Below are positions 1 to 64,000 of a DNA stretch of 64,000 bases, piece by piece (positions within the stretch are counted from its first letter, which is position 1; each line of letters starts with the position of its first letter). Made by a program: the position numbers and the translations under genes. The notes beneath the pieces were generated by a model. That model searched no databases. It worked only from the letters and a program-made list of their open reading frames with translations, and was not told the DNA's origin. The stretch lies in the NCBI GenBank assembly GCA_011032825.1, contig JAADJZ010000009.1, positions 930,001 to 994,000 on the forward strand, read 5' to 3'. Origin of the DNA: Massariosphaeria phaeospora (lineage: Eukaryota; Ascomycota; Dothideomycetes; Pleosporales).

Positions 1-1209
1 GGTAGTACAGCAGTCGCAACTAATACCAGAACCGCGCAGCATGGATGCAAGATTCTCTCTTCGTTGCTATTGGCTTTTTTCTGGCGGCGGCACAGCAGTA
101 TCTGTACACGCGGACAACGCTCAGCCAGGAACATAAGTTGGGATGGGATGGGGGTAAGACGGTAAGACGTCCGCACAAGAGCACCGACGAAGCCCCTGAC
201 TCCTTTGTAGGACTTGTTTCCCTCGCTGTGGTACGTAAAGCCACACAGTGAACAGTTTCCAAAGGCTTACATCAGAGCAGCTAGGCTCGATAGCTCATGC
301 TGTGCTCTTCACCATCTCGTTGAACTTCGGATTCGGACGGCACTCATGGGACATCAGAGCATTCAGTCTCACACCTGATCGACTGCATGTAAGCCCATTC
401 AAGCCAACCATGAGTCGTTGCTAAAGTGTCTAATGTGATGACTTCGACACTCTCGAACACCTACAACAAGTCGAACGAGAGCAGGGTGAAAGGCAGAGGA
501 AGGGCCTAGCGAAATAGATGTCAACATAACTTGAGTGTAGCATAGTATCTAGAGGCTGAGATGGAAACGAAGGCTGTATATGATGCTGAACAGACTAGGA
601 TACCTGAAAACTTATCTTGCGAGACATTCGAGGAGATTGGAGGTGTGTACAAAGGGGAAAGGCACGACTATGAGAACGTTCCCTTAACGTGGCGTCAGAG
701 TCATCCGAAGGTCGAGAAGAATGCAGTTGGGCCAGCTCTGTTGCCAGACCGAAGACATCGAATCCTCCGACTCAAGGAACAGAGAGGGTAGTAGTGTAAG
801 TAGGTGAAGTCGGGCAGTGAGATCCGACGACAGATGGCCTTAGGATGTCTGCCTGGACCGTGCCGTGGCTCATCCCAATAGGGGAAAGCACGTGGCTGTC
901 AAGCACTCAAGGCCGGGCCTAAAGTGGCGCGCTAACCTCGATCTGTCGAGCGACTGACAGCCCTGCATGACTAGCGTGCACAAAATGCCTATTGTGTCCA
1001 CGATCGGCAGCGAAGGGTGTTCTTATTGGACACGGCCCCGGATCCAACGCCACAGCATCACCCGCCACACCAACCCGCAACCCCAATGACGTCGCCAGGG
1101 CGCTACGGGAAGAGTCCTGCTTACCGTGGTATATGACGGCAGCCTCTTGCAGTTCTCTCCGTGCCCTCCAGCAATTGATCTTGTTACAAACCCTCTTTGA
1201 CAGAGTGAA
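1..1209. other. Left-edge intergenic region
   Basis: No supported gene. The short open frames here lack domains, splice-consistent extensions or recognisable composition. It presumably includes the promoter and 5' UTR of the Pro/Gln-rich gene that starts at 1210. Confidence 0.5.
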
Positions 1210-3343
1210 ATGCAAGAAACACCACGACAAGGCGCAAAGCTGGTGAAGCGAAGGCCAGTGCCGTCCCCCACTCGCTCCCGGCGTTCTTCGGCGAACCGTC
1301 TATCTGAGGAGTACCCTCCAGTGCCGCCATTGACTGCAGAAGAAGCAACCGCTCTACAAACAGCCATGCCCTCGACTGACCCCTCCGCTGGGGACAAGGA
1401 GAAGCGTTCGAAATGGCGCATGTCTAACCCGTTCCACTCGAAGGAGAAGGAGCGCAAGGACACATCTAAAGACACACCCAAAGACACATCTAAAGAAGCA
1501 TCTCAGTCAACGAGGGACTCGGCCTACGCCAGTAGCGAGCCGAACACAAACTCCATCTCCGACGTCAACAGTACCGGAATGCCGAGTTTCTCGAGTACAA
1601 CTGAGCAACGCACCCCTCAGCGCCCCATCAGCGGCGAACAATCGCGACCGCCCCCCACGAGCCTTCCGGCGCCGACGACCAATCTCACTCCCCCAACCCC
1701 GCCAGTGCACACCACTCACCCTCCTGCTCCACCAGCACAAGCTGAAGCACAGGTTCATGCACCAGCTCAACCACCAGCTCCAGTGCCAGCCCAAGTTTCG
1801 AACCAGGAGAATGTAGGAAGTCAGTCATACCAAGACCAACGGACCGGCAACGTTGTGACCATCACGACCACTACGACCACGACTACGACCACCACAACAG
1901 GACCTGGGGGTTCTACTACAGTTCAGGTACCCGTTGGCCAGCAGGACAAGATTAGCTCCCCTCAGCCGGCCAATATCACCCATACAGGTCCACGCCCGCC
2001 TTCGCCAGCCTCTCCACCTCAGCAACTGACGCAGCCAGAGGGTCTCAACGCCCCTCAAGAACCCCCAACTCGCACCAGCCCTTCCCCGCCAATTCCCGAA
2101 AGGAGCAATATCAGAAACAGGATAGAGCTGGATTCTGTTTCGCCTGGAGTTGAGCACCCGAACCCCATGGCTTCTCCAGTGAGCCCAGCGAGTCCAACGC
2201 GAGCCAATTTCTCATACCCTTCACGAGCACCTCCGCCGGGGGTTCCTCGTCAAGTTCTCTCGCAACATGATCTGAGACAAAAACAGCAACAACAGCAAGA
2301 AGGACAACCTCCTCGTCAGGCTACCTCGCAGCATGACTTGAGACAGCAGCAGGGCCAGCCCCCTCGTCAAGTTACCTCGCAACACGACTTGAGACAGCAA
2401 CAAGAACAGGCCCCTCGTCAGGCCACCCCGCAACATGACTTAAGACAGCAGCAAGGTCAGCCCTATGGTGGAGCTGTACCTCGTCAGGCTATGTCGCAAA
2501 ACGGTCTGCGACCGGAACAAGGAGCGCCCTACAGTGGAGCTCTGCCTCGCCAAGATATGTCGCAACACGGTATGCGACAGGAACAGACACTACCATATGG
2601 TGGAGCTGTATCTCGTCAAGCTATGCCGCATCACGATATGCAACAGGACCAGGGACCGCCCCCCGAGCAACAACAGACATACCAGCAAGTCGGCTACGGC
2701 GAGCAAGCGAGCGGTCAACCCCCTCCATTCCGGGCAGGCCACATGCCCGAGCAGCCCCAGACTCGCCAGAAAGGCTCAACCCTCGCGAACTTGAAAACCG
2801 CAGCCGCTGGAATCCACGTAAGCCACCCCCATTCCCACAAAAGCCGCATTAACTAACTCCCCCATCCAGGGCGCCAGCGAAACCCTCCGCGGCACCTTCA
2901 ACGACTCCATCGACCGCCGCTGGACCAAACCCGACTCCTCCGTCCACGCCGCCAACCGCGCCGCCATCGAGACCGGCCGCTCCGAAATCGAAACTGGCCA
3001 ATTCGCACACCACCGCTCGCAGCACCAACCCCCACAGTCCGCAATCACAGCCCCGCCCCCGCCCTCGAACGCGCCGCCCGTGAACCCTTCGTACACAAAC
3101 GTGCCTCCTGTTAACCCGTCCACTGTATACGCATCTAACCAACCGCCCGTCGCGCGAAACGCATACAACGGTCCCCCCGTCTCGGGCTCGGAGCTGGAAA
3201 ATAGGAGTGGGGGGAAGCTGGGGAGCTATTTGAAGAAGATGAAAGAGGGGGCCGCGCTGGCGGCGGAGAAGGGGCTTGAGGCGGAGAGGCAGAGGGTGCT
3301 TGCTGCGGAGAGGCAGAGGGGGAATCCGAATCCGCGAGTGTAG
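1210..3343 (+). CDS. Pro/Gln-rich hypothetical protein with tandem repeats
   Basis: Two exons, 1210-2817 and 2870-3343, joined in phase 0 across a 52-nt intron (GTAAGC donor, CTAACT-like branch site, CAG acceptor), give about 693 aa. I do not recognise a named family. The N-terminal 100 residues are basic and Ser-rich. Residues ~110-340 are Pro/Ser/Thr-rich and include an almost pure Thr tract encoded around 1855-1900. Residues ~340-500 hold about eight imperfect repeats of the type PRQ-x3-QHDLRQQQ. The C-terminal part, from GASETLRGT just after the splice junction, is ordered-looking and ends in a charged Lys/Glu/Ala/Arg helix, so it may be the conserved functional part. No signal peptide or membrane segment is seen. 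It converges with the FOL3-like gene, 591 bp between stop codons. The intron is confirmed by the open frame on both sides; function is unknown. Confidence 0.75.
2238..2660 (+). repeat. Coding tandem repeats (PRQ...QHDLRQ type)
   Basis: About eight imperfect 48-66 bp direct repeats inside the first exon of the Pro/Gln-rich gene. Early units are shorter (PRQATSQHDLRQQQGQP type); later ones gain a YGGA/YSGA insert. The array stays in frame, so copy number could vary without disrupting the protein. Confidence 0.75.
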
Positions 3344-3934
3344 ATGTGAAGCTATGTGATGCGATCTATGCTGGAGTGTCATTTGATTGATTGTGCGAGG
3401 TTGAGAGCGTAGGCCGTACGTTATACCGCTGTGAAAGCATCTGGCCAAAGCATCTGGCCATAGTTTTGACCTCAGTATCTATTGGGTTTGGTCCGGGATG
3501 GATCTTGTTCCCGTGTGGATTATCTGGCCGTGCTTGATAGAATATCAAACTCTTTTCAAAACCCGGCCATGCACAACTGTGCAGTAGCGTGTTGAACTAG
3601 CAAGGCATATCTACATGCCTACTGGCAGGATAGAGCAAACAAGATTGATGGCAGAAGCGTTGCCGGAGTCTGGTACGCGCCATCCTGATAGCCTTTAGTG
3701 GCTACCGCAACCTAATTGTGTGTTGACCCGCGGAATTGCTCGATTGACAGCTGCCGAGTCCTAGCCTATGATACAATCTAAACAATTACTACTATCTTAC
3801 ACTACAAGTTCCTACATCCAAACAGCCCAAATGCAACAAACACGCCACGCAATGCCCAAGCCCAGAGAAGAGCCCCCAACGCACCCGCACAGCAAAAATC
3901 AGCACATACGTATTCTCCACACGCCCAAAACACA
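3344..3934. other. Convergent 3' intergenic region
   Basis: Lies between two convergent stop codons. No gene or RNA is supported; it presumably holds the two 3' UTRs. Confidence 0.5.
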
Positions 3935-6446
3935 CTACAACCTCCTCGGCAACCGCAACGCCCTGGCCCGCTTCGAACGCGCTTTCCGCATCAACTCTCT
4001 CCGCTCCTGCATTTGCTCCCTAAGTACCTCGCGCCGCGTACGCCGATTTCCGTCCGCGTGAGGTGCAGGTGGAGCTATCCTTGGAGGTGCAGCTATCCTT
4101 GGGGGCCCATCGTACTTGCGATGGGCGACGGTGACCGCGTCCTCGTAGTGGGGACTCCCCGCCATCTGTTTGCGAACGACGGAGAACGGGTCCACGGAGA
4201 ACGGGTCCTCGGCAGTGCCCCGGTCGAAGTCGACGTCGCCCGCGTTGGCGAGGTGCTTGCGGATGCGCAGCCCGGAAAAGGCGGGGTCGACGTCTGTGTC
4301 CCAGACGCGGGTTGGGTCCGGGAATGAGAGGTGCTTGCGGATGCGCAGCATGGAGAAGTCTACGGTCTTGGCGTCGAGCTTAGGGTAGTCGGTGTAGTGT
4401 TTAGGGTCGGGGTCGTGGAAGCGGTCGGCGAAGGGGCGCGGGTCTTCGGCGACGGCGTCGGTATGGTTGTTGGTTTGGGGCGGCGATCTTGTGGAGTTGG
4501 CGCTGAGCATCTTCCCGATTTCCATCCGTTCTTGGTCAGAAAGGCGGTCAATCGCAGGACGTTCGTCCTGTTTGGACAGGCTTAAGTGCGCACGGATGGT
4601 GGGCTGGGAGGTCGTTGCTGTAGAAAGGTCCCCGAGGGTGTGGCGGGACTGCTCTTTGTTGAGTAGGCCGCGGAGGTCACCTTTAGGGAAGTTAGATACG
4701 GGACCGTGGCCGGGTAGATTCTCGAGCTTTCGGCGGATGCCTTCGAATTCACTGAAGAACTTTTGCTTGACACTGACGCCGCTATTCTCTGACGCGGTAG
4801 GCGGAGGTGAAAGACCGGGTACAGGAGAGCCGTCGACCATGGCGGCCTCTTCTCGCTCCTGTAGACCTTTGTAATGGATATCTTTTTCTTCCTGCCCAAG
4901 ACGTTCCAGTTCCCAGTTCAGTTGTTCGATAGACTGTTCAAGGTTTCGTCTTTCGGCTTTACTTATGTCGTCGACATGTTGTTGACGGTTCTTTCCAACT
5001 GGGTCGTCCAGCGATTTTGCACTCAGGAAGTCGTTCACGCGAAAACGCTCTTCTCTATCGATTAGAGTCATGTTAAGGAACCCAGGATCTGACTTGAACT
5101 GCTGCTTCTCCCGTAATAATTCGCTGACAAAGTACAGACTCCCAGTGAGGACAATAACAGTCTCCTCCTCTTTAGCGAGGTACTTGGCTGCGCACAGCGC
5201 CCGCATAGCGCCGCGAACGGGGATGCACAAGCGGGTGATAGGGAATGTACATTCTTTAGCGGCCTTCAATATGGCCTGGGGGTCCATTGGCTTGACCCAG
5301 GGCATGCCGTCTACCGGCCCAAAAGTGGTGGCTATGATGTTATCACCGGGTTGCAAGAGTGGAAAGAGGAAGGAACGGGGGTCTCTGCCCTCAGACATGG
5401 CAACCACCCAGGTAATAGGCCATCCATTCTCTGGGTAATGCACTGTATTGGAATTGCGTCTTCGAGCCCGGAAGTGCTTGAAAACATAGGAACTGAGAGC
5501 CTCTGAAGCATCCCGATTATGAGCTCCGTCCACGAGAATCCTGGCACGGGGGTTTCCAAACACAGGCGGAACCGTCTGCATCTGTTGACGTCCGGGAAGC
5601 GTCAGTTTATTCATTTTCGACAGCATCTCCCGCAATCTCGCCGTGCTTTCATTAGTGACTTCACAGTATTTTCTGACAGCCAGATAGGCTAGGACCGCAT
5701 TATCGCGTTGCCATGGCATCTTCCCCTCGGCAAACTTTTGCCAGTATATTGTGCTGAATAGCTCTTGTCTCAGGCTTGGGGTATCCACAGATAGTCGTGG
5801 GCCGGCGCCTATTTCCTTTGCATGTGCATCGATGACGTCTTGCACGGCGAATTCGTTTACAGGATTGACAATATATGGTACGGACGGTCTAAGAATGCCG
5901 GCCTTGTGGTGCGCGATTGCAGGCAGCGTGGTGCCCAAGAAGCTCTGGTGATCATGCGCAATTTTGGAAATGACGGACACAACCTGGTTGTTCAAAATGT
6001 TGGTGGCATCGAGCTTGCCGCCCATGCCGACTTCAACTACACCTACCTTTATTTTGGCATTGTTGAACATCTCGAAGGCAGTGGCGGTCAGGATCTCAAA
6101 TTCGGAAGCGTTGATCTTGTCCCGCTCATTGAGGATTTTGAAGTGATTCTCGACCCTCCGGAAGTTGTGTTCCTTGACAGGCTCGCCGTTGATGCTGATG
6201 CAGTCCCATCTAACTGGTCAGATATTGTTCGCTGGAAACGCACACCACGTGATGGATGATGGCGTACCTGTCTATGGTGTACGGAGACGTGAAGGTGCCC
6301 ACGGGGATGTTTTTGCGGCGCAAGAAGGTGGACGCGAGCAAGCAGATGGAGCCTTTGCCATTGGTGCCGGCGACGTGGATGCTCTTCCAGGGAAACTGGA
6401 CATGCTTCAGGAGAAGGCCGATGCGCTCCAAGCCGGGCTGGATCAT
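3935..6446 (-). CDS. FOL3: Dihydrofolate synthetase (FolC/Mur-ligase family) with long C-terminal extension
   Basis: Two exons, 6446-6268 and 6209-3935, separated by a 58-nt intron (GTACGC...TTAG), encode about 817 aa. Residues 1-430 are a folylpolyglutamate/dihydrofolate synthase. The ATP P-loop GTNGKGS is at 27-33, followed by FTSPYTIDRW across the splice, WDCISINGEPV, the VGMGGKLDATN segment near 122-130 and DGAHN near 287. The family ligates glutamate to dihydropteroate, a folate-pathway step. The start MIQPGLERI matches the short N-terminus expected of FOL3-type enzymes, so the assignment is dihydrofolate synthetase rather than the longer mitochondrial FPGS. Residues ~431-817 are not part of the enzyme as I know it. 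They hold a charged coiled-coil-like stretch (ERRNLEQSIEQLNWELERL), two LRIRKHL motifs and a very basic C-terminus. The reading frame through the extension is open with no obvious intron. Enzyme assignment is strong; the role of the extension is unknown. Confidence 0.88.
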
Positions 6447-7026
6447 GGCCGTCTGTTGGGGGTTGTGCAGGCAGCATGTGCTTGGATGGGCCAGGTGGTC
6501 ACGCGTGGATGGGGGTGAAACGCGCAGTCGGCGTGGGCCTGCAGGCGCAGTTGAGTCAGAGCAGCTGGTGGTGGAAAAGTGAGATGGCCGAAGTCGACGA
6601 TGGCTGAAACGGGCATCGGGGCTTGGCGCGGCAGGCCGCCGTGGTTGGTGGTTGGTGGTTGGTGGTTGGGGGGCAGCGCGGGCAGCGGGCAGCGGGCAGC
6701 TTTTGCGTCAACAAGCAGCCAGGCAGTCGACACGCAGCCCATATCTGGAGCCGCGTCTGTTCGCAAGTCGCCAGAGTGTTGCGCCGGCCATCGCCATCAT
6801 CACCATCGTCGTTGTCGATTTACTGAATTCACCGTTAGCGCTGGCCTCGCTTGTCAGCCCAGCCCAGCCCAGCCCAGCCCCGACCTCCTCGTCCTGCCCG
6901 TGCTGATCGCCCTCGCCGTGCCATCACCACGCCGACCACAACAACAACATCTGCCCTCTGCCCTCTGCCCTCTGCCCCCCTCGCCCGCCATCGCCACCCA
7001 CTCCCCGTCCGTCGTGCTCCTGCAAA
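6447..7026. promoter_or_regulatory. Divergent intergenic promoter region
   Basis: A 580-bp spacer between the divergent FOL3-like and Ser-rich genes, so probably a shared promoter. It contains a GGTTGGTG-type tandem run near 6640-6670, a CAGCC pentamer run near 6858-6882 and a CTCTGCC run near 6951-6975. No TATA box is evident. Confidence 0.45.
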
Positions 7027-8517
7027 ATGGGTCTTCCAGTGTGGCGTGCGCCCTCGCCCGAGCCCGGCCGGGACGCGCCCAAGGACCTGACCGCCCCGGC
7101 GCGCTCTCCCATCCGCCGAGCGGCACCTCGAGCGCGCGTCGCGCGGCGCGGGTCACCGCCATCGCCGCGGCTGTCCTCCAGGCTGATCGAGCACGAGTTC
7201 CTGGCGCGGGCACTGCCGGCGCCTCCATCGCGGCTGGCCCATGTCGAGCCCGCGGTGCAGCCGTCGAACCTGCGCACGCAGCTGCCCCCTCCCCCAGTCC
7301 CGGAGTCGCGAAACTACCGATTCAGCGATGCGCCCCTTCACCCGGGCCTGCCCGACAGCGACGCGATGCAGCGGCAGCTGCGGAGCCTGGAAGAATACCA
7401 CACGGCCCATCTCAGGGACTCGCCCGACGCCAGCGTGCCCAGCAGCTTTGCGCTTGCCTACAGCTCGCGGCACCTCCCTGCCTTCACGCCCAACTTTGCG
7501 CCCGCAGCAGCCTCGCGGGAATCGCGACGTGAGCATGCAGCCAACCATGCAGAGCGCTCCCCCGTCCACGGCCGGTCCCCATACCACAGAGCGGCGGGTC
7601 GCTCGAGACTCGCTTGGTTGGAGGCCGGGAGGCGCGACAACAGGCGCACCGTTGACGATGGCGATGAGGATGGCAGCGACAACAACGCCGTTGGCTTCCC
7701 CCCACTTCGTCGCATGGGCCGCCGCACCATCGCCGACGGTCCGCTTCCCTCGAGCTCACTCCGCGAATCCTGGAGCCCAGCGACCACACTCGATGGGCTG
7801 GGCGATCGCGACCGCAGCCTCAGCCCCATTGACGATCATTGGGACACCATGCTGAGCACAGTTGCGCCCGATCCGCTCGCACCCACCGCCGATTCCTCCT
7901 TTACCTCTGCAGCCGCGTCTGCATCCTTCTCGAATTCGCACCCCAGCTCGCGCGCTGGCAGTTCCAACTCGAATTCTGCCTCGTCATCGCGGACCCATAT
8001 CACTGTTCCGTCGCGCCGCGGTTCGCCTCCAACCGATGGCTTCTTCCGCGCCTGTGACACGTCCGAGGACGACTCCGCATCGGACACGGAGGAAGAGGAG
8101 CTTGAACTCACCCCGGAACTGGCCTGGGCGCCGTCTCCCCGTCGTCACAGGTACCATGCAGCCGAACCACCAGCCAGAAACCCTGAGCGCTACTCGCGCC
8201 GTGTCCACGACCGCTCAGGGGAGGCCAGTGCCTATGTGCGCAGGGCGTTTCTCCACCACCGACCCTCGCCGCCTGTCGACAACACACGTTCCACACGTTC
8301 TCGTCTGATTAACCGACCGGACGGGCCGGCGGATGAGCCGACGACTGGCGACAACGAAGTGCCCGCGCTCGACCAGGAGCTCCGCGACGCCCGCGCGCTT
8401 CTCGAACGTCTGACGCGCCGGCCCGACGTGACTGACGAGTTCTGGGCTTCGGTCGGCCTGAACCGGCCCATGGCGGATCGCGTCGAGCGCTTCCAGCAGC
8501 TGGAGCGGTTGTCGTGA
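7027..8517 (+). CDS. Hypothetical Ser/Pro/Arg-rich protein
   Basis: A single open frame of 496 aa starting at MGLPVWRAPSPEP. No known domain is recognised. The first 110 residues are Pro/Arg-rich. The middle (around 260-340) is Ser-rich, and an acidic patch (SEDDSASDTEEEELE type) lies near 340-360. The C-terminal 60 residues form a probable amphipathic helix (LDQELRDARALLERL) ending in VERFQQLERLS. No signal peptide or transmembrane segment is visible. It is divergent from the folate gene, sharing 580 bp of upstream sequence. Codon-third-position GC bias and absence of stops over 1.5 kb support coding; competing frames in the first 500 bp reflect high GC. Probably an intracellular, largely disordered protein. 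Confidence 0.7.
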   Translation: MGLPVWRAPSPEPGRDAPKDLTAPARSPIRRAAPRARVARRGSPPSPRLSSRLIEHEFLARALPAPPSRLAHVEPAVQPSNLRTQLPPPPVPESRNYRFSDAPLHPGLPDSDAMQRQLRSLEEYHTAHLRDSPDASVPSSFALAYSSRHLPAFTPNFAPAAASRESRREHAANHAERSPVHGRSPYHRAAGRSRLAWLEAGRRDNRRTVDDGDEDGSDNNAVGFPPLRRMGRRTIADGPLPSSSLRESWSPATTLDGLGDRDRSLSPIDDHWDTMLSTVAPDPLAPTADSSFTSAAASASFSNSHPSSRAGSSNSNSASSSRTHITVPSRRGSPPTDGFFRACDTSEDDSASDTEEEELELTPELAWAPSPRRHRYHAAEPPARNPERYSRRVHDRSGEASAYVRRAFLHHRPSPPVDNTRSTRSRLINRPDGPADEPTTGDNEVPALDQELRDARALLERLTRRPDVTDEFWASVGLNRPMADRVERFQQLERLS

Positions 8518-9362
8518 TCGACGTGGACACTGCGGGACGACGCGCGAGACCTGCAGGCCGGTTTGGTGCTACGTCCTTTTTCTCCCGCTTGTACGATCAC
8601 CGCCCTTCTTTTCCACGTGCAATCTTCGTTTTCTGCCGGATGTTTCTTTCGTTTGGCGACGAGTCACGTTTGCTAGTATGCATTCTAGCCGTAATATTTA
8701 CTCTTTTCTAAAAAGGCTACGTGTTATGGGTTTGGAGAGGCCGAGCTACAGAGATATATATCTTTCTTCTCTTCTTCTTCTTCTACGAGTTCAAACAAGG
8801 CGGGCAGTGGGCAGGCGGAGAAAGTCCTTTTAGCTATCGGGCGGGGCGGGTGTCGTGTACTACTCTATTTTCTGGGAGCGCTTGTGGCCTGGTAAAAGGG
8901 CTGCATCTACGTAGCGCGGGAAAAGGAAATGCAAAAGCGATTACGTGTTCATGATTGTGGCTTTGTCTGAGTGACTGGGTGGGTTTGTGAGTGAGTGATG
9001 TTGGCGTGGAGGGGAGTGGGTGTGGCGGGCTTTGCAAGTTCAGTGCACTAGGAGATGTGCTTATGTTTTTGGATTTTAGTCTTGCTATGATGATCTGATA
9101 GAGCGAGAACAAGCAGTTATAAACTGAGACTGTGATTCCGTGCGCTTGTTGCCCTGCAGTGTGTGCACATCTGAAGATGGTGGGTCTGAGTGAGAGTGCA
9201 TGGCTTCAGCAACAGTGCCAACGCATTCATGAAAAACTAAATTAAGGATTAAGAATAATAAGATGAATAGCAAGCTGAGTGTGTCTAGCACTGAATATTA
9301 GTGCTCGTGGTTCCGCACAGTTGGTGGTCCAAAAAGACATCCACACCCACCAGCATATATCC
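8518..9362. other. Intergenic region before tRNA
   Basis: No gene supported. It holds the 3' UTR of the Ser-rich gene, pyrimidine-rich tracts around 8760-8790, and AT-richer sequence approaching the tRNA. Confidence 0.5.
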
Positions 9363-9369
9363 AAAAAAA
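9363..9369 (-). terminator. RNA polymerase III T-run terminator
   Basis: Seven consecutive T residues on the minus strand, two bases after the tRNA 3' end. This is the expected Pol III stop signal and supports the tRNA boundaries. Confidence 0.8.
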
Positions 9370-9371
9370 TA

Positions 9372-9519
9372 CATCTCAGGTGGGGCTCGAACCCACAACC
9401 TTTGGATATCAAATTACTTGGTTACGTAATCAGCTAGAAGTCCAACGCTAAGCTCGAATTAGCGCATATTCAATAGGAAAGTAACGGAGAACTTACCGCT
9501 ACCATTGCGCCACTGAGAC
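9372..9519 (-). tRNA. tRNA-Arg(UCU) with two introns
   Basis: Reading down from 9519, the 7-bp acceptor stem GTCTCAG pairs with CTGAGAT (one G-U pair), with discriminator G at 9372. The A-box-like TGGCGCAATGG is intact. The anticodon stem TTGGA (9445-9441) pairs with TCCAA (9406-9402), with loop CTTCTA/A and anticodon TCT at 9438-9436. The T-arm is GTGGG-TTCGAGC-CCCAC, giving the B box. A 27-nt intron (9434-9408) sits at the canonical 37/38 position. Unusually, the 3' strand of the D-stem is interrupted by 49 nt (9496-9448) that begin GTAAGT, contain GCTAAT and end TTAG. Removing both gives a normal 72-nt tRNA with a perfect GCGC/GCGC D-stem. The family identity is clear; the D-stem insertion is the unusual part. 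A T7 run follows. Confidence 0.9.
9448..9496 (-). other. GT-AG intron-like insertion in tRNA D-stem
   Basis: 49 nt starting GTAAGT, with a CTAAT branch-like site and a TTAG end, inserted between the third and fourth base of the D-stem 3' strand (about positions 24/25). Excision at exactly these ends restores D-stem pairing; a one-base shift would also work. Its length equals a small fungal spliceosomal intron. Splicing is inferred, not shown. Confidence 0.7.
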
Positions 9520-10290
9520 TGGATTACATTTCATGTAGATTTTGTCAAATTCTCGGGATTATTAAATATATATCCTACGGCAAATATCACCCCAGCAAAC
9601 ACTCAGATGTCAGGCAATAAGCAGTAGGCCCTGAAAGAGCGGTAAGACAAACGGTAGCCTGCGTAGGGCACGGCACCAAGTAAAGTCTGACACGACACCC
9701 CGCTTCACCCCTCACCCCACCTGGCGGCACGTCCACCGCCGCTTCCTCACCCGCATGGGCCACGTCATATGGCGGGCGGGCTAGCTTTGTATTACTTAGA
9801 TACTGCATGGTTCACGGGATACGAGGGCTTCACGAATGGGTGGTGGGCATTGTTATATGTTATATCTAGGGTTGGGAGAGTGCACAGTTGGGAGAAACAG
9901 CTTTGAGATCACGGATGCGGTGCAGAGATCTTAGAGCTTATAGTATTGGGGTGTCACATATTTGGCGGTTGTCCGCTTTATTGGGGCTTGGGGGTTGAGT
10001 TGCGGTTTGAAAGGAGGTGAGGTTTGGGTTTGAGTTGAGCTGAGCTGGGGCAATGTGTGTGTGCGGGTTTGGCGACGATGGAAACGAGAAGGAGGACTAC
10101 GACTACAACGACGACTATAACTACAACGACGGCTACAATGACATGTGGATTGTACATGCTTCCTACCCCAAACACGAGACTACTCCCACAGCTCTACTTA
10201 CTAACTACAAAATCATTCCCCTTCAAACTCTCTCCCACACTACTGGAGTCGTCAAGTCTGGACTTGAACGTACCCCGCACTCGTACCCAC
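9520..10290. other. Intergenic region, no gene seen
   Basis: No supported coding sequence. Contains a run of ACGACTACAACG-like trinucleotides around 10095-10135 and scattered AT-rich motifs. Confidence 0.5.
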
Positions 10291-10770
10291 CATGTCCGAA
10301 AAATTGAAAAATTGTCAGTGCTGCTGGCAGCCATCCTCGGATCGCAACTTGGATGTAGGATGGCTTGATCAGTGTATCGCGTACTGTGGTGGATACAGTG
10401 GTACTTCGTTAGGGTGTGAGGATGCTCTTGGAGTAGCACTCAGGGGGACGCATCCGCACACAACATGTTCGAAAACTCATGACTTTGTTAGTTGTTGCTG
10501 GAAGCTATCGTTGGATCGCAACTTCGATGTAAGATAGCTTGGCTGTGGCATCGCGCACTGTGGTGGATACAGTGGTACTTCGTCAGGGTGCGAATGTGCT
10601 CTTAGAGGGGTGCTCAAGGGACGCACTCGCACAGCCACTGTGTCGGAAAATTCGGAAAATCGGCAGTGCTGCTGGAAACTATCGTGGAATCGCAAATTCG
10701 GTATGTAAGAAGGCTTGGTTGAGGTATTGCATGATGCGGTGGATACAGTAATAGTTTCTTTGGGGTGAGG
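10291..10770 (+). repeat. Three degenerate ~175-bp tandem repeats
   Basis: Units begin near 10291, 10466 and 10639. Each carries, in order, a CGGAAAATT-like start, CAGTGCTGCTGG or its variant, a CTATCGTGGAATCGCAA-like segment, GTAAGA-x-GGCTTG, GTGGATACAGTGGTAC and a GGGTG(C/T)GA block. The first two units also have GACGCA-TCCGCACA-like ends. The third is truncated near 10770. No continuous frame runs through the units, so the array looks non-coding. Confidence 0.7.
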
Positions 10771-11032
10771 ATCCGTTTGGCAGGGTGCTGGGTTGAAGAG
10801 GGGTTCTAGGAGTTTTGTGGGGAACAAGCCCACCCCCTATCCATACCTACCGAACACGAGGGGCAGGGGCAGCAACAAACGTCCTTGCGGAAGCATATCT
10901 CCGAGCTCAAATAAACAATAACATGCACACGACACGGAACTCCTCGTCCTCGACATTTCTCCTATGTGTTTAGCTCTCATTCATTAGAACATAAACTTTT
11001 TAATTCAACCAAGTCCCAGATTCTGAACAATA

Positions 11033-12486
11033 ATGGCGACGCTCGACACTCCACATCCAAGGCGCTTGAAGATGCAGGAACAGGATCTTCGCGGCAAAGT
11101 TGCGCTGGTAACGTACGTTGTTTCGGGTTCTGTGCTTGAGAGTATTGGGAGATCAGCGTTGGGGAGGTTGGTGGTTATAAGGGTGGTACATGCAAATCCT
11201 TTTAAAGGATGCCACAGCGTGCATTATCCAATGCCTCACACACGCGTACAAGGATAGCTAGGCATAATGGGATAGTGAGGACGATTCCATGGCTTGGATG
11301 AAGCCTTGCCTTGTCTGAACTCTACGCTATATACTGGCCCCAACGAGAATCCCTTGCTCACACCCACCTCTACGCATTCCCCTCATACACACCCATCTAC
11401 CAATCTCAACACTACACCCACTCTAACGTCTCTCACAGCGGAGCAACCAAAGGCATCGGCCGCGCCATCACCCTCGACCTCGCAACCCGCGGCGCCTCCA
11501 TCCTCGGCACCTACTCGACCCCCGAATCCGCACACATCTTCGACGACCTCGCGGACGAGATGACCATCCTCTACGGCACGCACGGCACGGACGCCGAGGA
11601 AGCTAGAACCGGCGCCATGCCGAAAATCTACGGCATCGCTGCAGACATAACCGCGCCTACCACACCGTCGCTCATCCTCGCGGCTCTGCGCATGTACTTC
11701 GACGGAAAGGTCGACATGGTCGTCTTCAACGCTGCGGTCATGGGCCTCGCGAAGATGGGCGATGGGAACGTAGATGAGATGTTTGTGGACACGGCGCTGG
11801 CGGGGAATGTGAGGTTTCCGGTGCTGTTGATGGAGGGGCTGGTGCGAGAGGGGTGTTTGAGGAGGGACGGGAGGGTGGTGGCGGTGAGTAGTGAGGGTGT
11901 AAGGGCGAGGAGGCCGGGCGGTGGGTAAGTTGACTTTTCGTCGTCTAAGTTTCTGTATGCAGTTCTCTTTCAGATTTGGTGGATATGATGCGGTGCGTTT
12001 TGTGGGCAATATCGAAGACTGGGGTGTATACTCTATTAACAACGACCTCACTGCTAACATACCCACAGCACCGTTTACGCAGCCACGAAAGCCGCTCTGG
12101 AATGCCTCATGAGGTAAGTCCTGTTCCTCGCAAAACCACCCATCTAACATCTCCCAGACAATGGGCCGACGAACTCGGCACGCGTCCCGGCATGGAGGGC
12201 ACCACATTCAATTCCGTAAGCGTCGGCTTCACCAAAACTGAAGCCTACAACAAGATCCCAGCTGAAATTCGAGACCGGCTTACTGCGTCTGATGCTGCCG
12301 AGGTAGCCGTTGGAAACCGGATCGGTGAAGTGGAAGATGTTGCCGATGTGGTGGGGTTGTTGGTGAGCGAAAAAGCCAGGGTAAGTCCATTCTCTCTGGC
12401 GAGACTGATCGCGGTGCTGATTACGCATGCAGTGGATTAGCGGAAGTGTTGTTGACGCGACGGGCGGGAAGGCGAAGATTATGTGA
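11033..12486 (+). CDS. Short-chain dehydrogenase/reductase (SDR)
   Basis: Five exons (11033-11112, 11439-11924, 12069-12113, 12158-12380, 12433-12486) join in compatible phases to about 295 aa. The first splice reconstitutes the dinucleotide-binding motif: KVALVT + GATKGIG gives TGxxxGxG. The family NAG motif appears as NAA. The catalytic Ser lies in VAVSSEG and the Tyr/Lys pair in YAATK, the latter on a 45-nt exon. The end is SGSVVDATGGKA, the usual SDR C-terminal region. Introns are 326, 144, 44 and 52 nt. The first is long for this genome but has a CTAAC branch site and clean CACAG acceptor; an alternative arrangement there cannot be excluded. Substrate cannot be inferred, and no biosynthetic neighbours are present. 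Confidence 0.82.
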
Positions 12487-14606
12487 TCTGACAGTGGAGG
12501 GAATATAGAGAGAGCTGAGCAGGCTGTTCGGATAGATGTATCCGTGGTGGATACTTGATACCTGAACGTCGAAAGTGCAACCTTCGACTTTTGATTACGT
12601 TGGGAGTCAGGCTTATCGAAAGGATCTCTACCGTGACGAAATTGGTGGCACATATCGAACCCCGCATGATTCTTTACCGATGCGCCCCTCCAAACTATAC
12701 TCTCACCTCTACAAGTTATATACTGAACATTACCTAGTATGCTAGATACAATAGGGTTTCATAAAGATAAAGGTAATACATTTACCAGTTGCTGAAATCT
12801 TGTATATCGTCAAGAGGATTGCCTATAGTTTATCTGGATCAGCAATTAATTCTCCAAGGGGGCCCCAATCAACCACTTATCACTAGCCTGTTGCAATCAC
12901 TCCGTACTAGATCGTCCAGTCAGCCCTCTAAGGCCCTAGTATAATCAGTGTCACACGGTACTCGCTGCCACGAGACATGTGCAGGGCTCTAGAGGCAGTG
13001 CCTGAAGATCTACCGATGGTGGACTGCCGGAGCGAACCGGAGAATTCAACGTAAATTAATTTCTTCCACGAAGTGTCCAGAGGAGGAAGAATGCTCCTAG
13101 TGCCACATGTTGGGAAATTGTTGTTGGGTTTGCAGATCGATCCAATAGTATGATGGCGTTGGTGACCTTTGTCGTCGAGAGCGGATAGCAAGAGCTTGTG
13201 GATGCTGTTTGCCGGATACAGTCCATATGTTGACACTGTAGAAATAAAGTAAACCAGGTGCTGTTATTTCTCATCTTCGGCTTTCAGAGCTGTTGAGGCT
13301 TGCTTTTTCCTAGAAAGGGTTGATTCTTCTATCGTCATGTACGCGTAGTGCCTGGCTGATAGTACTCAGGCGGGCTGATATGGCAATCTTGCAAAATATC
13401 GGGAATGATCTACTGCCACGAGGTTTTCTGCCGGTTAAAAGGTTCCTGAGGCGGATAAAGCGACATGCTGCAGGTAGGGATTGCCGCAGATATCTCCAGC
13501 GGTGAAGCTAGCGGGCTGAACGACGTACCAGAAGAATTGCATAGTTACGTCCTGGGATGGTGCGAGCAGACGGAGGTCACTGTGGAGATGAATCCCCACA
13601 GATAGCAATGTCATTTCTCCACGACCAGTCCAGTAAGCGTAGCCTGTACTCGTCGATAGGGCTGGTTCAGGAAAGGGTGATTTCGTAATGCTGCTGCGAG
13701 AGTGAGCTCAATTCGGCAGTACTCTGAGTAGATTAGAGCAGGTTGTACAGATTCCGCTCATCCAGACACGCGAACACTGCCGTCCTCGCCTTGAGGCGCT
13801 TTAGCCTTTGCTGAACTTGTCGGTTTGGCGGCTACAGCGACGCGGTGGTGGACTCGGTACGAGTAGCAGTGTGGTACTCCGTCGAGGCGTGTCGCTTCCA
13901 GAGCCCACCAATTCAGCGCGCAACGGCGCCGTCTAGTGCCAGCGTCCCAGCTCCTGGTCATCAACATGACGATGCCGCCGCTGGAGGGAGAGCGAGATAC
14001 TCGGCGCAGGGTGCAGCGTCGGCCAGCGGGTGGGGTGATTGGTGCGAAATCTGGGGCCGCGGCGAGGGCGACGGATAAATGGCAGCGCTGGACCCGGCCG
14101 GCCACGGCCACTGCGCGCTGTCCCGCCGGCGCACCTGCATCCACGACATGGGCATGGGCATAGGCATGGGCATGGGCTCACCTCTGATTCCTGAACTGCC
14201 CGGCATGCTGTTTCTAGCGGCCGCCCGCACGGCATATTCGCAGTCCAGCCATACGACGACCTCAACGTCCGGCTTCGGCGCGGATTCGACGGACCTGGGC
14301 AGCCCTTGTGCCGTGCAACTTCGCCATCAGCCTTCACACACACGTTGATCATCCTCTCGCCCCGTCTTATATCGCGAGTCGTGCACTACTGCTGGTCGAG
14401 CCTGAGGCGTCCGTACCCGTCTATATACCGCCCACCAGTCCCAGAACGCGCTCACAGCTACGGAGATGGTAGAGATATCTCAACGCCTCCGCCAGTTGAA
14501 TACGTCCCGTCGCATCTTCGCCGAGATCCAGTGCCGCATCAACGGCTTCAACACCTACGGCTAAGCCAAGCCAGTACCGCATACACACATTACTTCCCCG
14601 GCCTCG
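12487..14606. other. 2.1-kb intergenic region
   Basis: AT-rich from ~12700 to 12900, GC-rich after 13750. Short open frames on both strands at 13.75-14.35 kb conflict with one another and show no domain. No exon encoding a P-loop kinase-like segment was found upstream of the QutR-like gene; an in-frame TAA lies 45 bp before its ATG. Confidence 0.45.
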
Positions 14607-16661
14607 ATGGCAACGATGATACAGGCAGAAAGCGTGTCGACTGTCTACCTCAAGGACTTCGCTGTCGTCGATGTCCACGAGCTACCCACGGCCACCAAGC
14701 CGGCGCTGCTGATCACATACAACGACGGGGAGGAGGACATTGTGCGCATCTTCGCCGATGTCCTCGGGCAGTCGTGGGAGTCGGCGACGTCGGTGGATGA
14801 AGCAAGAGAGGGGCCACAGTCGACCATCTACGGACTGAAGAATACGCTGGCGGGATCGCAACTGGACGGCTGGGACCGCTCGAGATTGTTGATAAGCACC
14901 CATTGCGTGGACGCAGGCCATCCCCACGAGGACACCCTCGCCGAGCGCTGCGACTACGAATACCTGTACACAAGGTCGCCATTTTTCCGCCGAGATGTCG
15001 CGCGGTTCCTCTCTTTCATCCTGGGCCAGATCGGTCCTCACCGAGACCTGACGCAGAAAGCGCGGACTACGCTGATATCGACGACCTTCCCGGACGTCCA
15101 CGCCGCCCTGCCAAATCTGGATATACTATCGGTCGGCGCAGATGCGATAGAAATAAGAGTGGATTTGCTGGAGGAGCCCTTGCCGGACGGAAGCTTTAGT
15201 AAGATTCCCAGCTTAAAGTATGTGGGAGAGCAGGTGATGTTGTTGCGCCAGCGGACCGAACTTCCCATCATATACACAACGAGATGCACAAACGAGAACG
15301 GCCGATTTCCGATGGATGACCCATGGCTCTTCTTCCAATATCTTTCTCGCGCGATTCAATGGGGTTGCGAATACATTGATGTAGAATTGTGGCTTCCGGA
15401 GGATATTCGGCGACGATTGGCTGAGATGAAAGGCAATAGCAAGATAATATCAGCATTCCACGATTTCTCAGGAACATTCAAATGGACGGCCCCGGAAACA
15501 CAGCGACTCTTCGAAAAGGGTGCGGTGTTTGGCGATGTGGTGAAAATGTACGCCATGGTCAATTCCGTTCAGGAGAACTACGAGCTCGAGTACTTCCGGT
15601 CGACTATCCGGGCGAAGTATCCCCATCCTCCTTTTTCCGGCCTTAATATGGGATCTATGGGCCAACTGTCCCGAACACTGAACAAGATCTTTACTCCGAT
15701 AACCCACCCGCTATTGCCTCTGATCGCAGCGCCTGGGCAATTAAGCGCTGCCGAGATTAATTCAGCACTTCACAGCATGGGCCAAATGCCGAAGCTAGAC
15801 ATCTACGGTATCGGCAGCTTTCGGTCAACGTCGCAGGCCATGTTCTTCGAAAAGTGTTTTAATGAACTGAGTCTGCCGCACTCGTTCATGTTCGCGGAAA
15901 GGGCACCAAAGGCTTCTATTGAGAACATCCTACGGCGACCAAATTTCGGAGGAGCCTACATCGATCCCCCGTTAGCAGCCTCAACAGCAGCCTCAGCATA
16001 CCTGCCTGCTCTGTCAAATGCCGCGCGCGTGATTGGTCAGGTGGACACGGTTTTGGTGCGTTCGGAGGCTGGCCGACCAACGTTTGTCGGGGATAATGCA
16101 CGATGGAAAGGCATTCGATCAACACTTAGCCGCGACTTCGTCCCATCGGCATACAGCGGACGAGCTGCACTGGTGCTGGCAAGCACGGAGGGGGACGCAG
16201 CAGCGGCCATATTCGCGCTAAAGAGCCTAGGCATTGGACCTGTGTATACTATTGGGTTCAAGGCCCATGGGTCGCTTGCGGTAGATGTGGAGCCGGTGCG
16301 GTCGGTCGAGGACGTCAAGCGTCTGGAGCAGCCGTTCGTCATCATCTCGGCACTGCCTGCGGAGAAGTCGCTGCTGGTGGTGCCGCTGCTGAAGCACTAC
16401 CGCGTGGATGGCCGGAATGGCACTCCCAACAGCAACGGGAATGGAGTTACGACAAGGAGGGGGGCAGGTAAGGTGTTTGTCGACTTGGCCAGCGGGCCTC
16501 GCAAGGCCGACCCGTTGGCAGTCGCGACGTCGGCCGGGTGGACTGCCTACGGCATCGCAGACGTCTCGGCGTGGACGACGGTGGAGACGCTCCGACTGCT
16601 CGTCGGGCAAAACGTGAGTTACGACTTTGTGCGGCTGGCGTCGGGGAGGGGGCTGTTTTAG
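14607..16661 (+). CDS. QutR/AROM-like protein: type I dehydroquinase plus shikimate-dehydrogenase-like domain
   Basis: A single 684-aa frame. Residues ~151-390 match type I 3-dehydroquinase: EIRVDLL, IYTTR, YIDVEL, FHDFSG with His285, GDVVKM with Lys313 (the Schiff-base lysine position), MGSMGQLSR and PGQLSAAE. Residues ~395-684 resemble shikimate dehydrogenase (GIGSFRSTSQA, then a Rossmann-like part and a C-terminal helix). This order is that of the C-terminal half of AROM, and of the fungal quinate repressor QutR/QA-1S derived from it. The first 150 residues keep only an end-of-kinase-like stretch (RRDVARFLSFILG). No shikimate-kinase-like P-loop is present here or in nearby upstream frames. 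In the repressor family the protein binds the QutA activator and senses pathway metabolites. Repressor is the likelier role, but retained His and Lys leave dehydroquinase activity possible. A Zn2Cys6 regulator follows downstream. Confidence 0.8.
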   Translation: MATMIQAESVSTVYLKDFAVVDVHELPTATKPALLITYNDGEEDIVRIFADVLGQSWESATSVDEAREGPQSTIYGLKNTLAGSQLDGWDRSRLLISTHCVDAGHPHEDTLAERCDYEYLYTRSPFFRRDVARFLSFILGQIGPHRDLTQKARTTLISTTFPDVHAALPNLDILSVGADAIEIRVDLLEEPLPDGSFSKIPSLKYVGEQVMLLRQRTELPIIYTTRCTNENGRFPMDDPWLFFQYLSRAIQWGCEYIDVELWLPEDIRRRLAEMKGNSKIISAFHDFSGTFKWTAPETQRLFEKGAVFGDVVKMYAMVNSVQENYELEYFRSTIRAKYPHPPFSGLNMGSMGQLSRTLNKIFTPITHPLLPLIAAPGQLSAAEINSALHSMGQMPKLDIYGIGSFRSTSQAMFFEKCFNELSLPHSFMFAERAPKASIENILRRPNFGGAYIDPPLAASTAASAYLPALSNAARVIGQVDTVLVRSEAGRPTFVGDNARWKGIRSTLSRDFVPSAYSGRAALVLASTEGDAAAAIFALKSLGIGPVYTIGFKAHGSLAVDVEPVRSVEDVKRLEQPFVIISALPAEKSLLVVPLLKHYRVDGRNGTPNSNGNGVTTRRGAGKVFVDLASGPRKADPLAVATSAGWTAYGIADVSAWTTVETLRLLVGQNVSYDFVRLASGRGLF

Positions 16662-17841
16662 CCAGCATGCAATCCGACGAACACTGTGCCCATGTCTATA
16701 TTGCAGTGGTGATAGCTACTGGTGGTGATACCGGTGGTGATACGCTGCGCGGTGCGTGCGGCATTGCGCGGGCTCCGTCGTGATATCGGCGAGTTTGAGA
16801 CGCGACGCCAGCGGCTCTACGCCAAACGGTTGACGAGCACAGCAGCCGCCCTCTCGCCAGGATCCAGGCCCGCCCTCAGCAGTCCGCACGGGGCAGACGG
16901 TCGCGCCGGGGACGCGCTGTGCAACGGGCGGCCGCGTGGGCTGCGCTGGCTGCACTGCCGGGCGCCAGGCTGCTGTCCGTGAGCCGGCTCGCCTGCACGC
17001 CCGCGTCGTCTTCCCCAGATTCCGCCTCCAGTTGCACCGCGCAGCCGACGCCTCTCTTCCAAGTTCCCAGCGCGCCGGCGCCGTGCTGCTCGCGGCCAAG
17101 AGCGCAATCTACCTGGCCCCCCCGATGTGCAGATTGCACGTCTGGTCTTGAGTCTTGACGCCGCCCGGGGCAGGGTGTCTGCTACCTAGTGCTGGCCGCG
17201 CAGTGCCGAGGCATGCAGCCACGGCTTCAGCGTCTTGAAGCGTCCCAGCTCCCAAACGGCCACCACCACAGCAACCACACTAGGGCTCCAGGCTCCCTAG
17301 CCACGCTTCGAACCCCCCCTCCCCCGGCTACCGGCCAGCCGCCCAGCTTCACACCTCGACCCTCGGCCCTCGACTGAGCCCGTCATGCAACGTCGTCGGC
17401 CGGCGGCCCAGCGCTGCCCTCTGCCCTATAGACTTCTGCCGCCTCAAGTTAGCCCGAGGGACCAGACACCGTCACGCGCGCCCTCACTCGCCTGGGCTAC
17501 TACAGTCATCTACTATCCATCTGGCTGTCGGTCGATCGACCTGCTCCCCGAGTTCGCGGAAGCCCAAACCGCTGAGTCGTATCCTCATATCGGACCTCGA
17601 TGCCCGCTCAAGCCCTTGCCGTCCTAATCCCGACCCTGGCTGCTGCTGGTCTCCACCGCCTGTGCGGGCGCCAGAGGCCTTAATTTGAATCAACGTACAT
17701 CGTCCCGTGCTTTCTTTTCTCTGACGTTGTGCTCATTGCTCGCTACTGTCAACCGCGCGCCCCGTCAGATATGCTTCTGGACTGCTGCCCCCTTTCTTCT
17801 GCACGTCGTCGGTCCCGATGTCCTTCACGCTGGACAGTCCA
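16662..17841. other. Intergenic region upstream of Zn2Cys6 gene
   Basis: 1.2 kb of GC-rich sequence between two same-strand genes. No supported gene. Probably the 3' UTR of the QutR-like gene and a long promoter/5' UTR for the regulator. Confidence 0.45.
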
Positions 17842-20644
17842 ATGTCGAGACCACAAATCGGCATTGACCGTCTCCCCGCCCGCCGCGTCTCCAACGAGCC
17901 CCGTGAGTCGATGAACTGCAAGAGCTGTCGGAAGCGAAAGGTAGTGCATCCGTGCCCATCACGCAACGCTGATTGACTTCTCTCCAGATCAAGTGCAATC
18001 GAACCCGGCCATCGTGCGAAGCCTGCCAGGTCTTTGCATGTCAGTGTATCTACGGTATGCCCGCACCGACACCTCGGACTAAAATCAACGGCCGTCTGAC
18101 ATGTTATCGACAGATGCTGTCCCTAAGAAGCGTGGACCAAAAACCGATGTCCTGGAGGCTTTGCTGAAGCGCGTTGACGGCCTGGAAAAGCGACTGCACA
18201 CTGAAGGCAAGAGTGACGCTCTCCCCGACGCCGACTCGCCCACGAGTCAGGACGACAGCAGTGACACCAAGTCTGGCCACGCCGCGGTCTCTCAAATCCG
18301 ACCAATACTCGAGATAGCCCCGAATCCCGCGAAATCCGCGAACCAGCTACTGTCGCCTGTCGAGCCAAGGTGCCTATACACAACACTTAAAGCGTGAATC
18401 TGGAAGTTTAGCTAACAACATGCTAGCCCGCAATCACCAAGCATCGTACCGGACCTACTACTGGACACCTACTTTGCCAGAATCCATGGAAAACCCTACC
18501 ATATCCTCGATGAAACGACGATTAGGCAGCGGATACAGGCCAATCAGCTTCCCGGGTACTTAGCCTACGCTATATATGCAGTAAGTGCACGGTAAGTCAG
18601 ATCATAACATGACTCCCGTATAGCCAATTAGTCTGACATACCAAGATATGCACCCCATTTCGGTGGATACAATGCCGCTGTCAGAGTTGGCCAAGAGTAT
18701 GCACGCCGTGCTCGGATGGAGCTTGACATTGATGAGCCGTCTATCGAAGCCCTGCAAACGCTCATGTTGATCTCGCAAGCGAGCTTCCAGTTGGGCAAGG
18801 GGAAGAAAACCTTCATGCTTCTTAGTATGTACACCGCGCATTCGGGCATTTAGCATCGCTAATCGGTGATCAAGCTTCTGCGATCAGCATGGCCTTTGCG
18901 CTTGATCTCCATCGCGAGCTACCAATGAGCCGGAAGGTCACGCCCGGTGAACGAGAGCGCCGCAGACAACTTTTCTGGTCGTGCTACCTCATGGATCGCT
19001 TCTCCGCAGCGGGCTCCAAACGACCCTCGCTAATAGCCGACAAGTGCATAGTCCTTCGCTTACCGTCATGGCAGCTACACCCCGGCGCAATGCTCCTTGA
19101 AGGCGACTATTTCCCCAATGGTTCCAATCTACAGTACATGGCCGGTTCAGGTAAAGGTGCACAGGGCAGCATGGGGATGCTGATCGGCATATCAAAGATC
19201 CTGGGTATAACGAACCGGTACCTCGCAGCCGGTGGGGTCAAGGGTGATTCCCACTTCCCTTGGCACTCGCTCTCGAACCTCTCCAAGATCCGACAGGAAC
19301 TCGACATCTGGGCTTCGGAGACGCAGGACACTTTTACATCTATTGAGGCGCTGTTTGGCCAGCCGGACAGCACGATATTGGTTCTGAGCAAGCTGGTATA
19401 TCACCTCATACATTGTCTCATCTACCGGCCATTTTTACCGGTAGACCTGGCCGAACTCTCGGGGACCTCACAGCACCAATCCTGGCAAATCGAAGCCACG
19501 AATATGTGTTTTCTCCATGCGAATGCAATTGCGGAATTGGTCGAAATAGGCAGGGCATCCTCTATCATCGACTGGCCCGCCTTTGTTGGTTACTGTATCT
19601 GCACAGCTGGCACAATACACGTTCATGGGGCCCATTACCCTGGACGAGAAGGCGAGGTTTTCTCTGTTAGCCCGGAGTTTCTATCCCGCGAGATGCAGCA
19701 ACTGACGGAGTTGCGACTCATTTGGGCCGGCGCACAGCATCAACGTGAAACGCTACAGACCATCTACGGATGCCACTCGGAGCTGGTGAAGTCGTTGGCC
19801 AGCAATCCGATGCGCTTCTCGCCGGTGTTCCAGCTGGAAGATTTCTTCGATCGGTACCCAGGACAGGTCTTCGATGGTGCCCATGTGACGTTCTCTGACA
19901 TCCAGGTCGAGGCAGCCCAAGAGAGGTGAGCACTATATGCATTCATACCAGGTGTCTAAACTGATAGGATCTAGCCTGGCTACGTACAACATTGAACAAC
20001 GCAACAATATGTACATGAGCAGTGGCATAATAGGCGTAAAAGCCTATCAACAGCAAACCCTTCGTTCGAACAGCACCCACTATTCGAACGGTCATCCAAA
20101 CAAAAAGCGTAGATCGACTGCAGCCAGTGCATCTAAAGCGCGAGCCGCATCGCAGCAGGCTCCCCTACCCACACCTACCTCGGCCACATATCCACCCACG
20201 ATCTCCACAGCCGTTTCTGCCCATCACCCCAACGAACCAAACCCCAACCAATCAGATAGCCCCGTAACGTCCCAACCCCCCTTCACACCCGGCAGCCACG
20301 GCCTCCCCTTTTCGCCAACCTTCTCCTTCTCCCCAGCCTCGCAAATTCCAGACTCAGGTCGCACACACGCATGCGGCCCATCGAACCCACACCACGCACC
20401 TGCACCTCCCAACCCACCAGGCCACGCAGCCTCAAGCTCCACCTCAGCCTTCGACCCCATGCTCAACATGCCAACGCCATACGACCAGCAGCCCACCCCC
20501 GGCGCAGCCAGCACATCCGGCTCCGTCCACACCGACCCGGACAAAGACCCGTTTCTCAGCCTGCTGGAGCAGCTGGCCGAGAACGAGGTGTCGAGAGGCG
20601 GACCGAGCGAACTGGATTACTTCTTGGGTGGTGCGAGCGGCTGA
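17842..20644 (+). CDS. Zn(II)2Cys6 fungal-specific transcription factor
   Basis: Seven exons (17842-17940, 17988-18054, 18114-18369, 18427-18591, 18646-18834 region ending 18824, 18875-19925, 19975-20644) join in phase to about 828 aa. The zinc cluster is C-x2-C-x6-C-x6-C-x2-C-x6-C at residues ~26-53, interrupted by the first intron right after RKRK, as in many fungal regulators. It is followed by the linker PKKRGPK and a leucine-containing dimerisation helix ([16 protein letters not shown]). The middle-homology domain follows: [50 protein letters not shown]. The tail from ~600 is Ser/Pro-rich with an acidic/hydrophobic end ([13 protein letters not shown]) that could be an activation segment. 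It lies 1.2 kb downstream of the QutR-like gene, recalling activator/repressor pairing, but its finger does not look like QutA as I remember it. Target genes are unknown. Confidence 0.85.
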
Positions 20645-22203
20645 GCTGAGCTGGATTGAGCTGAGCTGAGGGAGTAAACGTCAATGAAATGAATTTATGG
20701 CTTGGGTTTGTGCGTGTGCGTGAGCCGCTGGAGCGAAAAGCGTTTGGGTTGGCCGCGGGTCTGTCTTTCGATTGTGCTTGACGTACTTCTCTTCGTTGTA
20801 AATATTGTATATTGTAATAGTATGGGATGGGATGGCGTAGGTAGGTGGGTCAGCGGACTCGGGGTTTGGGCTAGGGGACGAGGCTGGGCTTCGCATCGCA
20901 TCGCATCGCATTGGTATAGAACAGGAGGCGCAAAAAGGCGCAACGCATGTTGTCTACGTTTCTGTTCACGTTCAGGTTTCGGGTATCCGCGTTGAGAAGC
21001 TCTAAAAATGTCTGTCTGTACGATATATAGGTAGTTGCACGGAAAATCATCAGTATTCTACAAGCATTGGTTGTATGGGTTTGTGCGGGTTTTCAAAAAA
21101 TAGACGGCAAAGATATAGAGCCCTGCCTAGCTACTACAAAACTGATCTGATCTGAGCTTGAACGGAATGGGTACGCGTCGTGCGTGTGTATCGCTCCTTC
21201 CTACCTACCCAGAGATATCACCCGTGGACAGTGATTATCCGTACTGACTTCTTCTATACACAACACAGCTACCCTCGGCTCGCCTCGCACGAATTCTCTG
21301 TGCTTGTTGATGCCTCACACATAGAAAGATGGATACATCACGATCTACAGTTCTATGTATAGAAAGGCTACACGTATATACGTATGCGACATAAATATGC
21401 CGTCGATCCGATCTATATACGCTACCTGCCCTACCTACTACCTCTTACTCACACTAATGCGCACCTTCTGCCCCACATATGCTATGCCATGCCATACGAA
21501 CCTGCCCAGTTCAGTTCAGAGCAGAGCAGTTCAGTTCAGTTCAGTGCTTATGTACATAAGAAATTGTTCCATCAATCAGCAATTCATCCGGCAACGCCAC
21601 ACCACCCAACCAACAAACGGCCAACGCACCACAACGCACCGCACCGAAGCCGAAGAGCACTATATACGGCAGTACAGTACCCCTGCGCTTTTCCCCGCAT
21701 TTTTTTCGCAGTCAAGATGCTCCGCTGCACGGCTAATTTGGCAGATCCTGGAAATCTTGCGTACGCGTTGATGGGTATTAGGCGGGCAGGCGCCTTGTTG
21801 ATATTGGATGGTGGATATTGGGGTGGGTATGCGGGGAAGGCGAAGGGGATGGGCATGGGAATGGTGGGAGTTGGGGGGTGCGATGTGAGGGGGTAGAGCA
21901 TCCGTGGGGTTTGGAATAAGAGATAGGGGCGAGGCTGGATCTGAGTTTGGATTTGCAGTGAGGTAGGTGGGAGAAATAGAGACGGGAGTGCAAGTCGCTG
22001 GGAGGCTGGGTAAGCCACAAGCCATCGTTGTGCAAAGCTCAGAACGAGTCTTAGCTGGGCTGGGACCAGGGCGTTAAGCTGAACAAAGACGGCAGACGTG
22101 CTGCAAAGCTACAAGAAATATGACAAGGGATGCAGAGCGTTCAATTTTCATAAATATCTACCAATCGGTTTTTGTGCCTGGATAGGAAAAGGATGACAAA
22201 CGA
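20645..22203. other. Convergent intergenic region, 1.56 kb
   Basis: No supported gene. Contains short simple repeats: GAGCTGAGCT runs near 20641-20670, CATCG repeats near 20893-20910 and CAGTT repeats near 21508-21545. Holds 3' UTRs of the regulator and of glutathione reductase. Confidence 0.5.
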
Positions 22204-24001
22204 CTAGGTCATGGTAACCTGTGCGATATTAGCATACATCGCGCACACATGACTTACCGAGGGGGACAGGGTGCTATATACATACCAGCTCCTCAGCCGA
22301 GACGGGGTGGATGGCCTGCAGCAACACGTAGATTAGCATAGTTCATTCATTTAGAGTTCAGTAATGGAGGCGCTAAGGCTAAGCTTCGCTTCCCCACAGA
22401 TGCAGGGGGGTGGCAGGAAGATGAGGACGGTGAGAGACGGGGTGCATGGATATACGTACGACGCAGTTATCGAAATCCTTCTTCGTGGCGCCCATCTTGA
22501 TCGCAACGCCGAAGCCTTGCAGGATCTCGGAGCTGCCCTGGCCCATGATATGGAGGCCGACTACTTTCTCCTCGTCGCCTACGCACACGATCTTGTACGC
22601 TGTGGGCCCCTTGTCCTCGGGATCCATCATCGCATAGTACATGCCAGTGAACTGCGTCTTGTAGATCTTGACCTTGTCACCGTACTTCTCGCGCGCCTCG
22701 GGCTCGGTCAGGCCAATAGAGCCGATTTCCGGGTGGGCGAAGACGACGGACGGGATGTTGCTGTAGTCGAGGTGGCTGTCCGGCTTGCCGCCGAAAAGAC
22801 GGTCGGAGAGGCGGCGGCCGGCGGCGATGGCTACGGGTGTGAGCTCGAATCCGCTGTTGCTAACGTCGCCGATCGCGTAGACGTTGGGGATGTTCGTGTT
22901 TTGGTAGTCGTCCACCACGACGTGGTTCGCCTCGTTGAGCTTGATGCCGAAGTCTTTGATGTGAAGGTCTTCGATCTCAGGGACGCGACCGACGGCGAAA
23001 AGCACTGTGTCGACTTCTACGGTGGATTCTTTCTTGGTTTCGGTCTCCTGGTAAGTGACGCGTTTCTGGCCGTTGCCGATGTCCTCGACTTTGGTGATCT
23101 GGGAGCCTTTGTGCAGATTAACGCCTTGACGCTCGTACTCCTTGGTTACGGTGTCCTGGATCATGGGGTCGAATGTACGGAGCAGTTTCTGCTGACGGAT
23201 AAAGAAGTGGACTTCTGATCCCAGCGAGTGAAGCATGCCGGACATCTCGACGCCAATGTATCCCGCTCCACTGGTGGCAATCTTTTTGGGAAGTTGCTCC
23301 AGGTCGAAGAAGCCATCGCTGTCGATGCACAATTCCTTTCCGGGGATATCTGGTATCTTGGGCCGACCACCAGTTGCGATGAGGATATGTTTGGCCCTGA
23401 TCCGCTGAGTACCTCCGCCTTCCAACGCCACTTCCACCTCATCCTTGGCCACAAATTTCGCTCTTCCTTTCATGTGCTCAATGTGATCTTTATTGAGATT
23501 GGTTTCGTAAATTCCATTCAGTCTCTTCACGTAGGCGTCTCTCTTCTTCTTGAATTGCGGCCAGTCGAAAGTTGGCGTCTCGTAGCCACCAAACCCATAC
23601 GCTTTGGCGTCCCGAAATGTCTCAGCGATAGCCGCTGCATTCCAGGTGACTTTTTTGGGTACGCAGCCCACATTCACACATGTCCCGCCGTATCGTTTCG
23701 ACTCGACCGCGATCACTTTGGCGCCATGTTTGGCAGCTCGTCGGCCGGATGCGATACCTCCGCTACCGATACCGATGACCAGGTAGTCACACTCTTTGGG
23801 GATGGGGGCCATGGTTGTATGGGAAGTAGAGAAGTGGTGAGAAAAGGCAGCCAGGCGGGTGGATGCCACTGTTGCTCGTGGAAAAGTTTGGATCACCCCG
23901 GTACTTGAAGGTGAAGGGAAAGCGCGAGATCGTAATGGAGAAGGTGTGGTGAGAGTAGTCTTGGTCAGACTTTGGAGTCTATAAGCAATTGGTCTACGCA
24001 T
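22204..24001 (-). CDS. GLR1: Glutathione reductase, probably dual-targeted
   Basis: Three exons (24001-22460, 22315-22286, 22218-22204) encode 528 aa. It reduces glutathione disulfide with NADPH and FAD. Visible motifs: FAD-binding GIGSGGIASGRRAA, redox-active GGTCVNVGC with Cys108 and Cys113, ATGGRP, NADPH-binding GAGYIGVEMSG, AIGDVS, and the C-terminal catalytic HPVSAEE with His517 on the tiny 30-nt second exon. The last exon encodes only V-T-M-T. Residues 1-63 form an Arg/Ser/Thr-rich, acid-poor presequence typical of mitochondrial targeting. A second in-frame Met (residue 64, codon at 23812-23810, MAPIPKECDYL) would make a cytosolic form. The usual GSGGSG-like motif reads GSGGIA, a normal variant. 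The gene is divergent from a small membrane protein. Confidence 0.95.
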
Positions 24002-24819
24002 GAAGACAGTAACGGGGACCAGAGCCTACTTATATACCCACCCCCACAGCTAAACCGGACAAGCGGTGGTCAATTGTATGTTAGTAATCGCAAAGCCGAC
24101 CCGTTGCATGGAGATTTCGGGAGGGGAGCTAAGCTGCAGGTGAGCGGCCGACACCGTGATGGATTTGTCAGAAAGAGCGAATGTGCAGCAGCGACGCCGC
24201 GTTGTTCCTACGCAATCCACTTTGCTGTTTTGCGGCGACAGCGGGCCCGATCGGCTTGGGCAAAATCGAATGACGGGGTGACGGGGAGATGCAGTTGCTC
24301 GCGCAATGTGTGCAGTGCCGCTAGTCGCTTTCATCCTAGCGACTGTATTACCTCATCGTCGTCTAGAACATGTCCAGCACCGGGTAGACCATCACTCAGG
24401 TCGTGATTCCAGATCAACTGGATACTCGCCACATCCCGCCCAAACCAGCAATTCCTCACATGCAGTAACCATGCAGCGCGAATACTGCTGCACCAAACAC
24501 TCTCCCGTTCTGTAGAGTAGTACCAAGCTCCACCACTAAGCCTTCCATTACGAAAGCACTCGTGCTGCAGGGTGCGACTCAGTCATCAATCCACCCACCC
24601 CGCTCCGTATCTACGCCGGCCACGGTCTGATCCCTATCTGTAGCCCTAAAAATGGGTGGCAGGTTGTCCATGCCTCGGGGGCCAGACGGCATGAGCGAGG
24701 TCTCCAAACCCACGTCTGGTTCGTCCCGCCTGTCGCGGGGCCGAGGCATCATCAATGGGCGGGTACGGATTTTGCATTTCTTGGTTCAACAGCCAGATGC
24801 TGACCATCCTCAGACTATC
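24002..24819. promoter_or_regulatory. Divergent promoter region
   Basis: 818 bp between the divergent GLR1 and small-membrane-protein starts. The open frame extends upstream to 24652 on the plus strand, but that part lacks domain character. No oxidative-stress element could be assigned with confidence by eye. Confidence 0.4.
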
Positions 24820-25131
24820 ATGGCTCCGTTAGCAGCATTCACCATGGCTGGCCTTTTGTTCGTGTACGCCAGGATATCGATACGCGCGGCGAAGCTGAAC
24901 GCGCAGAAGCATCGCGAGGCGGACGGTGGGCAGATAAGCTGGCACAAAGAGAGTATGAGGAGACATGGTCAGCTGGAGAGGGTGGACAACGACCGGAGTA
25001 CACTGAAGGAGGTTTTCATGTCAGATATGGGCAGGAAGAACAAAGTAGTAGAGAGTAAAGAGGGCCCTGCAAAGGCTGAGCGGTCGGCGGATGAAGAGCG
25101 ATTACGAAAAATGATGGGCAAGAACGACTGA
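24820..25131 (+). CDS. Small single-pass membrane protein, conserved-looking
   Basis: 103 aa from the Met at 24820, chosen over the in-frame Met at 24652. From 24820 the protein begins with a compact hydrophobic helix (APLAAFTMAGLLFVYA) followed by a basic Arg/Lys segment, whereas the upstream extension is polar with no recognisable feature. The C-terminal 75 residues are highly charged and probably helical (SADEERLRKMMGK). The layout resembles small mitochondrial or ER membrane proteins common in filamentous fungi, but I cannot name a family. A CAG just before the ATG could also be a splice acceptor for a 5' UTR intron. Divergent from GLR1. Confidence 0.6.
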   Translation: MAPLAAFTMAGLLFVYARISIRAAKLNAQKHREADGGQISWHKESMRRHGQLERVDNDRSTLKEVFMSDMGRKNKVVESKEGPAKAERSADEERLRKMMGKND

Positions 25132-26292
25132 AAGGTCGGGGATAGTTGGAGGATCGGTATTGGGACTGGAGATTCGGGATGCTCAGGACTCGATCAGACT
25201 CCCCCCAAGGTTATACGCTACAGACCACCAGTTTCACTAGGAGCCACCACGAGCAGATTATCTACTTTACTCGAGGGCTATTCACGATTGGTCAAGCGAC
25301 CATGTGTGCCCAGCTCATTTTGTCTGATACACCAGCACCCCCGTGCATGACTTCGTGCCTGATTTAAGATAGTTTTAGGCAACGCTCTTGACAGTATAAG
25401 AAACTCTAGCAATAGCTAGATAGGTTACTTTTATCTTTACCAAGCCCTACTGTATCTAGCATACTAGGTAATGTACTATAAAAACTTATAAAGGTGTAGG
25501 AGTGTAGTTCATGCACGGGTGCAGTAGAAGGCCAGTCTGGTACGTACGATGCCCAAACCGCAGATCTGCTAGTTATCTATTCACACTCACAGTCCACTAC
25601 CGCCTACAGAACCCGGCCTGATTCAACAATAGACAAACTGATGTGTCTGAAGTATCCCCCGGCGAGCATCTGATTGGCCAGAGCCGCAGCTCCGCCATGC
25701 TTGCAGCGGCACCAAGCTTTCACATGCGCTTTTGACCCCGCAGCTACAAACGCCAATTCCACGCGCAGTAAGCTGTGTGTTACGGGGATGTGAGTATCCA
25801 AACGGCGCATATAGACAAGTAGTGACGGTCGTTGCTCGTGAAGCGCGGTCGCAGCTTCCGTTGACAGGTGCTCACATGGCACACTGTGGACCCTTCATCG
25901 AGATCATCATAATATATGGCGAGCGAAATATCTCCTGGTCCTAAAGCGAAGACCTCTGCGTAGATCGCCTAGTTCCCGACCAATTGTGGCTGCGCGTGTT
26001 AGACAGGTTTCGGTGGTTTCATTGCACAAAGCAGCTCCGAGTAAGCTTAACCCCACCATCTCAACACCACGCTTCCGATCCACTCCTCACTGCAGCCCCG
26101 AGCCAACATCTGCCATTGTCGCCCTTCTGTTCCCCGAGCCACACCGCTAACTGCACGGGTCCGCCGTGACAGGACCGGCATCCACCAGCGCTACCACTTC
26201 GAGGCGGCCTTGATGGAGCTTGCCCGGCTACTGGTCTCGTCGCGATCGCCGTAGGAAGACCTCAACGTCTTCCACAGCTAGCGATAGCCAGT
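25132..26292. other. Intergenic region
   Basis: No supported gene; AT-rich around 25370-25500. Holds the promoter of the mitochondrial carrier. Confidence 0.5.
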
Positions 26293-27729
26293 ATGCCCGA
26301 GCGCAAAGACGGAGGGACCGCAGCCAACGACCTGTATTCTTCGCGGCCGAACGACCTGACCGACGTGTCGCGTTCTGTCTTGCGGAGCGAGCAGGCCAAA
26401 CGATGGGCCAAGAAGTACCGGACAGAGATAGCTGCCAGCTCCAGCAGTCTGCTCTCTACTTTTACCGCAGTAAGCACAAGCTATGGGGCTCAAGCTCAGC
26501 GGCAACTGACAAGCTCCAGTACCCTCTCGACTCTGTCAAAACACGACTACAAGCGTACATCTCCCTCCCGCCAACCGTACACCAGAGCTGACCTTCTCGC
26601 AGTTACAAATTCAACTCCTTCTCCGACTGCGTACGGCACACATACAAGACGGAGGGCTTCCATGGCTTCTATCGCGGTGCGTACTCGGCTCACGCGATTG
26701 ACTTCAAGACTGCGCTGACGTGTTGGCACAGGTGTCTGGTCTCCCCTCGCAAGCATTACCCTCGTTCGGACCGTCTCGTTTTCGATATACCAAAAGTCGA
26801 AGTACACTATTGACGCCTGGATGTATCGGGCTACCGGGACCTCTCCGCTTGTCATCGCGAATACTCCACATGCGTTGCCGACATTTTCGACCATAACTTG
26901 CTTTGGCCTGTCGGGCGCCTTGTCTGGAGCAACGATAACGGCCATTGCCTGTAAGACTCACAACACCTTCTAACGACATCAAGACTGATGTGGTGCTCTA
27001 GGCCCTTTTGAGTTGACCAAGCTGAGCGCGCAGATATCGAAGCTAATGGCTGATCGCAAGGATGGTGACGGCAAGAATGAGGCACTTCGGAAGAGCTACC
27101 AGAACTTAGGGACCTTCAGAACCGCGCAGAATCTAGTCAAACATCGCGGCTGGATGGGACTATATTCCGGGTTTCATTTGCATCTACGTAAGCACCCTAT
27201 TGGAACAACTACCTGGATCACGGAACTAATCACTCTAGTGCGCGACACAATCGGTACCGGTATCTATTTCATCACGTACGAGAGTGTCAAGCAACTTCTA
27301 GCAAATGCCCGGGGTAGTTCTCCTACCACACCATCAGCTGTCGTTTTTGCTGGTGGTATGTGCGGGCTTGTCAGCTGGGCTTGTGTAAGTTCAGGAAGCT
27401 AGTTATGCAAGACGTCACCACTAACCGTAACCCAGATATTCCCCATTGACACTGCTAAGAGCATTTACCAGCGGAACTGTCTTATGAGCGGCCGAGACAA
27501 GGCAACGCGACCGAAAATCCAGTTCTTCAACCCCCAGATGTATCGCGGTACGCTTCTTCCCCAACCCTACTGGCCGAGGGTCACATACTTACTTTGCGTA
27601 GGTCTCGGCGTCTCGATGAGCAGATCGTGCGTTGTCAATGCTATTTTCTTTTCCGCATTTGAATTCACCAAGAAACACATCAACGGCATAGCGATTGACG
27701 ACGAGCTTTTGCGGCAGAACCGCCTCTGA
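26293..27729 (+). CDS. Mitochondrial carrier family (SLC25) protein
   Basis: Eight exons (26293-26469, 26520-26554, 26603-26676, 26732-26950, 27002-27187, 27239-27384, 27436-27547, 27602-27729), all phase-compatible, encode about 358 aa. The three tandem carrier repeats show as three Px[D/E]xx[K/R] signatures: PLDSVK, on a 35-nt exon, PFELTK and PIDTAK. Each is followed by the expected loop and even-numbered helix, with SFSDCVRHTYKTEGFHGFYRG being the classical matrix-loop pattern of the first repeat (here given only in outline). The first ~60 residues precede the first repeat and are polar. Carriers of this fold exchange metabolites across the inner mitochondrial membrane. Contact-site residues were not resolved well enough to name the substrate. 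Confidence 0.87.
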
Positions 27730-29831
27730 GCTTACCTTTTGCTATATACCGGAGTTTCTACATGATGTTTGCTGCATAGGATATGGAGTAGGTGTTCTTG
27801 ACTTTGCAATCCACGGATTAAACTGGCATAGCATTGAATCAACGCGCATGATACCATGCGCTGTTAATCGACTTTCGATTTGTTCATCTCTGTTACCTCT
27901 TGCTATCTGCTATCTGCTACACCAGTGGACAAAGTACCACTTCTATCGTAGCCTTTTCTGATATATCTAACGCTGTATACAGGAGATTGCAATGACGCGA
28001 GAAGTCCATTTGCTGTCTCTCATCGTGAGCTCGCGACATTTTTACCCTAGTGGCATTCGAATTCAGCCCTCTCTACCTAAAAGTAACCCCGCTCAGCTCT
28101 CAAGCTTGACGGCAACCTTAACGTTTGATCGCTATGACAGCCATGGCAGATGCGGTGCTTATTCTTCTAGGCCTCGGAAGTACTTCACATCTCTCTCGGG
28201 TCAATTACTAGCTGACCCGGACCAACGAATAGGTTGTGCAGCTCAAAGCTATTGAGAAAGCTTGCCCCGAGACTCATGTCTATGTCGAAGGCTCGATTTT
28301 GCAAAGCACTCGACCTCATGTGTGCGACCCCCTTGGCCACGACCCAAGTGGACGACATCCTGTCTTCCTTGAGTACTAGAGATATTTGTTAGAGGCAGGG
28401 CTGAGACGGATATCAGACGTACGGGGATGTGACGATGTAACTATTTATGTGGGGGGCCGAATTGTGAGCCAGGTATTCGGTATGGGACAACGCTGCTACT
28501 ACTACTGACAACATTGTATCTGCGAAACGGGGAGACCTTGGGGTTGCATGGTTATGGCTGAGGAAGGGCATTAGAATGGCAAACGCGGTTGTTTTCTGAA
28601 TAGGGTCAACGTATTGAGTCTTAACTATATTAATAGAATATGAAGCTATCTCGCCTTTGCTTTTTGTTGTTGTCGGTTCGTGTAGTCATTAGGCTAATAG
28701 TACTTTGGCCGTGACAGGCTGCTTCTTTTCCACGGGAATACGCGGCTCTTGTACAGAACAGTATTACAGAGACAGTATCGTCCTCTAGCTTTCTTTGTAG
28801 CTGGAACAGCGGGCCGGGGAAAGGTCATGCATGGCAAGAATACGTCTATACTTGGCTGCGTTCTAGTCCATCTAGAGCTGTTTTTCCTCGCGAGACTCTA
28901 GAGGTGGAAAGACTGCTAGACAAGTCTGTTCTATTGTCGAAGCCGTTTGCTGCTTGGCTTGAGGAAAAGCACTGGCTGCTGAACGGTTTTACTGCGAGAG
29001 CTGGCGGGGGCGGGACTTACTACTGGGTTGTTGGTAATTGTTGGGCTCTATATGGTATGTCCAATATGTATGTGCGAAGAGCCTTGTCATTCCCCTCAAG
29101 GTTGGGATGTTCGGGGGACATGTTCGGCATGCAATTAGGCGTGCGTACGACTCTGTCGATGGCGGGCAGGTGGACTCGAAGTGGTATGATATATGGCTAT
29201 GGCGCTCCAGCTATCGGATACGTTGCTCGTAACTCTCCTGTGTAGCTAGCAATTGTCGAGCCCGGCACCTACTCTGGCTTCGCGTGCTTCTCTCGGCACG
29301 AAATACATTTCCAATATCAGCAGTGGGGCTTTGCGCATAATCGCCTCTGGCGATTTTGACTCGGGATGTCGCTGTGCCTCAGCGTTGCTTTGATGGGCTC
29401 TATAACTACCGGACTCTTCTTGTAGTGTACTTCTTGCTCGTTCTCCAGATATGGCATAACCCACCCGCTCAAGTATGGCAGACTCTTGATAAGCAGCTTC
29501 TGTGCGTGTTGGATATCCACAAATGGGCGTTCGGATGTAACCTCCTTGTGCTTTTGCTCCGGTGTTGCTTGTAGGTAGTCCAATCTGGGAGAACATTATG
29601 TAGCCAGCGTGGTAGACACAGTAGAGTATTGTTAAAGGTAGTCTGATCATCCTCCAGCCTGCCCGCCAAGCTCTGCGCGGCCGAGCCGGAGATGAACCGC
29701 ATCAGAAATTGGTGAAAGTTTCCAGCGCCAACGGCCAAGAGGCAGAGATGGATGGATTTCGCTCGTCTGTGGACTTCGTGGGCGGTGTCGGCGAGCAGTT
29801 TGAGGGACCGACACGGCGCTGCAAGACGGTA
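27730..29831. other. 2.1-kb gene-poor region beside transposon block
   Basis: No supported gene. Open frames such as 28904-29245 (+) lack domains and start context. A GC-richer, coding-looking stretch at ~29640-29830 ends exactly at the first transposon insertion site. Confidence 0.4.
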
Positions 29832-31941
29832 CCGTGTCCGTGCACCCAATGCACGGATTCAGCCAATGCACGCCGAACACCATAAACGCTCTATTAGAAA
29901 TAAGGCTGTAGAGCCACCTACAATTAATATTATCACAAGATATTCTAGTAGAGTACTATATTGATACTTGCGATCAACTTGTGCTACTTATATTTATCTG
30001 GAAGCTTGACGTTGCGGCCGCTACGCGTTAGGATAGCTAGGGCAGCAGATACGCTCTCTAAGGCCTCCGCAGCATCTCTAGTATCAACGCTGCGTTTGTA
30101 ACGCTTTTTGCTCTGTAGAGATAGCTGCGGAGCCTTTCTTTTACCCTTTTGTAAAAATTGTAGAGCTTTTGTAGCGTCGCGAGCCTCCTTCTGGCGAGCG
30201 CGCTCTGCTGCCTTTTCTGCCATCTCCTTCTCCTTCGCTACCTTAGCTGCCTCCCGCGCTACACGCTTCTCCTCTGCAATTTTCTCCTTGTACAGCTTAG
30301 CTGCCTTCCTTAGCTCTGCTGTCTCTGCTTTTTGAAGTTGCTGTTCCTAATTTTCCTGCTCCTTGATTGACTAACGAACACGTGCCTCCTTTACTTTCCT
30401 TGGTAACCAGAAAATAGCCCCACCATGATACTCCTGGCGCTGTTGAAAGTCTAGAGCTTTGCTCTTCTTCTTACGCTTCTTCTTAATAGATAGAGCCTGC
30501 TTAAGCCCATTCATCTTATGGTTGATTAGGTCATTTTGGACAGATAGGTGGTAGAGCGATTGACGAAGCTTCTGTGTATTCTTACTGCTCTAATCGCTTA
30601 CTACAGAGCGTACAAGCCTATCTATCTTTCTCCAATCATAATCGCTAAGTGATGATATAGAGTTTTCTTTTGATTCTTGAGTTTTAGTGAATCTATCAAG
30701 GATAGGATTAAGATTAGGAGGTAATATGCCTGTTGCTCTAAAAGAGCTAAGAATTGTTGATTCCTTAAAGGAGGTCTCCTACGCCTTCTAGAATAGTAGA
30801 AAGAAGTTGCCTTTAGTAATAGAAAAGAGACCTTGGCTTGTTTGAAAGTAGTTTGATAGTTCTACTAAGTAGGCGGTTGATAGAGGCTTGAACATCGCTA
30901 CATCGAGTGGCTGAAGCGTATGAGTTGAATGAGAAAGTAAGATAGCAAGGAGAATCTTGTTCTGATCACAGTAGTCGATAAAATCCATAGTAATATGGGA
31001 TCCGTGGCCATTCAGGATTAGGAGTTGATAGGATCGTCAGGTTTTCTCTTTTGTACAGCGATCAAACACCTGCTCAAGCTAGGCAAGTCCAATATCGTTG
31101 TTCGTCCAGCTAGAGGGTGATGAGGTGATAAATACTAGGTGTTCTCCTGCCTGGATATCGTCTACCTAGCTTGATTGAATGCTCTTGTTGGCAGCTTCAT
31201 AGATAAGGCTTGGAGGCAGAGCAGATCCATCAGCGCATATACATGCTAGGAGCGTAATCCATGCACAATTTCCATCCTAGATTGATGCCCTAACCTCCTT
31301 CTTCTCCCACATTCGTCTACTAAATATCCTCTTTAATCTACCAATAATGCCGATTAGGAAGCCTTTCTCGTCCATATTGTAGGTATAACGAGGATCTATC
31401 TGATATTGCTCAATCTTGCTGTGTAAAAGATGAAAGTAGAGGCGATATTTATCCTCTGAATCAGCTTTGTGGCGATTGCTGTCCATGCCAACTGTCCATT
31501 GTGATATGAGATGAATGCTGTGTCGGTTGATAAAGCGGGTAACCCAGCTCTCGCTGACTAGCTCCTTAGCTATTGTTGATGCAAAATTTCGTATCATCTC
31601 TCTTGTAGGAGGTATATGTCTCTCTGTAAGTCGTTTGATATATCGCACAAGCTCCTGCTCTTGCTATAGGTTGAGCTTTTGTTGATTGTTTGCAGTAGCT
31701 GCACGCGACGCTGTAACACCTCGGTGTCTTCGCGATAGTGTACTGCGATTGACACCACGTCTAGTAGCAATTTCTGTATATGAGAAATCTTCTCCTGGCT
31801 CTCGCGATTCGATTTCATCAATTGCAGCCTGAATAGGGTCCATAGTGGTGGAGTTGTCGCGTGTTGAAGATTAGGGGGTTTTGACGTGTTTGGTGTTCGG
31901 CGTGCATTGGCTGAATCCGTGCATTGGGTGCACGGACACGG
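29832..31941 (-). mobile_element. TE1: pogo/Fot1-type DNA transposon
   Basis: 2110 bp bounded by TA dinucleotides (29830-29831 and 31942-31943), the target duplication of Tc1/mariner-superfamily elements. The terminal inverted repeats are 51 bp and identical (29832-29882 and 31891-31941), starting CCGTGTCCGTGCACCC. A single transposase-like frame lies on the minus strand. Perfect repeats with a decayed gene suggest a fairly recent insertion followed by mutation, or mobilisation in trans. Confidence 0.9.
29984..31843 (-). pseudogene. TE1 transposase (DDE, pogo/Fot1-like), inactivated
   Basis: A 620-codon frame beginning MDPIQAAIDEIESRE, colinear with no frameshift but with ten internal stops: nine TAG and one TGA. 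Parts recognised: N-terminal helix-turn-helix (YTEIATRRGVNRSTLSRR), CENP-B-like DNA-binding segment (PPTREMIRNFA, ESWVTRFINRH), the first catalytic Asp in YNMDEKGF, the second catalytic block LILNGHGSH where Asp is expected but Asn is encoded, HTLQPLDVAMF, and a Lys/Glu/Ala-rich C-terminal coiled coil. Two stops align with Trp codons preserved in the neighbouring element TE2 (FWSAW). The Asp-to-Asn change alone should abolish catalysis. Confidence 0.85.
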
Positions 31942-31970
31942 TATTCTATCTGTCTGGCTCCGAACACATA

Positions 31971-34109
31971 CAGTGCCCGTGCGCGCGATGAGCCAGTACA
32001 ACCGATGAGCCACCCCAACATCAAAACATGTATTTCGTCCCAACCTTAACGCGTCACAACTCCACCAATATGAACTCAATCGAGGCTGCGATTGAAGCAA
32101 TCGAATTAGGTGAAGCTGGCGCATCTTTCTCGTATCGCGAAGTTGCAAAATAGTTTAATGTTGATCGCACAACACTGTCGCGAAGGCACAAGGGCAGAAC
32201 GCAGTCCCACGCAGCCGCATCAGAAGAACAGCAATTACTCAACCTACAACAAGAAGCAGAGCTTGTACAGTACATAGAAAGATGCACAGAGCGAAGCTTG
32301 CCACCTACAAGAGAGATGGTACGAAATTTCGCTAGCGCAGTTGCGAAACACGAGGCTTCGCATGCGTGGGTTTCGCGCTTTCTGCATCGCCACGCCGACG
32401 AGCTTACCACCAAATGGAGCGCTAAGATTGATCGCAATCGTCACCAAGCTGACTTACATGAGAAATACAACCTATACTTTCAACTGCTGCACAGGAAAAT
32501 GCATGAGTACGGCGTTGAAGCGCGCAATACCTATAATATAGATGAAAAAGGCTTCTTTGTCGGCATTACTACACGCTCAAAACGCGTCTTTTTTAAAGCA
32601 GTTTAGCAGGCAAAATTGCGTACAGCGGCTATACAAGATGGCAATAGAGAATAGATCACGCTTTTGGCTTGTGTTTGCGCTAATAGTGAGGCGCTGCCGC
32701 CCGCTCTTATCTACGAAGGAAAAGCTAGCTTGCAATCAAGCTAGGTTGACAACGTTGAAGCTAGAAAACACCAAGTATTTATAGCGAACTCAACTTTAGG
32801 ATAGACGAACAACGATATCGGATTGGCCTAGCTTAAGCAGCTGTTTGAGCGCTACACAAAGCAAAAAGCGCGCCGGCAATAGCGCTTCCTTCTCGTTGAC
32901 GGCTACGGCAGCTACCTTACGCGCAAGTTTATAAACTTTTGCGACGCTAAAAAGATCCTACTAGCTGTTTTTCTTTCTCATTCAACTCACACTTTACAGC
33001 CGCTTGATGTGGTGTTGTTCTCTCCTCTTTCGAACTACTACTCGCAAGAACTCAACTGCTACCTACACCAATCGCAAGGGCTTGTTAGCGTTAAGAAAGG
33101 CGACTTTTTTTCAATATTTTGGTCAGCGTGGGGCACTACAATGAGGAGGGAGACTATACAGAAGAGTTTTGAAGCTACGAGCGTGTGGCCGATAGATGCA
33201 AAGGTTATACTCAAACGCTTCAACACTACTACTTTAGATCAAGATAAAGATACAGAACTGCAGAAGCTTAGTAATAGGGATAGTTAGAATGATATACGAA
33301 AAATTCTAGACACCGCAGTTGCAGATAAGACGAAAGGTAAAGCTAAACGCTTTGCTAGTACATTACACTCTCTACAGGTTCAAAACGAGCTACTCTACTA
33401 CGAAAACGATAGCCTCCGCGCGGTACTCACCACGAAACGAAAGCATAAAAAGAAGAGTAAAGTCCTTAACCTGCAGCAGCGCGAGGAGTATCATGGCAGC
33501 GCTGTACTATAGAGTCCTCGCAAGATCCGAGAAGCTCGAGTGCGCAAGACAGTCAAACAGCGCGAAAAAGAGCAGCAAAAACTCTAGAAAACTTAGGCAA
33601 AAAAGCTTAAAGCTGCTGCTACACTATATAAAACAAAGATAGTAAAAGAGGCAAAAGCGCTGCGACAAATTACAAAAGAGCGGCGCAATGAGAAGCAGAA
33701 AGCGAAGGCTGCAGATCTAGCCGCCGCGCGCGCGCTCAAAAAGCAGCAACGCGACGCTGCAACTTTACAAAAATCTCGCGATACACTAAAAAAAGGCAAG
33801 CGAGCAGCTTCACCTAGCGCTGTAGCAAAATCTACAAAGAGGCGTCGTGTTGTAGGTGCTGCAAGTAGTGTTGATGCTGCATCTCTGCTGCCGCAGCCTC
33901 CACCCAAAACCACCACGCAGGGCCGCCAAATTAAGGTACCACAAAAATTCAAATAGTGCAAAAGATGCGCAAGCCTCTATATAGTACTACACTAGAAAAT
34001 TTCATAATAGTTGAATCAATATGTGGCTCTACAGCCTCGTTTTTGCGGGTGCTAATTTTAGTTGGGGTGGCTCATCGGTTGTACTGGCTCATCGCGCGCA
34101 CGGGCACTG
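31971..34109 (+). mobile_element. TE2: pogo/Fot1-type DNA transposon
   Basis: 2139 bp bounded by TA (31969-31970 and 34110-34111). The 49-bp inverted repeats are identical (31971-32019 and 34061-34109), starting CAGTGCCCGTGCGCGC. They differ from those of TE1 although the transposases are related. Only 27 bp separate its left TA from the right TA boundary of TE1. Confidence 0.9.
32070..33956 (+). pseudogene. TE2 transposase (DDE, pogo/Fot1-like), inactivated by TAG codons
   Basis: Begins MNSIEAAIEAIELGE and runs 628 codons to VPQKFK-stop with no frameshift. It is interrupted by eleven in-frame TAG codons and no TAA or TGA. Recognised parts: helix-turn-helix (YREVAK...VDRTTLSRR), CENP-B-like segment (PPTREMVRNFA, HAWVSRFLHRH), catalytic YNIDEKGF and LLVDGYGSY, HTLQPLDVVLF, and a long basic C-terminal coiled coil. 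Several TAGs sit where TE1 or the family has Trp. Both catalytic Asp residues that can be identified are intact. Related to, but clearly diverged from, the TE1 transposase. Confidence 0.85.
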
Positions 34110-34183
34110 TAGAAAACGACCTGCGGGATGGAACCCTTCCGCATAGCCAGCCTTGATGGTCCCTCTCACCTTCCCCAGCGCTA

Positions 34184-36453
34184 GAGTATTTCATCGGCAG
34201 CCGAGACACCCCCCCACCCGAGACGGATTGAGATGGGTTATATCAGCATTTACTAAGTAAATCTTCTACCTACAACCACGACGCTGCACCACCTTAGAAA
34301 GGTTCCACAGCGTGGAAAATTTGTCGCATGTACTACTCTATCGTGAATAAAAATTTGTAGCCCGAAAAAATGGCGATTTCCTGTACATCTACCGTTGTTG
34401 TGAGTTTTGATTTGAGCTCTCAAGATGCCGCGCACCACCAAACCCACCCATAGCTCCTTCTGCAGCACTAAGTCCCTTCCACGCCTGTATGAGGGAGAGG
34501 AGGCTGTACAGAGGGCGATCCAGAAGGTGGAGGATGGTACTGAGCCATCAATTGGGCGCTCTGCAGCTAGTTTGGGCGTACCTAAGTCCACTGTAGCGCA
34601 TCGGGCTGCTGGGAGACCTACGCTTCAGGAATCTCGTGATCAACACCGCGCCCTCACGCCGGAGCAAGAGGAGGAGCTAGAGGACTGCTGTTTGGAGATT
34701 GCTGGCTGGGGTTTTCCTCTCCGGATTTGCCATCTCAGAGAGCTGGCTGAATCTATGGCTAGTAGAGAGTTGGGCAAGAACTGGTGCACGCGGTTTATCC
34801 AGCGTCGAGATCTCTTATCAACTTTCGCACCTACCCTTGATCGTGTGAGGGCATACAATCACGATGAGAAGACGTTTGATGACTTCTGCAAGCTCTTGAA
34901 ATCCGCTATCACCGCTTATGGGATTGAACCGTGGAACATATAGAATATAGATGAAAAGGGGGTGTTACTTGGCTAGGCGCACTCCTCTCGGGTTATCATA
35001 CCGCGCATCAACTCCCACAAAGATAGGCAACGCGCCTTTGTACAACAGCTAGGTACTCGCGAGTTAGTAACAGCTATTGAAGCTGTAAACGCTGCAGGCG
35101 AGGTTATCGACCCCTTGATTGTGTTCAAGGCAAAACACTATCAAGATAAGTGGATTCGCCATGAAGGCACCCGATGTGGATGGACCTACGCAATCAGCGA
35201 AAAGGGATGGACTGACAACGAGCTGTCAACCAAATGGTTTAACATATTTGAGCAGGCTACCTAGCCTCAGGATCCTTCAAATCACCGCCTCTTGATACTG
35301 GATAACCATGGGTCTTATGTTACTGGCAAGTTTCTGAGGTTTAGCCTTGAACACCGCATTTTAGTGGTGGCGTTTCCGCCTTATTGTACCCACCTGTTAC
35401 AGCCTCTTGATGTAGGCCTGTTCTCCCCCTTACAGACCTACTACGCCAATCAAGTTCAAGACGCTGTACGCTACGGTGGCAAAGCTGGCATTGATAAAGG
35501 GACTTTCCTAGAGTTCTACGTCAAGGCGCGTGCCAAAGCTTTCACACAGAAAAACATCCGCAGCGCTTTCAAAGCAGGGGGGATTTGGCTACTGAGCTTC
35601 CGCCCAGCTAAATTACGAGCTGAGGCAGAGAAAGTTGAACAGGCAGCCAAGCAGAGCCACCCCAAGTACGGTGCTGCAGTGGCTTATGATCAACAGAACC
35701 GTGTCGCTTCATTTGCGGACGATCCTGCCTGGCTATGGACACCGAAACGTGCTGCAGAGGCCACCTACATGAGAGATGAGGCAATTCAACACCATCAATC
35801 TCGTGAGGATGGCCAGCTAGAGTCTCCTACTCGGGCTCGGGTGGAGAAGCTAGCCAAGGCGCTCGCTGCTCGTGAGACAGAGCTACAGCTCAAAAATGAA
35901 CTGCTCAAGAAATACGAGCAGTTTCAGAAGCCAGAGAAAGCGGCAAACAACCGCCTACAGGCAAAAGGCAAACTGTTTGGCCCTGAGGAGATTACTCGGC
36001 TAGAAAAGGAGGAGGTTGAAAAGGCAGAAGAGAGAGCCAAGAAACGCACCATACAGGACTACCTCAATGGCGAGCATCTACCTGAGATTGACGCTGCAAA
36101 CACTGAATACTTTGTACTCAATCCTAGAGAGCTACATGAATCTCATGGGCCATACTGCCATGTATTGAGGGTGAATTGGCAAGGCGCTGGTCCGCATGTA
36201 CCTGGATTCGAATGGGATGGAAGCTCTGTCACCTGCGGCGGCGGCAGAAAACCTCATTTCATCGCTCCACGATACGAATTTGAGGTGGAAATGGGCTACG
36301 AGTTAAAATACAGGTATTGAGCCACCTAATCCAAATTTATTACTATCTATTTACTACTGTGGGCGTTGCGTGACGATGGCGCGGAAATTCGGGTGCATCT
36401 ACCTCTGCATCCGTCTCGGGTGGGGGGGTGTCTCGGCTGCCGATGAAATACTC
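34184..36453 (+). mobile_element. TE3: pogo/Fot1-type DNA transposon, separate family
   Basis: 2270 bp bounded by TA (34182-34183 and 36454-36455). The 45-bp inverted repeats are identical, starting GAGTATTTCATCGGCAGCC and containing a run of seven C. Both the repeats and the transposase differ from TE1/TE2. Its left end lies 72 bp from the right TA of TE2. Confidence 0.9.
34425..36320 (+). pseudogene. TE3 transposase (DDE superfamily endonuclease), three TAG codons
   Basis: Begins MPRTTKPTHSS and runs 632 codons with no frameshift. Three in-frame TAG codons lie in the middle (near 34941, 34973 and 35261). Recognised parts: HTH_psq-like RSAASLGVPKSTVAHR, CENP-B-type domain (GWGFPLRICHLRELA, WCTRFIQRRD), NIDEKGVLLG, the central region around WIRHEGTRCGW, LLILDNHGSY with the catalytic Asp, YCTHLLQPLDVGLFSPLQ, and a C-terminal coiled coil plus a long Fot1-like tail. 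It is the best-preserved transposase in the window; all three stops are single transitions away from Trp or Gln codons. Confidence 0.87.
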
Positions 36454-36455
36454 TA

Positions 36456-37463
36456 GCTGCGCTTCGGTGCGGGCGGAGTCACTGTCGGCAGATCGGAGCC
36501 CCCCGCCAATCCGCGGCCTTCGATTGCCTGCTGCCTGCTCACCGCCTCCCGCCCGTCGACCCAGCAACGGACCCGCGCTCGTCTAGCTTTTGCTGACTGT
36601 GCTAGCGCGAGGCCTGGCCGACGGGTATATAAGCCCTCTCTCCCTCCGCTTCTCTTACACTCCTTAGCTCTCTTTGCCTTTTGGCTTAGATCAAGTGTAG
36701 TATCTGTTCTTTTTAGTTTGTAAGTACCCTCCTCCTCTGCTTGATACTGTTCTAACCGCCGCAAAAGAATCACTAAAACGTCCCTATGGGGACTTTATGA
36801 TTATTCCTATTTTTGCAAATGGGTCTCTTCTCCCTGGGCTTGCCCATAGTCGGGGCCACAGTGTCGCCAGTATTGCACTACTTCTGGCAGACGCGAACCT
36901 TTTTCATTGACTTGATTGCCTTGGGCGATCGGTTGAAGAAGAGTCTTTTCTTCTTTTGCTTCTTGTGCTTGTTTCAGGTGAGGTTGAGATCGTGTATGGG
37001 TGATGGCTGTGTGGGTGATAGCTGTGCGAGAGTCGGGCGACAGCTGTACGAGCTGCTCAATGTACAGAGTCAGGCGAGCTGTTCGTTAGATCAGAATTGC
37101 AACAGCAACAATCTTATTCTCGCGTTTGTGGGCTGCGTGAAAATTTTCTCGCGATGCTTGGCTGGGCCGCTGCATCGCCGCGGTGGGATCGTCGAAGCGT
37201 GCGGGACAGACGAAGAACAGCGAGCCCTAACAAATCTTGACCCTCTTTTGACCTCGACAGCCGCGTAGCCATCAATACTATCACTGTTGAAATCTCCATC
37301 GACGCCCGCGTTACTGATTCTTGCTCGTTACGGCTCACCATACCCCGCTCTCCCGTGCGACCGCTGGCAGCAAACCCCAAGGCAGCCGCCTTTTTCGCCA
37401 GCAGACAGCACCGTCAGGCGTCAAATAACGCGGGGACTAACTCACCTACCGCCTGTTGCCACC
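36456..37463. other. Region after transposon block
   Basis: No supported gene. A TATA-like GGTATATAAGCC lies near 36625-36637 on the plus strand, followed by pyrimidine-rich sequence, which looks promoter-like, but no convincing product follows. The minus-strand open frame ending at TE3 may be a remnant interrupted by the insertions. Confidence 0.4.
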
Positions 37464-37465
37464 TA

Positions 37466-37820
37466 CGAGTGAACATGCAGGGGTTTTCTCTGAGGCGTAT
37501 TTTCGCTGTTTACGTCAAAGTCAGCATAGAAAGTATAGGGTTTTTTACACTATTTTAAAGCCTGAATTAACGTCAACTATTTAACACCTATATTAACACT
37601 CTCTGAGGTCTCTGTATAAGCTATATTTGCTGCTAAACCTCACCTTGCTTGATGTTGTTTTGCTCACTCGTGTAACAATCTCATTTGTGTAGTGTAACAG
37701 TGGATAGCTGCTACACTAAATCTAGCGTCTGTATACGCTTACTCATACACCTCTGCAGCCTTAAAAACGTCCTATCTTGGCGTTAAAAACGCCATACAAA
37801 ACCCCCTGTATGTTCACTCG
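37466..37820. mobile_element. MITE-like element, non-coding
   Basis: 355 bp flanked by TA (37464-37465 and 37821-37822). The ends are inverted repeats of about 24 bp starting CGAGTGAACAT(G/A)CAGGGG, differing by one substitution and one extra G. AT-rich inside, no coding capacity, with an internal hairpin (GGCGTTAAAAACGCC) near 37778. These are the hallmarks of a miniature inverted-repeat element using TA targets. Confidence 0.7.
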
Positions 37821-38106
37821 TATGTGGGAGGGAGCGGTACTTATAGCCTACTGCTCATCTCCAGTGTATAGAAAGCTTCCTCCCTCACTCTTGCGCTGAG
37901 TCCGCAGCGAGCGCTTCTTCCTACGCCCCGTCAAATGATCTGGAGCTGTATGCGACAACTGTGCCATCGTTTGCTGCCTTTTTCGCCCGTGTGCTTGTTG
38001 TGCACGGCTAAATTTGCATGTGCGCGCGGGCCAGCAGAAGAACCCCGACGCACTCAAAAACTTGACCTTTGCCGAGTATTATGTTTTCGGCGACTCGCAT
38101 TACGGC

Positions 38107-40283
38107 TCACAGATTTTGGTCCTGATATGGCCATAACCGTGAGTACAAGACCCTTTGCGACTCAGATTCAGCCATGTCTACAAACATCGTCTTAACAGCA
38201 TTGTTGATGTTCAAAGCCTGCTCGTAGTACTCGCGAGGTACCATTCCGCCCAGTGGGATCAGATTGTCGTCTTGAAGCTGGTGCAGAACTTCTCCAAGAC
38301 CTTCTACAAGTTCCATTTCCTCGCTGTGATGCTCTAGTTCCTTGTCCGTAAACTGTATGGGACAAGGCCCGTTCGCTGATGCAGTTTCTCCCCATTGTGC
38401 AGCTATGTGTATCAAGGCGTGACGGAAAGAAAACACATCGTTCCTGCTCCAGGCGCCACAGAGCAATGAGCTGGGCTTAGTCAAGAGAGAACTGTTTTGC
38501 AAAGCCATCATAGTCCAGTGTTGCTCGTTCTTAGACCGGGTAAGTTGTTGGTAATAGCTGTAGAGATCTGCGGTCTTGTCTGCATAGTCTGTTGCATCAG
38601 GGGCGTTAGGTCCAACCGGAAGAAGTAAACGCGGGACCTTGTGTTGGAAAAAAGGCTCAGAAACTGATGCTGACTGCCAATCAATAATGCAAGTTGTTTG
38701 CTTCGTGCTTGGATCAACGAATATATTGTCGAGATGGAGGTCTGGGTGAGAAAGCGATGTCTGGACGGGAGCCGGCGACAAGTGTGGAACGAGTTCGAGA
38801 TATCGTTCCAGCAGTGAAACGTACTCAACGGGAGTTTCTGGGTCTTCAAGAGACCGATAAGGATTTGTGCGGGGCTTTGCGTGCGCCTTTGCCCATTCTA
38901 TCTCGTTAATTCCTATCGCCGCCAAGTAGGACAGTGGAGTGCTCCCTTCTTTGTTCAGCAGAATCCAGCCGCAGACTGGTGGAGCATGTAACTTACGTGG
39001 ACCTCGATCTAACTTCATCGTAGCCCTTTCGCCCTTCCAAAGCTTTGCTTCAGTGCTTGGCCCAAACGCAAAATCCTCTAGCAGAGATTCTTTGATAAGA
39101 TTTCCAGACGATAGAAACCTGGCTCCTAGACCATAAGCCTTGATATTCCTCTTTTCCAATTCCTTCCTGTGGTAGATGCACCCGTGTCTCGGAAATGAAA
39201 TCGAGTCAGCTTTGTTTCGAAGTCAACAAGCTGAATCACCAGGTCAAGTCGTGATTCCGGTTGCCACTGAGACCATAGACTCCCTATTAGTTTACCTTCT
39301 GCCCTCTCTTCAATGATATACTCAGCACCTACTGGATTTAGTGGGTCCAAAGAATATGCGTAAATGCGCGGGATAGGCATGTCGAGAACGGTGCGGAGCT
39401 AGATCATAGACGTTAGATTCTCGGAATACCAGCCACGGGTTACATACGAATTGTCGCGTAGCGATCTCAGAGGCAGTCGTATAGAAAGCTGGACCAGCAT
39501 TGGGATGGGGAATCTTTGCCAAGACTTCACTTCCATTATCCATAGTTAAGATAAAAGCCTTGTTGTGTTGGCCTTCAACGCATTTCAGCAGTTTGACACC
39601 TGAGCATGCAAAGTCAGGTTATGTTCCTTTTCAGGTTCGGAATTAGACTCGGCAGAAAGTGTCAAGGCTTGAGGCTCTCTTGCCTCATGAAGCAATCCGC
39701 GCCTCACCTTCGGTGTGGTGCGACTACCCATCCTGCACTAGCGCTGTTTACAGCCACTCATGTATATCTACCGTTCGTAGCTACACACAATACAACCTGA
39801 GTTCAATCCTTCAAATCTTCCTGCATATGCGCTGTTCCTACACCGCGACAGAAAGTGTCCTACAAGATCTGGCTCCATGGCCAACGGCATTGACGGCAGC
39901 ATCCAAGAGGGCGGAGAGGTCAAATTTACAATAGCGCATCGCAAGGTTTTCAGGTTCGTTGCATCTGCGGTTTGTTAACAGGGTTCGCTAAGCGGACCTG
40001 ATCTGCACATACAGCCATCGGTAGCGAGTATATCTGTAGAGATCTTCTTCTGGTAGTTCTTCCTCTGGAACGCGAGCTGAGCAAAGACATCTCAAGAATC
40101 CGACATGGAAGTTCCCGACTTACCCGAACCGTCATCCCTCTGCTTTCTAAGGACAGGGGCTGCCAAAGTACTCATCGCCCAGTGCACGCTTGGTCGCTGG
40201 CAATGCCAAATTTGGGTTCTCTGAAGAGTATTGAATATGGAGCTTGCTCTAGGCAGGTTGATAGTGCTAGAGTAGGATTTCAT
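38107..40283 (-). pseudogene. AIM9-like phosphotransferase (APH fold), one-base frameshift
   Basis: Five exons (40283-40124, 40076-40013, 39964-39864, 39599-39448, 39398-38107) give about 589 aa if one missing base near 39180 is allowed for. The N-terminus (MKSYSSTINLPRASS) looks like a mitochondrial presequence. Then come YRWLCNEPENLAMRY, the nucleotide-fold start EGQHNKAFILTMDNG, AKIPHPNAGP, FLRTVLDMPIPR, the catalytic loop HPDLHLDNIFV and IIDWQ, as in the kinase-like aminoglycoside/choline phosphotransferase fold. AIM9 in yeast is a mitochondrial protein of unknown substrate. Between FRDTG and CIYHRKELEK the frame shifts by one base (39178-39187), with no intron able to repair it. All splice sites are otherwise intact. 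Either a recent null allele or an assembly error. Confidence 0.8.
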
Positions 40284-41688
40284 CGTAATGTAGTTGGTAG
40301 CATTGAGGAATCCCAAATGTAACGGACACAGGTGCGGACGCGGAAGATATGTATCAGACCTGCTTTCGTTGCACCGAATCGGTTTGGTTCGCCAAGGGAC
40401 AAGATCAAGCGCTAACTGATAACGAACAAGCATGGTGGTCCGTCGTAGCTAGGTAAGTTGTAACTCCAACTCCCTCGCTCTTCCGCACACCCTGCGAACC
40501 CTCGCGCTCGCCTCGACTCGAATCCGCGCCCGAAATGCTCCGACGAGCCGCAAGCTGCACGATGTAGATTACTCAAGAGGATGTGGCGTAGCCGGACAGA
40601 CACGGTGGGACATCGTAGGGTTATGCTAATGCTCCTGGCGTGAGTCTAGGACATCGTGCGTTATCACCCGCGCGAGCAAGACCAGGAGGGAAGGGTCGTC
40701 CATCGGCACCGAGCTGGCGAACTGCGCTCTAGACTCTGATTGATCTAGAGAGGACATAGATTAGCTGGACAGCTACAGAGGGTATTGTAGTGGTGTCATG
40801 GACCCTCTTGACATCTGGCTGGAATATCGCACAGCGTTGAGACCACCTGCTGGCCGGAAGGTGTCGTATCGGAAGACCCAGTAGCGGACCTGCCCACTGA
40901 GGATAATCGCGAGTAAATGTCAGGCGGTGTGCTCCCGTCGTCGCTGGAGGTGTTGACTGGCGACCTGGCGCTTGCGCGGGAAGTTCACCCCACAGACGCA
41001 GACCACGACGCTGTGGATAGGCGGATACACGGTTAAGAGGACACAGCGGAGTAGAATATGAGGTCGGAATATAGTTTGTACGGGCTGACCGGTTTGCAGT
41101 CCATGCGGCGGGCTTCCATGGCCTGGCGCGTATGTTGTGGCGGACATGTCACACGGCGGCAACAGCATCCATTCAGGGTGTTTCGGAGCTACAAGATACC
41201 ATGTGTACAGGAGGGCTTGTTGGGCATGTGGACATGTGGACTCGGTACAGGTGGACTCGGGATTGGAGAAAGTGAATGTTGTCATCGAGAGAAACCACAT
41301 CGCAGCAAGTCAGTCATAGAACCTTTAGACCCATAGTTCTTCGCGCAACAGATATAGGATGTGAACCAATGCCAGGCCAAGCATATCATCATCATCAGCG
41401 TCGGGTCGCACACGAACATGTGTGTTGGGAGAATAATCCGAGATAGGCTTCTGGGTCCTTCAGGAACGCAAACATGCCAGACACCCCACGACACCATCTG
41501 TGATAACGTCTGCACCAAGCTCAGCTGATGAACGACATAATAAGGTGCTTCATTTCTATCGCAAGCGCTAATCCGACCCAGATCCGAACGCCATAGCGTA
41601 CAGTATAAAGTTTCCATGGTCCAAACCCGGCAACCCGCTCTCCCTGCCCCAACACGCCACGGATGTTCGAAGTCGTCGGAGGGTGCTC
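40284..41688. other. Intergenic region, 1.4 kb
   Basis: No supported gene. A T-loop-like string (GGATTCGAGTC on the minus strand near 40520) lacks matching stems, so no tRNA is called. GTGGACTCGG-type short repeats occur near 41227-41260. Confidence 0.45.
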
Positions 41689-42505
41689 TCACGTAAGCTT
41701 CTGCTTGATGAAGAAAGCACGCAGATGCGACAGCTGCCATGCGCAGGTAACGCCGAGGATGGCGAGCTGGAGCAGCGTCCAGCGGACGACGCGGCTGTTT
41801 GTAGATTCGGACTGGTCGCGGAATTCAGCTTCGCGCTCCTGTCATGCTGTTAGCAAACGTGTCCCCAGATATGTGCTTTGGCGTGTCGCAGTTGGAGGTA
41901 GGGAGATATCATCGGACATACGCGCTGGAAGATCTGCTCCCTCCGGACATCCTGCAGCCTGCTGTTCAGATCCTTGACCTTCTGCACAATAGTGTCAATC
42001 TTGCCCTTGTCGGTGCTCTCGATCTTGCTCGTCTCGCCAATGGCCAGGTCCAGCGTGAACTTGACCGTGCCGTGGACCCCATTGCCGAACCAGCCTCCGC
42101 TGGAGGCCACATTCTGAGGCGTTACGCAGAGGCGATGCTCGCCCGAGTCGGCGGCAGAGAAGGTAAAGCGGCCATCGTCCGAGCCCCGCTGGGCGACCAC
42201 GCGGTGGTTGTTATCGAAGGTCTCCTCGACGGTGATGAAGACGCCGACGTCTTTGTTCGTGATGTAGGTCTTGGTCTGGTCGTCCCAGATTTTGGCGTTG
42301 TAGTGGCCTAGTGGTCGGGTCAGTAGGCCATTCGTGAATAGTCATTCTCTGCGGGAAAGTAGAGGGGGTAGTCCATACCCACGACAAGCGTGTCCTTGGG
42401 GAGCTCCTCGAAGAAGCATTTCTGTACCGCGCCATCAATGAAGAAGTGCAGCGCTTGTGAAGGGACCACCAGCGCCGCGGCCATCAAGAGAGTCGGTCTC
42501 CACAT
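41689..42505 (-). CDS. p24 family (emp24/gp25L) cargo receptor, ERP type
   Basis: Three exons (42505-42379, 42307-41922, 41838-41689) encode 220 aa, the family's usual size. Order: signal peptide ([18 protein letters not shown]), GOLD domain with the two conserved Cys (KCFFEELP and RLCVTPQ), an amphipathic coiled-coil ([18 protein letters not shown]), a single transmembrane helix ([15 protein letters not shown]) and a short cytosolic tail with the FF motif and Lys residues ([11 protein letters not shown]) used for COPII/COPI sorting. p24 proteins form complexes that select cargo between ER and Golgi. Erp2/Erp4-like by the tail, though subfamily is uncertain. Splice sites are consensus except that two acceptors are weak. 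Confidence 0.92.
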
Positions 42506-43201
42506 GTTGGCGATTACTATGCTCCGCGAGAAATTTACGTAGGCGCGCGCGGAGCCGTGATGTCGTGCTTCGGCCTTCGATATCTCGAAGTCGGAAACCG
42601 TGTCGCCAAGATGAATTTCCGTAAGCGGTTAGTCGACACGTGCGCACCAAGAGACCTCAGTACAAGGCCGCAGTCGAATTCAGTTCCCAGCCGATCAAGG
42701 TCAAGACTATAACAATAGTGCAGTGCCGGGAAGGGGAGTCTCGGTTAGGTTGTCCTCCACGGAATAGAGTAGGTCTCCCTACCGATTAGCTCGGCTACCG
42801 GTATTGCTCCATCCTCAGCTCCTCCGAGAAGGAGAATACATTCATCATACACCAGTATTGGAGCATCGGCTCGAGTCAGCATATAGGCGTATGATACAAG
42901 ATCTTCAAGTTACTTGTCCTTCAGTAAAACCCTGCAACCTCCCCATCCTGCAGCTTCGACACGCGACGTACCGAGGCTGATTCTCTTTCCTGAGTTGAAC
43001 CGCACGAGAGCGCTCCTTTTTCCTGGTCTTCAAGCCTTCATTTACGCTGTTAGAATCTGTCCGTCATTATCTTTCATTTGACCTCATGTGCTAGACTATT
43101 GACGTAATCTTCCTACAAGCTCTAAATCCATCCTTTTCATAATCATCTTATTCATTACTACTAGACTGTTACCACGTTTTGCCCTCCCCCAGCCCTCCGC
43201 C
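42506..43201. promoter_or_regulatory. Divergent promoter region (p24 / SDR)
   Basis: 696 bp between divergent starts. The part next to the SDR gene is pyrimidine-rich (CT-rich runs at 43150-43200), common before fungal start codons. Nothing else resolved. Confidence 0.4.
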
Positions 43202-44227
43202 ATGTCCATTTTCCAACCCGACCCCTCAACCTTCGCCAATCTAAAAGCCAGCCCGAAAACAATCGTCATAACCGGCGGGGCATCAGGCATCGGCCTCGCA
43301 ACCGCAACCCTCCTCTCCCAACTCAATCCCCAACATAACCTCGTCCTCATCGACCTAAACGTCCCACCTCCATCCTTTAAACACGACCCATCGCGACTGC
43401 TAGTCCAAACCTGCAACATCACTGCCTGGAAGAACCAACGCGCCGCCTTCGAAGCTGCATACGCCAAGTTCGGACGCATCGATGCCGTATTCGTCAACGC
43501 CGGAATCGTCGAGTACCAAGACCAGTTCTTCACAGACGCCCTGGACGCGGACGGACAGTTGAAAGAGCCGGACCGGCGGACGCTGAGTGTCGATCTGGAT
43601 GCCGCAAGTGCAACTACGAAACTTGCTATTCACTACTTGAGGAAAAATAAAGAAGGGGGGCAGATCGTTCTTACGGCTAGTTTGGCGGGCTATATAGGCA
43701 GTAGCAGTGTCGGCATGCCATTTTACTGTGCAGCCAAACACGGTAAGACGATCTCAACCCCAACGCATGCCTCCCTCCTCCAAACTAACCACGTACATAC
43801 AGGCATCGTAGGCCTCATGCGCGCCGTCCACCGCCCCTGCCGCGCCCACCACATCGCCCTCTCCCTCATCGCCCCCGGCATCACCACAACCCCAATGATC
43901 ACCACAACCTCGATCCTCGCCCCCGCCGCGCAGGGCCTCGAGCAGCAGCAAGCGCACGAAATCTTCTCGAAAGATTTAGCCGCACGGGGCGTGCCTGTTA
44001 ACAAGCCCGAGACGGTTGCGGCGGCCGTGTGCTGGCTGTTCAACGAGGGGATGGCGGCAAGTGGCGCGGGGATCCTCGTCCAGGCGGATAACTGTATGGA
44101 TTGGGAGGCAAGGTTGGCGAAGACTAGGACGCAGTGGATGGGGGAGGAGATGTTGGAGCTGTATAAAGGGGGGCGGAAGGTGTCATCGCTGCTGTGGGAG
44201 GGGGAGGGGAAGCGCGCGAAGATGTGA
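43202..44227 (+). CDS. Short-chain dehydrogenase/reductase
   Basis: Two exons, 43202-43742 and 43803-44227 (60-nt intron, GTAAGA...ACAG), encode 321 aa. The nucleotide-binding motif TGGASGIG is at ~27, with a following DLN suggesting NAD preference. NAG appears in FVNAGIV, the catalytic Ser in LTASLAG and Tyr-x3-Lys in YCAAKHG, which spans the intron. A PGITTTPM segment follows, as usual in 15-hydroxyprostaglandin-dehydrogenase-like fungal SDRs. The Tyr motif is preceded by SSSVGMPF, and the C-terminal 60 residues (WMGEEMLELYKGG) are an extension beyond the core. Substrate unknown; no cluster context. Confidence 0.88.
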   Translation: MSIFQPDPSTFANLKASPKTIVITGGASGIGLATATLLSQLNPQHNLVLIDLNVPPPSFKHDPSRLLVQTCNITAWKNQRAAFEAAYAKFGRIDAVFVNAGIVEYQDQFFTDALDADGQLKEPDRRTLSVDLDAASATTKLAIHYLRKNKEGGQIVLTASLAGYIGSSSVGMPFYCAAKHGKTISTPTHASLLQTNHVHTGIVGLMRAVHRPCRAHHIALSLIAPGITTTPMITTTSILAPAAQGLEQQQAHEIFSKDLAARGVPVNKPETVAAAVCWLFNEGMAASGAGILVQADNCMDWEARLAKTRTQWMGEEMLELYKGGRKVSSLLWEGEGKRAKM

Positions 44228-46107
44228 GAAGGGATGAGGATGAACTCCATACGGTGCTGTGTATTGCTCTATATCCAAGTCCAAAGATTTCATCTAATCC
44301 TACTCTTCCTTCTAATTCAGCGTCACCGTCAACGTAGCAGCAGCGTCCGCACTACCAGCCATTTTCCACTTCCATTTCCATCCATTTCCAAGTTGTCCAT
44401 GTCCATCCCCGTACTCCCCAACCCCACTCCTCGTCCAACAGTCAAACGTTCCACAACATGCCCCTACGCCCAATCCCTCGACCACCGCATCTCCACGTTC
44501 CGGCCACCGTGTCTCTTCCCACCACGCTCACCGCCATTTTCCCATGTATGTAAGACAGCCGTTCAAAAAAGCAAAGTAAGTAAGGAGCTGAAACGTGAGA
44601 CATACGATGAAGCCGAGGCCACTCCAACGTTCATCGGTCCGCAAATGAGTGAACCGCTACGTCACAAGCCTCTTACACTGCACTTATACAAATCCGAATG
44701 CTATCATCTTTTCTACGCAGAGCACCTCTTCAACCAGTGCATTATACTTATGTTGCAAAAACACCACAGGTCCACATACATACACACCATCTCACCGCCA
44801 GTACGGCTCCTGTCCTACCTACGCAAACAAAACATCAACATCGCATTGCATTGCATTGCATCGCATTACCTTGTAGCGCAGCACAACCCGCGCCGTACCT
44901 GCGTCGGCCGTCGTCGGCCGTCGCACCACACGAAAAGACAATTTATCGTGTGTACACATACGCATGCACCCGATCCGAGGCTTCGGAACCTGAGTGGGAT
45001 TGAGCTGGGCTGATGAGCTGAGCGGACTTTGAGCTGAGCTTGAGTGGAGTTTGTCCGCGCAGCAAATAACTAAACGATGCTGACGCTGACGGTTGCGGAT
45101 GGGAAAGTGGTATCAAAGTATGGGAAGGACTATAGCACAGGAACGTCAATAGACGCTCGTTCTCGCGACTGCCGAGCAAAAGTGCTTGCTTGCTTTGCTT
45201 TGTCGAAGGGCGATGGGCTGAGCTAGGGCTTGCAACGCGCCTACCTATTATGGCATGAACAGCAGAGGCAGAGGCAGTGGCAGTGACAAGTGACAGTGAC
45301 AACCGCAGCAGCGCCGACCCAACTCAGTGACGACCCAGGCCAGCCAGAGCTAAACCACCAACCCAACACGCAAGAATAATAAAGTCGAAATGGCGTGAAA
45401 TGAAGTGCGATGCGGATGCAATCACCTACCTACTTCGACCAGACCACACGATCCGATCCCGTCTGGCTGGCCTACGCAGCGCGTCAACTCCAACTCCACA
45501 TCAAGTAAATAAAAATAAATGCAAGATTCTTGAACGGCCTAATCATATCCATTTACACACTCTTGGAAACAAGATGCTAGACTAAGAAGACTCCACCCGC
45601 CATGCCTGATGGCCTTTTTGCCGATACACACGCACACATACACATACGCAAGAACAAAGGTAGACAAACGGTAAAGTAGACAAAGGAAACAACTCCAATC
45701 ATATCATGACGCATGCTAACCCTGGGTTGCGCGCTCCAGACTCTCCCAGCTTAGCTCAGCTCGCATCACTAGGTACAAGTACAACAAGACGTAAAGGCAG
45801 ACGAACGGATGTGGTGTATGAAAGAGAAGGCGGTATATTGTCAACGGGAAAAGCCCTACATGATGCTCTCTAACCCCACAAATCCATCCACCCACCCAAC
45901 TTGACAGACATGACACACGCCCACTCTGCCCCCTGCCCGAAGAGCTAGCAGAGCCCGAACCACGCAACCCAGACCTCAACGAGAAACAAAAGGGGTATGT
46001 ATGTGCAAGAAGCGCACAGAGGCGAGGCCTCCCACACACGCGAGAGAAGCGAAAAAGACGCCCAGACCCAAACTCATGATTGCGCGACTACGACAACTGC
46101 GACACGC
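44228..46107. other. Convergent intergenic region, 1.9 kb
   Basis: No supported gene; an open frame at 44234-45013 has no domain and low-complexity composition. Simple repeats: CATTGCATTG near 44845-44868 and GAGCTGAGC runs near 45000-45040. Confidence 0.5.
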
Positions 46108-47931
46108 TTAGAAGAGGCCAAAGAAGCGCTTCTTGTAGGTGCCGTAGCTGGGCGGCGTCTCGCCAGCTGGGGTAGCCGAGGGGGTAGCCGCGGGCGGCGG
46201 CGTGGCGCCGTAGATCTCGGACGGGGTGCCGGCAGGAGGGGCGGGGGCGACTGACGAAGCGCCCATCACGGGGAGAGCGGATGAGGCTGGCACGGCGACC
46301 TCGCTGGGGAGGGCGAAGGTCGGGAGGGTCGCGCTGGACTCAAGCGACATGGAGGCATCAGCAGGAGGGGAATCGGCGTCGGGGGCTGGGGTGGGGGTGA
46401 CGATGTAGGTCACGAAGCCCGTGGAGCCGGCGGAGCTGGGGAGAGTGCCGTTGGCGATGGGGTAGGGAGCAGAGGGAATGGCAGAGGGGATGGCAGAGCC
46501 GGCGGGAACTTCAGGGACGGCGGTGGGCGTCTCGACCTGGCCCTCGGTGACGGTGACGGTCTCCTTGGAGGTGACAGTAACGGTGACCGGGGGAGCGCAC
46601 TGGCCCTCGCCTGAGGGGCCGGTTGGGGTGATGACAGCGGAGCCCTCCTCGTTCACGGGTAGGACGGACTCGCCGCTGGCAGGAACGTCGGTGCCTGAGG
46701 GAGTTGGGTAGACAGTGATGAAGGCGGTCGTCGTGGAGGTGGACTGAACAACGGTGGTGCCGGTGGGTTCCTCGCCTTCTGGCATGACGCTGGCAGCCTT
46801 GGTGTTGGTCTTGGTAACGTACAGGGTCTTGTACTGCGTCTGGGTGATGGTCTGGACGATTTCGGTGGTGACGGGGTGGGCGGTCGAGCCGACACCGACA
46901 GTGTACACAAGAGTCTCGGTGGTGGTGCGGGTGAGGGTGGCGGTGGGCTCCTCAACCGGGTAGACGCCAGACTCAAGAGCGGGGGTCTCCTTGGGGCAGA
47001 CGGTGGTGGCGACCGGGACAACGCTGGTGATCAACGAGGTCGACTTGGAAGGGCAGTCGGTGACCTCAGGTGGGCACGCAGTGATGGTGAAGACCTGGGT
47101 AGAGTAGATGATGGAGGTCACATACTCGGTGAGCGTGGAGTTGAGGCCAGCCGAAGGAACGGCGGTGGGGTAGCTTGGGCTATCCGTGACAGGGAATGAT
47201 GGGATCATGATAGAAGAAACATCATCAGGGTTGACGGAAGAGGCTGGCACCTCTGGCACCTCGGGAACAGCAGCAGTGGGCGTGTTCACAGGGGCGGTGC
47301 CGCTTGGGCCCTCACCACCGGGCGGGTAGATTCCGCTAGGCTTGACCACCTCAGAGGATGCCGCAGACGAGGCAGATCCAGCAGGTACGTCGGGCACAGT
47401 AGGAGCAGTTCCGGTGGGGTAACCAGAAGCACCAGTTGGGGGGTAAACACCGCTGGGAGTGTCGATAACCTCAGAGGACGCCGCGGACGAAGCAGATCCG
47501 GCAGGCACATCGGGCACAGTAGGGGCAGTTCCGGTGGGAACACCAGTAGCACCAGGTGGGGGATAGACACCGCTGGGAGTGCCGGAGACAGCCGGGGTCT
47601 CGACAGGCTTGACTGCAGAGCTCGCTGAGCCCGTGCTGGCTGCAGCGGCGCTCGAGGAAGACGCGCTGGACGAAGCCGAGCTGGACGAGGCCGCGGCAGA
47701 CGAGGACGACGCGACCAGAGGGGGGCTCTCGTAGCTGTCTTTCGACGATGGCTTAACCGAAGGGGTCGCCACAGGGAGAGCAACGGAGCTCACGGATGGC
47801 AGCGGGTTGGGGGTGTAGGCCGGCGGGGCAGGCTGTTCATACCCGTAGCCTTCACGTTTTACGTGCTGGCGGCCATGGGAAGCAGCATCAGCCGCAGCGA
47901 GCGAAGCGAGGAAAGCAACGGTGAGCTTCAT
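46108..47931 (-). CDS. Secreted Ser/Thr/Pro-rich mucin-like surface protein
   Basis: Single exon, 607 aa. The N-terminal signal peptide (MKLTVAFLASLAAADA) is followed by a possible Kex2 site (HVKR) and a Ser/Ala/Pro-rich, presumably O-glycosylated stalk. A ~40-residue unit (PSGVYPPxGA...VPAGSASSAASSEV) is repeated two and a half times. The central part has a Cys-containing module (TEYVTSIIYSTQVFTITACPPEVTDCPSKS pattern, in outline) and two diverged copies, a layout common in fungal wall proteins. No GPI-attachment signal is visible; the protein ends in a short basic-aromatic tail (YKKRFFGLF). Probably a cell-wall or secreted protein. Its upstream region is unusually long. Confidence 0.8.
   Translation of the reverse strand: MKLTVAFLASLAAADAASHGRQHVKREGYGYEQPAPPAYTPNPLPSVSSVALPVATPSVKPSSKDSYESPPLVASSSSAAASSSSASSSASSSSAAAASTGSASSAVKPVETPAVSGTPSGVYPPPGATGVPTGTAPTVPDVPAGSASSAASSEVIDTPSGVYPPTGASGYPTGTAPTVPDVPAGSASSAASSEVVKPSGIYPPGGEGPSGTAPVNTPTAAVPEVPEVPASSVNPDDVSSIMIPSFPVTDSPSYPTAVPSAGLNSTLTEYVTSIIYSTQVFTITACPPEVTDCPSKSTSLITSVVPVATTVCPKETPALESGVYPVEEPTATLTRTTTETLVYTVGVGSTAHPVTTEIVQTITQTQYKTLYVTKTNTKAASVMPEGEEPTGTTVVQSTSTTTAFITVYPTPSGTDVPASGESVLPVNEEGSAVITPTGPSGEGQCAPPVTVTVTSKETVTVTEGQVETPTAVPEVPAGSAIPSAIPSAPYPIANGTLPSSAGSTGFVTYIVTPTPAPDADSPPADASMSLESSATLPTFALPSEVAVPASSALPVMGASSVAPAPPAGTPSEIYGATPPPAATPSATPAGETPPSYGTYKKRFFGLF
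47345..47590 (-). repeat. Two ~120-bp coding tandem repeats
   Basis: Near-identical direct repeats in the mucin-like gene (units about 47345-47465 and 47466-47587), followed by a partial third copy around 47300-47340. They encode the VYPPxGA...SAASSE unit and could expand or contract in frame. Confidence 0.75.
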
Positions 47932-50900
47932 GGTGATGATTCGACTGTTGCGGGTTCTTTTCTTGTGAGGGGTATGGCAAAGGCTTCAGAGTTCCTCAGG
48001 TGTGATACGGACGACAAGCGCTGAGTTTTGCGGGATATTGATGCTGCAAAGGGAACAGGGCAGAAGTCAATTCTGCGGAGCTGCTGTGGGGCCGGGAAGG
48101 AGTGACTGGAGTTGGTATAAAAGAGAGTAACCGTCTATAGAGACGAGAGCGAGTGTGTTGGAAAAGCCTTGCGGTGGACAGCAAACGGAGGTCAGGCCAG
48201 GGCGAGGGGGGCGGTATATAGCGACGCGGGTTGATTGCAGGAAGGCCGGCCAAGGAAACAATGGCGCGCACGGGCGGCCAGCCCCTGGCGGCTGTTAATG
48301 TTAATTTCAGCGCGGCCGGCCCCACGCAGGGACCAGTGAGCGTTGCTGGCGCAGGAACAGCTGCTGGGGGGCGATGCATGCGGCGCTGGCCACGGAGCCA
48401 GTCAGGGTGCGGCGCGGGCAGCGCTGGACGGTGGAGCCGCTCGGGGGCTGGCCAGCTCCACGCCGCGGCCGCTGAGAGGACGGCCAGGAGTGTCTGCGTC
48501 GTCGCCTTCGCCGCTGGACGGAGGGTGGGCTGCGTCCATGTCGTCCATGTGGTCGTCGTCGTGGTCGTGATGCTGCTGATGCTGTCCAGCTCTTCCTCGC
48601 TGCCATGCCTGTCCTGCCCTGCTCGTCACCCCTCCGCCGCCCGTCGCTCGCCGGCGGCCACCCGCAAATTGCGCTTCCCAGGCGCTTGGCCAGAATAGAA
48701 CAGGCCCTGTGCAGATCCGCCGTGCTAGAGCTGGATGCAGACTATGCAGATTGTCGCTACGGCGGGCGAGTACGGGGCGGGCGCGGGTACCTGGCAGCGT
48801 CGTTGTGCGATGTGCGAGAGGCACGATGCGGTGCGCGGCGGACGGGCGTCACCTCACCACGCTGTGTCGCCCGCGGGTGCGACAGCGAAAGCGACCCACG
48901 AGCGGTGCGGCCGCCGGCGAGAGGTGAGCTGGCCACGGCGGCCATGACTCCCACGCCGCCCATGAGTTGTTGATTCACTCGCTCGTGGCGCGCGCGGCGA
49001 TTGGCGTCATGTGCGTGAGGCTACTGAGCGTGTTTCACCCGTCCAGCCACCCAACCACCCAACCACCCACCAGACGACGGCGGCGAAATCTCCGGACCAG
49101 CCTTTGCCCGCTCCGCGCCCATCAATCACGGTGCAGCTGCGACGCTGGCCCGCCCTCGCTCGGCCCTCACCATCCAGAATTCAATTTTATTCTATCGCCT
49201 TGCTGGCCGGCGCAGACCCAGCGCTCGCAGGAATCAGGATTATGGTGATCATCGTCCCCGGCCGCATGAACGGGTGAACACAAACACAGCGTCGCGAGAC
49301 ACAGTCGCATCCCTCTGGGAATCCCTCTGTCTGACCATTGATCCATCGACATGCAAACGCTGCGAGACACCCACACATGCATGGGCACAGCCACCAAGAG
49401 GACCGTAGCCAGGACGCCCTCGCCAGACGGAAGCCTGACCAGCAGCACGAGAAGCACTCAGCGCATGAGGCATATACATAGCCTCCAGCACCGCAACATC
49501 GCAATGCTTAAAGACCTCAAACCTTCCCCCGGTACCGGTAGCGTCCTGGACCCTATCTCACCACGCAAGGTCGTCGACTCGGCAAGACGAGCGTTTCATT
49601 TGCGCAACGTGAAATAAATGACTTCTCACTTCCACCACCGCGCTGGCACCGCACGCCATCGACCCCACGGTCGAGCGAAACTCTCGTCGCTATCTCAAAC
49701 CCAGATGGACGTGAATCGTCGGGCTGTTTCTACCATGCTCCTATCGGTCCTTTGACCATCTCTACCACTAAACAATCTAGCTGTTTCTGATAAACATCTC
49801 CAAAACTCGGAACGATCATTTCACACCATAGGCTTTTCTTAGCACACGCGACAGTATGGGTCAGCGCCACGCCGCCGTCTGACTGCCTGCACCAAACACC
49901 CGTGATTGCCATCCTGCGAATAGAACTGTTGCATCCTACATTTCTCACCTCAGATTCCCCCAGTGATACGTACATCTAATCTATCAGACACATCTCTCTT
50001 CCTCGAATAGACATCTCTGCCGTTCTGTTTTACTCTGATATTCAGGGCTGCCAATTGAGTACTACTGTAGGTCCAGCTTCGAGGAAGGCGCACTAAATCT
50101 TGATCCCCGAAATAAGTACTCCGTATCATTCCGACTTTGGAGCAGACAACGACAGATAACACTCAGTCAAAATCTCGTGGCACCGGACTTCTTAAAGAAA
50201 CCTCACACCGAACTTCGATTCTGTTTTGTTGTCCGGACGGAGTTTGTTGGCATCCCCACCTAGAGCTCCTTCCTTTTCCCGCCTCCACCACACCACGACC
50301 ACGACCACATGTTCACGCATAACAACAACCCCTCCCATCAACGTTCGTCTCAGCCCTAAACAACCAAGTATCCACTCGCAGCCGCCGGAGCACTGCATGG
50401 CATCATACCAATGGTTCTCTCTCTCGTACCAGCGCATTGCCGTGTTTCGAAACAACACGAAACCGAGTTACAGCTTAATCACAAACCTACCGACGACGAC
50501 CGTCCCCTCACCACCACACTGATATGCTAGATAGCCACCTACAGGGCCATTGCCTCGGCAAGCTGCTTCTTGTATATCTGCCACACCATCCACGAACCCC
50601 GAACGCTCCGCATCCGCGCACACATCCCGGTCCCCCTCCCATCACTCCCCGAATAACTCCCACGCGACCCTCCTTCAACTATCTAGAACCTACTTAAGCC
50701 GACCGTCCCAGCTCTACCAAAGCCCAAAGCCCACGAGTCCGCCCATTCACCACTCGTGAACCATAAAACACACTTAACCCACCCGGTCCCCTCCCCAAAA
50801 GTCTCTCCAAGCCGCGTCCTTCACCCCTCGTAAAAACTCCATGCCCATCTCCATTCCCTACCACATACATACTTGTCCGTCTACCTCGTCTCTCGTTCCC

Positions 50901-52003
50901 ACCACTTAATTAATTAATCAATTACCCAAAGTCCGACCCATCATCCATCCCGAGCTCCGGACTTGGCGCTCGCGAATCGTGTTTCAACTTTCAACGAGGC
51001 TTGGGAACGGCTGCTTTGAGAGTGGACTATTACTTACCACATGTAGCTACGATAGTTCAATTCAGTTCAGTTCCGGAAAGCGCAATATAGAGAGAGGTAA
51101 AACAAAACGAACTCTTTCCGCATGCAGAACGGGCGTTCGCATTTATGTAGGTAGGCAGAGTGAGTATGTGATTTCCGCGTACCTCGCCGGGGTTTAGTTT
51201 AGGTAGGACGACGTTGTATGACCGGACCGGACCAGACCCAATCGTATATGGAGATTTGCGATTGCAGGTAGTGTGTAGGTAGGTATGTAGGAAGATAGGC
51301 ATGATTGCTTGTACTCCCTAGAGAGAGAGAGCTATACGAAAAAAAAAACAGATTTCTACTCAGTATGTATGCTAGCTTTTGCAAAAATTCACCGTCGCTG
51401 GAAAGACGAGGTAGCTTTCTGAAAATGCAACCATCGCTGCACAGCAAATACGACTAACTTCCAAAAAAGCTGAGCTGAGATGAGCTGGTGTCCTGCTGCT
51501 CTCTTCTCTTCCTACAAACTGGGGGGTATCCGTCCGTTTTCCCTTTTAGTCCGACCTTTTGTGTGTGCGTGTGTGCAGTTGCGTGCCCAGGTTACAACCC
51601 AGCTACCTGTGGACCTGTGAACCTGCGTAGCATAGTCGCGAAAGTCCAAGAAGACAAGCCATAGATGAATGCAAAAGCGAAAAAGATGAAAAGTAGAAAG
51701 AGATTTTGCAAAGCCCGTTGGTATCGATGTCCGCGCCTTTTTTCGCATGCCTGAAAAAAATCCACCCGCATTCTGAAATCTCAAGTCGTGATGCAATGCA
51801 ATCGAAGATGATGGAAAAGTTCGACGCCGGAGAGAAGCCCAAAGTGAAATGCATTGGTGTGCATGTTTGCGACCTTTTAGCCCGCCCACGTTTGTCGCCA
51901 CTAACGCCCGCTCGTGATAGTCTCAGCCCGATTCTAAACACTCAAGCTGAGCTGGTGTCCCACACCCTAGAGGAGGCGAAAGTTCACCGACCCAACAAGC
52001 TAC
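47932..52003. other. 4.1-kb gene-free region
   Basis: The longest stretch without a supported gene outside the transposon block. GC-rich up to ~49.2 kb, then normal to AT-rich, with TTAATTAATTAATCAATTA near 50909 and short GAGCTGAG runs near 51470. Competing open frames on both strands at 48.2-49.0 kb arise from GC content. It may hold unusually long upstream control sequence for the secreted protein or a non-coding RNA; neither can be shown here. Confidence 0.45.
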
Positions 52004-52969
52004 TCAGTACCCAAACTGTCTCCGCACCCAATGCTGATGGTACGACGAGTAGTCGCGCTCGCCCGACAGCCCAATCTGCCCCGCAACATTGTGGTACCCG
52101 TCTTCGTTCTTGCGAGCGCCCTGCAGATCGACCTTACCCAGCGCCTTGGGGTCTGCCTCCCACTTGGTGCGGCAGTACGGGCACGTCGCGTTGCCGTGCT
52201 TCGCAGCGATCCAGCTGTTCATGCAGTCCCTGTGCACGTTGTTGCCGCAGCCCGCCTTGCAGTACACAATCGCCTCGCTGCCGGGCTCGAAGTCGGTGTA
52301 GCAGATCGGGCATTCGCCTTCGATGGCCTTGCGGTTGCTGTCGGCGGCATCGGCGTCGGCGGCGCTGCTGGCGTCTGCGGTAGGTTTCGCGTCGGGGATG
52401 GGCGCTGCGTGCTGGAACACTGAGCGCAGCTCGGACGAGAGCAGAGCGAGTTGGTAGGCGATGGGCTCGGGTGCTTTGAGGACGCGCAGCATGACGTAGA
52501 GGATGTGCTTGCATTGGTTTCTCTTCTTTGCGTGTGGGCAGTCGCAACTTGGCGTGAGCCCGATGTGTTGCGTGTAGACGTTGCCGGTTGAGCCTGCCAT
52601 GACAACTTTCTCTTCGGGAACCTGCTCGGTGCCGCATCGCTCGCGGGAGAGGACGGTGAGTCGCTGTGTAAGCGCCCGCTCTTTTATCTCCAGGTAGCTC
52701 TGGGGCGCGTGTTTGCGGAGCCGGCGCAATCGCCTTTCTGTTGTCTGGACTTCGCAATCTGCGCCATTGTCCGCTGTCTTCTTGCCGTGCTTCTTTCTAG
52801 TTTGCTTCGGATGCTTCTCGATCGCGTTGTCAGTCTACTGGGTGGTAGACGGTGAGGTCTTTGTTTTCTTGGTCGGCGAAGTGTCATGCCAGCTCATGGA
52901 GCCGTCGTCGTCGTCATAGCTGACTTGCTTTCTCTTGCGGGCCGAACGCGGGGACAGCAGCTCAGGCAT
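52004..52969 (-). CDS. SWIM/RING zinc-finger protein (MEX-like ubiquitin ligase)
   Basis: The frame from ATG at 52969 (MPELLSPRSARKRKQVS) to the stop at 52006-52004 gives ~321 codons. It has a SWIM finger CDCPHAKKRNQCKH (CxCx6CxH) and a C-terminal RING finger (CPICYTDF...CGNNVHRDCMNSW...CPYC). This SWIM-then-RING order is that of MEX-type E3 ubiquitin ligases, so a ubiquitin-transfer role is inferred. An in-frame TAG (52837-52835) lies in the N-terminal linker. A 42-nt intron from 52838 (GTAGAC) to an AACTAG acceptor would remove it and keep frame, giving about 307 aa, but it lacks a good branch site. Downstream of the TAG the first ATG is late (MAGSTGNVY), just before the SWIM finger. The start is supported by the MSWHD segment typical of fungal members. 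Confidence 0.72.
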
Positions 52970-53718
52970 GTTGCTGGAAGCGGCCAAAGTGGATTCCATC
53001 TCGCCCTCTTGTGAGACTAAAGTGCGGTTGGGGTAATATGAGGGGCGTCCTATCCAGCGTAATTGTGGATGGGAAAGCTAAAGGTAGGATGGCAGTGGAG
53101 GGGTTGTTGTTTGAGTGGCGATTGGTAGCGGGGTCTTGGCAACCGCGGTAGCACGTGAGCCTTCCAAGCTGAAGGTGAGAGACGAGACCTAGAATCACCT
53201 TAAAATTGTTGTATTAGGGCGATCTTAATTATCTACTATATATATTTTAATCAACGGGAAATATCAATCATTCCACAAGAAACCTATACACGATATCTCC
53301 TGGGTCGTGAAGCGCGCGTTGCCTTGTTCGAGATGTCTCCTAGCTAGAGAATACAATTTCATCCCGTATGTCAGAGTTTCATTTTTTTTTTTTGCAGTGC
53401 AAGGTACAGTAAGTAATACTCTTCCTTACCCAATCACCATGTTTAGATCATTCGACATTTAGAATTAAGCCGTGTAGTTATACATGTCAACACTGCGTGA
53501 GTGAAGCATGGAGCATCTCTAGCATGAACTACCTGCACAGAGAACAGGGCCACTAACACTCTTTAAATCTCGTCATGATATTTTGGTAAGATAGGAATTG
53601 GATATGTTCAGATTTCCCACCTGCCCGTTTGATTGACGGGCTGGAACGCCAGCGCTATGCATGAAATAGAAACCCACAAGCCAGAATCCACGCCGTACTC
53701 CCATGGCTTGACGGCGTC
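52970..53718. other. Intergenic region
   Basis: About 750 bp between two minus-strand genes, AT-rich from 53200 to 53480 with a T10-plus run near 53384. No gene seen. Confidence 0.5.
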
Positions 53719-55730
53719 TTACTTCCTCATTCTCTTGTTACTCTTGTTGCTTAGCTGACTTAGCACGCTGGCACTCCTCTTGTGGCCAGCAGGCGTTGCC
53801 CGTCTGCTAACCGCTTCGCTTGTCTGTCTCGCAGACTGTGCTCGGGACTCGTCCTCCCCCTCAGCATCTTCGTCCTCTTCACCCTCTGCATCGACATCAA
53901 CGTCCCCGTCCCCATCTCCGTCTCCGTCCGCATCTGCATCGTCCTCTGCATCACCATCCCCATCTGCATCACCGTCCCCATCACCATCCCCATCATCGTC
54001 GTCCTCGCCATCTCCATCGACGTCTGGGGTTTCTTGAGAGTCTGGGATCTCCTGTCGGTTAGTCGGGGTACCATTTGTTGCCATGCCCTCAGTGTACCCT
54101 TCTCCTTTTATCTGACTTCCCCGACGCTCCTTCATAGCCTCGAGAACTCTACATTCTCCTTCCTCCTTCTCGCGCACTTTGCGGACGTCAAGAAGCTTGC
54201 TAACTTTGCTCACTAACTGCTCAAACACGTCTCCCACTCTGCTTGTGGGAATGCTGATAATGTCTGCAATCTCGAGCTGCGCCAGTGCTGCGGCGATCTT
54301 CTGGGTTTGGACGTTGGACTTCGCTTGACGCATCTTGAGCAATCTGTCTGAGCCAAAGGTGACGCCAGAGGTGAGCCGGTCGTGAGTTGACACGTTGAAT
54401 CGGTATTCTTGCTGCGGTGGAAGTGTACGGATTGGTGTTTGGATGGCTGGCTGTGCCATGCTCTGCTTCCTGCTTGCGGTACCAAGTTGTGAATGCCCGG
54501 CCGAAGTTGGGGTGGCCATGATGTCGTTGACCGAGATACTAAGTCGCCCGCCCCCCGCACCACCGCCAGACGCGCGCTTCTTGCTTCTGTCGGCCTGAAA
54601 TAGTTGTTGGAACAGGGCCGTAAGAGCCTGGGACGATGTGAATGAGGCCAGACCTGCGGATACCTGCTGGTTCGGCACAGGAGCCTCCAGTCGTGAACGT
54701 AGCTCCTCCCGCTCGGCATCCAATCGGTTGGCCGCCATGTTGATGCGCTGAAGCTCAGCTAGCAGGAACTCCTCCTCTTTGACCTCGTCCATGTTCCGAT
54801 TCATCAAGGCTGCCGCTAGGGATTTGCGATTGCGCTCCAACAGCGGATCGAACTTGCTGAGTATCTCGTAGGTGGCATACTGGTCGGCGTCCATTTGCAC
54901 TTCTGGAATCCGCAGCTTCATGAGTTTGGCGGAAATGTCGTAGAAACGTGCTTTGAGATCTTCCACTGAGCGAGCCTTTGGCGGTGCGAATGGGAGAGCT
55001 GCGAGTGCCTGGTTTAAGTCATCGTGCATGGTTTCGTCGGCCATGTGCGACTTTTGGGATGGCTGAAAATCATAGCGGTCCCATATGACTGCCCAGCGGT
55101 ACGAGAAGTCTTTGACCATGTCGAACAGATAGTCTGTCTCTTCTCGGCTCCAGTCATCGCTCCGCAAGTATGTGTCGTACTCGTCGTCTGAAAAGGTGGG
55201 CACGTCGACGCCAATGTTCCATTTGAGGTAGCTGGCGTCCGAGTACACAAATGGCGCACTGTTCTCGCTGTCCTCCATTTCCACGTCTTCTCCGTTCGGT
55301 AGATCGGCCTTGCGCTTCCAGTGTTTGAGGACGAGGCCGTCGTTGCGAGCGTGGTTCGTGAAGGGCAGCCGTATCCTGCACATGCTCAGTCAGTATTGTA
55401 TACAAGGTCGCTGGTACACAGGAAGGCCGTACCATGGCTTAACAGGCCCTGTACTCTGCCGTTTTGCTCGATACGTCTTCTTCTCCTCGTAGACGGCGAC
55501 CGGTGGAGGCCGTTCGCCATACAGCGCCGCGACTTCGCGCGCCACACCCTCTATGTATGCATTAGTCAAAGTCCTGAAATGCCTAGATGCGTTGGCAGCC
55601 ACCGGATTGACGTACGGATCTTCCTCGGCCCTCCAGCAGGTTTCGCGCGCTTCTGGATCACCGGTTTCTGGCCATCGCCGCCGCCGACGGGCAGTCCGAG
55701 CATGTCGCGCACATCACGGCCAGACGCCAT
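53719..55730 (-). CDS. SWC4: SWR1/NuA4 complex subunit SWC4 (DMAP1 homologue)
   Basis: Three exons (55730-55616, 55550-55433, 55375-53719) encode 629 aa. Residues 1-80 hold the conserved start (MASGRDVRDMLGLP, KKTYRAKRQ, KPWIRLPFTNHAR). The DMAP1/SANT region is at ~130-190 (YSDASYLKWNIGVDVPTF, DDWSREETDYLFDMVKDFSYRW). A helical part with ERNRKSLAAALMNRN follows, then the C-terminal SWC4 segment (RFNVSTHDRLTSGVTFGSDRLLKMRQ). SWC4/EAF2 is shared by the SWR1 histone-exchange and NuA4 acetyltransferase complexes. Residues ~530-605 are an almost pure Asp/Gly/Glu/Ala tract, longer than I expect for the family. The C-terminus is basic (KRSASVLSQLSNKSNKRMRK). Divergent from the GNAT gene with 355 bp between starts. 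Confidence 0.92.
53845..54035 (-). repeat. Hexanucleotide-like repeat encoding an acidic tract
   Basis: Imperfect GATGGG/GATGCA-type 3- and 6-bp repeats within SWC4, translated as (D-G/D-A)n. In frame, so length variation would be tolerated. Confidence 0.8.
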
Positions 55731-56085
55731 CGCGAGTTTGTCGCGCCTATTTGGCGATGCGCGAAAGGGTGAGGCAGGCGTTGGCTGATGGAGCTGCTGG
55801 GAGGGTGGGTTGAGGTGAGGTCGCGCGTTGAGTTTTGGCGCCGCTTGGGTGCGGAGGAGCAGGCACCTCCGACAATCTATCACGTGCGGCGCGGGGCTCC
55901 AGCCGTACCTACATGGACTGCTTCAACATCCTTAGGCGAAAGCTCGATAATAATTCACTCTTCGCCTGATACTGGTATTCGGTGTTGGTCTGCGTTCACC
56001 AGCCAGCACCTCCTACTCTTCTCTGCCCGGTGCTCTAGACCACACCACACAACACACCTAGTCAAGACAACCATCGCGGAACGCT
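55731..56085. promoter_or_regulatory. Divergent promoter (SWC4 / GNAT)
   Basis: 355 bp between divergent starts, so a compact shared promoter. A CACGTG E-box-like hexamer lies near 55880. No TATA box seen. Confidence 0.4.
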
Positions 56086-56589
56086 ATGCCTACGAACTGG
56101 ATATCCATCTATCAGCTCAACGGCTACTGCTTGAAAGACCTCGCATCGTTCCCTGCCAAAGATCGTCAATTGTGGGCGGAGGAAGTCGCCAAGGTCGAGA
56201 AAAAAACATTTCCTTCCAGTGAAGCCTTCGATTTCGACTCTGAGCTGAGGAAGAAAAATACTTCCGTCATCCTTGTCCTGACTAATCAGGACACATCGGA
56301 GCTTGCCGGGTATCTAGTCTATGTGCGAACGAAGAGGCTGGCGCTTCTTCACAAGATTTGCGTCGTTGAACATGAGAGGGGGAAGGGCGTTGGCAGGTAC
56401 CTCGTACATTCTCTGCGGGACCGCTTGGAGAAAGGGGGCTGTCAAAGCATTCTGCTGTGGGTTGATGAGGCTCGCCAGCCAGCTCGAATGCTCTACCGAT
56501 CGTGCGACTTTGTGCAAATAGATCGATGCCTCGACTACTACGGACCGGGAAGGACAGGACTGAAAATGGAACTTAGCATTGAAAAATGA
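56086..56589 (+). CDS. GNAT-family N-acetyltransferase
   Basis: Single exon, 167 aa, the normal size for a stand-alone GNAT domain. The acetyl-CoA-binding motif A is HERGKGVGRYLV at ~103-114, preceded by the beta-4 strand ALLHKICVVE and followed by RLEKGGCQSILLWVDEARQPARMLYRSCDF, the usual motif-B end (given in outline). The first 50 residues contain EVEKKTFPSSEAFDFD-like sequence recalling fungal N-terminal/polyamine-like acetyltransferases, but the substrate cannot be told. The start is the first ATG after the divergent promoter. The next gene begins about 250 bp downstream on the same strand. Confidence 0.87.
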   Translation: MPTNWISIYQLNGYCLKDLASFPAKDRQLWAEEVAKVEKKTFPSSEAFDFDSELRKKNTSVILVLTNQDTSELAGYLVYVRTKRLALLHKICVVEHERGKGVGRYLVHSLRDRLEKGGCQSILLWVDEARQPARMLYRSCDFVQIDRCLDYYGPGRTGLKMELSIEK

Positions 56590-56840
56590 ACATGCAACCT
56601 GCGTTGGCTGGTCTCAGACATAGCGATAGGTGGCAGGAAGGTCGCCCTCCCTTGCTCGGTAACCTCACCACAGTGTTCCAACATTCCATCACCTCTTCAA
56701 AGCCCCTTCTGACGCGAAAACGCGTTCAAACGCGATTGCGGATTCCAATATCTCAAAAAGATGGCTGTATGTGGCCGAAGGTCTTTAGCGCCTCTGCTCC
56801 TGGATTCACCGTACCAGAGAACTTCTACTCATTCATCATC

Positions 56841-59800
56841 ATGGCGGCTATGGGGTATGTTTCGCATGTTATAATCCAGAAGTCCTCACTAACTCACCAC
56901 AGAGCGCTGTTGAGGTGGCCCACGGCCTTGAGCTTATTCATTGCAGTAGCCGCAGCGTCTCCGAACGTGAATTACCCTTTGAAACTCCAATTTCCTCCAG
57001 TCGCGCGTGTCGGGGAAGCATATAGCTTTCAGTTTGCGAGCACGACGTTTCAGCCCGACCCTGATAGACTACAATACTCTCTAGTCGGAAATCCATCCTG
57101 GCTCTCTCTCCAAGGTGCGAACAGAACACTTGGGGGGACTCCAGGTAATAATGACGTCGGCAACATTACCTTTACAATTTCGGCAGCTGGAGAGGCTGGA
57201 GCTGTAGCCAACATGGAGTCAACACTGCTTGTGGAGAAAGGTGATGGACCCACACTAAACGGCGACACCTCGCAAGCCCTGTCCAAGGCCGGTCAACTAT
57301 TAGGACCTTCTAGCGTCTCTCTTCTACCTTCAAAACCATTCGAAATCGAGTTCTCCTTGGACACGTTCGAAACGAAAGGAAAAAAACTTACTTACCATGC
57401 AACCCTCGCAGATCATACTCCTCTTCCTGCCTGGATTAGCTTTGATGCATCTACGTTACGCTTTGCCGGTACTACTCCCGCCTCAGAAACCCCTCAGTCA
57501 TTCGAGGTGCTACTGATTGCTTCCAACGCTCAAGACTATGCTGCATGCTCAGCCTCGTTCAGTCTTATTGTCAGCAATCACCAGCTGCTGTTCAACCCCT
57601 TACAGCAGACACTGAACATATCAAAAGGAGGGGCAGTCAATATCTCCGACATACGAAGTAAACTCTTTCTGGATAGCAAACCCATCAAAGACGAGGATAT
57701 TCAAACGACCGCGGCGGACCTACCATCTTGGTTATCATTCGATGACGAAACTCTACGCATCACGGGTAATCCCCCATCTAGGCTTACGTCGGAAGACCTC
57801 AATGTCACGGTGACGGACTGGTTCGGCGATATAGCAACGCATTCGATACACCTGTTTTTCAAGTCAGACCTGTTTGCGGGGGAGATTGGACCGCTACATG
57901 TCGCACTAGGCGAGCGTATCGAACACAACGTACCGAAATCCATCCTTGCGAAAGACAATGAGAACGTGTCGGTAGATTTTGGCTCACTTCGAGAGTGGCT
58001 GGTCTTCGACCCAGCAACCTTTGCCATTTCTGGTACAATACCTCAATCTTTTACGCCCATGGATGTGCAGGGCTCAATGACAGCAACGTCGCCTGATGGT
58101 TCAGCAAGGGACACTCAACCTTTCCAGATCCATGTCTCCGGTGCTAAGACAGCTTCAACAGGCACGGATTCTGGCACACCCAACGAGAGTGTAGGCGCCT
58201 CCAACGCGCCAGTGGGTTCTATGAAAACTAGAAAAGGGGCTGTCATCGCCGGCGCAGCACTCGGAGCAATATTCTCGGCAGCAATCTTGCTCGCGTTGAT
58301 CGTATACTTGTGCCGACGAAAGAAGAAAGAGAAAGGGTATATCAGCCCCAAGGGTGCAAGGAGCCCTCGGAAGGCGGATATATCGCGCCCGATAATTCGG
58401 GACCAGTCTGAAGACCTCGACAGGAACTATGACGCAGATCTAGAAAAAGGCAAAGCCGAAGACATAGTGGAAAAGCGAACGCCCACGTCTGTACCTCAGC
58501 TTGACGTTGATCTTACAGCGGAAACGAGGGACCGCCGTTCTGTTGCTATCTTGATCAACGAACACGAAAGCAATATGATCACGGCCACTGATCGGTCATC
58601 ATATGGATTGCAAAATGAGACCACACCCTCGCATCGCCCTCATGACTCAATGAGGATCGCTATTGAAATGGCGAGAAAACGATCAGACAGATCACCTTCA
58701 TCGCTCAAGCATCGACGCCGCACGGCTACAATGTATCGAGACCCCAGTCGGAGCTCTGGCCTTCTTCCACTGAATCGGCGCCTGACAGGTCTTGGACATG
58801 ATCGTCACACGACGCAATCTCCCTCTCGAAGTCGCAACAGTCTGTCTAGCATCTGCCACCGGATTAGCTCTAGCTCGCGAGCAACGAGCATTCTTTCAAC
58901 TGCGCCGTCAGCTTTTCCTCATCCTCCTGCCCGATGCACAACACCTATGGACAAGCATCGCAGCGTACGCTGTGTGACAGCCTCGACATACGGCAGCCAG
59001 CTAGATACTCGGCCTATTGACGAAAAGCGCAGCAGCTACATACGACATCGAGCCTCAGCCCCATCACCGTTCTTTGCAGCAGGCTCATCTCGAGTCTCTT
59101 CATCTAGCTATCGATCACCACAAGGAATCATGAGCGAATTTACGCCAGCATCAAACTCAGCGCTCTCGCCACTAACCAAAATCTTAGTCAGACCGGACGA
59201 AAAGGTCGAAGAGGTCGAAGAGAACGGATCAGAGCCTGAGCTTCCTGATATTTCACGAACTCGGAGGCCATCCGACACACCGACAGTCGAAGAGCAGCCA
59301 CGTTACACCGAGAGCTTGCAGCCACCTTATACTGGAAGCTTGCGGACACGTCGTAGAGATAAAACTGCCTCTCAGACATACCCACGAGCTGTTCCAGCCA
59401 TACCCGATAGGGTCCAGGAGCCAGACGAATATCCCACTACGATGACATATTCCCGAACTACTATCGGCCGTCGATCTAGCAATCGTGACGTTTCGCGCGC
59501 CCGTGGCGTGAAGTCCAGTTTGAACAGTCTGACACGCAAGACAATCTTCGATGATGCGGAGTTGAGTGAGTCCGTCTATTCGACCGAGGAAGAAGACATC
59601 GAAGACTATGAAAAGAGGACTACTGTCACGCCGAACCAATTCACGCCGCCTCCTTTATCCTTGAAACCGGTTCGCAAGAGCAAAGCAGAAAGCAGCCGCG
59701 ATCGTAAGCAAGTGGAGAAGCAGGACACTAAAAGGTACAGCAAGAGAGAATTAAAACCTATAAACACGAGGGATCCAACTCCATATTCCCTCGCACGCGA

Positions 59801-60632
59801 GCACGGAGGAAAAGAGAACCACTCCTCGACCTACAGTCTCGGAAAGCCGACAACCTCGACCGCAGCAGGGTCCCAAGTCCAAGCCAAAGTAAACCCCACC
59901 CAATCAACCGGACGACCCAAAACAGCCATCGCGACCCTGCGCCCCTCCCGTCCAGCCCACCACTCCCGAACCGAATCCCGCACAACAAACCGCTCCAGTA
60001 CTTACCGTACATCCAATCCCCGAAGCCGCACTTCATCCCGCCAACCACTCGATGACGACCGCCACTCCCGCAAATCTCAACACCTCCGCTCTCAATCCCG
60101 GCACTCATCCACGATAAAACACGTCCCTCGCGACCCATCTACCTCACAATCCTCGGCATATCCAATCCTCCACGTCTCCTCCCTGTCTGACTCCAGCAGA
60201 CTCAAGACGGCGTCAAAACCGCCCGACACGAGGCAAAACCGCATCACCACCCTGCCCATCCCTCCGCGCCCAGGCACGCCCCCCAATCCACACTCTACCG
60301 GCCTCGGTCTCGGCATCATGCACTCCGCTGGACCTGGCCGCGATACCGCGTGTCCGAATTGCCAGCATGGGCACGAGAGAACGCCGCTCAGTGTGCTGAG
60401 TGATGAGAATGGCGGGAGTCCTGAGCGGCTGAGGATCGTACAGGGGAAAGAGAGGCGGCCGGTGAGCGTGGAGGTGGACCCGCCGCTGATGAGTGGGGCG
60501 AATGGCCGGGATGGAAAGGGGGCGGATGGGAGTGCGAAGGGGACGCGACGTACTTGGGGGAGCTTGAAAGCTGTGTTGAGTAGGGGGCCCAGCAGTGTGA
60601 GTCGGAATACAGAGAGTAAGATGTTTTTGTGA
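56841..60632 (+). CDS. Axl2-like cadherin-fold membrane protein
   Basis: Two exons, 56841-56854 and 56903-60632, encode about 1247 aa. The 48-nt intron (GTATGT, ACTAAC branch, CACAG) is chosen because its removal yields a clean signal peptide, MAAMGALLRWPTALSLFIAV. The lumenal/extracellular part (~25-440) contains three or four dystroglycan-type cadherin-like repeats (PSWLSLQGANRTLGGTP, PAWISFDASTLRFAGTTP, PSWLSFDDETLRITGNPP). One membrane helix (VIAGAALGAIFSAAILLALIVYL in outline) at ~450-475 precedes RRKKKEKG. The ~770-residue cytosolic tail is Ser/Arg-rich and disordered. Yeast Axl2 (Bud10) has this architecture and marks axial bud sites; filamentous-fungal relatives act in conidiation and septation. 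The frame is open through the intron and upstream to 56586, so intron retention or an earlier start would also stay in frame. Confidence 0.87.
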   Translation: MAAMGYVSHVIIQKSSLTHHRALLRWPTALSLFIAVAAASPNVNYPLKLQFPPVARVGEAYSFQFASTTFQPDPDRLQYSLVGNPSWLSLQGANRTLGGTPGNNDVGNITFTISAAGEAGAVANMESTLLVEKGDGPTLNGDTSQALSKAGQLLGPSSVSLLPSKPFEIEFSLDTFETKGKKLTYHATLADHTPLPAWISFDASTLRFAGTTPASETPQSFEVLLIASNAQDYAACSASFSLIVSNHQLLFNPLQQTLNISKGGAVNISDIRSKLFLDSKPIKDEDIQTTAADLPSWLSFDDETLRITGNPPSRLTSEDLNVTVTDWFGDIATHSIHLFFKSDLFAGEIGPLHVALGERIEHNVPKSILAKDNENVSVDFGSLREWLVFDPATFAISGTIPQSFTPMDVQGSMTATSPDGSARDTQPFQIHVSGAKTASTGTDSGTPNESVGASNAPVGSMKTRKGAVIAGAALGAIFSAAILLALIVYLCRRKKKEKGYISPKGARSPRKADISRPIIRDQSEDLDRNYDADLEKGKAEDIVEKRTPTSVPQLDVDLTAETRDRRSVAILINEHESNMITATDRSSYGLQNETTPSHRPHDSMRIAIEMARKRSDRSPSSLKHRRRTATMYRDPSRSSGLLPLNRRLTGLGHDRHTTQSPSRSRNSLSSICHRISSSSRATSILSTAPSAFPHPPARCTTPMDKHRSVRCVTASTYGSQLDTRPIDEKRSSYIRHRASAPSPFFAAGSSRVSSSSYRSPQGIMSEFTPASNSALSPLTKILVRPDEKVEEVEENGSEPELPDISRTRRPSDTPTVEEQPRYTESLQPPYTGSLRTRRRDKTASQTYPRAVPAIPDRVQEPDEYPTTMTYSRTTIGRRSSNRDVSRARGVKSSLNSLTRKTIFDDAELSESVYSTEEEDIEDYEKRTTVTPNQFTPPPLSLKPVRKSKAESSRDRKQVEKQDTKRYSKRELKPINTRDPTPYSLAREHGGKENHSSTYSLGKPTTSTAAGSQVQAKVNPTQSTGRPKTAIATLRPSRPAHHSRTESRTTNRSSTYRTSNPRSRTSSRQPLDDDRHSRKSQHLRSQSRHSSTIKHVPRDPSTSQSSAYPILHVSSLSDSSRLKTASKPPDTRQNRITTLPIPPRPGTPPNPHSTGLGLGIMHSAGPGRDTACPNCQHGHERTPLSVLSDENGGSPERLRIVQGKERRPVSVEVDPPLMSGANGRDGKGADGSAKGTRRTWGSLKAVLSRGPSSVSRNTESKMFL

Positions 60633-61187
60633 CAAAGAGATTCGTGGCTTGGGTTTCCTAGTGGTTTCTTACGTTTTGCTTTGTTGTGGTTTTTGTTGTG
60701 TCTTTGCGTGTCGCTTAGTAGTATAAACTGCTTTTATCGTTCGGAATAACTACATGAGATGATCGAAATCTAGACCCTTTATTGACCCGTTAGCTTGTAG
60801 CCAAAGTTCCTTCCTGCCATCCAGGGGGCGACACGACGTCGCTAATGCAGCGTCGAGTTCACCGCATACTGGACTCCCCGAGGGATACGCCCTACTCTTA
60901 TCAGTCTTTTCGGAGTGCATGAACGCCAAGATATCCGTCTAGATTAGTGGCTCTACGTGCGTGTACGGGTTTAGAGCCATAGACGTACCGTAGTACCCTT
61001 GTCAACGGACTTGATATTTGTGCTCGCTAACAGTGTACACAACGGAGTACTAGGAGTGTGATTGAGCCGCCGCTGTTCCTTCGAAACAGTCAATCTATTA
61101 GCTGATTGGCGAATCGAATCTACCATATGCTGCCCGGAACGTTTTCTGTAGTGCAACATTGGCTGAGTCGACTCTATTCTTAGCTAC
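60633..61187. other. Intergenic region
   Basis: 555 bp; 3' UTR of the Axl2-like gene with T/G-rich sequence near 60660-60720. No gene seen. Confidence 0.5.
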
Positions 61188-62255
61188 GTGATATACATAC
61201 AGTACAGGACTATTCAGAAACTCGATTCGTCCGCCTACGGGCTGATAAGTACGAAGCTCGTTCTCCTTCCCGCTCATACAAACGCGAGTCCAGACGTGCC
61301 TTCAACAGTGACAGAAACGAGCGCCATCTCAGCGTACAACAGAGGCCCGATCACGACGTCGTTTTCGGCGCCAGCCTCGTGCACCGAAACGCTGACGGTC
61401 AGACATGGCATCGAGCTGTATTACGCACATCACAATGATCATTACTTCGACCCGGCATGTTTCCCGGTCGGCACCTTGAATTCTGCATCTGCTCCTTACT
61501 GGGTTGCGTACTATTGTGGATGACTTAGGATACTGCTCTTGTTGATGCACGGGAGTGCTAACCCGGGCGCATTAGATAGCCCTGCGATATGCCCTGCCGA
61601 CATGACGATAACTCAGACGTTTGTGTCTACGTTTCCCGGATACGAGATCCTCTTCAGCCTCGGTCCGGAGACATCGGCAGCGGCATGTTGTCCCAGGTAC
61701 GTCGACAAAGGCGCGGTGGATGCGACGCAAAGCTGACGTCTAAGTAGTGGTTATAGGTACGAAGGGCTTGGTCATCTATGTGCCTCCACCATCACAGAGG
61801 GGCAGGTGGTGGGCTACATACATCCCGAGTACGTAGGCCCCAGAATTGAGATAGGGTCGGTTACGACGTTGACAGCACCGACGAACGTGATCGTGCTTGG
61901 AGATGGTGTGCCGATTTGGTGGCAGAGTTCCGATAAAGCTTTGTTCACCAAAGGCTCCACTTCAGCAGCAGCATCGACATCCACAGGTCCGACTGGTGTG
62001 ACTTTGCCCTCTTCCACTTTACGGCCACCGACATCCATAGGTCCGACTGGCGCCACTCTCCCCTCTTCCACTTCACGGCCACCGGCATCCACAGGTCCGA
62101 CTAGTGCCCCTTTGCCTTCTTCCACTTCGCCACCACCGAACCCGGGCGGTCTGACGACAAACGCGAAAATAGCCATTGGGGTGAGTATACCACTTACCTT
62201 CTTGATTGGACTTGCGATTGGCTATTTCTTCTTCCGCAGAAGACGATATAATTAA
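61188..62255 (+). CDS. Single-pass surface protein with Cys-rich ectodomain
   Basis: Three exons (61188-61515, 61576-61696, 61757-62255) encode about 315 aa in compatible phases. The ectodomain (residues ~55-170) has the pattern FSAPASC...CFPVGT...YYYSPAICPADM...CCPR-YEGLGHLC, a Cys arrangement seen in many uncharacterised ascomycete surface proteins. A Ser/Thr/Pro stalk with three 21-residue repeats (STGPTGVTLPSST type) follows, then one membrane helix (IAIGVSIPLTFLIGLAIGYFF) and a very short RRRRYN tail. The layout resembles Wsc-like or mid2-like sensors in shape only. The start is uncertain: the first 50 residues lack a good signal peptide, so an upstream exon or a downstream start is possible. 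Splice sites are GT-AG, the first with a GCTAAC branch. Confidence 0.7.
61965..62150 (+). repeat. Three 63-bp coding tandem repeats
   Basis: Direct repeats in the stalk of the surface protein, each starting CATCCACAGGTCCGACTGG-like and encoding ST/SI-GPTxxxLPSST-x-RPP. The third is the most diverged. Confidence 0.75.
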
Positions 62256-62723
62256 GAAGTTGATGGCGCAATTGCGTACGAAGTTGGAGCTGGATCAGAA
62301 CCACAGTACAAACCGGAGCCTGATGCGTGGTATAGTCGACATGAGCTCCCGGCGGCGACCTCCATAGGCGCGGGCCGATGAGGAAGCGGTGGACGTGTAT
62401 TGCCTCGGTGGAATCTTGGTTCATATGCTCTCAGCCCTCATAGTCTATCGGCGGAATAAGGTAGTTTGACCCTTACCGAGTGCTTATATGCCAGACATTT
62501 TCCTGCTCTTTACCTTGAAGGGACAAACTTGACCTGTCGTCCTTCGGGTAGCGACCAAGAGATGGTACAGACATGATGACGAAGGAGACTTTGCGTGTGA
62601 GAGAGAAGAGATACAGAGGACAAAAGAAGCGAAGATTCAATAGGAGTTACCTTTGACGAACTGTAGTTCCTAAGATTGTAAGCCTAGACAGACTGTAACT
62701 CACGGCATACAAGACCTAACTCA
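62256..62723. other. Intergenic region before TE4
   Basis: No supported gene in 470 bp between the surface-protein stop and the start of the repetitive TIR-tip array. Confidence 0.5.
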
Positions 62724-62774
62724 TACCGTGTCCGTGCGCGTAGAGTGCCCGTGCGCTACAGTGCCCGTGCGCTA
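62724..62774. repeat. Tandem transposon-tip repeats next to TE4
   Basis: A TA followed by CCGTGTCCGTGC (the TE1-type tip), then repeated 16-bp units TA-GAGTGCCCGTGCGC and TA-CAGTGCCCGTGCGC, leading into the true TE2-type terminus at 62775. The tips of two transposon families thus sit head to tail, each after a TA. Confidence 0.7.
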
Positions 62775-63520
62775 CAGTGCCCGTGCGCGCGATGAGCCAG
62801 TACAACCGATGAGCCACCCTAACTAAAATTAGCACCCGCAAAAACGAGGCTGTAGAGCTACATATTAATTCAACTATTATAAAATTTTTTAGTGTAGTAC
62901 TATATAGAGGCTTGCGCATCTTTTGCACTATTTGAATTTTTGTAGTACTTTGATTTGGCGGCCCCGCGTGGTGGTTTTGGGTGGAAGCTGCGGCAGCAGA
63001 GATGCAGCATTAACACTACTTGCAGCACCTACAACACAACGCTTCTTTGTAGATTTTGCTACAGCGCTAGGTAAAGCTGCTTGCTTGCTTTTTTTTAGTG
63101 TATCGCGAGATTTTTGTAAAGTTGCAGCGTTGCGTTGCTGCTTTTTAAGCGCGCGCGCAGCAGCTAGATCTGCAGCCTTCGCTTTTTGCTTTTTATTGCG
63201 CTGCTTCTTTGTAATTTGTTGCAGCGCTTTTGCTTTTTTTACTATCTTTATTTTATATAGTGTAGCAGCAGCTTTAAGCTCTTTTGCTTAAGTTTTTTAA
63301 AGTTTTTGCTGCTCTTTTTTGCGCTGTTTGACTGTCTTGCGCACTTGAGCTTTTTGAATCTTGCGAGAACTCTATAGTACAGCGCTGCTATAATACTCCT
63401 CGCGCTGCTGCAAGTTAAAAACTTTGCTTTTTTTTTTATGCTTTTGTTTAGTAGTAATCGCAGCGCGCAGGCTTTTGTTTTTGTAGTAAAAAAGCTTGTT
63501 TTAAACTTGTAAAGAGTGTA
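62775..63520 (-). mobile_element. TE4: truncated, RIP-decayed copy of the TE2 family
   Basis: Starts after a TA (62773-62774) with a TE2-type terminal repeat (one mismatch to TE2 in 49 bp). Collinearity with TE2 (its 33365-34109) holds to about 63520, after which the sequence is unrelated to TE2. Differences from TE2 are mostly C-to-T or G-to-A changes, making it AT-rich. The missing remainder is either deleted, interrupted by another insertion, or beyond the edge. Confidence 0.8.
62928..63520 (-). pseudogene. TE4 transposase C-terminal remnant
   Basis: Encodes the last ~195 codons of a TE2-type transposase, ending KVLQKFK-stop. Internal stops include TAA codons where TE2 has CAA or TAG, plus a TAG shared with TE2 (after GCTGTACTA). 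The Lys/Gln/Ala-rich coiled coil is still recognisable. Not functional. Confidence 0.75.
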
Positions 63521-64000
63521 ACGTACCTGTTACAAACAGAAACGATACTAGGTATCGTAGACCAAGCAACGACGCAGAAAAGTTGTTAGAGCTTGCAAGT
63601 TTACAAAACAGAAGTACAGCAACGCGCAAAGCAGAATTAGGTTAGCAAAAGTTACGTAATGCGCTACAAGTGCTACAAGGCTTTAGCACGTAGCACACTA
63701 AGTAGCAGTTGCTACGAGCGCTACGAGTGCTACGGCGTAGCAAAACGTAGCAAGCAAAGCAAAACGCTTTTAGCAAAAAATTAAAGAACTATATAGATTA
63801 GCAGAATCTTTTTTACAGTTTAGATTTTTTGTAGTTAACTTTTCTAAGTACATTTTATACATAGATTAGATCTATAAGCAACAGATTGTTACTTTGTTAT
63901 TCTATTTAAAATAGAATTAAAATTGTTTTTTTGTTGTTATTAAGCTTTTTAAACACAAAACAATTCTTTAGGCAAAATCTCTAAGTCCGATAACTCGTAC
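63521..64000. other. AT-rich right edge with GCTAC-type repeats
   Basis: Not related to TE2. Between 63655 and 63760 many GTAGC/GCTAC(A/G)(A/C/G) pentamers recur (for example CGCTACGAGTGCTACGG), and the last 220 bp are strongly AT-rich. Probably another repetitive element or heavily mutated repeat; no gene seen. Confidence 0.5.

Follow-up and report, generated by a model that had tools for sequence, protein, structure and literature searches.

Putative spliceosomal introns in a tRNA-Arg(UCU) gene and at least seven other nuclear tRNA genes of Massariosphaeria phaeospora

To our knowledge, the introns of nuclear tRNAs are cut by the tRNA splicing endonuclease only. Introns of the mRNA type interrupt the U2 snRNA of Rhodotorula hasegawae and the SRP RNA of basidiomycetes. 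The U6 snRNA of fission yeast also has an mRNA-type intron (Tani and Ohshima 1989, cited in PMC10484740), and spliceosomal introns are present in ribosomal RNA genes of ascomycetes (Cubero 2000 and Bhattacharya 2000, both cited in PMC11889510). Ectopic tRNA introns have been described in Cyanidioschyzon merolae and in the nucleomorph of Guillardia theta (excerpts of PMC4090602 and PMC3978253), and introner-like elements have been reported from the Dothideomycetes (excerpt of PMC4457414). Spliceosomal introns in structural RNA genes are known, but titles and the beginnings of abstracts in the open-licence literature yielded no precedent for spliceosomal or mRNA-type introns in nuclear tRNA genes, and the case reported here is, as far as could be found, apparently the first.

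This case came from a tRNA-Arg(UCU) gene in a 64,000-nucleotide stretch of contig JAADJZ010000009.1 of the pleosporalean ascomycete Massariosphaeria phaeospora (the window). Judging from the DNA sequence, we consider it very probable that the 49-nt insert of this gene is a spliceosomal intron in a working nuclear tRNA gene, on which the spliceosome would act beside the tRNA endonuclease, and that the same is true of at least seven other genes. Such genes would resemble fission yeast U6 in that a short Pol III RNA carries a spliceosomal intron and requires splicing; as U6 is described in the cited source, however, the host RNA is a part of the spliceosome itself and reverse splicing was proposed as the origin of the intron, whereas the hosts here are tRNAs of six gene lineages, interrupted at four positions. 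The U2 gene of the window has an intron as does that of R. hasegawae, but U2 is a Pol II transcript and not a tRNA. The ascomycete rDNA introns, in the passages that cite them, are likewise spliceosomal and lie in structural RNA genes of Ascomycota, yet their host is a ribosomal RNA. The tRNA introns of C. merolae and Guillardia are similar in occupying the D-arm and T-arm, sometimes as additional introns of the same gene; according to the excerpts, the Guillardia inserts measure 3–24 nt and those of C. merolae are linked to the bulge-helix-bulge motif, whereas the M. phaeospora inserts measure 47–56 nt, carry spliceosomal signals and show no full bulge-helix-bulge. Introner-like elements, as characterized in the excerpt, are a further case of spliceosomal intron gain within this fungal class, but they multiply one intron, while the inserts of different tRNA lineages in M. 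phaeospora are not recognisably alike (at best 64% in a permissive global alignment).

The tRNA-Arg(UCU) gene and its two inserts

The gene consists of three exons on the minus strand, 9519 to 9372, whose 23, 13 and 36 nt join to 72 nt (Table 1). Read in this direction it is GTCTCAG.TG.GCGC.AATGGTA.GCG[49 nt]C.G.TTGGA.CTTCTA[27 nt]A.TCCAA.AGGTT.GTGGG.TTCGAGC.CCCAC.CTGAGAT.G. The initial annotation had proposed a 27-nt intron at 37/38 and a 49-nt insert at about 24/25, the latter with a GTAAGT start, a CTAAT branch-like site and a TTAG end, and all of these were confirmed at the coordinates in the table. It had further claimed that removing exactly the GT...AG segment restores the 4-bp D-stem. 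The gene without both introns is a full 72-nt tRNA-Arg(UCU) cloverleaf. The 49 nt can be excised in two registers with the same product, one being GT...AG and the other GG...TA, and three of the four D-stem pairs are still able to form in the unspliced gene.

Table 1. Features of the window, and inserts outside 37/38 in tRNA genes of the genome
Feature	Window coordinates	Strand	Insert position	Insert length (nt)
tRNA-Arg(UCU) gene, 148 nt unspliced, discriminator G at 9372	9372..9519	-		
Exon 1: acceptor 5' strand, D-arm to position 24; A-box region uninterrupted	9497..9519	-		
Spliceosomal-type intron (GTAAGT...CTAAT...TTAG)	9448..9496	-	24/25	49
5' splice site GTAAGT of the 24/25 intron	9491..9496	-		
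Branch-like site CTAAT; branch A at 9459, then 11 nt of intron	9458..9462	-		
3' splice site AG (TTAG) of the 24/25 intron	9448..9449	-		
Exon 2: D-stem end, anticodon stem 5' strand, anticodon TCT, position 37	9435..9447	-		
Canonical tRNA intron	9408..9434	-	37/38	27
Exon 3: position 38 to discriminator; B-box GGTTCGAGCCC at 9383-9393	9372..9407	-		
T7 run directly after the Arg-UCU gene, Pol III terminator-like	9363..9369	-		
TATA-like element upstream of the Arg-UCU gene (ATATAT at -54)	9558..9575	-		
U2 snRNA gene (Rfam RF00004, 133.7 bits) with an intron of similar build	36664..36902	+		
U2 intron, GTAAGT...TTCTAAC...AAAAG, single GT...AG register, 12 nt after branch A	36720..36767	+		48
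Arg-UCU (window)			24/25	49
Gly-GCC L048, L060, L062			24/25	49, 51, 48
Ile-AAU L028/L114			45/46, variable region	47
Glu-CUC L079			52/53, inside T-stem	53
Leu-CAA L160			53/54	52
Ser-UGA L170			53/54	56

The A- and B-box, the upstream TATA-like element and the T-run suggest that the gene would be transcribed by Pol III. The 24/25 intron would be excised as a lariat by the spliceosome, and the 27-nt intron at 37/38 would then be removed by the tRNA splicing endonuclease and ligase. Since contact with the folded D-arm is attributed to this endonuclease, its step is probably the second one. A single Pol III transcript seems to pass through two splicing systems.

It had been anticipated that standard tRNA finders would miss or truncate the gene, and this proved to be so. 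In the window ARAGORN reported no tRNA; when long introns were permitted, it mistook the gene for Leu(caa) and gave it an intron of 67 nt. Rfam RF00005 did not report it in the window at the gathering score or at E<=10, nor was it returned by a genome-wide RF00005 search in which 63 of 1281 candidates were scored. Because the finders tried missed or misread this gene, similar fungal cases may hide as missing or pseudo tRNAs. Rfam snoZ13 also matched over the gene, but weakly (19 bits, E 0.58, against a gathering score of 47), and we regarded this match as chance.

Interrupted tRNA genes elsewhere in the genome

A lone 49-nt insert could be a product of chance; this doubt is mostly removed by the seven other tRNA genes that carry such inserts. 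They were found in a survey of the genome (42.08 Mb, 51 contigs). The RF00005 search mentioned above gave at least 48 matches, of which 46 were taken as tRNA genes by a descriptor script and two, at L047, were omitted; one of the 46, L028, parsed sensibly only after its insert had been recognised. From two complete lists of B-box pattern matches, 57 for GGTTCGANTCC and 45 for GGTTCGANCCC, the places not already known were retrieved (41 + 28); matches with at least four of the five T-stem pairs were inspected, and 36 with a T-stem under 4 bp were left aside. Further genes came from A-box and B-box + T-run patterns, among the matches listed, part of which were retrieved. This brought the parsed tRNA genes to 63, namely the 46 from RF00005, the Arg-UCU gene of the window, L115, and 15 from the B-box/terminator patterns. 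Pro-AGG, Pro-UGG and elongator Met were absent among these 63 genes, from which we conclude that the survey is incomplete; both parsed Met(CAU) genes are presumably initiators. tRNA-like places that did not parse completely (L047, L064, L092, L140, L157, L158, L161, L162, L163 and L165-L169) were omitted, and some insert boundaries were recognised by eye with the splice signals in mind, so inserts without GT...AG could be overlooked.

Several of the places seen in the survey have features of their own. L157 (C6:948890-949110), L158 (C23:270900-271120) and L064 (C23:354600-354960) are tRNA-like but unparsed, and are perhaps more interrupted genes or pseudogenes. L047 (C11:305000-305456) consists of two tandem tRNA-like repeats with odd anticodons (Stop and SeC according to ARAGORN), both flanked by ACCAAACTCTA-type motifs. 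L069, L071 and L081 belong to a dispersed repeat that may derive from a tRNA; they share the end TTGGGTTCGATTCCCGC CGTCGCT and contain a stretch of GGTCATGGGGCGACGGC. Two places, C45:94162 and C49:1304002, may be elongator Met genes, and C12:1320399-1320437 would add another insert at 53/54 if a GT and the complementary strand of the T-stem are present upstream of it.

Inserts outside 37/38 were found in at least 8 of the 63 parsed genes, spread over six contigs; the genome search for the same kind of insertion that had been suggested for the Arg-UCU gene was in this way answered with seven further tRNA genes carrying GT...AG inserts. Since eight loci on six contigs share one build, an assembly error is unlikely. 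The inserts lie at 24/25, 45/46, 52/53 or 53/54, unlike the canonical eukaryotic tRNA intron site 37/38, and every one of the eight genes except that for Ile has an additional intron at 37/38. Excision leaves a complete cloverleaf in all eight cases. A GT...AG register is available for each insert, being the sole register in the three Gly genes and one of four in Ile and Glu. All eight inserts, which range from 47 to 56 nt, have G at position 5 and a CTRAY motif with 10–12 nt after the branch A. The 5' splice sites read GTRAGT in Arg, Ile, Glu and Ser, GTYCGW in Gly and GTACGT in Leu; the first four agree with the starts of the mRNA introns described below, whereas Gly and Leu share only GT and G5 with these. 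When the inserts were shuffled with GT and AG fixed, G5 together with CTRAY (9–12 nt) arose in 0.24–0.47% per gene; over the six independent sites the shuffle product is ~1e-15 and the register chance ~5e-13, both rough and too favourable values, the first insert having already revealed the motif. The other interrupted genes had entered the lists through their tRNA features, and several of their insert boundaries were then set by eye. In the T-arm cases the AG of the 3' splice site keeps the B-box readable, as GGTTCGA in Glu and AGTTCGA in Leu and Ser. A TTTT within the Ser intron might stop Pol III.

Introns at 37/38 were found in 41 of the 55 distinct ordinary tRNA genes, with lengths of 6–35 nt, and just one of the 41 (L042, 17 nt) is bounded by GT...AG. 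Near-identical tRNA copies, such as the three Asp-GTC genes, differ in their 37/38 intron.

As an alternative, the tRNA endonuclease might cut the inserts at a bulge-helix-bulge, which would make them ectopic introns of the tRNA type, as has been proposed in Cyanidioschyzon merolae and archaea; archaeal ectopic sites are known at 25/26, 45/46 and 53/54 (excerpt of PMC4090602). We took as the motif a 4-bp central helix between two 3-nt bulges containing the cut sites. Up to three of the four central pairs are present at some junctions, but no insert of the eight reached the full four, whichever equivalent register or geometry was tried, a comparison for which the control is weak, with 4/4 pairs in only 2 of the 41 ordinary 37/38 introns. 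Nor did the shifted ends, which the initial annotation had named as a case against its spliceosomal reading, yield a complete motif. Cleavage at a bulge-helix-bulge would, moreover, leave the GT...AG ends, the G5 and the CTRAY at its fixed distance unexplained, and we regard it as very unlikely.

Intron-free copies and the function of the interrupted genes

All three Gly-GCC genes found and the sole Arg-UCU gene found carry an insert. The B-box matches with a T-stem of at least four pairs, in both complete lists (57 + 45), included no intron-free Gly-GCC or Arg-UCU gene. A genome search with the joined Arg exons returned only the window gene and Arg-CCU and no other Arg-UCU; its reach is limited, since the related Arg-UCG gene went unreturned. 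An intact second Arg-UCU gene, which had been named as a sign that the window copy is a pseudogene, was found by neither route. With no intron-free copy found, the production of Gly-GCC and Arg-UCU tRNAs would depend on the spliceosome. Uninterrupted genes also exist for Ile-AAU, Glu-CUC, Leu-CAA and Ser-UGA, so the interrupted copies of these could be dispensable.

The spliceosome might instead act only on rare Pol II read-through, the functional tRNAs coming from genes unseen here. The survey would leave room for such genes, elongator Met and Pro-AGG/UGG being unparsed and one pattern having been evaluated among the matches listed, but the complete B-box lists, for matches with a T-stem of at least four pairs, speak against intron-free Gly-GCC or Arg-UCU genes of this kind, as does the exon search for Arg-UCU, and we hold this explanation to be extremely improbable.

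Insertions in the D- or T-arm of eukaryotic tRNA genes have mostly been considered pseudogenes (excerpt of PMC4090602). The interrupted genes could likewise be pseudogenes that were given mRNA introns by retroposition or reverse splicing, and the uninterrupted genes for four of the six affected isoacceptors are in keeping with this. Against it, every Gly-GCC (three) and Arg-UCU (one) gene found is interrupted, while the codons GGC, GGT and AGA are in use (165, 79 and 47, respectively, of 6175 codons in ten long mechanical ORFs). The exons are complete, those of the Gly copies are identical though their introns differ, and T-runs follow all eight genes. Because no Gly-GCC or Arg-UCU gene found is free of an insert, we consider it very improbable that the interrupted genes are pseudogenes.

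The three Gly-GCC genes share identical 71-nt exons, whereas their introns are 71, 92 and 69% alike (pairs ab, ac and bc), with the splice signals kept. Over 90 nt upstream the genes align at 49, 48 and 62%, compared with shuffled means of 46, 47 and 49%, which is near the shuffled level in two of the three pairs. By these alignments, the Gly-GCC exons are preserved while the flanks drift, and the splice signals persist. Of the 71 exon letters compared between the Glu-CUC genes L079 and L057, none differs, and the T-stem insert is present in L079 only.

The interrupted genes have the features of functional tRNA genes, namely a complete cloverleaf after excision, an A- and a B-box, and a T-run. 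The T-runs, of 5–8 nt, lie within 22–40 nt downstream in all eight. A TATA-like match was detected at -44 to -54 in five of the eight (Arg, Gly b, Gly c, Ile and Glu) and at -20 in Leu, for which 38 nt upstream were examined; by the same rule Gly a and Ser had none. Among ordinary tRNA genes, 42 of the 54 scored have a TATA-like match within up to 70 nt upstream. A search of viral and other genome contig collections for the Gly-GCC exon with GT directly behind it gave no match; neither collection is meant for fungal genomes, so this has no bearing on relatives.

The DNA data suggest that the spliceosome is probably needed for some tRNAs of M. phaeospora. We further think it likely that it is an obligate enzyme of tRNA maturation, such that the tRNAs reading GGC/GGU and AGA would lose an mRNA-type intron before the endonuclease finishes, and that such introns were gained repeatedly. 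If this is true, the spliceosome is necessary for decoding particular codons, the translation of GGC/GGU and AGA being directly dependent on pre-mRNA splicing, and Pol III RNAs without a cap or a Pol II tail can be regular substrates of the spliceosome.

Comparison with mRNA introns and snRNA genes

The reference set of mRNA introns from the same genome consisted of five inferred actin introns, whose removal leaves one continuous actin of 375 aa, together with four ARP introns, which were selected among several in-frame options by conserved peptide. These nine introns start with GTR[AT]G, have CTRAY with 10–21 nt after the A, and are 48–160 nt long, six of them 48–73 nt. The starts of the Gly (GTYCG) and Leu (GTACG) inserts are absent among the nine, and the G+C content is 0.33–0.48 in the tRNA inserts versus 0.42–0.61 in the mRNA introns. 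Scanning the window de novo for mRNA intron motifs proved uninformative, with 24 candidates of 44–60 nt versus 13–18 in five Markov resamples, and 60 candidates in total versus 67 in the reversed sequence.

Two interpretations of the Arg-UCU gene had been offered in the initial annotation: its Pol III transcript may require the spliceosome, or reverse splicing may have struck the tRNA gene. The former is supported by six independent sites at four tRNA positions that have GT...AG ends, G5 and CTRAY at a near-fixed distance, like the mRNA introns of the genome. The DNA evidence favours it over the latter, and reverse splicing is compatible as the origin of the inserts.

A structural RNA gene of the window other than the tRNA gene, that for U2, is interrupted as well (Table 1), and removal of its 48-nt insert leaves 191 nt. 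If six tRNA gene lineages and U2 have each gained introns, such genes may be freely open to intron invasion in this genome. U6 differs from its fission yeast counterpart, which has an intron according to the source cited for it: no intron was present in the six M. phaeospora U6 copies found, which are 96–101 nt long (47 of 1920 candidates scored). In three of these U6 matches (C23:226275-226371, C6:637105-637204 and C12:117335-117433, all on the minus strand), a B-box-like GTTCGAGYC follows the RNA end at a distance of ~15 nt. We take this placement of a B-box-like element downstream of U6 to resemble the layout of the yeast U6 promoter.
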